A stretch of 64,000 nt of DNA from Plasmodium relictum. Taxonomy: Eukaryota > Apicomplexa > Aconoidasida > Haemosporida > Plasmodiidae. The position numbers and the translations under genes were made by a program. The notes below the pieces were generated by a model. The model searched no databases and had not been told where the DNA came from. It was given only the letters and a program-made list of their open reading frames with translations. The DNA lies in contig NC_041684.1 of NCBI RefSeq assembly GCF_900005765.1, positions 731,042-795,041 on the forward strand, in the 5' to 3' direction. Below are positions 1 to 64,000 of the stretch, in pieces. Each line of letters opens with the position of its first letter. The first letter of the stretch is position 1.

Positions 1-2778
1 TAAGTAATTTATAACATAAGTTTTTACAAATATTAAAAAAATGCTATGTCGTATTAACTGTAAAATAAAAATAAATATAAAAAAATGAAATAAAAAATTT
101 AATAATTTTTTTTTTTTTTTTAATATATAAATATACATTTATTTTATATTTTGTTAATTGTTATATATCAAAATTACATTTTTCACCGGAGGTATACATA
201 TATATGTTTATATTTTATATATATATTTATATTTAAATAAAATTCACTTAACAATTTATTCAAAGCACGAATTCATAGAATTTTACAAAGCCAAAAAAAA
301 AAAATAAATCATTTTTTTTTTTTTATATTTATAAAAATACAAGCGGACATGCATAGCAATTTGTTTTTCATTTTATTATGTAGTTTTTTTTTTTTTTTTT
401 TTCACAGCTTTGACACAATAAAATTCATATATTGCTTAATAATTATAAAATACATTATTATTTACATAAAGAAAAAATATATCTTTTTTATTAGCATTTT
501 TTTTGTATCTTTTTTTTTTTTTTTAAATCCTTTATAGTATGTATTATTAATATCACTAAAAACCTTTCAGAAATACTTAAATTTAAATACTTAAATTTTC
601 AATTATGAAAAAAAAATTAGTGGATGAATAGATAATTGGATGAATAAAAAAAGAAAATTTACTTCATAACTTTATTATATACTAATCTTAATTTTAATTT
701 TAATTTTACTATATTATTTTTATCCTAGGATAAAGTAATATATATATATATATATTTGATAAAAATAAGATTGATGAGTTTTTTTTTTATAAATTTTTTT
801 TTCTTTTTATAAATAAGTGTATGTACAATCTTAAAGAGTAAATTGTTATTTTTCAAACTATTAAAAGTGTAATAAAGAGAAAAATAGAATTCGTTAATAT
901 AAAAAAAAAAAAAAAGATATAAAAAAAAATTTTAAACGCACACAAATAAATTTTGCGTATACTTATGTATAAAGTTGCACGTGCTTAATATTATAAAAAA
1001 ATTGCTCCATTTCTTGTGTATTCTAAAATATTTTAAAAAACATGTATTTCTTGTAAACTAAAATTTAAAAAAAATTAAATTACTCATTATTCATTTTTGC
1101 TTATAAAGTATCTAGGCATGCAAACTTAATTTCATTAAAAATGTGTATTCACAAAAATCATATTTTTTTTCTTTTATATTTTTTCTTTTTGCCAATCCAT
1201 TTAAAATAACCATTTAAATATATATTTCTATATGTGTATTAATATAATATATATATATACATATATGTAATTATTGTAAGACATTTGATTAGTAAATAAA
1301 AATGTAATTTTTTACCATCCCTAAAAGTTCTTCAGAAGCAATTTATATAGAAATTTATTCCTTTTACGTATTATTGTGATCAGAAAAAAAATAAAAAATA
1401 ATATAAAAATTTATTCATCAAAAAATAAAAAATTTCTAAAATCATGAATAAATTTTAAAAATTTAGATAATAAAAAAGCGAAGAAAATAGTAGAGGGTCT
1501 CTAAGAACAAATAAAAATAAATAAAATTTTAAATGTCTTTTTTGGATTTAGACTACATAGTGGCTTAATTTATATTTTTTTTTAACATCATTTCCTTTCA
1601 TAAGATATAACACCAGTTTTTTGAATTGAAATAAAAAAATATTTTATTTTTTTTGCAATCCATTCCTTCTACAATATTTTCAAAAAGAAATGTAAAGTCA
1701 AAAATTTTAAATATAAAAAAAATAATGCAAAAAAAAATTGAATATAAAAAAAAAATTTCTAATGTATTCATTTGCTTTTTAATGTAGAAGAAATATTCTA
1801 ATATAATCCACTTTTATTTTAACTATGACTACTACAAATTTTCTTTTTTTTTTTTTTTTTTGATTCTTAAATATTATATTTTTATAAAAAAATAAAATAT
1901 ATACTAATCGTTTTACATTTTTTTCCTATTCTTTCATTAATTCGAATTCATGCACATATATTTATGAAAATCAATTTTTTTTTTTTTCTGAAATAAATAC
2001 ATATAAGATCTGTTTTAAAATTTTAACAACGTAGTTAAATTGAAACTTGTTCGTTGAAAGGAATATCTTAGTGTTAAAAAAAAAAAAGGATAAAAAGTTA
2101 ATGTTTTAAATTAATTCAAAGTTCTTAAATCATGAATATAGCAGAAAAACCCAAAGCTTTCTTTATTTGTAAATTTTTATTTTTTTATTATATTTTTAAA
2201 AGGCCTTCTTTCCCATTTGATCCATTAGTACATTAAAAAAGGAAAATAAAATATATAATTATAAAAAAAAAAAATAATAGTAAAAAATACAACTAAAAAT
2301 TTTTAATATAAATATATAAAAACAACAGATATATTAAATATGATTGATAGCATAATAAAAATTTAAATATTAAGAATAATAAGAAAAAGACTTTTTTTTG
2401 TATTCGCTTATGAACAATAAAGAAAAATATTTTATTATAGAATAAAAATATATTAAAAAATATATATGAAATAATATAATTATATGAATATAATTGTATG
2501 TACATATATATATATATATATAAAACAAGTATTTTACACCCAAAATAGAACAATATGTTAGGAAATATTAATAAAGTTTTGGGTTTGGGGAGTTTTCTTT
2601 TTTATATATATATCAATTCATAAAAAAAAAATTATATATGATTATTAATTTAAATATTTCTTTTGCTATTATTTTTTTTTATAGAAGTGTAAAATAAATA
2701 ATAAAAAAATTCCATATGTTTGTATTATTCAAATATTAGGCTTAAGTTATTACGGACAAAGTGTGTGCTTATATATAC
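1..2778. other. AT-rich intergenic region
   Basis: No gene could be supported here. The stretch is dominated by homopolymer A/T tracts and short (AT)n runs. The short open frames (349-537 on + and 2293-2553 on -) are nearly all Phe, Ile, Lys, Tyr and Leu, as expected from translated poly-T or poly-A. The right part must hold the promoter, the 5' UTR and probably the missing first exon of the polymerase gene that follows. Confidence 0.6.
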
Positions 2779-2975
2779 ATGATGTATGTTATTTTATAAA
2801 AAAAAAAAAAAGTTATAATAATGTAAATATATTTTTCTTATCATTTATAAAATTTTTTATAGTTTTTCCCCTTTTTTTATATTTTAATACCACCAGAAGA
2901 AAAGAGAAGTAATAAATTTAGAAATAAAAAAATAAGATTCATATATATATATAACTTATGTTGCTATATATTTAG

Positions 2976-5900
2976 TAAAATTATCAAAAATTTTTTAGAT
3001 GAAAGATTGGAAATAGAACTATGTGAATTTTTAGAAGAAGAACATAGCAAATTAAAAAAGGATAAAACAAATAATGTATGCATATATAATATCGAAAGAG
3101 TAAAAAAAAAATGTATTTATGGTTATAATGAAGAATCAGAAGAATTTTTAAAAATTTATTTTTTAAATCCAAATAGAGTTAATTATTTTGCTAGATTACT
3201 AAAAAAAAAATTATTTAAAAATAGAGTATGGGACTTATATGAAGTTCATATAAATTACATGCTACATTTTTTATGTATGAAAAACATATATGGATGCTCA
3301 GAAATATATGTTGATAAAAATATTTGTTTTAGAAAAGAATTTTTCAATGAAATAAATTTTCAATGTTCTATGAAGGAAGATAAATGGAATATAAAAAAAA
3401 AGTATAACATTGAAAATATCAAAAGTAACAAATATTTAGACATAAATGCTCCTACTCTCTTCACTAACAAAACAACAAATGTTAATTTTTCTCATTTAAA
3501 AAGAGAAACATCATATGATATTGAATGTGATATAAAGCATCAACATATTTTGAATAACATAATTTATTCATATGAATTTCAAAAAAATAAAATAAAATGG
3601 AAAAAAGAATTGTGTTTTAATTTACCTATTAATCACTTAGATTCTTTTTCAAAATTGTGGATTAAGGAAAAAAATAGATGTAAAAATTTGGATTTTAATA
3701 TAAAAAAAGAAATTTTTTATTTTGAAAATAATGAAGATGAATTAAACTATAATTCTTTCGATATACTGACTGATAGAACTAAAAAATTGTTCGACATTTT
3801 TTTAAAATTTATGAGTAAAAGAGGAATAGAAGAAGGAGTTAAAGAAAAAGAAGAAATGGCTGGAGAAAAAGGGGAAACGAATAAAACGATAAAAGGGGTT
3901 AGAGAAAAAAGAGAAGTATCTATAGAAAAAGAAGAAAGAAACAAGGAAATAGAAGAAAAGAAAGAGAAGCAAGATATTTCTTATCCTGCATTAACAGAGA
4001 AAAATTCGATTTTTAATAATAGTAGCATTTTATGTGATAATATTATAAATACCAATCAAATTATGAATTCAGATAATAATTTAAATTATATAATAAATAA
4101 TAATATTATAAGAAACAACAAATTAAATAGCAATAACTCAAATTCAAAAAATACTGAAAATTCGGACTCATTCAATGAACTTAAAAAATTATTTACTAAT
4201 TCAGTTAATTTCTCGGAATCTTATATAGAAAAAAACGACAAAAAAATTTTCGACAGGACAAAAGGTATTCTTACTCCTAGTATTGGTAAGAAGGATGAAA
4301 AACTAGAAGAAAATATTTTAATTAATCATAATGAGAAAAATAATAACTTCATAACTGAAAATAAGAAAAAATTATATTTAAATAATAACAACCATAAAAT
4401 GAATTTAAAAACCAATTTATCACACTCTTACTTACTTAATGAAAAACAAAAGGAAACTTTTTTAGAAAACAATAATAAAAGAAAATGTATAGCATCTTTG
4501 AAGATTAATAATGTAAGAAAAGAAGTTATTAGATATGTTTATAAAAAAAAAGCACCAAAAATAAAAAGATGTTATGCCATTTATGATGATTTAACAATAA
4601 AAAATAAATGTACTAATGGTGAAAATGAGTGCTGTAAAAATGTTGTTTTTAAAAATAAGTTGAAATTAATAAATAACAGTAAAAATATATCTAATAGCAA
4701 AAAAAAAAAGATAAATATAAAGTATGGAAGCTTATTTTTCCTTGAAATTTTAACTGAAATAAAAAATGAAAGTTGCTATTCATCCAATTACAATGATGAT
4801 GAAATAAAGGCTGTTTTTTATTTAATAAGAGATGAAAGATTGATGAATTATTATGAAGATTATAATAATTGCATAGGTATTATAGCTACTAAGCCATTTC
4901 CTGATATCCTAAATTCTTTTAAAGAAAATGAAAAAAAAAAAGAAAAAAAATTAGGATTGTGTTCAAATATGAATTATAATAAAGGTGTTTATATTTGTAG
5001 TGAGAAATTTACAGAGAACCAAGAAAAAGAAAACATAGTAAATATGATAAAAAAGGAATCATCATCGGATAACGAAAAAAATAATGATTTCTTAAATGAT
5101 AATCAAATTTTTTATAATTTTTATATTGATTATGATAATATTAGTATTTGTGTAGTTGAAAATGAAATAGAACTTATAAAAAAATTAATTGATAAAATTA
5201 ATTTTTATTCTCCGTTAAGCATAATTTCTTATGAAAATGATAAATATAATGTTAATTATATTAATCAGAGATGCCTAGCTTTGAAAATAGGAAATTTTTA
5301 TAAACAAATTAGTAAGTTAAATGATCAAATAAATTTTAATGACTTAAATAACATATATAATAAAAACATAAAAGGTAAGGTAATTGAGAGTTTGTATAAA
5401 TTATCCAATATTTCTAATAATTCTTTTGAAAATTTATGTAAGCATTATTTAAAGGTAAATTTGCCCAGTATCAACAAATACACTTTATATTATTGGTATA
5501 GCTTTTGTAAAAAACAACAAAATGATAATTTAATGATCCCAAATAATAAATTAACAAATGATACTAATAACCAATATGCATATTTTCCATATAGATATAT
5601 AACTGTAAAGTATTATTTAATGAGAATATATTTTTTACTATTAATATATGACAAAATAGAGTTTTTAAAAAAAAAAATGAATTTTTGTAAATATATTCAT
5701 GTAGATTTTTTATCCTTAATTAATAGGGGATCTCAATATATTATAGAATCATTTATTCTTAAAATGTGTTTGAAATATGATTATCTTTTATATTCTCCTT
5801 CTAATAAAGAAATATTTAATCAGAGGCCAATTTTGCATACACCTTTAGTACTACAGCCGAAAAGCTCGATTAATTTTTTTCCATTATTAGTTTTTGATTT

Positions 5901-8508
5901 TCATTCATTATATTCATCCATTTTGATTGCTTTTAATATTTGTTTTTCTACATGTATAGGAACATTAACTTTAAAAAAAAATAATAATGAAACAAATCAA
6001 GATGAAGTAATTTTGAAAAATATTCTAAAGGAAACATTTTCAACTAATAAAGGCAGTAACTTCGAACAATCAAAAGAAGATTCTAATGATTTTGAAAACC
6101 ATACATTTATTAAAATTAAATATCAAAATATTGAAAATGTATCATGTAATAATGTAAAGGAGAAAATTACTTCCAACAATATATTAGAACAAGTTAACTG
6201 TGATAACAAATATACAGAAGATTATTTTAATTATAATTATAAAGAAGATTTTAGGGATAAAAAAAATTTTATTGTTGATAAAGAGGAAGAAGAAATACCC
6301 TTTGAATTTATAAAATTAGGTGTAAAAAAAAAAGATAAAAATATTCTGAATAAAATTAAAAATTTAAAGAGCAGTGATATTATTTTAACAAGTAATAATA
6401 CATTGTATGTTAAAAAGCATAAAAGAAAAGGCATATGTTCTCTTTTTCTTGAAGATATTTTAAAAACTAGGATAATGTTAAAAAGATGTATTGAAAAATA
6501 CGATAATAAGGTTACAGAAAGATTAAAAGAAAAGATAGCTAATCTAAAATTAATATTAAATGTTGCTGTTGGTTATATAGGAGCAAATTTTTCAGGAAGA
6601 ATGCCGTGTGTTGATATATCTGAAAGTGTGGTTACTATAGGTAGGAACTTTCTATTTTTCATAATTGAGTATATAAAAAAAAATTATAACTACGTACAAG
6701 TATTATATGGGGATACGGATTCTTTATTTTTATTAAATGAATCAGATGATTTATCATATTCTTTTAAACTCGCTTATGATATTGTAAAAAATATAAATAA
6801 TATTTTGCCAGAACCAATGTATTTAAATTTTGAAAAAATATATTTACCTTCTGTACTTTTAACAAAAAAAAGATACTTTGGTTTTCTATATAAGAATGAA
6901 AAGGAAGAAAAACCAATTCTAGAATTAAAGGGATTAGAGAGTATAAGATCAGATCAGTGCAATTTAGTAAAGAATATACTGATACAAAATTATTTTATTT
7001 TTTATTATTTTAGAAATAATTCTTATTTATCCTATTGTTGTTGTTGTTGTTATCTATGCAGGAATTTTTTTTATAATTTTATTTGTACATGTAAAGAATC
7101 GAATATTCACAAAACATATCCATGCTTTTTATCTAAAGTACTACAAATAATTTTGCATTTGTGTAATAGTAACACATATAATAAGTTAGAAATATCAGAA
7201 GAATCAAATTTTAATGAAAATGATAAGATAAAATTTTATAATCAATTATTGAGATTACTAAATTTTGATGAAAACAATATTTTGTTGAAAATTTTGAACT
7301 TTTTATATAAAGAAAAGTATTCCTTTTTACTTTACATATTTACGAACTTTAATGATAAGGCTTTAAAAGAAGAGATTGAAAAAATAATAGCAAAAAACTA
7401 TACAAAAATAAATAATAAAAAAAGTGATTGCTGCTTAACTAATCCTTATAATATTTTTAAATTTTGTTTATGTGTAAAAGAAATTGATCAAAATAGTAAA
7501 TGCTGCAAAAATAAATGCTTCTGTAATATAAAACAAGGGATATTTTTTTTTAATGAAAAAAATGATAAAATGAATTATGTTTTTAATACAAAAATTTTTT
7601 ACTCTCATTTGTCATTACAATTAAAAAATATTATAAGAGAATTGTTTAATCAAATTTACGATAATAAAATTTCTTATGACAATTTTATAATATATAAAAA
7701 AGTAAAATTAGGTTTATATAAAGAGCAGCAAGGAAATCAAAGAAAAGCATCCTTGCCACCACAAGCAGTAGTTGCTAAAAAAATTTTAAAAAAATTTCCT
7801 TACTTTATTATTTTATATAAAGACAAAATTCCCTATATTATTACTAAAAAATTAAAAGAAGATAAAATTTATAATTCAGTATCTCATCCATTTTTTATTA
7901 AAGGAATACACAAATCTTGTATTTATCTTGAACATTTTGATTATAAGTCTAGTTCTAAAGAAAATAAAAAAGAAGAAGCATCATCAGATAAAATTTGTGA
8001 AAATAATAAAATTTCCTCTAAGGAAAATTTAAAAAAAAAAAAATTAAAAGAAATAAATTTTGAGTATTATATACAAAACTTAATATTACCACCACTTGAA
8101 AGAATGCTAAACTTATTACCTTTTCATTCTATAAACATAAAGGAAATCTTTTATAAAACAAAAAGACAATACAACTATAATAATGAAAGACTAGAATTTT
8201 CTTCAGGAAATTCTCATAATACAAAAAATATTTTAAAAAATAACAAAAAAGTAAAAAGTAAAATAAAAATAAAAATAAATGAAGATGAAGACAAAAAAAT
8301 ACAAAAAAAAATAATTAAAAGTTATGTAGAAATAAGTAAGTCTCAAAATATAATAAAAAATTTAAATAAGATTTGCTTAATGTGCTCTAATTCAGAAATG
8401 GGAGCTTTAGCTTGCCAATATTCAGTACACTGTAAAATATTTTTTAAAAAAGTAATATTACAAGAAAATATTTCAAAGAATCAAGAGATTATAAAACGGT
8501 TTATGTGA
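2976..8508 (+). CDS. REV3: DNA polymerase zeta catalytic subunit (REV3), 5' end incomplete
   Basis: Catalytic subunit of the family-B translesion polymerase, which extends past damaged bases in the nucleus. Counting from position 3007, motif A reads DFHSLYSSI (about residues 964-972), motif B reads NVAVGYIGANFSGRMPC (1185-1201; the SGRMPC tail is typical of Pol zeta), and motif C reads YGDTDS (1234-1239). At the C-terminus a CX2CX9CX5C cluster (Cys 1790, 1793, 1803, 1809) matches CysB, the Fe-S/accessory-subunit site. A four-cysteine CysA before it is not apparent. Long Asn/Lys/Glu-rich insertions bring the length to about 1840 residues. The frame is open from 2863 without an ATG, so a short upstream exon is needed. 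A phase-compatible candidate is ATGAT at 2779-2783, donor GTATGT at 2784, acceptor TTTAG ending at 2975. An alternative start is an ATG at 2555 spliced to the acceptor at 2998. Family assignment is secure; the 5' model is a guess. Confidence 0.9.
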
Positions 8509-8933
8509 ATGTAATTTTCTCTTAAAACAAAAATTTTAAAAGTATTCTTATATAAAAAAAAAAAAAAAAAAGTTTTAAGTTAATAATTAAAAAAAAAAAT
8601 TATAAAAAAAAAAATAAGCATATAAATTAATGAATTTATAATTTAAGAATCTTTTTTAAAAATTTGTTTGCATTAAAGTTTTTTTTTTTTCTTTTTTTAG
8701 AGAAAAAAATTAAAATTTGATTTTTAATTAATTTTTAAGGGTATCATAAACTTGAAAATTTTAACTTTTAAATAGCTATTTGTATATATTATATTTCAAT
8801 TTATTTTTTAAGCGTGATATGTAATTGTATATTTTTATGTTTATAATAATTATACAAATACATGTAATTATGTATCAATAAATATACAATTTCCTGAATT
8901 TCAGTGCCTCTTTTCTCCTTTGAAAGTATATTT
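8509..8933. other. Convergent intergenic region
   Basis: About 425 bases between the stops of the polymerase (+) and pyruvate kinase (-) genes. It contains poly-A and poly-T runs and presumably the two 3' UTRs and poly(A) sites. No coding or RNA gene seen. Confidence 0.6.
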
Positions 8934-11075
8934 TCATTTTAAGTTAGTTAAATATGGTTGACACAAATAGAGTAAATTAGCGGAGTTAATATTTTTTGTA
9001 AAAGTTACAAGTGAATAATCATCAGCGGAATTAATAAATCCTTCTTCTTTTGATACGTTACAACCGTAATTAATTAATGTAAATAAATCATTATTGAATA
9101 AATTTTTCTTTTTTGAAAGATAAGGATATATACCCCATGTTAATTGTAATTTTCTTGCTAAATAAACATTTTCTGTTATAACAATAATTGGTGCTTTAGT
9201 TCTTAAATTACTTAATTTTTGAATTTTTTTAAATTCATTGGAAAATAAAATGATAGATTTTAAATTGATATTATTACTTATATCTCTTATACTGTAAATT
9301 AATTTTTCAAAATAAGAATTATCATTATCTTTTTTTATTTTACTAAAAGTAGAATCATCGTGGAAAAGATTATTTCTCTGTTCTATATTCTTTACCTTAT
9401 CATTTTTTTTTTGTGTATATTCATAATAATAGTAATCATTTTCTACATCTTTAATTATACTATTTTGTGTAGAAGCAGTTAAAATTGGATAGTGACCAGT
9501 AGCGGTTTCAGCAGATAGCATAACGCAATCAGAACCATCATATAAAGCTGTAGCAACATCACTGATTTCTGCTCTTGTTGGAGATGGTAGAAACCTCATA
9601 CTTTCTAGCATTTGTGTAGCAACAATAACCGGTTTATTATATTTTATTCTACATAAATTTATAATTTTTTTTTGTAAAATTGGTAAATTTGATAAATTTG
9701 TTTCAATTCCTAAATCACCTCTTGCTATCATTATTCCATCTGATTGTTTTATAATATTTTCAATGTTTTTTACTGCAGATGGTTTTTCAATTTTAGAAAT
9801 TATATAAATTCTATTTATATCATCCAATACTTCATTATTATTGGTATCATTTATAGGATCATTTTTTATATTCATATTATTTTGATTATTATTAATAAAT
9901 TGATTTTTATTTCGTATAGGATCATTATAAATATCAACATCTTCTTCACTGTTTTTATTATCTTCTATATTCAAATTTTGGTTTTTATACACATCATATA
10001 TTTTTTTATACTTATCGTAATTTTTTAAATAATAGTTATGATAATAATCATTGACTTCTTTAATATAAAAATCGTTTTCATCATCAAAATCTGCTATTTT
10101 TAAACTTTCTATATTATAATTAATTCTATTTTTTTCTTTGTTTTTATAAAAGTCACTTTTATAGTAATCGTTGATAATATTTTTTAAAAAAAGCAAATCA
10201 TATTCAGTTTGTACAAAGGAATATCCTAAGAAATCTACTTCTTCATTTATACAAAATAAAATATCTTTTATATCTTTTTCATTTAATACTTCAATAGGCA
10301 TAATCATATTAGGAATACTAAATCCTTTCTTACTATACAATTTCCCTCCTGTTATTACTTCTACCTTTATAGATATATTTTTATTATTTGGATCATGATT
10401 AGTTTTAATGACTTTCATTTTTAAATTTCCATCATCTAATAATATCATTTGCCCAATTTTTATATTTTTTAATAATTCTGGGTAATTTAATTGTACTCTA
10501 CTTTGATTTCCTGGTTCATCCAATAAATCAAAATGAAAAAAATCTCCTTCTTTTAATTCAACAAACGCATTTTTTTCTTTTTCATTATTTTCATTTTTTT
10601 CAAATTCCCCTATTCTAATTTTGGGTCCTTGTATATCTCCTAAAATTCCTATAGATGTGTCATATTTTTTTTCTAAAATTCTAATAGAATCAATTATGTA
10701 CTTTTTAATGTTCTTTAAACCATGAGAAAAATTTAATCTAAATACATCTATCCCACTTAAATAAAGTTTTTCTAACTCTTGGAAATTTTCTGATGCAGGC
10801 CCTATTGTAGCAATTTGTTTACTTTTTGTAAAAGATATTTTGTTTTTTTTACTTAATGTATTTATATCACTTTTATTTTTTAATATTTGTTTTTCATTAT
10901 GAGCAAATATATTTTTTCTTTTTTCCAAATTTTTATTTATATTATTATGATTAAGGAATAATAAACTTTCTGTTTTTTGTATATATAATTTATTATATAT
11001 TTTTTTATTATTTTTTAATCCATTAACAAACAATTTTACTAATTCAATAAAAAAACAAAAATATATTATATTCAT
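8934..11075 (-). CDS. PyKII: Pyruvate kinase II, apicoplast type
   Basis: Converts phosphoenolpyruvate plus NDP to pyruvate plus NTP. In apicomplexans the second pyruvate kinase acts in the apicoplast. Visible motifs: IATIGPAS (88-95), RLNFSHG (113-119), GDIQGPKIRIGEF (146-158), catalytic-lysine segment ISKIEKPSA (Lys428), ARGDLGIE (451-458), and VATQMLESM followed by PTRAEISDVATALYDGSD. The protein is 713 residues, longer than the usual roughly 500. The extra length comes from an N-terminal extension (first about 80 residues, hydrophobic start MNIIYFCFFIELVKLF, then Lys/Asn-rich, consistent with a bipartite apicoplast leader) and a charged Asn/Asp/Tyr-rich insertion at about 300-420 in the catalytic barrel, between GYSFVQT and IYIISKIE. 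Single exon. The ATG is the first Met and starts the signal-like segment. The targeting is inferred. Confidence 0.93.
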   Translation of the reverse strand: MNIIYFCFFIELVKLFVNGLKNNKKIYNKLYIQKTESLLFLNHNNINKNLEKRKNIFAHNEKQILKNKSDINTLSKKNKISFTKSKQIATIGPASENFQELEKLYLSGIDVFRLNFSHGLKNIKKYIIDSIRILEKKYDTSIGILGDIQGPKIRIGEFEKNENNEKEKNAFVELKEGDFFHFDLLDEPGNQSRVQLNYPELLKNIKIGQMILLDDGNLKMKVIKTNHDPNNKNISIKVEVITGGKLYSKKGFSIPNMIMPIEVLNEKDIKDILFCINEEVDFLGYSFVQTEYDLLFLKNIINDYYKSDFYKNKEKNRINYNIESLKIADFDDENDFYIKEVNDYYHNYYLKNYDKYKKIYDVYKNQNLNIEDNKNSEEDVDIYNDPIRNKNQFINNNQNNMNIKNDPINDTNNNEVLDDINRIYIISKIEKPSAVKNIENIIKQSDGIMIARGDLGIETNLSNLPILQKKIINLCRIKYNKPVIVATQMLESMRFLPSPTRAEISDVATALYDGSDCVMLSAETATGHYPILTASTQNSIIKDVENDYYYYEYTQKKNDKVKNIEQRNNLFHDDSTFSKIKKDNDNSYFEKLIYSIRDISNNINLKSIILFSNEFKKIQKLSNLRTKAPIIVITENVYLARKLQLTWGIYPYLSKKKNLFNNDLFTLINYGCNVSKEEGFINSADDYSLVTFTKNINSANLLYLCQPYLTNLK

Positions 11076-12394
11076 TTTCTTTTTATTAATTATTTTTTAA
11101 ACAATATATGTTTTTGTAGCATAGAAATATATAAGAGATATATTTTTTTTCCCTATTTTAAATCAAAATTTAGAGGATTATGTTACCTTTTTCTTTTTTT
11201 TTCTTTTTTTTTTTTTTTTTATTATTCTTTAATTTTAATTTATTTCTTTTCATTCATTTTTAATGAATACTATATATATCTCTTCTTCTCATTTTTTATT
11301 TTATTTTTTATTTATTTTTTTTTTTCTTATTGTTCCTACATTATATTTTTTTTTCCATATTATACGAAAATAAATGTTATTTTTTTTTACGACATATTTT
11401 TTTTTTTTTTCATTCAACATAATACTTGCATGATGATGTATCATTTTTCTTTCTTAAATTATTAAATCACAGATCATAGATTCTAATTTTTTATAAATTA
11501 TTAAAAATTGAAATTCTACACTTTTTTTATATTTTTATTGTTCTTTTCTAATTTTGTATTTTCTCAATTAAAATATTTGGAAACTGAATTCATAAAGTAT
11601 TACGTTATAGCATGATCATGAATGTTTTCCTCTATATTTTTAACATTTTATAAATATTTAAAGAAGATTTTTTCTTTTTCTTTACTTCTATATAAAAAAG
11701 ATGAAAGGTGATTCAAGTATTTATATATATATATGTATACATATGCGTTATTTTTACTTAAGAACATGGAATTTTTTGTTTATTTTGAGAATTATATAAA
11801 TTTAGATACCAAAAAAAAAGTAAAAATAAAAAAAAATAAAAAAATTTATATATTATAAATTAAATGTAATAGCAATTTTTTTTTTTTTTTTATTTTTAAA
11901 AGACAGAACAAATGTCTATGAAATATAGAATCATTATTTATATTACTATTTAAGAAATCCGTTACGTGATTTTTTTATTTTCGTTCATAGTATCTTATTC
12001 AATTCTTTTGAATCTCAATTATATTTTTGAATGGCAAAAAAAATAAAAAATTCATATATTTATATTTGTGTGTACTGTTTTTTTTTTTTTCTGTACTAAT
12101 TTTTTTCTATTTAATGTATGAATAATCTTTATTGTTATTGAATTAAACATAATACAATAAATAGTTAAAAAGCAAAAAGATAAAATTTGCATTTTTATTA
12201 ATGAACATATATTTATTTCTAAAAGAAATAATTTTTTATATTATAATAAATTTCCATAATTTTAATATTGAATAAAAAAAAAAATTAAAGCACTTTTTTA
12301 TTTCTCATAAAGGTTGTGGAAATATATTCTAAATATCATATATTTTTTATAAAATAATTTTCCATTTTGTTTTCTCTCTTTTGATTTATTAAAT
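11076..12394. promoter_or_regulatory. Divergent intergenic region (putative bidirectional promoter)
   Basis: About 1.3 kb between the starts of two divergent genes (pyruvate kinase on - and the MCM-like gene on +). It is rich in long poly-T and poly-A tracts, for example around 11190-11220 and 11390-11412, typical of Plasmodium promoters. No coding potential recognised and no specific factor site could be assigned. Confidence 0.45.
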
Positions 12395-13864
12395 ATGATT
12401 TACAATAAATATATTAAAAAATTTAAAAATACAAAAAGAAAATATTGTGATGTATTAGAAAATAATGAAAAAGAAATTAACAATCCATCAAATTCTTTTA
12501 TGACTAGAGATTCATTAAGAAATCTTATTTTAAAATACTATTTTAAAATAATTTTAGATAAAATCTACGAAAATTATAAAAAAAATAATTATTTTTTTGA
12601 AATATTTATATATATAGACATTATAAAATTGTAAATGTTTTTATAAAAAGAAGAAAAAGATATAAAATAATTTAATATACATAAATATAAATATATGTAT
12701 ATATTTTTTTTTTAATATAGAATTGATTCAAAAAATTCTATAGGTTATTATATGACGAAAAACTTTGTTGAATTTGTAAATTATTTTAATGAAACTTCAT
12801 ATATTTTATTGTTTGAATTTTTAAAAAATTTTAAAGTAAGAATAAATATATATTTTTTATTTTTATTTAAATAATATATAAAAACTATGAATTATTAGGG
12901 GAACGAACCTTTGAGTGACAAGCTAACAGTATATCTGGATATTGTCATAAAAAATAATTTTTTTACTATTTTTTTAATTCCAATTAATACTCCAATTAAA
13001 GTATGCTTAAAATTATAAAGAGTGAAGAATTAAAATTTAATTTATCATAATTTTTATAATCTTAAACAGAGCAATGCATATATATATGTATTATAAAAAA
13101 ATAATAAAAAATTATTTAGACAGATTGTATCTTAAATCTAGGAAAATCAAATAAATTAGAAAGCAATTTTTATAACGTAATTGAACTAGTTAATGCAACA
13201 TTAATATGTAAAGATAAAAAAAGTTATATATATAAATCTTTTTATATGAGAATTTGCGAATGTGCAAATAAATATTTATCGCATCATAACGTTGTTGTGC
13301 AAACTAATAAACTAGGAGATTTATATGAGTAATTTATACATTCCAAAAAAAAAAAGAAAAAAATAGAATAAATCTAAATTTAATGATTTAAAAAAAGAAG
13401 ATATATATATATATTTAAAAAAAAACATATAATATTAAAAACAGGCCTAATAGCAATTTAATATATGTGTATATATAAATGAGAATATTATATTTTTAGG
13501 AAAAAGGAAGATAAAGAAATATGTAAGTTATGCTATACAAAAGAATATGAAGAAATAATTAGTAAAAGGAAGTTTAAAAACTTTTTCATTTTAAAGTTTT
13601 CTTTTTCTAAAACTATTGATGAATATAATAATAGAGGTTATATTATCATATTTTTTATATAATATTATTACTTTGTATTTATCTCTACTCTTAATAATAC
13701 ATATACTTTTATTTTTATTTATACTTTTATTAAGATGAATATACAACTTTTGAAGTGTTATTTCAAGATATAAATGAAAAAAATGAAAATTTTGAAATTG
13801 GTATGAAATACAATTTAATTATTGTGTCTATTCCTAATAAAGTATATGAATGAATTAAAAAAAC

Positions 13865-13932
<68 letters not shown>

Positions 13933-14072
13933 TATATATGTGTTTTTTTTTTTTATAGTTAAATCAAAATAACATCAAGGGATTGCGTGCTGCTAGTCTT
14001 TGGTTATTGAATTATAGAAAAAATGTTATAATAATAAAAAAAAAAAATTTTAACTAATTTATATATCTTATT

Positions 14073-14117
<45 letters not shown>

Positions 14118-15758
14118 TATTTTTTTTTTCTTTGTAATTTTTTAAGAAAATAAAAAAATTTGAAGATCATATGTTATCCTTATCAACAAATGTAAATACA
14201 TTATTATCTACTGAGTGCTTTAATTATTTACTAAATTCTCAAAACTTATATGGTAATTTATAATTTTTCTTAAAAATATATATAATTTGAAATTTTTTTA
14301 ATTTTTATATGAGCATTTTTTTTAATTATTCTTTAGATATGAATAGTATTATAATTGATATATTAAAACTTCCAAATGATAGTTCTTTTTTAAATAAGAT
14401 TTGTAAAACAACAAAATTAACACTAATTTTAATTAGCATAAGTAATAGCTTTTTAAAATCTTTGAATTTTAATTCTTTTGCTTATGATATATATAATAAA
14501 GTAAATAAAAGGAAATGGCATATGTCTTCTATCAAAGAAAATATTTCAGCAAGTAATTAATGAAAATGAAATTATATTTAACGTTAGAAAATACAATATT
14601 ATCAAATTATGAGAAAATATTTTAAATAACTACTTAATGAATTAAATAAAATTCTATTTTATCTAAATATTTTTTTATATAGAAATGAGAGCTCCACATT
14701 GTTTTTTTATATGCTTAGACGAAATACTAATAATAGAAATGGTTAAGTTTTGCAATTATTTCTGTAATATTAAGCTTCTGGATATGAAAAAAGATTCTTT
14801 TAATATATTACTAACTCAGAAATATGATATACTAGTCATAAATATAAATAATTTAAATAATTCTCAAATTAAATTATTAGTAGAAATCATGAAAAATGGA
14901 ATATACAAGAATAAAAAATTTTTAATTCCAATAACAACTACATTTTGGGTTTATGCCATAAAGTCATTTATAAGAAGTGAACATGTATAAGAATTAAAAA
15001 AAAGATAAAACAAAAAATATATATATATATATTTTGTTTCATATAAAATAATTATATACAAAAAATAAACATTTACAGGAGTTCAACTTGTATATCAGTG
15101 AAAATTTATTGGCTCGTTTTGATTTTTTGTTCGAACTTAGTTTTGAAAAAGAAGAAGATATAATTGATGAATTATTAAGAACAGCGGATGATACTAAAAT
15201 AAAAAATTTCGATTATTATTTTGATTTAAATAACAAATATTCATATTTAAAAAAGAATAATTTATCTTATTTTGAATTTAATGAAATTAGTGATATATCT
15301 AAATCGATTATTCAGAAATATTTTAATATGGCTTCAGATTTGTCAACTCTAACTATGTAAGTTCAAATATATACATATATTCAATAGGAACTTTATATAT
15401 ACATTGCTATTATTTTATTTTTTAATATACGTTTCATAAATATATTTTTTTAGTGAATAATAGGAGATTCACAAATTTATATTTTTTTTTTATTACGTAT
15501 AGATATCATATAGGTATTTCTGAATTATTATGTATCAGTGTGTCTATTTTATTAAAAAAAAAGGAATGCTTAATTGAGCATGTTGTTTTAGGCCTTTTTT
15601 TATATGATAAATTTGTTTCTTCTACCAAAAACAAATTAACGCAATTTGATAAGAATATTTTAAACAATATAATAAGCCCCAAACATAATCAAATTACTTC
15701 ATTTAAGAAATTAATGAATTATTTTTCTTCATATTTAAATGCTACAATGGATTTATAG
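12395..15758 (+). CDS. Divergent MCM-like protein with degenerate ATPase motifs (12 exons)
   Basis: Exons: 12395-12630, 12721-12835, 12899-13000, 13120-13328, 13500-13636, 13735-13841, 13959-14024, 14147-14252, 14337-14552, 14683-14984, 15079-15356, 15464-15758. All phases agree, giving 722 residues and no internal stop. An N-terminal part carries a zinc-binding pattern (Cys197, Cys199 ... Cys229, Cys232) and a segment like the MCM OB-fold (IGMKYNLIIVSIPNK). The ATPase-like part has a segment in the Walker A position with no GKS/GKT (FFICLDEILIIE, 439-450), a Walker B equivalent without the acidic pair (YDILVININNL, 479-489), a sensor-1-like segment (KKFLIPITTTFWVY), then the family's arginine-finger motif NLLARFDFLFEL (Arg545). 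This resembles the pseudo-ATPase MCMDC2 of animals, used in meiotic recombination. MCM8/9-like descent or an unrelated AAA+ protein cannot be excluded. Function is inferred. Confidence 0.62.
13867..13930. repeat. (AT)n microsatellite in an intron
   Basis: An uninterrupted AT dinucleotide run of about 60 bases inside the intron between exons 6 and 7 of the MCM-like gene. It is followed by a T-rich tract and the acceptor ending at 13958. A second shorter (AT)n run lies at about 14081-14114 in the next intron. Both should be highly length-variable. Confidence 0.9.
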
Positions 15759-16510
15759 TTAATGAAAAAAAACATATACCTTTTTATATATTCATTAATA
15801 GTATAGTGGTATTATAATAATGAATCATTCTTGAAACAAAGAAATTAAGTTTCTGTATATTCAGCCGAAAATTTTCTAATTTTTTCAAATTTAAATTATA
15901 TTTAATTTTTTTTTTTTATTCTTCTTAACAAAAATATCAATAATATATATACATATATATATATTTTGTATAAAAAGAAAATAAATTGTATGTTTAATAG
16001 TAGGTTTAAATATTCCTTTAGTAAAGTATTTTGTAATTGGAACTATTTTCTCTTTTAAACTTCATAAATAAAATAAAAATAATATATAATAAATATTACT
16101 TTATTTGTTTATATTTATGTTCCTTTTTAGCAATATCTTTTATTATTTTTACTTAATTTTTTTTTTTTTTTATAATCTCATAAAAAAAAAGAGTATAAAT
16201 AGAAGAAAAAAAAAAAAGAGAGAAGAAAATGCAAGAAGTATGAATGATCAATTTGGTGTAAGCTAAGAAGATTCATATAATATCTATAAAAATAAATGAG
16301 TGAAACTTATAACAAAATATATATGAAAGTATATATACGAACTATAAGTAATAATAGAAAAAATTAAAAATAATGGTAAATATATATGTATGTGTGAAGA
16401 AAAAAAATATTACAATGCCATATGAATTATGAAATTATGTGAGTTCAAAATATTCCGTAGAATAAACTATTATATTTCATGTATAAATAATAAAATATAA
16501 TTTTTTTTTA
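15759..16510. other. Convergent intergenic region
   Basis: About 750 bases between the stops of the MCM-like gene (+) and the ADP/ATP carrier (-). Only A/T tracts and likely 3' UTR sequence are visible. A slightly more mixed purine-rich patch lies at about 16200-16300, without a convincing frame. Confidence 0.55.
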
Positions 16511-17419
16511 TTAAATAAATTTTTGTAATTCATCATAAAATACAAGAACTAAAGCTCCTCCTGCTCCTCTAATAACATTAGCCCAAGCTCCTTTAAAAAA
16601 TCCTTTTATTCCTTCATTCCTTAATATTTTAAACCAGCAGTCAATAGTATTTTTATATTGAATTTCTTCTTTTGCTTTTCTACCTGACATCATCATCATT
16701 CTTCTTCTGACTGTATCAAATGGATAGGAAATTATTCCTGCTGAAATAGTAACAGATTGTGCAACTGCCCACTTGAAAACAATATTAGTATTTTTTTCAT
16801 TAGAAAATAAACGTGCTTTTGCACTATCGTATAAACCAAAATAAGATCCTCTGTACATAATGATACCTGTTACAGATACACCAAATCCTCTATATAAGGA
16901 TAGAACACCTGTTTGTTTATAAATTTTAGTTAAACAGTCAAATAATCCATTAAATTGTCTTTCTTTTCCCTTTCCAATATCTGATGCTAATCTAGTTCTA
17001 GCAAAATCAAGTGGATAAACAATCAATAAAGACATAGCACCTGCTGTACCACCAGATAAAATGTTTGTTAAAAAGAATTTTCCAAATTCTTTATTTTGAT
17101 CATATTTTGGAAATATTTTTTTAAAATAGTCTTTAAATGCAAAATTAAATGCTTGAGTAGGAAAATATCTAATTACATTTGCTAAGTTACCTCTCCATAA
17201 TGATATAACACCTTGTTCTGTTGATACTCTTTTAAAACAGTTTATCATACCTGAATATCTTTCTACTTGTCCCGATTTTATTTCAGGTATCGTATCTTGA
17301 GTTTGAATTAACATTTTTACTCTCTCAATTGGGGCAACCACTGTTTTAGATATAGCTGCTGATACACCTCCCATCAAGAAATCAGCAGCAAAATTTTTTT
17401 TTACTTCTTTAGTACTCAT
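16511..17419 (-). CDS. AAC: Mitochondrial ADP/ATP carrier (adenylate translocase)
   Basis: Exchanges cytosolic ADP for matrix ATP across the inner mitochondrial membrane. The 302 residues are normal for the family. The three Solcar signatures are present: PIERVKML (30-37), PLDFARTRL (136-144) and PFDTVRRRM (233-241). The last runs into the hallmark RRRMMM hexapeptide (238-243), which singles out ADP/ATP carriers from other mitochondrial carriers. Glycine-rich helix motifs and basic matrix loops (LWRGN, LYRGF) are intact. Single exon with a clear ATG. Lower-complexity protein and less A/T-biased codons than its neighbours are consistent with strong expression and constraint. Confidence 0.97.
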
Positions 17420-18881
17420 TTTGATAAAAAAATTGAAATATATCTGCTTATGTTATTTATATAAATATTTAAAAAAAAAAATTCAAAATTTTTTACATGA
17501 AATAAAAAAGTAATATTAAAAAATAAAAAAAAAATAAAATTAAAGTTTGTATATTTAAAAATTTTTTTTTTTTATTTTTATTTATTATCCTATATAAATA
17601 TTAAATTTTAATTTAGGATATATATGTTTATATACAACTTAATGCAAAATTATTTAAAAAAGTATTAAAAATATCTATTAAAATATATATATATTTATAT
17701 ATATTTTATTTATTTATTTTTTTTTTCTATTTTTCTTGGTATTAATATTTCATTAAACTTTTAGAAAAAAATTAAAATAAAATAATATACAAATAAAAAA
17801 AAAATATTATAACTGTATATTTTAAATGAAAATATTAATAAAGCATATGAAACGTTCCTATAGTGTTAAACTTTTTGTTTATTTTTTTTTTATTATTTGC
17901 TAAGAATAAATATTTGCTTAAAATTTTATTTTTTTATTTATTATTATTTCGTATTATTTTTTTAACCGTTCTTTGTTTTATTTTTTACTACCTGTTTTTT
18001 TCCTATTATTATATATTATTTTTATCTTTTATTTTAATTTTTTAATTTTTTATTTTTTTTAGTTTTAAATTTTTTATATATTTTCTACATTTTATCACTT
18101 TTTTTTTTTTTTTTTTATATATATATATATACAAAATTTATGTATATATATATATATTTTCTATACATCTTTAAACTTTTAAGTTATAGTATATACCAAA
18201 TATGAATACATTTTTTTATTAACACCATGAAATAAGAAAAAAAAAAAAAAAAAAAATAGAATCATTTATTATGCTTTTGTATACGTATATATTTATTTAT
18301 ATTAACATATCTATTTATAAAATGCAGTATAAAATTTTTTTTTGTTAATTTATTATAAGTATTTTAAAACAAATTATAGTGTACTAAATAAAAAATGATA
18401 CAAATTTCTTTATGAATACATAATTATAATAATAAAAAAGTACTTAATACTGTAATAGTCTACACATATTACTTAAATAGCTTTTATGTAAAATTTTTTT
18501 TTTTTAAAGCATTATTAATTTAAATACAAAAATATACTATTAATATTTTTTTTTTTTTTTTTTTTAAACAAGAAAAAGGCTGTAACAGAACTCTTAAAAT
18601 ATGTAAAAATTCTTATAAATTTTATTATGAAAGCAAAGCAAATATATTTAAAATGAAGAAATTGAAAAGATTTAATATTATTAATTAAATATTAACAATA
18701 AATTTATATTAGAATACAAATAAATAATACATAATATTATAATGAATTTATTAAGTATAAATTAAAATAAAATAAAAAAAATAATGTTAAATAAAGTAAA
18801 TGAACATCATAATGATTAATCTTCAAACTAATATTTGGAGAAAAAATAAAAAAAAATGTAAAATTAAAATTATATTTTTGG
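17420..18881. other. AT-rich intergenic region
   Basis: About 1.46 kb upstream of the carrier gene and downstream of the next minus-strand gene. Contains poly-T runs (about 18099-18116), a poly-A run (about 18239-18257) and short AT repeats. The open frame at 17863-18045 is essentially translated poly-T (Phe/Leu/Tyr/Ile) and is not supported as a gene. It likely holds the carrier promoter. Confidence 0.55.
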
Positions 18882-21800
18882 TTACAAAAATGACTCTAAT
18901 TCTTTAGGCAATTTAAATATATATGGAATGTGTAATGAATTAATAAAAAAATTCTTCTTTATTTTTATGCAAAGGTTTTCATTATTATAAAAAAAATAAT
19001 CTGAATAGTTATGATATTTGCAATTTATATATTTTTGAAGTTCCTTTTCTTTTCTTAGAGAAAATGAAAAAATAAAAAATTCTTCATAATACATTTTTAT
19101 TGCATTCATAAGTGTTTCTTCAAAATAAACAAAGCAAGTAAGCATTTCATTGCTATAAATTTCTAATGTAACATCTTTTTTTCTATTTGAATATCTATTT
19201 AATTTAGAATCATCACTGTCTTTTTTTTTTTCTTCCAAAAATCTTTTACACTTTGGAATATGAAATAGTTTACTTGTTTTTAAAAAATAATTTAAGCAAT
19301 CATTGCTTAATGATACAATCATAAAATCAAAATATACTTTAAATTTATGTTTATATAATAAATTATAATAGTAATTTTTTATTTTATTCTCATTTTCTAT
19401 CAACATATTTTTATTAAAAAAAGGTAATTTATTTTGATACAAGTTCATTAAAAATAAAAAAGAAAAATACATTTTTAATTCCTCAATATTTAAATTATTA
19501 ATAAAATATATATTATTTAATAAAAAATTATTGCAATCACCATTAAAAAATGTAGAGTAATAATTGTCCATATTATCAACAGCTCTTTTATGTAATAAAA
19601 AATTTACTTCTTTTTCTTTTTTCTTATTTATGTTTTCTTCTAATTTGCCATTATTTCTCTTTTTTTCAAAGTCTAATATGCTTTCAAAGGTTTTTTTACA
19701 AAATAGAAAAGACGATTCTTCTAATAATAACACAGGTGTTATAAGTATATTTAAAGATATAATAATTTTCTCTTTTATACAAAAAAATGGAAAATTTTGA
19801 TTCAATACTTCAATAAACTTCTTTAATATTTTTTCATTTTTTAATGTTTGAGTGGAGTCAATAGTAACAAGCTCAAAGAAGAAAAAGAAAGTTTTTGTAT
19901 CTTTAATTTTTAAAAGAACTTTATATAAAATTGAATTAAAAAAAAAGAAATTTATCTGATAATTTTTACTTTTCAAAAAATATAAAAAAATTAGTAATAA
20001 ATTTATATCAATACAATTAAAATTATTCAGTATATCTATACATAAATCTTGTAATATACTATCATTAAAATTTATATTAAAATATGAAGAGCAGCAAAAA
20101 ATGGAAATGATATTCATATAATTATATTTTTTTAATTTCATTTCTATTTTTGAATATAACAATTTCAGGAATAAATTTATTGAATTATTATGTTTTGTAT
20201 TTTTCTGTGTATATTTACAAAGTGATAAGAAAATATCAGTGACATCCTTTTCATTATAATGATTTTTATCAAATAGGATTTTTAAGCAAGAGAATAATTT
20301 TACAAATAATTTATCATTTAATAAATTTAAATTTATTAACGAATTTAATAGGATGCAGCAATCATAGACAGTTAATAAATTTAATTGTTTTTCTACTTCG
20401 CATTTTATGTATTCATAAATACTATAATAATTTTTTATGTTTAACTTATTTACATTATAAACAAAAAAACAAAAATCCTTTTTTTTTAATCTAATTATAT
20501 TACAATCTCTTGATAAATATGTATTGTTATTTTTCAAAAAATATTCAATAAGTTCTCCTTTTTCTATGGGACTATGATGACAATTTTTATCATCGCTCTT
20601 GTTCGCATTTCTATATAAATTATAACTATTATTATTAATAGAATCTCTATCAATAGAATATATATAATCATAAAAAGAAAAATTGTCATCGACCTTTATA
20701 TTATCGCTATTTAATATATTACTTTTTATTTTAATTTTTTTTTTTTCTTTTAAATTTAAATTAATGATGAATGATAAAATAATTTCTTTGAAAAAATAAT
20801 CATCTTTAAAATAGTTTTTTCGTAGTACATTCATTAACATATTTAGTGAGCAAATATTTAAATTATATATATTGTGATATAGTTGAAAATTTGTTTGTAA
20901 TAATATATTTTTTATTTTAACTAAGATATAATTTTTGAGTTTTCCTTTCAACTTACTGTAACTGTAAATAAATAAACATAAATGGTTGTAATCTATTTTG
21001 TTAAAGAATAAGAAATAAAGAAAAAGTTTATAAACAATATTTTTTAATTCTTCAATGTTTTCTAAATTTTCTACTTCTTTTAACTTATAATATGTGTTAC
21101 ATATTAATGTTAAATCAAGAAAATTCATATGATTTTTTATATTACTGAAAATTGACATAAAATTTTTATCATCTGTTTTATAAACTAGAGCATTTTTATT
21201 TTTACTAATTATCATATTCCAGTTTTTTTTATTATTTGCTTCATGAATATTTATACTATTATTTAAGTTATCAATTTCATTACTTATACAACTTTTTTCA
21301 CCCTCTAAATTATTGTGTAAGTAAAGATTAAGACTTTTTAATTTTTTTTCTTTTATCTTTTTTCTAACTAACAAAAAAAAATGTTTTTGACTGTTTAAAA
21401 TTAAAATTAAATTATTCGTAAAAGCATTTAAAAAACTTATATTAATATATTTATAAGAATTAACTATACTATAAAAAGATAAAATTATTTGTTTTAAGCT
21501 CATATTAAAAATAAAATCTATAGTATCAGTATTAACTATATTTTTCCAAAAGCTATTATCATAAAATTTTTTTTTACTTAATAAATGAATTATTATAGAA
21601 AAATCATTTTCTGTTAGTTTTTTTTTTTTTAGTAGATACAAAAATTCATCACTAAATTTATATAAACTACATAAATCATCTTTTCTACAAAATTTTCTTA
21701 TTTTTCTAACCAATTCAGATTGTTCATAACTTATGATATTTTCATCTTTTATGTTTTCGTTCTTTCTCTTTCCATTTTCTGTATGTCTATTTTTTTTATC

Positions 21801-22043
21801 TCTGTTTGATAATTCATTTATTCCATTTATTGAAGTATTTATTACTTTATCATTTTTCTTGTTTCCTTTTATTATGTTATCATCAAAAAGTACACTTCCA
21901 AAACTTTTATTTTTATCATCTTCTTTTACGCTTGTGTTAAATTTTCTGATTTCTTTTTTTTTATTAAAGCTTATTGGAGTATTTAAAAATCTATCTAATC
22001 GTATTGTTAATTTTATAATGTTACATTTTTTTAAATATTTCAT
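18882..22043 (-). CDS. Large helical-repeat protein, probably mitochondrial (HPR-like)
   Basis: A 1053-residue single-exon protein. The first about 45 residues (MKYLKKCNIIKLTIRLDRFL, then a basic stretch ending RKFNTS) look like a mitochondrial presequence: basic, Ser/Thr/Asn-containing and without acids. Most of the rest consists of repeated amphipathic helices rich in Leu, Ile, Phe, Lys and Asn, for example around 300-440 and 560-780, with repeats of a form like LLNSLINLNLLNDKLF. This resembles the heptatricopeptide/FAST-kinase-like helical repeat proteins that apicomplexans use for organellar RNA. I see no clear C-terminal RAP domain. The family call rests on helix pattern only. It may instead be simply an unclassified conserved protein. 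Confidence 0.45.
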   Translation of the reverse strand: MKYLKKCNIIKLTIRLDRFLNTPISFNKKKEIRKFNTSVKEDDKNKSFGSVLFDDNIIKGNKKNDKVINTSINGINELSNRDKKNRHTENGKRKNENIKDENIISYEQSELVRKIRKFCRKDDLCSLYKFSDEFLYLLKKKKLTENDFSIIIHLLSKKKFYDNSFWKNIVNTDTIDFIFNMSLKQIILSFYSIVNSYKYINISFLNAFTNNLILILNSQKHFFLLVRKKIKEKKLKSLNLYLHNNLEGEKSCISNEIDNLNNSINIHEANNKKNWNMIISKNKNALVYKTDDKNFMSIFSNIKNHMNFLDLTLICNTYYKLKEVENLENIEELKNIVYKLFLYFLFFNKIDYNHLCLFIYSYSKLKGKLKNYILVKIKNILLQTNFQLYHNIYNLNICSLNMLMNVLRKNYFKDDYFFKEIILSFIINLNLKEKKKIKIKSNILNSDNIKVDDNFSFYDYIYSIDRDSINNNSYNLYRNANKSDDKNCHHSPIEKGELIEYFLKNNNTYLSRDCNIIRLKKKDFCFFVYNVNKLNIKNYYSIYEYIKCEVEKQLNLLTVYDCCILLNSLINLNLLNDKLFVKLFSCLKILFDKNHYNEKDVTDIFLSLCKYTQKNTKHNNSINLFLKLLYSKIEMKLKKYNYMNIISIFCCSSYFNINFNDSILQDLCIDILNNFNCIDINLLLIFLYFLKSKNYQINFFFFNSILYKVLLKIKDTKTFFFFFELVTIDSTQTLKNEKILKKFIEVLNQNFPFFCIKEKIIISLNILITPVLLLEESSFLFCKKTFESILDFEKKRNNGKLEENINKKKEKEVNFLLHKRAVDNMDNYYSTFFNGDCNNFLLNNIYFINNLNIEELKMYFSFLFLMNLYQNKLPFFNKNMLIENENKIKNYYYNLLYKHKFKVYFDFMIVSLSNDCLNYFLKTSKLFHIPKCKRFLEEKKKDSDDSKLNRYSNRKKDVTLEIYSNEMLTCFVYFEETLMNAIKMYYEEFFIFSFSLRKEKELQKYINCKYHNYSDYFFYNNENLCIKIKKNFFINSLHIPYIFKLPKELESFL

Positions 22044-23781
22044 TTAAATAATCTCTTTAAAAAAAGTATAAATTTCTTTAGATTCAATTTAAAATAATGT
22101 TTATATTTTTAGTACATAATTAAAAAAAAATATATATTAGAAATATAAATAAAATTAAGATAATAATTTTAAGACATTTTTATCTATATATTTATTTATT
22201 TTTATCAAGATACTAAGATTCATTTTTTGCATATTTAATTTTTTCTATTTAATTTTTATATCTTATAAAACAATTTTACTTTTTTTAGAAGAGTTTGTTT
22301 TGAAGTTTATATCAAGCTTTTGACTTTTATTTTTAATTTTTGTTAATGACAATGAAAAATAAATAATGAAAAGAATAAGTAATTTTAAAATAAAAAAAAA
22401 TAAATAATTAAAAGAATATTTGAAGATATATTTTAAAAAAAAATAAATATTGTGTTTTATTAAACTACATTTATATATATAGTAAAAAAAAAAAATAAAA
22501 TAACAATCTTATACTAACAAAAAGAAGAAAATAAATGATATTTTATTTTTTAACTTCTAACAGATTTTACAAATTTATTATTTTTTTTTTTATATAATAT
22601 TTGTTTATCCTCATTAAAATAGAAAAAAAAGTGTACGGAAACATTCAACTCTTTTAAGTATTTTTATATATTATATATTGCTACTTAATTACACATAAAC
22701 AATTATAAAATATATAATAAAAAATTTATATATTGTTTTTAATCTTTTTTTTTTTTAATTTTTATAATGGAACGAAAGTTTTATTTTTTGGTTTTTTTTT
22801 TTTTTTTTTTTTTTATAAAATAGAAAAATAGAATTTTAAGGTTTATTTTAAAATAGAAAATTGAAAGAATGTATCTTAATATTATATTGTGTGCAATACA
22901 AGAAAAAAAAAAAAAAAAAAAAAAAGTAAAATATATAAAGAAATTAAATAAAAGTATACTTGAAATAACAATAATAATATTAATAATATGAATATTTTCA
23001 GTATTAGTTGTAATAAGTATTTTTTATATTAATTATAGTAATATAATTATTAAAGATATGGAATACTATATAATTTGTAATAATAATACAAATTTAAGAT
23101 TAAAAATGCAACAAATTAAAAATGATTTTATTTCTTATAAATAATGTTAAACATAAAAAAAAAATGAATTTTAAATTTCATTTTAACTTAAATTTTATTT
23201 TTGAAAATGAACTAGAAGATATGTACATTTAGGTATTTATTGTTAGTTTATACTTTTTGTTATATTTTCTATTATATATATATATTAAACATTTTCATTA
23301 TTTTGATGTATTTTACCCTTTTTATATATTTTATATATTCTTTTTTTTAAACATTTTTTCTATATACATTCTATTATTATATTTGTTATTTATTATTCTT
23401 TTTAGTTATTTTTTACATAATATTTTTTCTTATTAATTTTTTTTTTTTTCTCTTTTTTTAATGTAAATACATATTATATTAATATAAAAATCTTTTTTGT
23501 AAATGTCTAAAGATAATAATTTTATTAAAAAGGAATTTTTAAAGTATATATATACTCTATTTTTTTTTTTATATATGTTAGTGTAACTTTTTTCGTTAAA
23601 TTTTGTGAAATTTGCTTATATATAATTTTTTTTGTCTTTAATTTTTGTGAAAGGTTAATAATATTTTAATGTATATCTTTTTTCCATGCGAAGTTTTAAG
23701 AAGAATTAATAGAAATTTTTTGTTGAGTAATTTTTATGTATAATTAATAATAATAATAATAATTATTTCATGTAAAATAAA
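22044..23781. promoter_or_regulatory. Divergent intergenic region (putative bidirectional promoter)
   Basis: 1.7 kb between two divergently transcribed genes (the helical-repeat protein on - and dynamin on +). Dense poly-A/poly-T tracts, for example at 22793-22814 and 22901-22925. No coding frame of substance. Expected to hold both promoters and 5' UTRs, but no specific element could be identified. Confidence 0.45.
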
Positions 23782-25890
23782 ATGGATAAGTTAGTTCCTA
23801 TTGTAAATAAATTGCAGAATGTACTGTCATCTTTTATAAGTAGTGAAGCATTAAGCTTACCACATATAGCAGTAGTAGGTGCTCAGTCAGTAGGAAAAAC
23901 ATCACTGTTAGAATCCTTAGTTGGACTAAGCTTTATGCCTAAAGGAGAGGATATAGTAACGAGAACTCCTATTATAATACAATTAACAAATTCTAAATCA
24001 GAAGAATGTTATTGTACTTTAACTTATTCAGATTATGAAAATAATAAAGTAGAAAAGCATATTGATGATTTTACTATTTTAAATCAAATGTTAGTAGATG
24101 TAACAGAAGAAATTACAGGAGGAAATAAATGTATAAAAGAAACTCCTATTATAATAGAAATACATAAAAATGATGTTTTAGATTTAACATTAATTGATTT
24201 ACCAGGGTTAACTAAAGTTCCTGTTGGAAATCAGCCATATAATGTAGAAGAACAAATTGTTAATTTAGTAAATAAATATATAAAAAATCCTAATTGTATT
24301 ATTTTAGCTGTTTCTTGTGCTAATATTGACTTAGCAAATTCAGATAGTTTGAAAATGGCTAGAAGCGTAGACCCAAAACACGAAAGAACAATAGGAGTTA
24401 TAACAAAGTGTGATATGGTGGAGAAACCTGAAATTTGGAAAAAAATGATAAGTGGATCTCTATATCCTTTAAAAAAAGGATTTGTAGCTGTTGTTTGTAG
24501 AAGTCAGAAAGATGTTGATGATAACATTAGTATTGAAGAATCAATAAAAAAGGAGGAAGAATATTTTAATCAAAGCATTGATGTTTCTAATCAAATTGAA
24601 TGTATACTAGAATGTGGGATAAAAAATTTAGCTAAAAAATTAAATAATATTCTTATTGAACATATTAAAAACACAGTACCTTTTTTAAAACCTAAAATTG
24701 ACTCTTTAAAAAGTATAGAAGAAGAAAGGTTATTAGAATTAGGAGAACCAATGGAAAATATGAATCGTTCAGAATATTTAGCAGTTCTTGTTAATTATAT
24801 AACTAAATTTTCTCAACAATATCAAGATATAATTGATGGAAAAGTATTTTATAAAGATAGAGTAGATGAACTAAAGGGAGGAGCAAGAATACATTATATT
24901 TTTAATGATTGGTACATAAAAGCGTTAAATGATTTTTCTCCATTAGAAATGTTAACTGATGAAGAAATAAGAATTGCTATAAGAAATTCCAGTGGGCCTA
25001 GAGGAGCATTATTTGTTCCAGAAAGTGCTTTTGAGACTTTAATAAAAAAATTAATAAATTGTTTAAAGGAACCATCACTTCGTTGTGCTGATCAAGTTTA
25101 CGAAGAATTAATTAAAATTGTTGATAACTGCAAAATACCAGATATGGAAAGATTTACAAATTTAAAAAGTGCTATAAATGAACAAGTAAAAATATTATTA
25201 AAGGATTGTTTACAGCCAACTAAAGAAATGATAAAAAATTTAATGTTAATTGAGTTATCCTATATTAACACTAGTCACCCTGATTTTTTAAATGAGCACT
25301 TTATGAAAAATGTGTATGATAAAGATAATGATTATGTTGAAGAATCAGACAGCGTGTTAAGTGCACATAAAATCCCAAATCAAAAGAGAGATGGACAGGA
25401 AAATATTAATAATATCAATTATTCTATGACACATCATACATTTAAAGAAGAAGCAAAAATATGGAAAAATAAAGAAGATGCAAAATTTTTCAAAAATAAA
25501 GAAGGAACAAAAATTACTAATATTAATAATAATAGGGAAAATGTTTTTGTTTTGCCTGTTATACCTGACAAAATTATACCTGAATATTCTTCTTCTTCTA
25601 AAGAAATAATAGAAATTGATTTAATTAAATCATTAATTAATAATTATTTTAATATTGTTCGCAAGCATATAGCAGATGCAGTACCCAAAGCTATTATGCA
25701 TTTTATGGTTAATACTTCAAGAAAAACTATGCAGAAAGTTTTAATTTCTAATTTGCATAATGATGAATTATTTAATTTATTTAATGAATGTTCATCTATC
25801 AAAGTAAAAAGAAATAATTGTAAAAAAAATTTGGAATCCTTGAATCAAGCTATCAAAATGTTGGCAGAAATTAGAAATCAAGAAATTTAA
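23782..25890 (+). CDS. DYN2: Dynamin-related GTPase, DYN2 type
   Basis: Membrane-fission GTPase. All GTP-binding motifs are intact: G1 GAQSVGKTS (33-41), G2 Thr in TRTP (60-63), G3 DLPGL (139-143), G4 TKCD (208-211). The middle domain follows, including LNDFSPLEMLTDEEIRIAIRN, a typical stalk segment. A GTPase-effector-type region closes the protein (about 610-702, IDLIKSLINNYFNIVRKHIADAVPKAIMHF). Between them lies a parasite-specific hydrophilic stretch (about 515-590). There is no pleckstrin-homology or proline-rich domain, as in other apicomplexan dynamins. The 702-residue length and the neighbouring genes fit DYN2, the member linked to apicoplast and mitochondrial division, rather than the longer DYN1. 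Single exon. Confidence 0.93.
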   Translation: MDKLVPIVNKLQNVLSSFISSEALSLPHIAVVGAQSVGKTSLLESLVGLSFMPKGEDIVTRTPIIIQLTNSKSEECYCTLTYSDYENNKVEKHIDDFTILNQMLVDVTEEITGGNKCIKETPIIIEIHKNDVLDLTLIDLPGLTKVPVGNQPYNVEEQIVNLVNKYIKNPNCIILAVSCANIDLANSDSLKMARSVDPKHERTIGVITKCDMVEKPEIWKKMISGSLYPLKKGFVAVVCRSQKDVDDNISIEESIKKEEEYFNQSIDVSNQIECILECGIKNLAKKLNNILIEHIKNTVPFLKPKIDSLKSIEEERLLELGEPMENMNRSEYLAVLVNYITKFSQQYQDIIDGKVFYKDRVDELKGGARIHYIFNDWYIKALNDFSPLEMLTDEEIRIAIRNSSGPRGALFVPESAFETLIKKLINCLKEPSLRCADQVYEELIKIVDNCKIPDMERFTNLKSAINEQVKILLKDCLQPTKEMIKNLMLIELSYINTSHPDFLNEHFMKNVYDKDNDYVEESDSVLSAHKIPNQKRDGQENINNINYSMTHHTFKEEAKIWKNKEDAKFFKNKEGTKITNINNNRENVFVLPVIPDKIIPEYSSSSKEIIEIDLIKSLINNYFNIVRKHIADAVPKAIMHFMVNTSRKTMQKVLISNLHNDELFNLFNECSSIKVKRNNCKKNLESLNQAIKMLAEIRNQEI

Positions 25891-26846
25891 TGTAAACAAA
25901 AAAATAAATAAATTAAAATAAAAAATATTCAAATTTTAATATTATTCCTATGTTTGTAAATATATATATGTGCATAAATGCTTAAATGTTTTTTATTGGA
26001 ATATATATTGTCATTTTTGTTTTTAAGAGAAAAAAAAGGATTAAAATGTAATTATAAATAAAATATTCTTTTAAAAAAAAAAAAAAAATTTATATTCTTT
26101 TATTATTATTATTTTTTTTTAATTTTTGACTTAAATTGTATATCTATTTATAATAAAAAGAAATAAAGTCTAATTATATTTTTGTTAATATATTTTTTTT
26201 CCTTTGTTTTTATAATTCTTTTAAATATATAAAAGCAAAAAAAAAAAAAAAATAGTGAAAAATATGATTTTATAATTTTATAATTTTTTTAAAACTATTT
26301 TTTTGAAAATTTTAAAAAAAGAATAAAGGAATTATATGTAATGGTAAATTAGAAGGTTAAAATACAAGAAAAAGAAAATATTAAAGTATAAAAAATTAAA
26401 TTATTAAAAGGTTATAAAAATATTAGAATATTAAAAATGTGTGACATAGAAATATTAACACTTTAAGTTTTTTTTTTTTTTTGTTAAATTCTGATATAAC
26501 TTTGTTATTCATTTAAAAATTTTTTTTTTTTTTTTTGGTAATTTATCATTGTAAGTTTAATTATTACCATGTGTATTTACATAAACTTTTGTTTTTCATT
26601 TCTTATAATTTGTAGCATCTGAACTGCCACGTTTTATTTATTTTATTTATTTTTTTTTTATTAATTTTTAATGTTTTTTTTTTCTTTTATATTCGCAATT
26701 TTTTTAATATTCTCTTATTTTTTGAAATTTTAGAAAATCTTTAACAGTTTATTACCAAAATATTTTTATTATTTTTATTTTATTTTGTTTTATAAAAAAA
26801 AAATAACATGACTAATTAAAAAAAAAAAGTTATGAAAAGTTAAAAG
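25891..26846. other. AT-rich intergenic region
   Basis: About 950 bases between the dynamin stop and the first XPB exon on the same strand. Contains poly-A at about 26073-26088 and poly-T at about 26469-26482 and 26519-26536. No gene seen. It should include the dynamin 3' UTR and the XPB promoter. Confidence 0.55.
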
Positions 26847-28075
26847 ATGAAAAAATTTGAAGATGTAAATAATTATACTACAAAGAGTTCACATAAAAAA
26901 AACTATTATAAGAGAAAAGATATTTTAAATGAAAACTATTATGCAAAAAATGTAAAACGACGAAAATTAAAGGCTTCTAAAAAATTGTAAGTTGAAAAAA
27001 TTAGTATATGGTTTTTGTTTTTATATTTCTTTTATTAAAAGTAAATTACAATATAATAATATATCTATATAGTATCACTTAAATAAGTTATTAACAAAAG
27101 AAAATTAAGATGATTAAGTTCATAATTAATACCTAATTATATGTATTAAGGAGAAATATATATATATAATGTTGTTTCTCTTTCATATTTTAATCTTTTT
27201 TTGAAATTATCGTCTTTGATTTTTATCATTTAACTTCTAATTTTTTTTTTTTTTTTTTTGGTAGAGAAAGTAGCCCCAATGGAGGTTTTACTAAAAAAGT
27301 GAAAAATAAATTTAAAGAATTTTATGAAATGCATTTTGATAAAAAAGTAATAAATTTACCATTTAGTGCTGACTCTATAAATATACAGCAAAAAGGGTTT
27401 CATGATTATAGTAAAGATATGAAATTAAAAAAAAATCATATGAATAAACCAATGTGGATATGCTCAGATGGATTTATATATTTAGAGATGTTTAATAGTT
27501 GCAGTAAGCAAGCATCTGATTTTCTTATTACCATAGCTGAGCCCATATGTAGACCTGAGTTAATTCATGAATTCCAATTAACTATTTTTTCTTTATATGC
27601 TGCAATATCTGTAGGTATTACACTTGATGAATTATTAATAAATTTAGATAAGTTTTCTAAGAATGTTCTTCCTAAAGAATTAGTTTATAATATTACTAAA
27701 AGTGCAGAATCTTTTGGCAAAGTTAAATTAGTTTTAAGAGAAAATAAATATTATATTGAAGCTGCAAATAAATCAGAATTAGATTATTTATTAAATAATA
27801 ATTCTATAAAAAATGCAAGAATATATTCTAATGATAATAATGAACAGAAAATAAGAGGTATATGCAATTTGAATAATAATACATTAGAAGAAAAATTTAA
27901 GGAGAATAATAATAATAATAATAATAATGAAAATAGTAATGATAATAATGAAATTATTAATAATAATGATAAAAATAAAATTAATAATAATAACATTAAC
28001 AATGATAATAATAATAATAATAATGAAAATAGTAATGATAATAATGAAATTATTAATAATAATGATAAAAATAAA

Positions 28076-28164
<89 letters not shown>

Positions 28165-30226
28165 AATTATTAATAATAATGATAAAAGTGAAATTAATAA
28201 TAACATTAATAACGATAATAATAATAATACAAACAATTTTTTAAATGAAAAATGTAATGAAAAAAAGAAAGAAGAATCTTATGTAACATATGAAGCACCT
28301 GTATTAGATACTACTCAACTAGGTTATAAAAATTATTTTTCTTTTTTTTTTTTTTTTTGATGTTGATACATATTTTTACTATTTATGTAATTCTCTTTGC
28401 ATATATACATAGTTTTTTTTAATTTTACTATACATGCTTATAATAAAAATAAAAAAATTTATGGACTTTTTTTTTTTAAAATAGGATTCAAGATAAGTGA
28501 AAGTGAAAAACAATTAATTTTTCAAGAAAAAAAAAATATAAATGAAAATATAAATGAGAATTTAGGAAACTCATCAGAAGTATACTCTTTTGAAGTGAAT
28601 TGTGATAAGATAGAAGAAGTAAAGCAAGAAGCATTACAAACTATGCAAAGACCATTATTAATGGAATATGATTTTAGAAGAGATAAAAAAAATCCTAATT
28701 TAATTTGTTCTTTAAAAAGCCATGTGCAAATAAGATATTATCAAGAAAAAGCATTGAGAAAAATGTTCAGCAATGGAAGAAGTAGGTCAGGTATAATAGT
28801 TTTACCTTGCGGTGTAGGTAAAACCCTAACAGGTATAACGGCAGCTAGTACAATTAAAAAGTCAGCATTATTTTTAACAACATCAGCAGTAGCAGTTGAA
28901 CAATGGAAAAAGCAATTTGAAGATTTTACGAATATTCATCCAAGACATTTAAGAATATTAACATCAGATTATAAGTTTGATTTATGGCCTATTAACGAAG
29001 CAGGTGTGTTAATTTCTACATATACTATGTTGTCATATTCAGGTAAGAGAAGTGAGCAAAGTTTAAAAATTGTTAATGATATAAGGAGAAGAGAATGGGG
29101 ATTATTAGTATTTGATGAAGTTCAATTTGCACCTGCACCATCTTTTAGAAGAATAAATGATATTGTGAAATCTCATTGTAAACTTGGTTTAACAGCAACT
29201 TTAGTAAGAGAAGATTTGCTAATTCGAGATTTACATTGGATTATTGGGCCCAAATTATATGAAGCTAATTGGGTAGAATTACAAAATAAAGGATTTCTAG
29301 CTAAAGCTTTGTGTAAAGAAATATGGTGCAGTATGCCTGGTTCTTTTTATAAATATTATTTAAAGTCAAATAGTTTTATTAAAAGAAGATTATATACATG
29401 TAATCCTAAAAAATTAATGATGTGTGAATATTTAATTAAATATCATGAACAGAATAATGACAAAATTATAGTTTTTAGTGATAATATTTTTGCTTTGTTA
29501 CATATTGCTAAAACATTGAACAAACCATTTATATATGGAAAGTTGTCACCAATTGAAAGAATTGCTATCATAAATAAATTTAAAAATGATTCTTCTATCA
29601 ATACTATTTTATTAAGTAAAGTTGGAGATAATGCAATTGATATACCTATTGCAAATGTTGTTATTCAAATTTCTTTTAATTTCGCATCAAGAAGACAAGA
29701 AGCTCAAAGATTAGGAAGAATTATTAGACCTAAAAATAAGGCCAATGAAAAAAAGAATATAAATGAACCTGACTCTTTTTTTTATAGTTTGGTAAGTAAA
29801 GATACAATTGAAATGTGCTACTCTGATAAAAGACAACAATTTCTTATTAATCAAGGGTACGCGTATAATGTTCATAGTGATAATATTGTTGATTTTAATA
29901 AATTAAACTTAGTTTATAAAAATAAAAAAATTCAAGAAAATTTATTAAAATGCATTCTAGCTAGTACAGATGATGGAAACATGGATGAAGATGATGACTT
30001 ATTTGAAGATCAAAATTTTAACAAAGAAAATTCCAAAACTAATAAAAGTAACTTTAATGGCACTTTAAGTAAAAAAGAAGATACTTTAAAAAAAGTAGAT
30101 AATGGGGGATTATTAAAATTATCATCCAATATAGATGTAACCTTTAATGATAAAAAAAAAAATGCACCAAAAAAGTTTGCTGATAAACATATTCTTTTTA
30201 GAAAATTTTTAAATCAAAATAAATAA
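26847..30226 (+). CDS. XPB: DNA repair helicase XPB/ERCC3 (TFIIH subunit), three exons
   Basis: 3'-5' translocase of TFIIH, used in promoter opening and nucleotide excision repair. Exons 26847-26986, 27265-28322 and 28485-30226 join in phase to 979 residues. The start ATG opens a basic N-terminus (KKFEDVNNYTTK). Helicase motifs by residue: I, GVGKT (509-513); II, DEVQ (610-613; human XPB has DEVH); III, LTATL; the XPB-specific RED motif, R641-E642-D643; VI, QRLGRIIRP (807-815). The N-terminal damage-recognition-like domain (MWICSDGFIYLEMFNSCSKQ onward) precedes a long Asn-rich spacer at about 265-375. The second intron is 162 bases with a T-run directly after the donor. The protein is longer than human XPB (782 residues), mainly because of the spacer. 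Confidence 0.95.
27904..28236 (+). repeat. Poly-Asn coding repeat with internal duplication in XPB
   Basis: AAT/GAT-codon tract in exon 2 of XPB. It contains two near-identical blocks of about 95 bases beginning near 27907 and 28006 (both read ENSNDNNEIINNNDKNKINN), a pure (AAT)n run at about 28077-28161, and a third partial copy (NEIINNNDKSEINNN). The opposite-strand and shifted frames in the tract are artefacts of the repeat. Confidence 0.92.
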
Positions 30227-31510
30227 TTTCATTTGTATTTTTTTAGTTATAAAACTTAAAAAAAAAAAAAGGAACAAAAAATTTATGTGATATTTTTTGA
30301 AAAATTATTGAAAAATTATCAGAATTTTAAAAGACTTCTATATAATAATGGTATTATATTTATTTTTAAATGATCATTTGTATATATATATATATATATA
30401 TATAATAAAAGATTATGAAAAAATCATACAATTTTATAAGCAATTTATTAAGACATGATTATTCTTTGTAAATACATTAAAAATAATTCAATATGTATAT
30501 ATGTGAAAAGTACTATATAGATATAATAAAAAAAAATATAAAAAGGTTGTAACACGCGTAACAAATATAAATAATTAAGGATAATTAAACTATTATTTAA
30601 TATATTATTCATCAGTAAATTATGTATCAATATTTTATCCCTTCATCAATATAAATTAAGCGATTATTAATACTTTGTTCACTATTATTGCAAAACAGTA
30701 AATCAATATGAATATTTATTATGCTAATGTAAATAATAGTGTATTTTTATTGGAGTAAAAATTTTTATATCAATGTTTTATTGCAAAAATTATAAATTTC
30801 CCAAAATTTCATTATTTAAAAATATTTAAAATTTTGTCATTAATTTTTTTTTTTAGTTATTTTACTTTTTATAATCTTTAATAACAATTTTTTTTTTTTT
30901 TTATTTATATTTAGATTATCAAAGTAAATTTTTATGTATTTTTTAATAAATAACTCAGTAAATAAAAAAAAACAAAAAAAAAATAAATAATGAAATTCTA
31001 ACAGTTAATTTTTAAATTTTTTCCATTAAACAAAAACGAATATATCTTTTTTTTTTTAATATATATATATGTTATTTTATAAATATTTCTGATTTAATAC
31101 TATTTTTTAAGCTAAAAAAATATACTTTTCAAAAAATGGTTTAATAAAGTTAAGTAAAAAATTTTTTTGATTTTTCTTTACATATGCAATCAGTTTTATA
31201 TTTTTTTTAATTGTTATTATTTATTTTATTGAATGGTCAAATTTTTCCTTAATATATACATATATATATAATATGTTTTTATATATATATAAATTTAAAA
31301 AAAAAATGTTTAATTAAGGTATTTTTTCATTGAAATATTCTTTTAATTAAAAGGAAAAAAAAAGAAAAAAGAAAAAAGAAAAAAGAAAAAAAAAAAATTA
31401 AAAAATTTATAATAAAAATTTCATTGATAGTAATATTTTTTTTTGTTATAAAAAAAAAAAAGAGGAAAAAATTAAAAAGAAGGGAAATAAAGTTAATTTA
31501 AGTTAATAAA
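30227..31510. other. AT-rich intergenic region
   Basis: About 1.28 kb between XPB and the ERH gene. It includes an (AT)n run near 30380-30403 and, at about 31352-31388, a short tandem repeat of the unit GAAAAAA (about four copies) just upstream of the ERH start. No coding region is supported. Confidence 0.55.
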
Positions 31511-32137
31511 ATGAATCCATCTTATAGCGATGTTGTACTATTAGTTCAATTTTCTCGTAAAATAGAAAGTAGAACTTTTGTTGAATATAACTCTTTAAAA
31601 TTAGCCTTAAATGGTTAATTTATATTGAAATATATTTAAAGGAGTCTTAATATATATATATATATATATATTTATGTTTAATTTTTTTTGTAGGAATTTG
31701 CCAATTATATGAGCAAGCTATTAAAGAAAATGATCCTTCAGTTCAAAGAATAACTTATAATATGAATGATTTATTTTTGTATATTGATAACATACAAAAA
31801 ATGACTTTATTATTGTAATTTAAAAAGAAAAAAAAAATAATAAATATACTGTTTAAATATATAAATAAACATTTTTAAGATTATTAATTTAAATATACTA
31901 ATAAGTTTTGATAAGTTTTTTTTTTCTTTTTTTGTATATATAATTTCTTAATATAGTAATAGAAATTATTTATGGGGGGTTATATCTTAATATTTCTTTT
32001 ATTTTTCATTATTTTATTTTTATATCATTTTTCTTTTTATTAGATTTCATCAACCTACATGGACATATAAACCTCATGATAAAAAATGGATAAAGCAAAA
32101 ATTGGTTGAACATATTAAAGATCAAATTGGTAAATAA
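31511..32137 (+). CDS. ERH: Enhancer of rudimentary homolog, three exons
   Basis: Small, highly conserved nuclear adaptor linked to splicing and transcript processing. Exons 31511-31613, 31694-31814 and 32044-32137 join in phase to 105 residues, matching the family length (human 104). The start MNPSYSDVVLLVQFSRK parallels the usual MSHTILLVQ start. The middle holds the family segments RTFVEYNSL, GICQLYEQ and ITYNMNDLFLYIDN. The final exon carries TWTYKPHDKKWIKQKL, corresponding to the conserved tyrosine-proline and WIK segment. No single exon is long enough to stand out as a frame, so the gene is easily missed without splicing. Confidence 0.93.
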
Positions 32138-32318
32138 GAAAAAATATATATACTATTGTAAAAAGAGGGAGGAAAAAAAAGAGCATTTTATATATTCTTT
32201 TTAATTATTATTATTATTATACTTTTTGCATTATTTCAAAGTTGTTTTAAGAATTTAAATAAAGAAAAAAAAAATTAAGCATTTCACTATTATTTTTATT
32301 TTATTCCCCCTTTTTTTT

Positions 32319-35300
32319 TTATATTTTTTGACCTAATAAATAGCTTTTATATTTTTCTAATATATTTTTGTAATCTTCTTCAAGCTTAGTTTTTAATTGC
32401 TCTCTTCTTTCATTTGTCTATATAAATATATATATATATATATATGAAAGAAAAAAAAAAGATATAATAATAATATTTATAAATAGTTCATTTTAAATAG
32501 TATTGTAAATACATATATGATATTAATGAATAAAGGAATGAAAACAATGATTTTTAAAATTTCTATATTTTATTTTTCTTTTCTATGATATATGCATATA
32601 TAAATACATATATATATTACTTTTTTTTCTTCTTTCTTTAACATTTTTTCCTTTTCCTATAAACATTTTTTTTTTAATTATATAATTCATTTTAAAGTAA
32701 TTATATTTTTTTATTAAATATAAAAAAAAAAAAAAAAAAAATTCATTTACCTCACACAGTTCTAGTTGTCTCTTTATTTTTTGTTTATTCAAATATATTC
32801 TATTTTCCATCCACAGTAAAAATTCGTTAATTTCTTCTTTTGACTAAAAAAAAAAAAAAAAGAAAAAATCCAATTTTTTTTTTTATTTACACAAATATTA
32901 TAAAAAAAAAAAATTACTGAATTTATTAAATTTTCTTCAATCTCATAAACAAAAACACATCCACTAGAATCTCCAATTATTATCTTGTTGTAGGCATATT
33001 TATAAATATCTTTATATGATGGAAATATACAAAAAAAAAAAAAAAAGAATAAAAGAATAAAAGAATAAAAAATAATAAAAGTAATAATTCAAAAAGAAAT
33101 AAAACTTAATATGCATACAGTAAAATGTGGAAAGCTACATAAAACATTATTATTTTGAAAATAAGGATATAGTATAACAATTTAAAAAAAAAAGAAGTAA
33201 TAAAGCAAAATTAAATTTGAAATTACTTTTATAATAAATATTTTATTTTTTGATTTTACCATCTTCATTTTTACTCATTAAATATTCATTAGTGTCTATA
33301 ATTTCATCATAACTTTCATAAATAATGTCAAGATTATCATTTTTAATTGGTTTCTTTTTTTTTTCTAAGTTTTTAAATAATTCAGAATCATAATTTTGAA
33401 AAATATTTATGCATGTTAAGCTATAACTACTAATCGTTAATGAGTATATATAATGATTTTTTTGATCTAGTAGATTCCATATTTCAATTTGTCCATTTAT
33501 TTTCCCTATGAATATTATACTTATTTTTGCTTGACTAAATTCACAACAAGAATATATTTCATTGCTCCTAAAAAAAAAAAAAAAAACAGTAAAAAATATC
33601 TTTACAGAAATGATGTTTTTATGGTTGTGTATTAATTGAGATAAATATATAAATGAATTAATTTTTCTTTATTATTATATGCTTTAATATAAAAAAAAAA
33701 AGAAAAATTTTTTTTTGGTATATACATAAAGTTATTAAATAGAAAAATGAAATATATCAAATCAAGTAAATAAATAAGTTATCCAAAATAAAGAAGTAAA
33801 ATTATAATATAATATATTTATAAACAAAAATTTTCTTGTAAGCTTACTTGGGAGATATATATAAAGGATGTTCTTCATTTTCTTTCCATAAATAAAAATT
33901 GGTATCAGTTAAAGTTAGAATTAAAGATTTCAAGATATTATTTCTCTTTACACATAACAATGTCTTAAAATTTTTATAATCCTTTAATAAAATAAAAGAA
34001 CAGTATATTAAGTTATTCAATTTATTGAAATTTAAAATTTGTTCTCTTTATTTTTTTTTTTAATAAAAAGAAAAATACACATCTGTGTGTATAAATAAAT
34101 CATTATTTCATTTTCTAAAATTATAATATTAATTTATTCATTTATTATTATATTTTTTTTTTCCTTTTACATCATTTAATTTTCCAATAATAGAGTAGTT
34201 TTTCTCTTTTTGCATACATCCGTACATATTACCGACTATATATTCTCCTTCTTCCTATGTAAAAATTTTTCAAAATGAAATTCATATGAAGAAAGCTATA
34301 TCTAAAGTGTTAGAACAAAGTATTAGATAAAAAAGGAACAAAGAAATAAACTTAACACATATGAACTTGATAATATGAGAGGTGATTACTATAATAATAA
34401 GTAAACTAATATATAAATAAGTATATCAGTAATTAATGTAATGATATAATATAAAAAGAAGATTACTGAAAATGCGAAAAATGATGCGACATTTGGATTT
34501 ATTTCCATAAAATGAAAATATGTGAATCCCAAAGAATATTCTATAAAAAAAAAAAAAAAAACATTAAAATAATAATTTTTCCTATTTTTTAGAATAATCA
34601 AGAATTAATTTAGAATAATTATAAATTGGAAATAATAATAAAGAAAAAAAAAAAATTAATTTTTTAATATTTTATAATTAATGAATAATTAAAGCTTGAC
34701 ATAAACTTTACCTGTATTTGGTCTAGTAATAGTTATTTTGAAAAGTGGTTTAAAACTATACAATTCATCAACAGGCTCCTTTTCTTTTTTTTTCATATTA
34801 TTTTTTACTTCAATGATTTCAATATTTGTTGCATCCCATATTAAAATTGTTCCATCAACTATACAAAAAAAAAATAAAATAAAAATAATAAAAGTAACAA
34901 AAAAAAAAAAAAAAAAAAAGTGATCACCAGAAATGGAAATTAATAAATGGTAATTTTTTTGGTAATTAAAAGATATTTTCTTTTCAGATAATATCAAGTT
35001 TTTATCATTTAAAAATATAAGAGACGTTACTTCTCTTTTGTGTGATTGCTCAATGCTACTAAACAAGTAAGGTTCTATATCAATTGTTTTTTCGTCTAAA
35101 ATGAAAAAAAAAAAAAAAAAAAAATATAACCTTATAGTAATTATATATATATATATATATATTATGTATTAGTTATATTTTTTTTAATACTTATTTTAGA
35201 ATCTAAAATCGACTTTCCATAAAAATTCTGAGGTAATTTCCATATAACTAACTATACAAACGTATTTTGGAAATATTTTAATTTATATGTATAATAATCA

Positions 35301-37484
35301 ATATATAATTTTACTAAAAAAAAAAAAAAAAAAAATAGTAGAAGCAAACCAATCCATTACTGCATCCAGCAATAACCAAATTATAATCTTTTTCATTTAC
35401 AACAGCACTAGAAATTTGCTAAAATTATATATATTTAAAAAAGAACATTTATTATTTCATCAAAATAATTAAAAATAATTTCTATATTATTTTTCTATTT
35501 AATATTTTTACATATGGAGATATTAAAGCATATAATGGATTTATATAGTTATTATAACACCAAATAAGAATATAACTATCTGTATTAACTCCTTCAATAA
35601 AATTATCATTTTTATGATTATTAACATAAATTACAAATATTAAATAATTTATTAAAGATAAATAGAGTGTAAATAAAACAACTTTATCTGTTGTATATTT
35701 CACGTCTGTATATATAAATATTTTATTTAAATTTTTGATATTTTTAAATGGAAAAACATCATTGCTTTGTTTATTTTTTTGTTCTTCTTTCGGAGATATT
35801 ATCAGATTTTCGATTATTGATTTTTCAATAATAGGAAAAAATTGATAAAGAAATTTTTGTAACTTATTTGATTTTAATATTTCTTCTTTCTTCTTTTTTA
35901 AAAATTCTATATTATATTGAGTTCCTAAACTTTTATATACCGTTTGATATGTTTGACAATTTTTGTTTTGAAGAATAATAGAATTTTTTGAAAAAAAATC
36001 TAAAGTTTTCTCTTTTAACACAGAATTATGCTATCAAATAAAGACATAAACATTATTATATTATAGTTCAAAAAAAAAAAAAAAAAATTAGTATATCCCT
36101 ATATACTTATATATATTTATTTATTTATTTTTTTTTAGTTTACTATTGTATTATTTTTAATGGATGTGAACTCATTTTTTTCCATAAACTCAGGTTTTTT
36201 ATATATTTTTTTCTTTTTATCAATATATATATACTTTTTAAATTTTTTCCTATTTTCTATTATATTTGTTGATTTTATTTCTTTTTTAATTTCTTCTTCA
36301 TTTAATGAAATATATTCCTTTGGTTTAATAAAAATACAATTTAATTCTTCTTTTTCATTAGAATTATCTATTCCGTTATTTTTATTTTTATTTTCATCTA
36401 AATTTACTGTAGAATTTTTATTTTTCTGCAAGATAAAAAAAAAGAAAAAAAGCAAATTAATGAAGCATCAAGAAAAAAAAAGGTTAGACAATAAAAAAAA
36501 AAAAAAATTAAACCTTTATGAAGTAAGAAAATGTTTTTATATCTACAACTAATGCATAATTTTTTTTGTAATACTTTTGAGGATTTCTAAAAATTAAAAT
36601 ATCATCAAAATTATAGTCCTTAAAAAATAAAGAAAGATAAAAAAATGAGTTAAATCAACTATTTAAATATAGTTTGCAAAATGATACAAAAATCATTTAT
36701 TATTTTATTTTATATAATGAAGCACATATATGTATATTTTTACAATTAGAGAGTTCTTTATTAAAATTAATTCATCTGTGTTCATATATTTGTGAAGAAG
36801 TGAAAACAGATAATTTTTTTTTATAACAACAGAATAGGAATTTTTAAAAATTGCATTTCTTAATTCATCACAAAAATTTACTCCTAATATATTTTTTATA
36901 TTTTTTTCTAATTCTATATTTACAACACTAAAACGAAATGAAAAAATTAAAAAATAAATAAAGTAAAAGGAAATGGGAATTAAAAATTAAATTTAAAGTC
37001 ATGTAAATTATTATATCCTTAGTTTAAAATACTTTTCTGTCTTTTTTTTTTTTTTTGCTTATTTATATATATTAAAATCTAAAGGAATTAACCTTATTAG
37101 AGAATTGAAATTTTTATGATTCATTTGTGTAACCCCTAATTTTTCTGAATTTCCGTTTGATAAGTACATATCGGTTAATGTTGAATTTTTTAAAATATTA
37201 TTTTTTTTTTCATTATTATCGCTTCTACTTCTTATATCACTTTCTATTTTTCTTTTTTCATCATATTCTTTTTCATTTTTATTTTTTATATCAGTATCAC
37301 TTTTATTTTTAATATCTACTTCATTTTTATTTTTAATATCTATTTCATTTTTTTTTTTCATATCAATTTTTTTCTTAATATTTTCTTTTTTTCTATTTTC
37401 TAATTTTTCATTTTCCTTTTTTTCCTTTTTCTTTTTTTGATCTTTTTCTTTTCTTTCTATAAGTGCGTTATTTTTCCCCTTCAT
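32319..37484 (-). CDS. DNAI3: Axonemal dynein intermediate chain, WDR63/DNAI3 type (16 exons)
   Basis: Exons in transcription order: 37484-37093, 36927-36744, 36618-36514, 36425-36144, 36030-35512, 35418-35350, 35251-35191, 35095-34928, 34858-34712, 34540-34467, 34254-34171, 33981-33848, 33567-33260, 33009-32918, 32843-32751, 32417-32319. All phases agree, giving 936 residues and no stop. The N-terminus is Lys/Glu-rich (about 1-115). A degenerate WD40 propeller follows: YILIWCYNNYINPLY, then NLVIAGCSNGLLVIWKLPQ, ISVDGTILIWDATN, SFFAFSEEGEYIVGN, ILTLTDTNFYLWKEN, IFIGKINGQIEIWNLLD, and IIIGDSSGCVFVYEIEEN. A C-terminal helix ends LEEDYKNILEKYKSYLLG. Order, spacing and the C-terminal helix fit WDR63 (IC140), the inner-arm I1/f intermediate chain. 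In Plasmodium this implies a role in the male gamete axoneme. Other dynein intermediate chains are the main alternative. Confidence 0.8.
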
Positions 37485-37908
37485 TATTATTTCTTTTTAT
37501 AAGAAAATTATATTTTAAATTTAAAATATATATTAAATAATAAAAATTAAGAAAAAATATGGTAAAAATTAAAATCTATATTTTTTTTTAATTTCATTTT
37601 AAATTATGTTAGATAATAATACTAAATTAGCTTAAGACAAAAAAAGAAAGTGTATATATATAGTGCATTTTTTAAGGTGTAAAAATATTTTATTAAGGTT
37701 ATAGGATAAAATTAAATAAATTAAAGTTAAAAAAAAAAAAAAATGAGTTATAAATGATTAGTATTTTTTACTTATGATTCATATTAAAACAAAAAAAATA
37801 AAGTAAATTTTTATAATGATGCAAATATATGTATATATATATATCTTTATAAATTTTAATATAAAAATAGAATTTCAATATAAATAATTAAAAAAAAAAA
37901 ATACTTTT

Positions 37909-39084
37909 TTATTTTAATTTTTGAAATTCGTCCTCTAATACATTTAAAAGATCTTCTATCTTTTTTTTATTTATTATTAATTTATTCTTATTATCATTTA
38001 ATTTTATTTCCATATATATCTTACTATCATTTTCTTTAGAAGCCTTCTTTAATATATAAAGACCATATATACTTGCCTTAAGAAATATAAAAAAAAAAAA
38101 AAATATGTTTTTTCTATTTTTTTATTATTACAATTATATATTATTTTTAAACCAAATAAAAAATAGAGTGGGTGACTGAGCCAATAGCAAAAAAAAATCC
38201 TGCTAAAAATAAACCGAAAAGTTCTTTATTTTTATATTTTTTTGAATTTTTTTGATTTAATATCTAAAAATTCGGAAATATATATATAAAAAAAAAAATT
38301 AATTAAAAAATTATTTTTATACTTTTCATTTTTTTTTTTTTAGAAAAAACTAAAATGCGTCTTATTGCATACTTTTGTTTTTTCTTCTATCAAATAAGAC
38401 TTATCAATTAATAGATCATTTAATTCATTAATTACTTTTTCGTATTTAGCTTTTTTTTCTTCATTCAAAAATTTACAATTATTGTTTATTTCCTGTGAAA
38501 AAAAAAAGTTAAAATAAAATAAGAAAAAATATACAAGCATGTGTAATAAATGCGGAATCAATTAGAAATATGTATATTATGATGACAATATATTTTTTCA
38601 TTTTATTACACTGTTAATATTTTTACTTAATTTTTTTTGTTTTTTATTATTTTTTTTTATTTTCTATATTTTTTTATTTTATTATTTTTTTTTTTTTATT
38701 ATCACTAAAATATAATTATTTGAAAACAATAACGCATTTAGATATTTATATAATTCATGTAATAGAATTATCGTTTCATTTTTTCTCTATGCATTAATAT
38801 TTTCTAATTAACATAAAAATTAAAAGTAATGTAAATTTGAAATGAATTACTTCTTGCAGTAAATACAGAGAACTTCTATCTAGTTTATTTTTTGCTTTTC
38901 TAATTGAGTTTATTATTATTTGTTCTGAAAAATATCTTTTATTAAAATGCATATACTTTTTAGATAAAAAATGGTTTAGGTAAATTTCATCTTTAAAAAA
39001 ATATTTTGATAGAGAGAAAAAATTTTTCATTGTATATTTATGAACTGTGGCATTAAAAGGTATAAACTTAATAAGTAAATGCAT
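37909..39084 (-). CDS. Small membrane protein, probably mitochondrial, unknown function (4 exons)
   Basis: Exons 39084-38851, 38492-38373, 38263-38153 and 38076-37909 join in phase 0 to 210 residues. The first about 55 residues are rich in Lys, Phe, Tyr and His with almost no acids (HKYTMKNFFSLSKYFFK ... FNKRYFSEQ), resembling a mitochondrial presequence. A charged, probably coiled-coil stretch follows (EEKKAKYEKVINELNDLL). A hydrophobic hairpin then spans exons 3 and 4 (LFGLFLAGFFFAIGSVTHSIFYL, then ASIYGLYIL). A lysine-rich tail ends EDEFQKLK. I do not recognise the family. The layout (leader, coiled coil, membrane hairpin) suggests an inner-membrane protein, but this is inference. Confidence 0.6.
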
Positions 39085-39622
39085 TTTTCTATTATATCAT
39101 GGTGTATTTTCATTTTTTTTTTAATGATATTTTTATATTAGTCTAAAAGTTGCATTTGATCTGATTTTTTTTTAAAAATATTGGGAGAAAAAAAAAAGGA
39201 AAACAAATAAAGCAAAGCTGATGTATTTTTTTTTTTTTTTTTTTTTGCAATCTATTGAAATATTAAAATTTTTTTCTTTTATTACACATATTTATAAATG
39301 AATGTACGTGCATTGTTTAATTTTTTCTTAAAAATTGAACATTTAAATATGATATATATATATATATATATATATACATATTTGTATACATATAATTTTT
39401 TTTAATTTAAAAAAAGTTTTTAATAAATATATTTTATTGTAAAGTAATTATATAGTTATTTAACCCAAAGTTTAAACATGCATATTTTTGTTTAAATTAA
39501 AAAAATATATATTTTTTAAATCTTCCTAATCAAAAATATACAATTTTTTATGCAAAAAAAAAAAAAAAAAAGAAAGAAATTTTTAATTTGTATAAAATAT
39601 TCTTTAATATTTAAAAGAAAAA
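39085..39622. promoter_or_regulatory. Divergent promoter region
   Basis: 538 bases between two divergent small membrane-protein genes. Holds a poly-T tract at about 39229-39246, an (AT)n run near 39353-39374 and a poly-A tract at about 39555-39571. It presumably serves both genes. No defined factor site was recognised. Confidence 0.4.
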
Positions 39623-40440
39623 ATGGGGTCACACATTCAAGCGTCAAGGTTTTTAGATAGTAATGTTTTTAAAGGAATTACATTATATATATAATAATTA
39701 TATATATTATTTGCCTGATAGAAAATTAAAATTACTGCATAAAATTAATAATATATAAATTTTTTATTATAATACATATATATATGCATAGTAAAAATTT
39801 TGTAATGAAATAGAATAATTATGTTAATATATAATGCTAATGTTATAATAGATTAAATTTTTGTTAATTTTTATTTTTTTACAGGTGCAGTATTGTCTTT
39901 ATTTGCTATGGTCGTATCTGCCTCTTTTCTTTATATGTTTTCTGAATTTTATATATTATCAATTGAATCAAAATTATTTAATAATAAATTAAGTTTTATT
40001 TTATCTCGTTTATTTCCTTTTAAAGTAAAAAATTATAAAAATAAAAATTTTTCTGAAGTGTAACTTATTATTTAAAAAAAAAAAAAAAAAAATAATTTTT
40101 GTTTTTTTAGAAAACCTTCGAATATAACTTAACACATATATTACTTCTTACAATATGTATCATTATTCTTAGTCTAAAGTAAAATAAGAAAGAATACCCA
40201 AAAAGCAATACATAATAATAATATAATACAAACATTTAAAAGAGCTAATATCATTATATATATATGTATAAATAAAATGATTTTTTTATTATCTTTTCTT
40301 TATTTAGACCTGATTATGATTTTTATAATAAGATTAATGCAATAGAGTCGAAAAATAAAAATTCCCAAGTTAAAGAAGAATATTTACAAGAAAGTGAAGA
40401 AGGTGAAGTTAAAAGAAAACCACGAGAAAAAAGAAAGTAA
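39623..40440 (+). CDS. Small two-helix membrane protein, unknown function (4 exons)
   Basis: Exons 39623-39659, 39885-40024, 40111-40178 and 40308-40440 join in phase to 125 residues. The N-terminus is short (MGSHIQASRFLDS). A first membrane span follows (AVLSLFAMVVSASFLYMFSE), then a basic loop (NNKLSFILSRLFPFKKTFEY), a second span (LTHILLLTICIIILSLK), and a charged tail ending in REKRK, like an ER-facing basic tail. I do not recognise the family. The first donor (GTAATG at 39660) was chosen because the nearer GTTTTT gives an early stop. Confidence in the gene is good because phases close over four exons; function is unknown. Confidence 0.6.
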
Positions 40441-40768
40441 AAGCAAAATAGGTAAGTTAAGAAAATATATATTTTTATTATAGTAAAAAATTGTACTCTA
40501 AATAAATGAATCATGTTTTTATCGTAATCAAAAAAAAGTACATATATATATTAAAAAAAATAAAGATGCAATAAAATTGATAAAAAGTATTATTTATAAA
40601 AAATAGAAGAAAAACTTTAAAATTTATAAATTATACAGATAATTTTTTTTTTTTTTTAAATATATATTTTACATAAACATTAAGTTTAAAAAAAATTAAT
40701 ATACTCATCATTGATAATAAAATGAAAAAAAAATTAAATTAGCATATATTGTATTCTTACTTAAAGTA

Positions 40769-43414
40769 CTATATAGGTTGATAATTAAAAAAGGTTTTCA
40801 TATCATTAAATGTATCATATATTGTTTCATTTTGATTTTTTTCAATACTTTTATGAATCTTACTAATTATATAAAAGAACATAGATACATCTTCAATCAT
40901 AGGGTAAATCGGATAGTTGTGAATGTCATTTGTGAATAATAAATTGCAAATATTTTTGTTTTCTTTTAATTCAATAATTTCATTTTTATTATAATAATTA
41001 TTTATTTGATTAAATTCATAATTCTTATATCCATCTTTATTTTTTTGATTTATTTCATTAAATTTACTATCATTTATTTCATCAGAATTACTATCATTTA
41101 TTTCATCTTTTTCCATTTCTTTTTCTTTCATTTCTTCATTTTCGTTTCCTTTTTCCTTTTCATTTTGTATATTTTCAAATATACTTTTATAATAATCTAT
41201 GTTTTCATTAATAATTTTTATAGTATCTTTTCTATATATAATAGGTTTGTATTCATAATAAGCGTAATAAATAATTCCTTCGTTTCTCAATATATCGTTA
41301 AAAGAATTTATAAAAAAATCCTTTTTCATTTTATTAATCTCATTTTTTTCGTCATTATTTTCAATTTTTATATCTTTAACCTCATTACTTATATTATTAT
41401 TTTCATTTTTTATTTCATTATTTAGATCAAGTTCTTGCTCTTTTTTTGACTCTTTATCATTTAAAAAAATTTTAATTTTTTCGAGTAATTTTTCATTATA
41501 CACATCTTTTATTGGTAAGCATAAATCGATACATTTATTATTATTTTTGTATTTGTTAATAAATAATATTAACACATCAAGTAGTAACAAAAAATTTGAT
41601 GGTTTCTGAAATTTTGAATTATTTATTTTGTTCTCATTTTCTTGGTTTTTGTAAATATTAGAGTCATCATATGTAATTTTTTCTTCCTCTTCAATTTCTA
41701 AATAAGTAAAGTAGGTTAAAAAAAAGCCAACAGGGCAAGAACCACTATTATAATCTAATTGCAAAATATGAACACAAATATAAGAATTATCATCCTTCAT
41801 TTCTTTTTCTTCTGGTTTCTTTTGTTTATGTATATAAAAAGAAAGACCACTTTTACCAATCAATGAATAGGTACTTATAACTATTAGTCTATTAGTTCTT
41901 ATATGAGTTTTTTTTTGTTTAGAATTTTTTTTATTTTTTTTTTTTAAAACATGCTTTTTCATTTCATTGAAATTCATATTAGATCCAGATGAAATAAAAA
42001 ACTTAGCTCTAATTTTGTATCCATTGTCTAGGATAACTTCTTTTATTTGCAAAGTATTGTCTTTTTTTTTTTTTTTTTTATTAATATAAAAATCATCATA
42101 TAATATATTTTGAATTTTTCTATTAATCATATATATGCAATTATTTAGACAGGAAACTCTTGACAAGGCATATATAATATCATTTAATCCATAACATGGG
42201 TAAATAAAAGCATTCTCAAAAAGATTTTGTAATTTAAATTTATTTAAAGAATTTATTAAAATATGCAAACGCTGTAAAAACTCTTTTTTATTCATAACAT
42301 ATATTTTTTCTTTTGTATAACCACTTAAATAATACTTTGAAATATTCATATTTTTACTATATTTTAATTGTAAATCGAATAAACCTATACCATATACTAT
42401 ATAATCAGTTATTTTATCATTAATATTATATGTTCTTAAATACTCCAAAATATTAATATTTTCACCATTTATATTTTTTTGTTTTTCATTATCAATAGAG
42501 TTATTTTTTACTTCATTTATAGAATATTCATTATTTTTAAAAATTTCCTTTTGCGTTGTATTTGATTTTTTTAAAAAAGAATGATTAGAAAAATTTGAGA
42601 AACTATAGTTTTTATCATAGTCAATGTTTTTATAAATAAAATTCATAATCATTCTTTTTTCATTAAGATTTAAATTAGGGTCTAGAAAAACTTGTGATTT
42701 ATTCAAAGGGATTTTTAGTATAATTAAATCATCTTTATCTTCATTAGATTTAGTGCAAATACTATCAATATCTTTGCTCACTATATTATTGATTTTCTTC
42801 ATTTCTTTTTCCCCTTCATTTTTACTGATTATTTCATTTTTATTCATTGTAATTACTTCATTTGATTTTTTATTTTTATCCTCTTTTTCATTCATAACAC
42901 TATTTTTTATTTTACCTAATGTAAATAATTTATCATTTACATTATCTTTTTCTTCTACATTTTTAATGATTTTCTCAATTTTATTACTTTTTTTGTAAGT
43001 TAAATAAAAGTTTTGTATGCCTATAAAGCTTATATAAATATGAGCATTTAAAATGACCAGTAAATTAACAATATTACTTTCATTGTATATTATTTTTGGA
43101 TTTAAATCAATATTAAACTTATTGTTATTTAATTGAAAATAATTCACAATTATTTCTTTAAGGAGTTTTTTTTTTCTTTTATCTAAACTTGAAAAGGGTA
43201 TAAATTCCTCATAAAAATTCTCTAAATTCTTCTTTTCATCTTCAAATTGATTAAAATTTAATGAACAGTTAACATCACCATAATAACTATTTTTATCAAT
43301 ATTTATTACTTTATAATTTTTAATAGAAAAATAAACTGATAATAAGGTGTTCAACAGACTTGTTCCACATATTAATATATCACAATTAAAAATATTGTTT
43401 TTTTCCGTATCCAT
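40769..43414 (-). CDS. REP: Rab escort protein (GDI superfamily)
   Basis: Presents Rab GTPases to geranylgeranyltransferase II for prenylation. The N-terminus has the GDI/REP dinucleotide-fold signature (CDILICGTSLLNTLLSVYFS, then VINIDKNSYYGD at about 36-47). Further superfamily segments: LNLNEKRMIMNFIY (Rab-binding platform region), ILEYLRTYNINDKITDYIVYGIGL, and the conserved FENAFIYPCYGLNDIIYALSRVS with CIYMINRKIQNI. The 881 residues are about twice a GDI (near 450). Low-complexity insertions at about 150-320, 600-740 and 780-820 account for much of this. The length and divergence from the canonical GDI motif (LGTGL replaced by CGTSL) favour REP over GDI. Single exon. Calling it an unusual GDI is the alternative. 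Confidence 0.82.
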   Translation of the reverse strand: MDTEKNNIFNCDILICGTSLLNTLLSVYFSIKNYKVINIDKNSYYGDVNCSLNFNQFEDEKKNLENFYEEFIPFSSLDKRKKKLLKEIIVNYFQLNNNKFNIDLNPKIIYNESNIVNLLVILNAHIYISFIGIQNFYLTYKKSNKIEKIIKNVEEKDNVNDKLFTLGKIKNSVMNEKEDKNKKSNEVITMNKNEIISKNEGEKEMKKINNIVSKDIDSICTKSNEDKDDLIILKIPLNKSQVFLDPNLNLNEKRMIMNFIYKNIDYDKNYSFSNFSNHSFLKKSNTTQKEIFKNNEYSINEVKNNSIDNEKQKNINGENINILEYLRTYNINDKITDYIVYGIGLFDLQLKYSKNMNISKYYLSGYTKEKIYVMNKKEFLQRLHILINSLNKFKLQNLFENAFIYPCYGLNDIIYALSRVSCLNNCIYMINRKIQNILYDDFYINKKKKKKDNTLQIKEVILDNGYKIRAKFFISSGSNMNFNEMKKHVLKKKNKKNSKQKKTHIRTNRLIVISTYSLIGKSGLSFYIHKQKKPEEKEMKDDNSYICVHILQLDYNSGSCPVGFFLTYFTYLEIEEEEKITYDDSNIYKNQENENKINNSKFQKPSNFLLLLDVLILFINKYKNNNKCIDLCLPIKDVYNEKLLEKIKIFLNDKESKKEQELDLNNEIKNENNNISNEVKDIKIENNDEKNEINKMKKDFFINSFNDILRNEGIIYYAYYEYKPIIYRKDTIKIINENIDYYKSIFENIQNEKEKGNENEEMKEKEMEKDEINDSNSDEINDSKFNEINQKNKDGYKNYEFNQINNYYNKNEIIELKENKNICNLLFTNDIHNYPIYPMIEDVSMFFYIISKIHKSIEKNQNETIYDTFNDMKTFFNYQPI

Positions 43415-43770
43415 TAGATTAAAAAAGAATTTTAAAGAAAAATGAGAATTAATTATCTAATTTAGCATAACAAGATTATCAGTTTTAATTTAATAATGTG
43501 CATTAAAGAAAAAAATAATAAATAAAATAAAAAAATCTTTCAATTTTATAATTTTTTTTTTTTTACTTTATATAATTTTTTAATTATTAATTCATGTATA
43601 TGTATTTTTAAAAGATATAAGTGTTATAAATTTAAAAAAGTGTTAAAATTAAAAAAAAAAAAATTTTATTTTAATTATAGTACAAAACATGTATGGAATT
43701 ACGTTTCTTTATATATACTTTTCTTTATATTTCCCCACAAAAAAAATATTAGTGTAATATAAATAAAAGC
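43415..43770. promoter_or_regulatory. Short divergent promoter region
   Basis: 356 bases between the divergent starts of the Rab escort gene and the small two-exon gene. Contains a poly-T tract at about 43552-43564 and a poly-A tract at 43651-43663. No motif could be assigned. Confidence 0.4.
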
Positions 43771-44186
43771 ATGTTGTTATTTTTTAATTCAACGTTTTCA
43801 AAAATCATCAAAAGAAGTTTTATATCACTAAATAGTATAAAATTAATAAAAATATAAAAAATTAATTTCATTAAAATTTTAAAATATCTTTAAGCAAAAA
43901 AATAGTTTCCAAATTTATTTTTTATTTCTTTGAAAGTTCTTTTATTATTTATATTTATTTAAATTATTTAATACATTTTCACTATGTAGATTATTATATA
44001 GATCAAGATTTCTACATTTTAAACAAATTTTATAGTTGTTACAATATTAAATTTTTTTTTTTTAATTTTTAAGGTATTTTGTATTCAAAAAGGACATGGC
44101 AAACCAACATGAAAAGGAAAACTTACAGATCGAAAAAAAGAAAAAAGTATATTAGAATAGGTGAAACATTAATTAGAATTCAATGA
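43771..44186 (+). CDS. Tiny basic protein, possible mitochondrial ribosomal protein bL34 (2 exons)
   Basis: Exons 43771-43834 and 44074-44186 join in phase 1 to 58 residues. The first about 25 residues (MLLFFNSTFSKIIKRSFISL) look like a mitochondrial presequence. The mature part is extremely basic: KRTWQTNMKRKTYRSKKRKK, then YIRIGETLIRIQ. The opening KRTWQTN resembles the bL34 signature KRTYQP-N, and the basic 30-residue length is right for bL34. The later GFRARM block of bL34 is not recognisable, so the call is tentative. A bacterial-type L35 or an unrelated basic peptide are alternatives. Confidence 0.42.
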
Positions 44187-44363
44187 AATAAATTAAATTT
44201 TTTTTTCATTATTTTATTTTAATTTATTTTTACATTTTTTTATAATTTTTTTGAAATATTTTATTTGAGTACTTAATTTCTTTATTTTTTTTTAAATTAA
44301 CATATTTAAAATATGCTTATTATTTTAAGAATGTATTATTATGAAAATTTTCCATTAATTTTT

Positions 44364-46315
44364 TTAAGTATTTCCTTTTTCTTTTTTTTTCTTTTTTCTC
44401 TTTTTTTTAATTAGTTTCATATTAATTTCCTTTAGTATTTCATTGTCAACACTGTAAAAAATTGTGAATTATAAAATTATAATAAAAAGTATATATATAT
44501 AGAAAAGCAGAACAATGAAATTAAATATGTAAAAAAATATAAAAAAAAAGTATTATAAAAAATAAAAAAATTTATAAAGAAATGAAAAATTTGTATTTAA
44601 AATTTTATTTAAACATAAAATAAAATGTGAGGAAAAAAAAATACTTTTTTCTTTATTTTTTATTTACTCTTGAGGTAATTTTAAAATTGAGATATTTTTA
44701 TTATAATTCATTGCTTCATTAATTTTACACATATTATATTTCTCAATAAAATTTCCAATTAGTGCTATATTTGAAATTCTCTATAAAATATATATATTAT
44801 ATATATATAATTTTAAAATTATTATTATATGTATCAAGAGTATCAATTTCTTTTTTTTTTTTTTTTACTGTTTCACTAATTATAATTTTACAAAAAGTCT
44901 CAGTAAATAAGTTATCTAAATTAAACATATTATAAGAGACATCGATATTAATTAATGATTGATTTAATAAAAAACTTTCAAAAAGCTAAAAAAAAAAAAG
45001 AAAAATGTGAATTTTATCAGAGGATATTTAAAATTCCTAAATATTTACTATATTTATTTTACTTTGCTCATTCCTTCACTAGTAAACGCATTACCACATA
45101 AATTCAAAGTAGATAGTGAGGAGTTCAAATATATTATTATATCTATTATATATTTAATGGAATCATTTTTTAAGTTACAATACTAAAAATGAAAAAGAAT
45201 GAAATTGACAATATTTTAATGCAGGATTCATTATTTTTTATATTGAATATATATATACTTTTTTTTAATAATGTAGAATTACTTGAAAACTTAAGTTTTT
45301 TAAATTATTATAATTACATAGTGACATAGACAAATATTTAATGCAATCAAATGTCAAGGGAGTGCAGTCTATGGATAAATTTTCTAGCTTTAAAAAAATT
45401 TTTTGAACATGTTAGTTTCGCTTAAAATTCTTTTATAGTTTGAGAAGTCATATACAATACAAAAAGGATAAAAGAAAAAATAGTTAAAACTAATGTAAAT
45501 AAGTATTTTTTATATTTATACATACTTTTGAATAGCTATTATCATATAATGATTTAGATAAAAGTATTATTCCATTTAAATCTATGTTACTATTGAATAT
45601 ACTTAAAGAATTTATATTACAAGATGTTTTTTTAATAATTTCAATATTTTCTTCTTTTCTTTTTCTTTTTTCTTCCATTTCTTTTTTTTTTATTGTAATA
45701 TTATTATTATTATTTTCTATATTAAAGTTTTTTTTTCTTATATTTTTGGTATTCTTTTTTAATATTTCATTTATTTTTATGTTATCCATATAAAAGCAAA
45801 GTGCTTTTATTATATTATTTCCGTTTTGAACATTTAGAATATTTATTTTCTTAATTCTCTTTTAAAAAAAAAAAAAAATTGAAATAAATAATTTTTTTTA
45901 GTATTTAAATTTTTATGTGAAATTTCTTAAGAAAGATATTTTTACATCATAATTGGAATCAATCATTGATAAAATTAAGAAGTAAAATGAATCTGTATTT
46001 ACATCTTCATAAATTGTTAAAACTCCATCACTGTCTTTATTTTCCTATTAAAAGTATTATAAAAAAATATATTTTAAAATGATTTTTCTATTTACATTCT
46101 AATATTTTCATCAATACCTTTATTAAAAATTCATCTACTATATAGGAGCTTTTTTTTTTGAACTTTCTTAATAATAAATAATAACAATCAACCATATTCT
46201 TAAGGAAAAGAAGAAAAAGATATATGTGATTTAAGTATTATATAAATAATATTTGTTTATTCTTTTTTTTAACTTTATAATTTTCATTAGTTTTATTAGA
46301 GTTTTCTTTTTCCAT
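44364..46315 (-). CDS. Leucine-rich-repeat protein (9 exons)
   Basis: Exons 46315-46274, 46198-46118, 46044-45946, 45858-45526, 45387-45283, 45182-45063, 44985-44869, 44780-44668 and 44451-44364 join in phase to 365 residues. Several introns fall at repeat boundaries. The repeats are of the ribonuclease-inhibitor type: INSLSIFNSNIDLNGIILLS, LENLSIDCTPLTFDCIKYLS, LSTLNLCGNAFTSEGMSK, LINIDVSYNMFNLDNLF. Before them is an acidic Asn-containing segment, and in exon 4 a Lys/Glu/Asn-rich insertion (KKKEMEEKRKRKEEN). The C-terminus is strongly basic (KLIKKKRKKKKKEKGN), suggesting RNA or nucleolar contact, but that is a guess. Function unknown. Confidence 0.72.
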
Positions 46316-47625
46316 TTTGTTAAATTATTATGGAATTATATTAAATCAGGATAAGATATATAAATATTTATATTTAAGAATTTTGTATATTATTATATTT
46401 TATAATTCATTCTCTTATACATTTCATTTTAAATGTGCTTTTTAAATTATCAATAGAAAATGAGTATTTTAAATTTCAATAAATGTAACTTATTATTATT
46501 TCTATTTACGATATTATTATAAAAAAGAAAAAGAAAAAAAGAATAAAGAAAAATTTTTTTTTAATTAATTATCTTTTTTATTTATGATGTCTTTTCTTAA
46601 GCACTTTGAATTAATGCTAACACATTCGCTATATTTAAAATACACATATCAAAGAATATTTTTTTTTTTCTTTTCTTCAGAACAAAAAGAAAAATAATTT
46701 GATGAAAATAATATAAATTTTTAAATTTGTTTTAACTTGTATTTAAAAATTATTAAATATTTCATTTCACTTTATTTTCTTTAATTTTTTTAATATAAAA
46801 AATTTTCACATTTCCTGTGAATAAATGGAACTATTATTTTATAAAAAATGTATCTATTTAATTTTAATTATTAATACATATTAATAATTTATAATAATAT
46901 ATATATATATATATATATAAAATTTTAAATAAGTGTAACAAAAAAATTATTAAATTAACATAAAAATGCAAATGAACTTTTCATTCTATATATATATCTT
47001 ATCAAAAAACTAAAATAATATATCTTTATTATAATTATGTGTATATATATACGTATGTGTATAATTAAAATCCACCATATATAAATACATTTTTAATTCT
47101 TTAATTAAATTATACAATTAAAATTTATTTATAATATTCTAAACAAATATAAAATTTATATTTTAAAATAGGTATAAAAATGAAAGGGAAATATTATTGT
47201 GTTATTATTTCAGAAAATATTCATTTATCATTTCTAAATAATTATATACAGTAACTATAAGTTTCAGAATATATACAATAAGACATTAACATTTTTAAGT
47301 TCTTATAAAATATATATTTTTAAATTGTGCTTTATTTTTATTTTTAGTATCATATATTTATTGTGAAATTGCAAATTATACTTAAAAGTGTAATTTAAAT
47401 AAAAATATTAAATTTAGAAAATTTGCAATATTTATAAAAAATAAATTTATATTTCTTAATATTTATAATAGTTTAGAAATAGCTAAAAATATATGATGTA
47501 GTTTCCAGTACCTACTCAGTAAAGAACACTAATAGATGATTTTGAATTTTCCATATGATGAAATAAAGTATAAATAAAAGTTTGGTAATGCATAACATAT
47601 ATTCAAAAAGATGAGTACACTAAGA
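46316..47625. other. AT-rich intergenic region before the retroelement
   Basis: About 1.3 kb with no supported gene. It includes an (AT)n run at about 46900-46918. It contains the promoter of the leucine-rich-repeat gene at its left end and flanking DNA of the LTR element at its right end. Confidence 0.5.
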
Positions 47626-48123
47626 TGTTATCAGTTAGAAATGCAAAGTACATAGATATTAAAAAAATATATATTATTTTCTTTAAAATAGAGAATTTTT
47701 TATTTTTTTTATTCTTCTTTATATTGGTGTATATATAGTGATAAAAAAAATAAAATAAAATATGATCACCAAAAAGAATAAAAGTAAAAAAAAAAAAAAA
47801 AAAAAGATATTGTACGCGTTTGGTTTTTAATATTGGTAGATATTGAGCAGTTATGTTTTAGTATGAACATATAATAATTTTTATAAAACTATATAAACAT
47901 TGTTATGAATCTTTTACGTATTGAGAATAGTTAATATTTGTTTAACATATCATTAATTAAAGGATTTTAAATTTAATATAAAATAAATTATTTATTTTAT
48001 ATCATTATATAGCGTAATTATATAAGAATTATATATTATGTAAAATAAATAAAGTACAAATTTTTATACATTCTCTTTATTGATTTGGCTATTTAATATA
48101 TTATAAAGGTATTTGAATCATCA
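47626..48123 (+). repeat. 5' LTR (approximate edges)
   Basis: Matches the repeat at 52132-52623. The best block is 47957-47996, which differs from 52446-52485 at one of 40 positions. Other shared blocks are GATATTGTA (47806-47814 and 52296-52304) and ACATTCTCTTTATT near 48068 and 52569. The right edge at ...ATCATCA (48123) is set by the TG...CA rule and by alignment to ...ATGAACA at 52623. The left edge is less certain (47626 or up to 185 bases later). Confidence 0.75.
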
Positions 48124-48132
48124 ATAAATAAA

Positions 48133-49185
48133 TTGAGTACAGTTGCAATATTTTTATCTAAGCTTACCGCAAACAAAATTCGAATGGACTATAATTGTAT
48201 CATAATGGATAAAGATATAGAAAGGCTAAATTTGAATGTTTTTGATGAAATAATTAATTTAAAGGATTCGTATAATTTTAATAATGGAAAAGACAAAGAG
48301 GAATATATTATACATATACTTGAAAGCTTATCCGAGCTTAGTCAAGTATCCATGAAAGATTATTTTATGTGGTTTGAAGGATTTGAATATTTAGCAATGA
48401 TGAATAAATGGTCAAAGGATCTAGTGTGTAAGATAATTAAGTACAAGCTATCGGAGTTGTATTCATTAGACATATCAGCATTATCTCTAAATAAGGGGAT
48501 AACGAATATGTTACAATTACAAGTTGAATTATCTAAGTCTTTATTTGATGATATAGAAGAAAAAGATATGATAGTTGACAATCTCCGAATGAATAAACCA
48601 AAGAGTAGTGTGTTAGAAGCTATAAATTCGTTTATTATTGATTGTAGTATATATTCCAAAAGTTGCTTATGCTTTAATGAATCAAATGGCATATCCGAAG
48701 CAGAACTATGGAGGTGTTTCAGACGAAGATGCCCAACAAATATTAAGTATATAATCCCATTACACAAACCCAGGGATAAAACATTTTGTGAAGCAATGAA
48801 ATCAATAAGGGAATTAGAAAATTTTTCTACGAACACAAATACGGCATATGAAGTAAAAGTAAATTCTATAAATAAGAGGAATGATACAGAGATAAAAAAT
48901 AAAAGGGTTCAATCACCTAACAAATGCTATTGTTGTGGTAAGAAAGGTCATTTGAAAAAAAATTGCAAACATAACAGTAAAAGATGTGATAATTGTAATA
49001 TGATTGGTCATTTAGCTTCTGTATGTAGAAATAAAGTTTTAAGGGATAAAGGAGATAAAAAAAAGGATATAATAACTGATGTAAAGCATGACTCTAGATT
49101 TGAATTTATTAAAAATGAGACTAATCCTCAGAAACTTCGTTTAATACGAAGTTATATCATTCAAAAACTGAAAGATTTAGAATAA
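48133..49185 (+). CDS. gag: Gag-like retroelement protein with two CCHC zinc knuckles
   Basis: A 351-codon open frame right after the 5' LTR; the frame continues open back to 48097. The first in-frame ATG is at 48184 (residue 18 counting from 48133), so the true product probably has about 333 residues. The N-terminal about 230 residues are helical and capsid-like (IIHILESLSELSQVSMKDYFMWFEGFE, FRRRCPTNIKYIIPL). Two perfect CX2CX4HX4C knuckles follow: Cys265-Cys268-His273-Cys278 and Cys285-Cys288-His293-Cys298. These bind nucleic acid in Gag. It ends KLRLIRSYIIQKLKDLE with TAA. It carries no internal stop, in sharp contrast to the pol region downstream. Codon use is less A/T-biased than in the flanking intergenic DNA. 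Confidence 0.85.
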   Translation: MSTVAIFLSKLTANKIRMDYNCIIMDKDIERLNLNVFDEIINLKDSYNFNNGKDKEEYIIHILESLSELSQVSMKDYFMWFEGFEYLAMMNKWSKDLVCKIIKYKLSELYSLDISALSLNKGITNMLQLQVELSKSLFDDIEEKDMIVDNLRMNKPKSSVLEAINSFIIDCSIYSKSCLCFNESNGISEAELWRCFRRRCPTNIKYIIPLHKPRDKTFCEAMKSIRELENFSTNTNTAYEVKVNSINKRNDTEIKNKRVQSPNKCYCCGKKGHLKKNCKHNSKRCDNCNMIGHLASVCRNKVLRDKGDKKKDIITDVKHDSRFEFIKNETNPQKLRLIRSYIIQKLKDLE

Positions 49186-49219
49186 GAAAAAAATACATAT
49201 ATAACAACAAAATAAAAGA

Positions 49220-52075
49220 AAATTATGAAAATATTTTTAGGAAAAGGAATGGAATTAATAAGGTTTGTAAAATGAAAGAAGATGAGAGAGAAATTAAAAA
49301 TAAAAAATTAATAGATGAAATGAAAAAATTTTAATCATCTGTTAATACAAAACATTGAAAATATAAAATGAGTTTGCATAAATACTAAACATATAGTTAA
49401 AATTAATGGAAAAAAAGTACTTGTTTTATTAGATACATCATTAGAGCCATGTATCATATTCTCCACTTGCACTAAAGAATTAGAAATAGAACTTGATATA
49501 TAAATTCTTTTGATTAAAGTTTGCGCCATAATATATTGAAAGGAGTCAATAAAATTTAAACAAGTTGTGATAAATATGAAATATGCAAATAAAAAAGCTA
49601 AAATGTTATTTGTTACATTAAATATAAGAAAACCATTTATGGTGGTTAGCTTCGTTATTATGAAAAGACTATGATATTATATTATGAAAAATGATGAAAT
49701 TTAATTATACATATATTAGAAGTCAAAATGTAAAAAAAAGTGACAATAAAGGTGCATTGTCAAGGAATTATTCAAAGTTCTACTAATAAAGTCGATTAAA
49801 CTTCTTAGAAGGATAAAGATTAAAGAAATAATTTAAATTCATTTCATTACTCTGATGTAATAGAAATATAGGAACAACAAATACACATAAAGTTTCTATT
49901 AAAGTGCAGGGAAAATAGAGAGGCAATAATCTTAGGCTATTGAAGAAATTTTAGTAGAGTGATCTATAAAAGATATTGAACCTTTTGAAATTTTATTATG
50001 ACAAAATATATTGTTTATAAAGGTTGCTAGTACATATAAGATATTCGAAAGATGAGCATGATAATATTTGTGTATATAGATATGAATACAAAGATATACA
50101 TAGTAAAATAGTTATAATAAAATGTAAGTGTATTAATTTATGTATAAAAATTTTTTTTATTTTTTTAGTTTAAAGATAGTAAGAATTTTTTTTTTATATA
50201 TGCATAAAATTAGGTTTGAATGGTTTAAGTTTAAAAGATAGCAGATAATAATTTATTATTAAAAAAAAAAATTATTGTAAGATGTAATTAAAAATAAGAT
50301 ATAAGTTAAATTTTTTTAACTTAAATAGTATAATTAAATGAAAAGTACATAATTATTTATAAGTGATTTTATAATAAATAAAACAGATAAAGATTTATCT
50401 ACGTGTTCTTTATTAATTTTATTGTTTAAAAAACTGTAAAAGTATTAAAACGTCCAATTAATAAATCATAGAGTTACATCGGAAGATAGATGAAATGACA
50501 CCGTTAAATTTCATAAATCTGCAGTGACACGTAAACTTCAAATATCGTATAAGAAAAAAGGATGAGACTTGAGAAGTTACTGTAGATTATTTGAATAAAT
50601 ATATATATGATAATTTGTATTCTCCTACATGCATGAAGCACATGATCCAATCATCTCATAGTACCAAAAAAGGATTTCAAAAATAGATCTTAAAAATGTA
50701 TTATGGAATTTTGCATTAGAAAAGGACAATGAACAATATACAGCTTTTATACTTCTAAAACGTGGAACTTTTCTATTTAACGTGTTGCCATTTTGTATGA
50801 AAAATTATTTATGTACAATTTCAAAGAATAATGGAAAATGTATTTTTAGAGTTAATTCAGTAGAATTACGCAGTTGTGTATATTAATCACATCATTTTAA
50901 GAAAAACAGTAATTGAATGTTATAAAGTGTTGGAAATAGTAGGTAAATTGTTAATATATAATAACTTGGGATAAATATAAAAAAATGTGAACTATTTAAA
51001 ATATCTATAACATATTTAGAACATATAATAGATAAAAGAGTAAAATCTTCATTAGATAAAGTAAAAACTATTATGGAAGAAGAAAAATATAAATCAAAGG
51101 GACAGGTAAGATCGTTTTTAGGGGATGCTAATTGTTATAGAAATTATATAAAAAACTTTTCAGAATGGATTCCTAAATTAATTCCCTTATTGACTCCCAA
51201 GAAAAAAGTTTGAATAAAAAGAGAATTCAAAAGTATTCAAGTAAATTTAAGAAAAGATGACTAAAATAATTTTTCTGTCATTTCTTGAACCAGAAAAACC
51301 TTATACTATTTATACTGATGCATAAAATTATACTATAGGAGCTGTAATAACTCAAAAAAGATAACGATATTGGTAATACTAAATTTATTCATTACACATC
51401 TAAAAAATTAAATGATGTTCAAAGAAAATAGAGTACTGTTATTTGCCATAGTAGTATCCTGTGAAATGTTTTATTATTAAAGGATCTAAAACTTTGACTA
51501 AAACAGATTTATAGTTGGAATAGATTCAATTAAGGGAATATTATATCATTGAAAATTAATATGATCTGAATCTAATTTAGAATTCGAACATATTGAAGGA
51601 TTAAAAAATAGTTTAACTGATTGTTTTGATATATCGATAGAGGATGAAGTTGATTTCCCAACTTACATGGCATTGTATTGCAGTAGGGCGTTAAATGAAT
51701 GTCAAGATTCTTATATTATTAAATATTGTCAAGAAATTGCTGAAGGCGTATAAGAAGATAAAAACAATGAGCTAAAAGTGTAATATATAGACATAGTTTT
51801 TCTATTCATTATAGAACAGGGCGATTATATCTACTAGAAAAATTTAGAACTTATTTTAAATATACTGGTTTCATAGTAATCAATTTTGCAGGATATTGAG
51901 AAACCAATAAAACTTTAAAGAAAATTCAACGATATTTTTGGTAGCTTAATAGTAATCGAGATATTGAAGAATATGTTATAAATTGCTTAATTGTTCAAGT
52001 AATACATAAAAGAAAATTCAAGACTGATAAGAACCAAACATTATCAAAAGCTAACTTATTTGACATGATTTAACT
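49220..52075 (+). pseudogene. pol: Degenerate pol remnants (protease, RT, RNase H, integrase fragment)
   Basis: Fragments in shifting frames. Protease: KVLVLLDTSLEPCI with the active-site triad D-T-S at 49432-49440 (usually DTG or DTS). RT palm: LEKDNEQYTAFILLKRGTF and FNVLPFCMKN at about 50719-50803, after an in-frame TAG. The catalytic YxDD position reads YINH (50879-50890). RT C-terminus: RSFLGDANCYRNYIKNFSEW at about 51110-51170. RNase H start: EPEKPYTIYTDA, then TAA and IGAVITQK (about 51287-51358). Integrase zinc region: GRLYLLEKFRTYFK and DIEEYVINCLIV (about 51819-52000). No DDE core is found before the 3' LTR. The polyprotein cannot be functional. Confidence 0.85.
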
Positions 52076-52131
52076 ATATATTACTAGATCTAAAACATGG
52101 GAAAGTTAATAATATTTTATACAAGTAACAA

Positions 52132-52623
52132 TGTATCATGGTATTGTATACAAGTTATTCAATAAAATGTATAAAATACATATATATAGAAAAAATATTC
52201 ATTTTTTTTAAAGCAAATATTGAATGGTGAGCAAAATGTTATCATTCACAAAATCTTAAAAAAAAAATTTTTTTTTTTTTTGAAGTGAAAAAAAAGATAT
52301 TGTAAATATATGATTTTTAATTTTGGTATATATGATGTATTTGGATTTATAAGACTAGATAATAGTTTTTGCAAAATGTATGGACGCTGTTACAAATTTT
52401 TAAAGTATTAGGAATAATTAAATAAATTTTTTAACCTAGTATATATTAAAGGATTTTAGATTTAATATAAAATAAATTATTTATTATATATTTTATATTG
52501 TATTTATATAATGAGTATGTAATTATCAATAAAAATTAATATTAAATAAAGTAAGTATATATTCCTTCACATTCTCTTTATTAATTTAGTTGTTTCATAT
52601 AATACAAGAGTGTTGAATGAACA
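52132..52623 (+). repeat. 3' LTR (approximate edges)
   Basis: Partner of the 5' LTR, with the same length to within a few bases. Shared blocks include AATACATATATATAGAAAAAATAT (52175-52198, compare AGTACATAGATATT at 47646) and the 40-base block at 52446-52485. The left edge is TG at 52132, or at 52145. The purine stretch GGGAAAG at about 52099-52105 may be the remnant polypurine tract, although it lies some 25 bases from the proposed edge. Many substitutions and indels separate the two LTRs, so the insertion is old. Confidence 0.75.
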
Positions 52624-55600
52624 ATTAATAAATCAGTATATACAATTATTAATATACTTTAAAAGTATATTTTGTTTAATAATTCATTGGATTTCTTTTT
52701 TAAATATAACTTTAAATTAAGGGAATTTCCTTTGTCAGTATATAAAAATATATTTTAAGATAAAAAAAAAAAAATTATTTTATTGTATTTTCACAGATAG
52801 TATGTAATGTATTGTTTATTTTTCAATTACATATTTTTTAATTAAATAATTATTATAATTAAAAGATTATAAATTTTTATTAATAAATTAGTTCATAAAA
52901 TTCAAAATTCTTAACCAATATTGTTAGTTACGTTTTATTTATGAAAATTAGTATATAAGCTATAAATAAATAAAATAGTAACTTGGTTCGTTAATTAAAT
53001 ATGCAAATAATTTAGCCTCAGTTTATTATTGTTATATATAAAACTAAAATTTATTAATTTTTTGTTTTATGTATTTTTTTTTTTTTTTTTTATTATAATA
53101 TAAATTATGTAAAATGAATAAACATATTTATATATATTTACAACATTTTAAGATTATAACTGGACTGTCTTATATTTATGTATAAAGCATAAAAAAGTGG
53201 AAATAAAAATAAAAATACATATAAAAAGTTAGTTACAAGAATTAAAAAAAAAAAAAAAGAATTATTAAAGTTCTTTTTTGTATAGTTTAATATATTTTGT
53301 CACTTGTATAAATTTTTTGTTACAAAATATATAATCATTATTTTTTATTAATTATTCTATTTTTCTATAATTCAAATAAAAATATAATTTTTTCTTTTAT
53401 AATTAATAGTTAAATATGGAATTTTTTTTAAATTCTATATTTAAATTAAAATAAAGTGGAAAATAATATAAATTTTTATCTAATATTTTGTTATTTTAGT
53501 TTGTATGCATATAATAATAAAATTTATGGTATTTACACATTATCAATATATCAGTTGAAATTATTTATATATAAAGAATATATCTTTGTATATTTTTAAT
53601 TATCACTTATATTTTTTTTTTTTATATAGTCTTTAATTAAAAATTATTTTTTTTAAGAAATATAAGCATATATTGTTTAATATATATTAAATTTTAATTT
53701 TCTTTTTTTCTGTTGAATACAGAAAAAATCTATAGAGAAATAAAATTGAATGTAATTAAATACAATGTAAAATAGTTATATGCCATAAAGTCCCTATTTA
53801 TTTTTTATTTCATTTTATATATATAATACAATTCCAAATTAAAAATATGATATATGAAAAAGATCTTATAATGTTGTAAATTAATTTTAAAAGATGAAAA
53901 TTGTTTATTAAATTAAAATTTATGTTTTTTTATTTAACTAGATGAACAAAAAAGTTAATTTGTGATATTTATTTATGTATTATTGCCACAATCTACTCTT
54001 TAAAGCTTGATTTCTTCAATTTCAATAAAATAAATAATATTAAAAGGAATAATAGTAAATATACTAAACAATGAAAGCTATTATTAGTATTTGTAAATTT
54101 ATTATTATAAATTATTATTTTTTATTGTTATTTTTATATTCACATTTGGTTTTTCATTTTTATTATCTTTATATTTTTATATTTTTTTTTTTTTTGTGTT
54201 ATAGAATTAAAGACAAAATTATATTTTGTTATATTAAAAATAAAAGTTCAAAATAAAAAGTAAAAAGTGAAATTTAATACCTATTTTTTTTCGTTTTTGC
54301 GTGAATATTCAACGAACACATATATGTATACATATTTTCCTGATGTATACTATTAAGAATGCTTTTCTATCTTAAAATAAAAAAATATTATAAATATAAC
54401 CTTCCATAAAGAGTAGGTGCATTTGTCAATCTTGCACTTCTTATGTTTTGTCTATTTATATTGAGAATATCAAAAAAAAAAAATAATGTTTTTTTATTAC
54501 AAAATTATTCATGTTGTGCTCAATTTTTCCTATTTACTTATAAAATGTTAAAGTTTTCTTATAAGAATCATAAAGAAAAAATAAATAAGCTTATTAATTT
54601 AACAGCTATTCTAAAATTTTAATTTCATTTTAATTAGAAAAAAGCATTTTCATTTTTTTTGAGAGTTCATACAAAAGTATTTTTAACTTAATTTTTTTTT
54701 AAAGAATTTTTCAAAAATTACTTTCGATATTTATAGAATTATTTTCTCTAAAGAACATCAAATAATAATAACAAAATAGTTATCAAAATTAAAAAAATGA
54801 GTTAAAATGTAGTATCATTAAAAAAAAAAAATGTATAATATAATTATGTATGTATATACAATATTTAAAAGAAATAATATACATATTCTATATATTATTC
54901 TGAAGCATATTATAGAAAAAATGTTATAGTCCATTTATTACAATATATAAATTCACTAATTAGGCATACAGTAATGAAGTATATAAAATGGAAATATTCA
55001 TGATATATATACATATAAAAATAAAAATAAATAATTATCATTATTTTCTGTGTGCATATATATAATAACATATTTTTTAACCAATGTTGTAAAATATGTA
55101 ATGGTGGCAAAAATAAACCTATTTCTTTATTATTTTATATAAAAAGTTTTTTTTTTAATAATAAAATATATTTTGTATAGAATATATAATGAATAATAAT
55201 TTTTCATTAATACTGTAATAAATAGAAGATTTTTCCTTATAATTTATTATATGTTTACTATTCCAAATTTCTTTTAAAAATTTCTATAAAAATAAATAAT
55301 TTATCTTTTTAATATTATTTTAATATATGTTTTTCTTTTTTAAATTATATATGAGTGTTATTATTTATATAAACATAATGCACATATATATGTATAAATG
55401 AATTTGAGTAATTTTACTTTTATATATAATTTCCTTTAAATACTACATATATTTATACAAATATGTATGTGAATAATAAAATTTGGTATAATCTAAAAAG
55501 CAAAAATAAAAAATAATTCAAATTATAGGTAAAAAGTAAAACAAAAAAAAAAAAAAAAAAAATACATGATATATAATGACTAATAATAAAAGCTATACAA

Positions 55601-56529
55601 AAAAATGATAAAATAGAGAATATATTTTTATCAGTAATAGATCTTCAATAAAAATTAGATAGAAATTTGATAATTATTAATGATATAATAATAATATATT
55701 TAAAAAAATTAAATAAGACATAAGTAATTGATAGTAAAATTTACTATAGACTTAAAACATAAATGAAAATAATAAAAAGAAAATAAAAAGATGAAATATA
55801 TTTATATTTATATTAGAATAATTTTTTCTTTGTAGAAATATTTTTTTACAACTTTTAAAAAAGAGAATATCATTACTTCTTCTATTATTTTTTCTTATTT
55901 ATTGTTGAAATTTTTTTTTTGAAAATATTAAATAGATTTCATGAATTGTTTTTAAAAAATTCTAGGAGATTCAGTATAAAAATATAGAAAAAAAAATATA
56001 TTTTATTTATATAGTTAGTATTATATATATGTGTGCACATGTTTTATTTTTTCTCTCTAGATCTGTTATTATTTTTTCTTAGTTCATTTTTAAGAATGAT
56101 AATATTTCTTTTTTTTCATATTTTTAGTTATAAATATTTTTCTATAATTTCAAGTCGTTATTAACATATATATTTTCAACTAGAAAGAGCAATTTATTGC
56201 AAACAAAAAAAATAAAGTTTAGTAATATACATTACAAAAAAATAAATAGAATTATGGATTCATTAAACAACAGCCTTCATGTATATGTGTGCACATGCGT
56301 AATTTCCTTATATTTATATTATTTTTTTATGATTTACTTTTAATAAGGAGAATATTATTTATTCTGTTGTTTTTCTATCTTTCATTTAGAAATTTTTTCT
56401 TAATATTTAGGATCTGTTTGTTATTTTATATTTTCACCATAAGTTTATTGCAAAAAAAAAAAATGTTAATGCTATATATTTTATAAAAAGAAAAATATAT
56501 TCTACATGTGCCTAATAGGAAGAATTATA

Positions 56530-56570
<41 letters not shown>

Positions 56571-56862
56571 TTTAAACAAAATTATTTAATATATTTTATA
56601 TTTTAAAAAAGAACATTATAGTAAAGGAAAATTTGTTATTTCGTTTTATTATTGTATAAATAGGAATTATAAGTATATTTGATTTTTAATTTCAAAAATA
56701 GATAGAATAAGGAAACATATCGTAAAGGTAGAAATAACATAATTTAAAAAAAAAGATTGTTAATAGTTTTATGTTATTTTAAATTTTTTTATAAATTTAA
56801 AAAATAACAAATTACCTTAAAATTCAAAATTTTTTTAATTTAAAGGTAAATTTAAAAAAAAA
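52624..56862. other. Gene-poor AT-rich region
   Basis: 4.2 kb without a supported gene. Short open frames (54071-54256, 54910-55110, 56289-56486) are Phe/Leu/Ile/Tyr-rich translations of poly-T and are not credible alone. A slightly less A/T-rich patch at about 54290-54460 shows no frame or RNA structure I can name. An (AT)n run lies at 56536-56565. The last part should hold the promoter of the NYN gene. Confidence 0.5.
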
Positions 56863-58443
56863 ATGCATTTTAAATGTGTCTCTGATTATGAATATGATGA
56901 TAAAAATAAACAGGATGTACATATCTCTTTAGATTACGACTTTCCAAATAAGACGATGAAAGTTTCACCAAGAAGTATAATTGAAAAAAAAATAAAAAAT
57001 TATGTTCATTTAGGATATACGACAGATGAAAGCCTTAACAATGCTTCCGACATTAGCAGTGATGAAAAAAATAGAACAAATAATTATTCCGATAAAAATT
57101 CAGATTTAGAAAAGCATTTGTTTCTTTTAAATAAATTAGTAAAAGAAGAAGAAGAATTTTTCATTAATATGGAGTATTATTTTATTTTCTCTAAGTTTAA
57201 TACATCTTATGGAAAATACTTAAAATTTGAAAAAAAAAAAGAAATGCTTAAATATATGAATAATTTTATATTTAAAAGACTTAGAGGAATAGAGAAAAGT
57301 AGTTTATTTGAGTGTTTTATAGATGGTTTATTAAAGATTTCTTTATTTGAAAATAATACTTTTGTACTTAAAATTTACAATAAAAAAGAAAAAGAATCAA
57401 ATTATTTTTACTTTGATCATAAATTTTTATTATCAAATATAGGCCTTATTTTAAAGCAAAATTTTTTAATGGAGAGTTCATTACAACAGTATAATATTGA
57501 AAACAATATAAATACATCACGTAAATTTTTGAGAGATATCCCATTAAGTTGTGGCCTTGTAGTTGATTTTGATTATTTCAAAGAATGTTTTGAGCAAAGG
57601 GGACATCATGATATGAAATTAATTGATATTCTTGAAATTCTAGATGGAACTACATATTTTCTTAATATGGAACATAAATATGTCAGTTTACATGCATCTA
57701 TGTTTGGAAGTAACATAGATACTGATTATAAAGAAGATTATCATAGGAAATATTATTATTTGTTTGACAAAGTAGAAGAAACAAAGAATTTCTTTACACA
57801 AAATGGAATTAAATTAAACATACATTTTTATGAAATAAGTTTATATCATAATAAACATTACAAAACAATGGGAATGACAGAAGGTTTAATATGTGATATA
57901 CAAAATATGCTGCAAAATGAAGAAATTGATAATATATTTTTGTTTAGTGGAGATAAAGATGTAATAAATTATTGCTATAATTCTATATATCATAGAATTT
58001 CACATAAAATAAACGATACCCAAGAAATATATTCATTTGAAGAAAATTATATAAGTAGTAGTCCAAAAATAATATTTAGTAAACCTATTATTATTTTCTT
58101 ATTTTTTAATAATTTACCATTAGAATTTACTAAATCTGAAAATATAATAAAAATTGACTTTTTTTGTTATATGTCATTTGTTCTTAAGAGTTTATTTTTC
58201 CGATACCAAAGGAGAAAATTAAAAGAATTTCAAAACGACAATGATGTTAATGAAGATTTTATAAATAAGAAAATTGATCATTTTAATGAGAAAATTGACG
58301 AAATAAAAGAACCTCTTTATACAATTTTAGTAGATGAATTTATTATGAGATTTAAGTTACTTAATTTTAGAGAAGAAAAAATTGATATTTCACAAATTTT
58401 TTGTTCATATTTTAGTTCTAATTACTATATTTTAACTAATTAA
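56863..58443 (+). CDS. NYN/PIN-like nuclease-domain protein
   Basis: A 526-residue single-exon protein. The C-terminal half carries the pattern of an NYN (LabA-like, PIN-fold) metal-dependent RNase domain: LVVDFDYF with Asp235 and Asp237 after the first strand, a helix with MTEGLICDIQNML (Asp345), and NIFLFSGDKDV with S362-G363-D364-K365-D366 after the fourth strand. These give the acidic residues expected for the metal site. The N-terminal about 220 residues are Lys/Glu/Asn-rich with a helical stretch (LLNKLVKEEEEFFINMEYYF) and no domain I recognise. An acidic/basic insertion (NDNDVNEDFINKKIDHFNEK) lies near the C-terminus. No signal peptide or export motif. The substrate is unknown; an RNA-cleaving role is inferred from the fold family. 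Confidence 0.68.
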   Translation: MHFKCVSDYEYDDKNKQDVHISLDYDFPNKTMKVSPRSIIEKKIKNYVHLGYTTDESLNNASDISSDEKNRTNNYSDKNSDLEKHLFLLNKLVKEEEEFFINMEYYFIFSKFNTSYGKYLKFEKKKEMLKYMNNFIFKRLRGIEKSSLFECFIDGLLKISLFENNTFVLKIYNKKEKESNYFYFDHKFLLSNIGLILKQNFLMESSLQQYNIENNINTSRKFLRDIPLSCGLVVDFDYFKECFEQRGHHDMKLIDILEILDGTTYFLNMEHKYVSLHASMFGSNIDTDYKEDYHRKYYYLFDKVEETKNFFTQNGIKLNIHFYEISLYHNKHYKTMGMTEGLICDIQNMLQNEEIDNIFLFSGDKDVINYCYNSIYHRISHKINDTQEIYSFEENYISSSPKIIFSKPIIIFLFFNNLPLEFTKSENIIKIDFFCYMSFVLKSLFFRYQRRKLKEFQNDNDVNEDFINKKIDHFNEKIDEIKEPLYTILVDEFIMRFKLLNFREEKIDISQIFCSYFSSNYYILTN

Positions 58444-61400
58444 AAAATTAATATTTTTAAATAGTGAATTTTTACTTCTTCATATTTCTCATCTTTGCAA
58501 AATGAAAAGTGAAAAAAAACTTTTTTTTTTTTTTTTTTGGTTTTAACGTCTTATCTAAAATATATAATACATATTTTTTACATTCTTACGAAATAAATTC
58601 TTTGAAAGTTGTATAATTAATATTTATAATAATAATTATATGTTTAAATTCAGAAAATTGTATTTATTTATATTTATAATTTTAATTTAAATTTTCTTAA
58701 ATGATATGTAGTTTTTCTGAGGTTTTATAAGTGAATATATATATTTGCGATGAAAAGAAAAGAAAATATAAATAGTAAAATTAAAATGGGTAATTAAAAA
58801 AATTAAAGTTGTGTTAATGATAAAAAAGAAAAAAAGATTGTGCCTTAAGGCAATGAAAATAGATATAATAATCAAATAATTTATTTTTGTTTTTTATTTA
58901 TTTATATAAGAAGAAAAAAAAAAATATTTTAATTTTTTTTAGTTATATATAATTCTTCAATAAATTACAACTTTTTAAATTTATTACCATTTCTTTTAAA
59001 TAGTTAACTAAAAAATATTTTTAAATATAAAATAAAATTCTCTTCATAATAAAAATTAAAAATAAATAAACAGTATAAATACAAAAAATATATAAAAAAC
59101 ATAAACAGGTAGTAAAAAAGATGATGCTTTTCTGATAAACAAGTATACATCATCAAATAAACAGTGGTAATGATAAAAATACTTAGGTTTATAAATATTC
59201 ACAAATAATTATAAAAAAACAAAGAATATTTTTATTATGAAAAAAATTTAGTGATTTTTTTTTAATAATTTACATAATTTTATAGTTTAATAAGAATTAT
59301 CTTAATGATTTTTTAACAAGTTACATTGAAAATAACTTTTAATAATAATAGTTAATATAATCATGATTAATATTTATAATAATTATATAAAATTATTCTT
59401 ATATTTAAAAAATTACATATAATGGTAATATACGTAATATGGATTTAATGATGATCAAATACTATATGATAAAAATTTTTTTTTATGAAATACTTTCTTG
59501 AAGAAATACATACTATTTATAAAAATAGTAATTGGGATTAATTATAAAGTGAAATAAAGAAAAAAAAAAAATTAAAAGATACAATTTATGCACTAGAAAA
59601 ATTCTTATAATTATCAGTAATTATTAAAACTAGAAAACCTGGTGACTGCTAGTTAAAAGTTCAATTTTATAAAATGGCCAACTTAAAAAATTTTAAATTA
59701 TAATAATTTAAGAAAAAAAATAATGAAATTTCCAAAAAGTTAAAGTATAGATTCAATTTTTTGTTATGCTATTTTATTATTTTTTTTTTTATTATTTATA
59801 TTAGATTCTTTTTAAATTAATCTATTATCTTGAATGTAATATTTATAATTACTATTTTTTCTAGCTTCTTTTTTTTCCTTTTTATATTTATATTAGAATA
59901 TAGATGGTATTTAATGTTTAGGCTATTGTGTTTTCGAAATAAAACTAGGAATTTTTAATAATTATTTTTATATTAATGTGAATTTCCACTGTAAATTCAG
60001 AAATTTATAATTTTAAGAGGTCTTTTGAATTACTAGAAATATTTCAATTATTTAAGTGTTTTAATCTATGAAAAGGAGAGTATTATTTTTAAATATCTTT
60101 CCTATAATAAATTACTAGTGTTAAATGAGAAATTTTTATATTTTTTGTACTATTTAATTTTTCTCTAATTTATGATATAGTGATTTTTTGTAACTAAAAA
60201 TTGTATTCTTTTTGAAATTTTTATTTTTATCTAACTACTTCAGATTGTCTATTTTAATGTAATAATTTTGTTTTTTCTTTATAATTTTGACGGCTTTTTT
60301 TTTTTTTTTTTTTTTTTCAAAACAAATTGATTTTATTAAAATTTTATTTTTCATGTGTTTCTTTAATTCTATACTATTTCTTTTAAAGATTCATTAATAA
60401 AATGAATATAATAATTTTTCTTTTTAAAAATACTATAATTATATATTTTTGTGAAATACTCTTTTTTTTTTTTTTTAAAATAATTATTTTATAATTATTA
60501 TAAGTATGAGTATTCCCGTTAAATTATTCATAATGCTTTTAGTAAAGTAAATAAAGTTCAGTATATATAAAGTAATATTTTTATTTAAACATTGATTAAA
60601 TATAGCTTTTATTTAAATTAAGAATATATTATTTATAGTCGTATATTTAAAATCATCATTTTAAAAATTTAAACAAAGTTATCAATTTATTATAATAATT
60701 TTAATAGATATTACAGCACTATTATAATTTTAATTTTTTCTTTTTAAATAGAAGAATTTTAGCAATTTAAATATTTTCTAACCTTGACGTAATCATTTAG
60801 AATAAAACATTTTAATTTTATCTTTTAATAAATTCTTAATACAATATCAATATATTTTATAATATATTTTAGATTAATTCATCAAATGAGTTATACATTT
60901 ATTATTTTTCTTTGATATAACTAAAAGTATCTTTTTTTTATAATTTTTTACATATATATATTTATTTTTTATTAGTCGTTAAATGAAGTTACACATACTA
61001 TAAATATATGGTTTCATATTTTTTTATTTTATTATAAAAAAATATTACATATATATATATATATATATGGTGGCGCTTACATTTTTATATTCAAATTTTA
61101 TTTTATCATTTTTTAATAGTACTTTTTATGTATTTTTTATAGTAATTATTTTTACTTCTATGTATAATTATATTTCATGTTTTATTACTCATAAATTATT
61201 ATAAATAATATTATATAAATAATATTTGGTGTATGCTTATTTTATGTAATGTAATAATTGTATATAATAATATGTAATTTTTTTTTTATAAATCATATTA
61301 TTTTAAAATTGTAATATATTAAATTTTTCTTTTCATGATTAAATGAAATTTTGCTTTCACATATGTTCATTAGAAGTTTACATATTTTATATTTATCAAA

Positions 61401-63147
61401 ATAAAAAGCTTATATAATTTAAATATTACCCCTATTGTTCCCAAAAAAGAAAAAAATAAACTATTAATTTCATCGATGAGCAATTTTTTTTTTTTTATTT
61501 TGATTACAGTTTACACATAAACAGTGAAAATAACTATATTAAAAAATAGTATTCATTAAAATTAATATAAAAAATTATTCTTTGAAAATATTAAATATTA
61601 TGTCTTAATAAAATATTTATTTTTTTTATGATTTTTTATTTTAATAATATTTTAAGTATATTGTGTAATTTGGGGCAATTTGTTTAATATATATATTTTT
61701 TTTTTATCAACATAAACAAAATAAATGCATTAAATAATATTAATAAAAAGTATATTATTATAAAGTGTTTTATTATTTTAAAAGATATTTTCTCAAAAAA
61801 ATACTCTATTTTATTAATAATTGTATCTACTGATATATTTAAGATATATATATTTTTGTAAAAAGATGAATGAGTATATTGAAAAAAGGAATACATATTT
61901 TTCTGTTTAAATATATTTCGAAAAAGGAATGTAAGTTATTGAAAATAAATAAAAAAAAATAGTTTAATTAATAAAAATATAGAATTATTAACTTAATACT
62001 TTCTTATCATTATATGAAAATCTGTAACATTTATATATATATGCAGTTTTAGTTTTTGGAAAATATTAAAAAATTAATTGAACTTTTGATATAACTTATA
62101 ATATCTAAAGTAATAATGGAAAATATTAAATGTATTTACTAATTTTAACTTTTTTTTTTTCTTTTTATTTTAATTAAAAAAAGGTGAGTTGTGAATATTG
62201 ATTTCTAAATATCTATATACATCATTTTTATTTCTTATGAAAATTTATGATTTAATTAAAAGTTTATCTAATGTATATCTGCGTAAATATTAATGAAACA
62301 ACTGATAGAAAATTTTTACCTAAAGTTGAAAAAGGTCAAAATATAATTTAAAAACATAGTTTGAAAAAATTCATTATTATAAAAGGAGAAAAATGACAGA
62401 AACAAAAGAATATTTTTTCTTTTCATAAAATTATAAATAGATAAGCATAAGTGATTTATATAATTATTAGTGGTAAAATAATAATGGCAATTAGTATTTT
62501 ATAAAAATATATTATGAATATTTTTTATATTTATAAATATATGTATATAACAAAGAATGTAAATATATTAATATTATTAACATATATTTTAACTTTTATT
62601 ATTATAAATAAGATATATAAATATAATATCCATATTATGAAAATATATATTTTTCTTTTTTAAATAAGTAAAAACTAAAATTATTTTTTTATTTTTGGTT
62701 AAAATTAATTTATAAATTTTTTTAATATATTTGTTATTTTAAAATAAATATCCTTAATAAGGTGTGTAATGAATGGTTAGGTATCTAATTTTTTTTTTAC
62801 GAAACGTTAAAAATTATTCTTTTAAAATGTAGTTCTTAAAATTTATTATTTTTTTATCATTATTTTTTTTTGGTATCATGTTTCCTTTTATACATTTTTA
62901 ATTTTTTAATAAAAATTTAATATTTTTATAAAAAGGAAGGAAATTTTTTTTTTTGTGAATTACATCGATAACCGAGGAATATAAAATTTTTTTAGTGGTA
63001 TTACGTTTTAATTTTATATAAAATTTTATTATATGTTAAAGTTATGTGGAGGCATAAATGGGTTAATTTAAAACTAAATTTCTAAACTTACTGATTATTA
63101 AGCAACTTCAAATAAAGACATTACACAATTTAAGATGGACGTTAATA

Positions 63148-63163
63148 ATGCATGTACATGCAT
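63148..63163. repeat. 16-base perfect palindrome
   Basis: ATGCATGTACATGCAT reads the same on both strands. It stands out in DNA where G and C are rare, and contains two overlapping copies of a TGCATG-type core, the sort of sequence bound by some ApiAP2 factors. No gene starts nearby in the window. Confidence 0.8.
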
Positions 63164-63612
63164 AAAAACTCATTTCTATATATATATTATGTGTAGTGAA
63201 GTGTTATATAGTAATTTTATGTGGATTAATTTTTAAATTATATGCTATTTACTAGGTAATATTCCATATATATATTTTTGAAAAAATATGTAAATAAAAT
63301 ACTTAAGATTTTTAATTCTCGAAATATTGCTAAAAAATTAAAATGGGTTAATAAGTTATTTAACCAGTGTATATTAATAAAAATATTAAATTATATATTA
63401 TGTACGTACTAAATAAGATGTATATACTAGGACTTATTTTATTCGATTTCTTTTTAACTTATATTTATAAATATTCAAATTTGGGATTAATTTTTGATAA
63501 GTTAATTATTTTTTTCAAATAAATGAATAACGTTGAGTAAAAAAACAGAACTCATAGGGAGGAAGTTTAAGAAAGTTTATTGAATTACTTTAGTTTTTGG
63601 AATTAAAGTAAT

Positions 63613-63651
63613 TATTCATTAATTTTATTCATTAATTTTATTCATTAATTT
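63613..63651. repeat. Tandem repeat, 13-base unit, three copies
   Basis: Three head-to-tail copies of ATTCATTAATTTT (the last slightly altered at its end). Short minisatellite in otherwise unique AT-rich DNA; no function evident. Confidence 0.8.
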
Positions 63652-64000
63652 TTTATAAAGTTCAAAGTAATAAAATAAAATTTTTTTAATTTAATATTGC
63701 TTTTAAAGTAATATTTATGTTAAGCATTTGTTAAATTTTTTCTTAAAATAAACCAATTTATTGAAATTTATTCTTTGCAATAAGGAATAAGTTTTGATAA
63801 TTTAATTCATGTAGTAATGTTTCCTTAATTACTAAATATTTTTAAAATTAAAGGTAATCTGTTTAATTACATACTATGTGTATGGTAATTAATAAAGCAA
63901 AACATCATAATAAGTAAAGTTAAAAAGAATAATATTCCTTTTTTCTTTACATTATATTAGATGTAATAATTTTTTACATAAAATTATATTTTTATAAAAA

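What the first reader, a model, noticed from the sequence alone, without database searches (positions are those of the whole stretch)
12395..15758. Twelve-exon MCM-family pseudo-ATPase in Plasmodium
Joining 12 phase-compatible exons gives a 722-residue protein with an MCM-like zinc motif, sensor and arginine-finger motif (LLARFD). The Walker A position lacks GK[ST] and the Walker B acidic pair is missing. This is the pattern of MCMDC2, a meiotic recombination protein in animals. A non-hydrolysing MCM paralog next to housekeeping genes would be a notable candidate meiosis or replication factor in the parasite.
Basis: partly seen in the sequence, partly recalled or inferred. Interest (0 to 1): 0.75.

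Follow-up and report, generated by a model that had tools for sequence, protein, structure and literature searches.

The report
Unannotated MCM pseudo-ATPase in malaria parasites
A malaria-parasite gene filed as "unknown function" looks like a dead-motor member of the MCM helicase family, closest to the animal meiosis protein MCMDC2, which makes it a testable candidate for how the parasite controls meiotic recombination.

Summary
The 12-exon gene at 12395-15758 is real. The best splice model gives 709 residues, not 722, and equals the public Plasmodium relictum record "conserved Plasmodium protein, unknown function". Pfam and PDB sequence searches give no MCM hit.

MCM origin rests on partial lines that agree. 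A low-confidence AlphaFold model built from family members only matches MCM entries in 49 of 50 listed VIA-align rows. Best profile matches fall in register with the MCM arginine finger/lid (10 of 13 members) or zinc finger (3 of 13). The arginine-finger block beats 683 other windows.

The Walker A Lys is Ile/Met and the Walker B Glu is Asn in 17 of 17. The sensor-1 strand carries the [ST]FW of MCMDC2 (17 of 17; 119 of 120 MCMDC2; 0 of 63 canonical MCMs). Unlike mammalian MCMDC2, the arginine finger is kept and the Walker A to arginine-finger stretch is about 30 residues short.

Best reading: an MCMDC2-like subunit of a meiotic MCM complex with MCM8/MCM9, in a parasite lacking MSH4/MSH5. Partners, timing and function are inferred.

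The parts
12395..12630 (+). exon 1; start of the MCM N-terminal A-domain-like region (residues about 33-150, exons 1-3)
12721..12835 (+). exon 2
12899..13000 (+). exon 3 (end of A-domain-like region)
13120..13328 (+). exon 4; first zinc pair Cys197 (13255-13257) and Cys199 (13261-13263)
13500..13636 (+). exon 5; second zinc pair Cys229 (13522-13524) and Cys232 (13531-13533)
   Evidence: the second pair aligns with the MCM C-x2-C in three members
13735..13841 (+). exon 6 (OB-fold-like strands, inferred)
13959..14024 (+). exon 7
14147..14252 (+). exon 8
14337..14552 (+). exon 9 (leads into the AAA+ domain)
14683..14984 (+). exon 10; degenerate AAA+ core: Walker A Lys position Ile448 (14730-14732), Walker B position Asn487-Asn488 (14847-14852), sensor-1 strand with Phe519-Trp520 (14943-14948) and Lys525 (14961-14963)
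15079..15356 (+). exon 11; arginine finger Arg545 (15115-15117) in NLLARFDFLF; start of the MCM lid (from about 15274)
15503..15758 (+). exon 12; rest of the MCM lid (to about 15611, residue 661), C-terminus and stop

Best explanation
The gene encodes an MCM-family pseudo-ATPase of the MCMDC2 (MEI-217/MEI-218) type. Supported by computation here: MCM layout (A-domain, zinc finger, AAA+ core, arginine finger, lid), loss of the ATP-binding and hydrolysing residues, about 30 residues missing between Walker A and the arginine finger (17-21 of them before Walker B, where MCMs carry the helix-2 insert), an MCMDC2-like sensor-1 strand, and a retained arginine finger. Inferred: it does not hydrolyse ATP or unwind DNA itself, but sits in a ring or part-ring beside a working MCM, most likely MCM8 (or MCM9), and gives its arginine finger to that neighbour's ATP site while its zinc/OB half holds single-stranded DNA. 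In the zygote/ookinete it would help form or stabilise strand-invasion intermediates, a job of MSH4-MSH5 in many eukaryotes that is vacant in Plasmodium, much as REC-MEI-217-MEI-218 does in flies. My separate estimates: MCM origin 0.93; MCMDC2 type 0.7 (lowered from 0.75 in my draft after a corrected alignment cut tree support from 98 to 89); meiotic role 0.55; arginine finger acting in trans 0.4.
For: Identity and conservation. Fold: AF2 from 13 family members only, no templates, no MCM rows; in VIA-align's second look 49 of 50 listed rows are MCM or MCM-containing replisome entries (chains labelled 2-7 read as MCM2-7), including A-domain rows at 2.7-3.9 A over 88-103 residues and archaeal SsoMCM over residues 427-551 at 3.7 A; the other row is ClpC. 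Register: the best HHalign match of each of 13 members to a 75-sequence MCM profile is in register (10 on arginine finger/lid, two of these spanning the AAA+ core; 3 on the zinc finger), whereas the ten best of 65 P. relictum ORF controls align 14-50 columns. Family profile score 38.9 against at most 27.1 in 30 column shuffles. Blocks: arginine finger z 7.7 vs P. relictum MCMs, 7.1 vs archaeal, 6.1 vs MCMDC2, no better window of 683; sensor 1 z 9.8 vs MCMDC2 against at most 3.1 vs other MCMs over five shifts tried. [ST]FW anywhere in the protein: 17 of 17, 119 of 120, 0 of 63. Lys-to-Arg spacing 97 in 15 of 17 against 126-130 in 62 of 63 canonical MCMs. Tree: joined with MCMDC2 at UFBoot 99 with the first block alignment, 84 on the arginine-finger/lid segment alone, 89 with corrected Walker B block and no sensor block. 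Partners: MCM8 (L007, best PDB match MCM8, E 1.8e-101) and MCM9 (L008, E 8.7e-74) are encoded here. MutS: three matches, nearest MSH2, MSH2 and MSH6; Malik et al. [quoted passage not shown] Alveolate precedent: Tetrahymena Mcmd1 (PMC6922451, passages and section 7).
Against: Mean pLDDT 39.7. Foldseek gave no match at E <= 0.001; its top rows are MDA5 and the first MCM is rank 5 at E 0.16. VIA-align Z (6.6-8.5) is in the range the tool calls middling. No Pfam MCM, MCM_lid or PF26063 hit in 13 members at E <= 10; the commonest weak hit is Herpes_HEPA (7 of 13, best E 0.0018). HHalign against mammalian MCMDC2 alone has probability 0.3%, not above 20 column shuffles (up to 0.5%); against the eight P. 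relictum MCMs 1.2% (shuffles up to 0.9%); against the deep profile 20.9%, while mammalian MCMDC2 reaches 99.2% against a profile of archaeal and P. relictum MCMs. One control of 65 scored 32.9, above 11 of the 13 single members; two more scored 30.8 and 29.5. The Walker A block is no closer to MCMDC2 (z 3.3) than to archaeal MCM (z 4.4); Walker B reaches only z 2.6-3.2 after realignment. The tree joins the two longest branches; without MCMDC2 the family's place is unresolved (34). Mammalian MCMDC2 lacks the arginine finger. No expression, interaction or phenotype data.
Confidence: 0.6

Rival explanations
1. A haemosporidian-specific decayed copy of a replicative MCM, MCM8 or MCM9, which lost its ATPase on its own and resembles MCMDC2 at the sensor-1 strand by convergence.
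For: Arginine-finger block slightly closer to P. relictum MCMs (z 7.7) than to MCMDC2 (z 6.1), Walker A closest to archaeal MCM; arginine finger kept; profile comparison with MCMDC2 alone is no better than shuffles; unresolved position without MCMDC2 in the tree; both protein searches returned the same 17 proteins, none outside Haemosporida among the 16 with a name.
Against: Sensor-1 block z 9.8 against MCMDC2 and at most 3.1 against other MCMs; clade with MCMDC2 persists without the sensor-1 block (89) and on the arginine-finger/lid segment (84); MCM8, MCM9 and six further MCM genes, presumably MCM2-7, exist besides it.
Confidence: 0.22
2. An MCM-like pseudo-subunit used in DNA replication, for example in the fast genome replication of male gametogenesis or schizogony, and not in meiosis.
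For: MCM family; Plasmodium has unusual replication cycles (general knowledge). The nearby DNA polymerase B gene is no evidence of shared function.
Against: The pseudo-ATPase MCMs studied in mouse, fly and Tetrahymena act in meiotic recombination (PMC5070785, PMC6553819, PMC6922451; passages).
Confidence: 0.2
3. Not an MCM: another AAA+ or P-loop-like protein whose composition and a chance LLARFD give an MCM-like look.
For: Foldseek alone is not significant and ranks MDA5 first; Pfam and PDB sequence searches show no MCM.
Against: Separate stretches (A-domain, zinc finger, arginine finger, lid) match MCMs in the right order and register.
Confidence: 0.06
4. A decaying or mis-modelled gene.
For: Some public models are partial or altered (P0002, P0013, P0014-P0017).
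Against: 14 of 17 homologues are 695-720 residues long, at 55-83% identity to P. relictum across Plasmodium and Hepatocystis, with many invariant motif residues.
Confidence: 0.02

Closest known systems
MCMDC2 (mammals) / MEI-217 + MEI-218 (Drosophila)
   Same: MCM layout with dead Walker A and B; [ST]FW in the sensor-1 strand; a degenerate P-loop of similar look (ICSDEIIMT in P. berghei, ITSDTLLVD in mouse)
   Different: Arginine finger kept here, lost in the 12 mammalian sequences aligned; Walker A to Walker B is 39 residues here. Only mammalian MCMDC2 could be compared, MEI-217/MEI-218 not at all
Tetrahymena Mcmd1
   Same: Alveolate MCM-domain protein with putative zinc finger and probably no ATPase (PMC6922451, section 7 and passages)
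   Different: Its sequence was not fetched, so orthology is untested
MCM8 (REC) and MCM9
   Same: MCM family, recombination roles (papers, passages); both encoded in this genome
   Different: Intact Walker A, Walker B, sensor 1 and canonical spacing
MCM2-7 and archaeal MCM
   Same: A-domain, zinc finger, arginine finger and lid register
   Different: 63 of 63 canonical sequences keep Walker A Lys, Walker B Asp-Glu, sensor-1 Asn and the arginine finger

Membership tests
MCM superfamily | N-terminal A-domain fold | tested here: met
   VIA-align rows at 2.7-3.9 A over 88-103 residues, all MCM entries; model blocks 31-150 have pLDDT 50-86; Z middling
MCM superfamily | zinc-binding cysteine pairs in the N-terminal half | tested here: met
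   C-x-C and C-x2-C in 15 of 17 (not in P0013, altered model, nor P0016, partial); second pair aligns with MCM C-x2-C; first pair atypical; metal binding untested
MCM superfamily | arginine finger [SA]RFD after the sensor-1 strand | tested here: met
   ARFD in 16 of 17; block z 7.7, 0 of 683 windows better
MCM superfamily | MCM lid (helices after the arginine finger) | tested here: met
   HHalign in register, residues 521-660, 10 of 13 single members; significance modest
MCM superfamily | significant match to curated MCM profiles | tested here: not met
   no Pfam MCM match at E <= 10 in 13 members; a detection criterion, not an anatomical one
MCM2-7 / MCM8 / MCM9 | intact Walker A Lys, Walker B Asp-Glu and sensor-1 Asn | tested here: not met
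   Lys is Ile/Met in 17 of 17; Glu is Asn in 17 of 17 and Asp is Asn in 12, Gly in 3, Ser in 1, Asp in 1; no Asn in the sensor-1 strand of P. relictum
MCMDC2 | MCM with non-conserved Walker A and B (PMC5070785, PMC6553819, passages) | tested here: met
   17 of 17
MCMDC2 | [ST]FW in the sensor-1 strand (feature found here, not a published definition) | tested here: met
   17 of 17 vs 119 of 120 MCMDC2 hits and 0 of 63 canonical; z 9.8
MCMDC2 | groups with MCMDC2 in a tree | tested here: inconclusive
   support 99, 98, 89 and 84 in four alignments, but the two longest branches and only mammals sampled
MCMDC2 | PF26063, listed for the mammalian MCMDC2 hits | tested here: inconclusive
   no hit in 13 members; divergence may exceed that model's reach
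MCMDC2 | arginine finger lost (state of the mammalian sequences, not known to define the family) | tested here: not met
   Arg kept here; Ala, Thr or Val in 12 of 12 mammalian MCMDC2 aligned
MCMDC2 | meiotic expression and requirement for meiotic recombination | not testable with these tools
   no expression or phenotype data

The most novel reading that the evidence does not exclude
Malaria parasites run a mei-MCM complex in which a pseudo-MCM with a trimmed AAA+ core donates only an arginine finger to MCM8/MCM9, so that strand-exchange intermediates are held rather than unwound. With MSH4, MSH5 and MER3 absent, this complex would stand in for MutS-gamma, as the fly mei-MCM complex is proposed to do, giving two lineages that reached the same solution.
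Probability: 0.3. Interest if true: 0.78.

Novelty: new variant of a known kind. Interest (0 to 1): 0.6.

Why it matters
Meiosis in Plasmodium takes place in the mosquito and shuffles parasite genotypes, yet how crossovers are made without MSH4-MSH5 is open (general knowledge and PMC2488364). This gives a likely identity to a conserved "unknown function" gene, suggests a complex with MCM8/MCM9, and offers a knockout with a clear prediction. Searches of the held library: MCMDC2 with Plasmodium found one paper, a tularemia study by its title; MCMDC2 with Apicomplexa and mei-218 with Plasmodium found none; PF3D7_1037200, the P. falciparum name inferred from PGSY75_1037200, found none. Supplements and papers outside that library were not searched.

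Tried and rejected
Sequence searches of PDB (one chance beta-agarase match, E 0.29) and Pfam gave no MCM. Seven of 13 members weakly match Herpes_HEPA (best E 0.0018); not pursued. A profile search of the protein database returned the same 17 proteins, so no bridge to coccidians or ciliates was found; that reflects the word-based search as much as biology. MAFFT of the family with mammalian MCMDC2 misplaces the Walker A segment, so it was not used. Foldseek alone was not significant. The 722-residue splice form was rejected for the 709-residue one. My first Walker B placement (Asn485-Ile486) was two residues off; HHalign and a shift scan (3, 8 and 6 better windows of 684 at shift 2, against 61, 24 and 29 at shift 0) place it at Asn487-Asn488. 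The trees used the first placement; the corrected tree without the sensor block gives 89 instead of 98 and no link to MCM9. Rows dropped before counts: 55 of 80 archaeal loci passed the length and motif filter, 21 of 55 archaeal MCMs did not parse, 7 of 63 canonical MCMs and 1 of 12 MCMDC2 did not parse, and 12 of 17 family members were used; one search used 13 of 17, 62 of 63 canonical gave a Lys-to-Arg spacing; trees hold 33 sequences (12 archaeal, 8 P. relictum, 6 MCMDC2, 7 family). The MCMDC2 hits are the best 120 of 531. Block positions were chosen after seeing the alignment; the sliding null does not cover that choice. No tRNA or Rfam match in the window.

Full report
What is there. The window lies at G000:C6:731042-795041 of a 22.6-Mb assembly. 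The gene at 12395-15758 has twelve exons; with exon 12 starting at 15503 it encodes 709 residues, identical to the public Plasmodium relictum protein "conserved Plasmodium protein, unknown function" (P0001). Sixteen more proteins match, 15 named as Plasmodium or Hepatocystis and one unnamed (P. gallinaceum 83%, P. gaboni 71%, down to P. ovale curtisi 55%). All matches in the assembly lie at this gene. By ORF and Pfam the neighbours in order are a family B DNA polymerase, pyruvate kinase, this gene, a mitochondrial carrier, an unassigned ORF, a dynamin and XPB. The P. gaboni tag PGSY75_1037200 suggests PF3D7_1037200 in P. falciparum (inference; the recalled gene order agrees).

Is it an MCM? 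Standard sequence tools find no MCM. The first positive sign is structural: AlphaFold with 13 family members, without templates or MCM rows, gave a poor model (mean pLDDT 39.7; blocks 31-150 at 50-86), yet among the chains pre-ranked by Foldseek, 49 of the 50 listed VIA-align rows are MCM or MCM-containing replisome entries, with A-domain alignments at 2.7-3.9 A and an AAA+ alignment to SsoMCM at 3.7 A over 123 residues. Foldseek's own E-values are not significant, and the long VIA-align rows have rmsd of 12-16 A, so domain placement is not modelled.

The second sign is register. Against a profile of 55 archaeal MCMs, 8 P. relictum MCMs and 12 mammalian MCMDC2, the family profile scores 38.9 (E 0.0011, probability 20.9%), with residues 521-660 on the stretch from sensor 1 through arginine finger to lid; 30 column shuffles reach at most 27.1. 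For scale, mammalian MCMDC2 reaches 99.2% against archaeal plus P. relictum MCMs, and the family against mammalian MCMDC2 alone (0.3%) is not above shuffles. Taken one by one, 10 of 13 members align best on the arginine-finger/lid stretch (two from residue 430 or 431 across the core) and 3 of 13 on the zinc finger, C-x2-C on C-x2-C. The ten best of 65 ORF pieces from the same genome align 14-50 columns, the two strongest at the Walker A columns. One control (32.9) outscores 11 of the 13 single members, so score alone does not separate them; length and register do.

The third sign is motif blocks compared with the other windows of the protein. The arginine-finger block scores z 7.7, 7.1 and 6.1 against P. 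relictum MCMs, archaeal MCM and MCMDC2, with no better window of 683. Walker A scores z 3.1-4.4 (0-4 better of 670). Walker B, at its corrected place, scores z 2.6-3.2 (3-8 better of 684).

What kind of MCM? HHalign of the P. berghei member places its Walker A segment on GDPGTGKSQ and its INNF on IDEF (the same for the P. yoelii member). So the Walker A Lys is Ile or Met in 17 of 17, the Walker B Glu is Asn in 17 of 17, and the Asp is Asn in 12, Gly in 3, Ser in 1 and still Asp in 1 (Hepatocystis). All 63 canonical MCMs keep them; 12 mammalian MCMDC2 do not. The sensor-1 strand is the telling part: canonical MCMs read AAANP-like, this family PI(S/T)TTFW or close to it, and mammalian MCMDC2 FPVQCSFW. 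[ST]FW occurs in 17 of 17, 119 of 120 and 0 of 63, and the block scores z 9.8 against MCMDC2 but at most 2.0 and 3.1 against P. relictum and archaeal MCMs over five shifts. The residue that answers to the sensor-1 Asn is uncertain (Lys525 by HHalign, Phe519 in my block); MAFFT also sets the MCMDC2 FW a few columns beyond the Asn. A tree joins the family to MCMDC2: UFBoot 99 with all blocks, 98 without sensor 1 and 84 on the arginine-finger/lid segment, 89 with Walker B corrected and no sensor block. Both are very long branches and only mammals were sampled, so long-branch attraction is possible.

What differs. The Walker A Lys to arginine finger spans 97 residues in 15 of 17 (88 in P0002, none in P0014) against 126-130 in 62 of 63 canonical MCMs. 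Lys to the Walker B Asp position is 39 (37 plus the two-residue correction) against 56-60 in 42 of 63 that parsed. Most of the loss thus lies where MCMs carry the helix-2 insert; about 11 more residues are missing between Walker B and the arginine finger, partly at the pre-sensor-1 hairpin (HHalign gaps). The Tetrahymena paper describes loss of the motifs for ATPase activity, unwinding and DNA binding as a trait of meiotic MCM-domain proteins (PMC6922451, section 7). The arginine finger, lost in mammalian MCMDC2, is kept here in 16 of 17; the exception, P0014, has a different stretch there, probably a model error.

How it may work. MCMDC2 is thought unlikely to be an ATPase and to modulate complexes with MCM8 (PMC5070785, passages); in flies REC (MCM8) has the conserved Walker motifs and MEI-217/MEI-218 do not (PMC6553819, passages). 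This genome encodes MCM8 and MCM9 and six further MCMs, presumably MCM2-7, RAD51 and a multi-exon second RAD51-family gene read as DMC1 (names inferred), and three MutS matches nearest to MSH2, MSH2 and MSH6. Liu et al. list MCM8 and MCM9 for Toxoplasma, their loss in Cryptosporidium, and left P. berghei out as too divergent (PMC2667178, passages). Malik et al. [quoted passage not shown] I therefore propose an MCMDC2-like non-hydrolysing subunit that completes a neighbour's ATP site through Arg545 and steadies strand-invasion intermediates. Pseudo-ATPase subunits that keep a trans arginine finger are known elsewhere, for example Rfc5 in clamp loaders (recalled). None of the interaction, timing or function is shown.

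Verdict. An unannotated, probably MCMDC2-like MCM pseudo-ATPase conserved in haemosporidians: a variant of a known kind, filed as "MCMDC2-like" rather than as a proven orthologue, with good experimental handles and an open meiotic role.

Noticed in passing
window 18885-22043 (-): A 1053-residue open frame between the mitochondrial carrier and the dynamin gene has no Pfam match at E <= 0.001.
   Followed up: no
window 2863-8505 (+): An 1881-residue family B DNA polymerase with a POL3_N domain; its length and domains suggest the polymerase zeta catalytic subunit (inference).
   Followed up: partly
window 27194-30223 (+): XPB-type helicase over two adjacent open frames about 30 bases apart, presumably with a short intron.
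   Followed up: no
L089, L090: Two separate genes both nearest to MSH2 in PDB, plus one MSH6 (L091); Malik et al. also list two Msh2 for Plasmodium.
   Followed up: partly
alignment A1 (P0001-P0013): Seven of 13 orthologues weakly match Pfam Herpes_HEPA (best E 0.0018).
   Followed up: no
P0013, P0002 and P0014: The public P. knowlesi model replaces the second zinc pair with unrelated residues, the P. gallinaceum model lacks nine residues after the sensor-1 strand, and the P. ovale curtisi model lacks the arginine finger; all look like gene-model errors.
   Followed up: no
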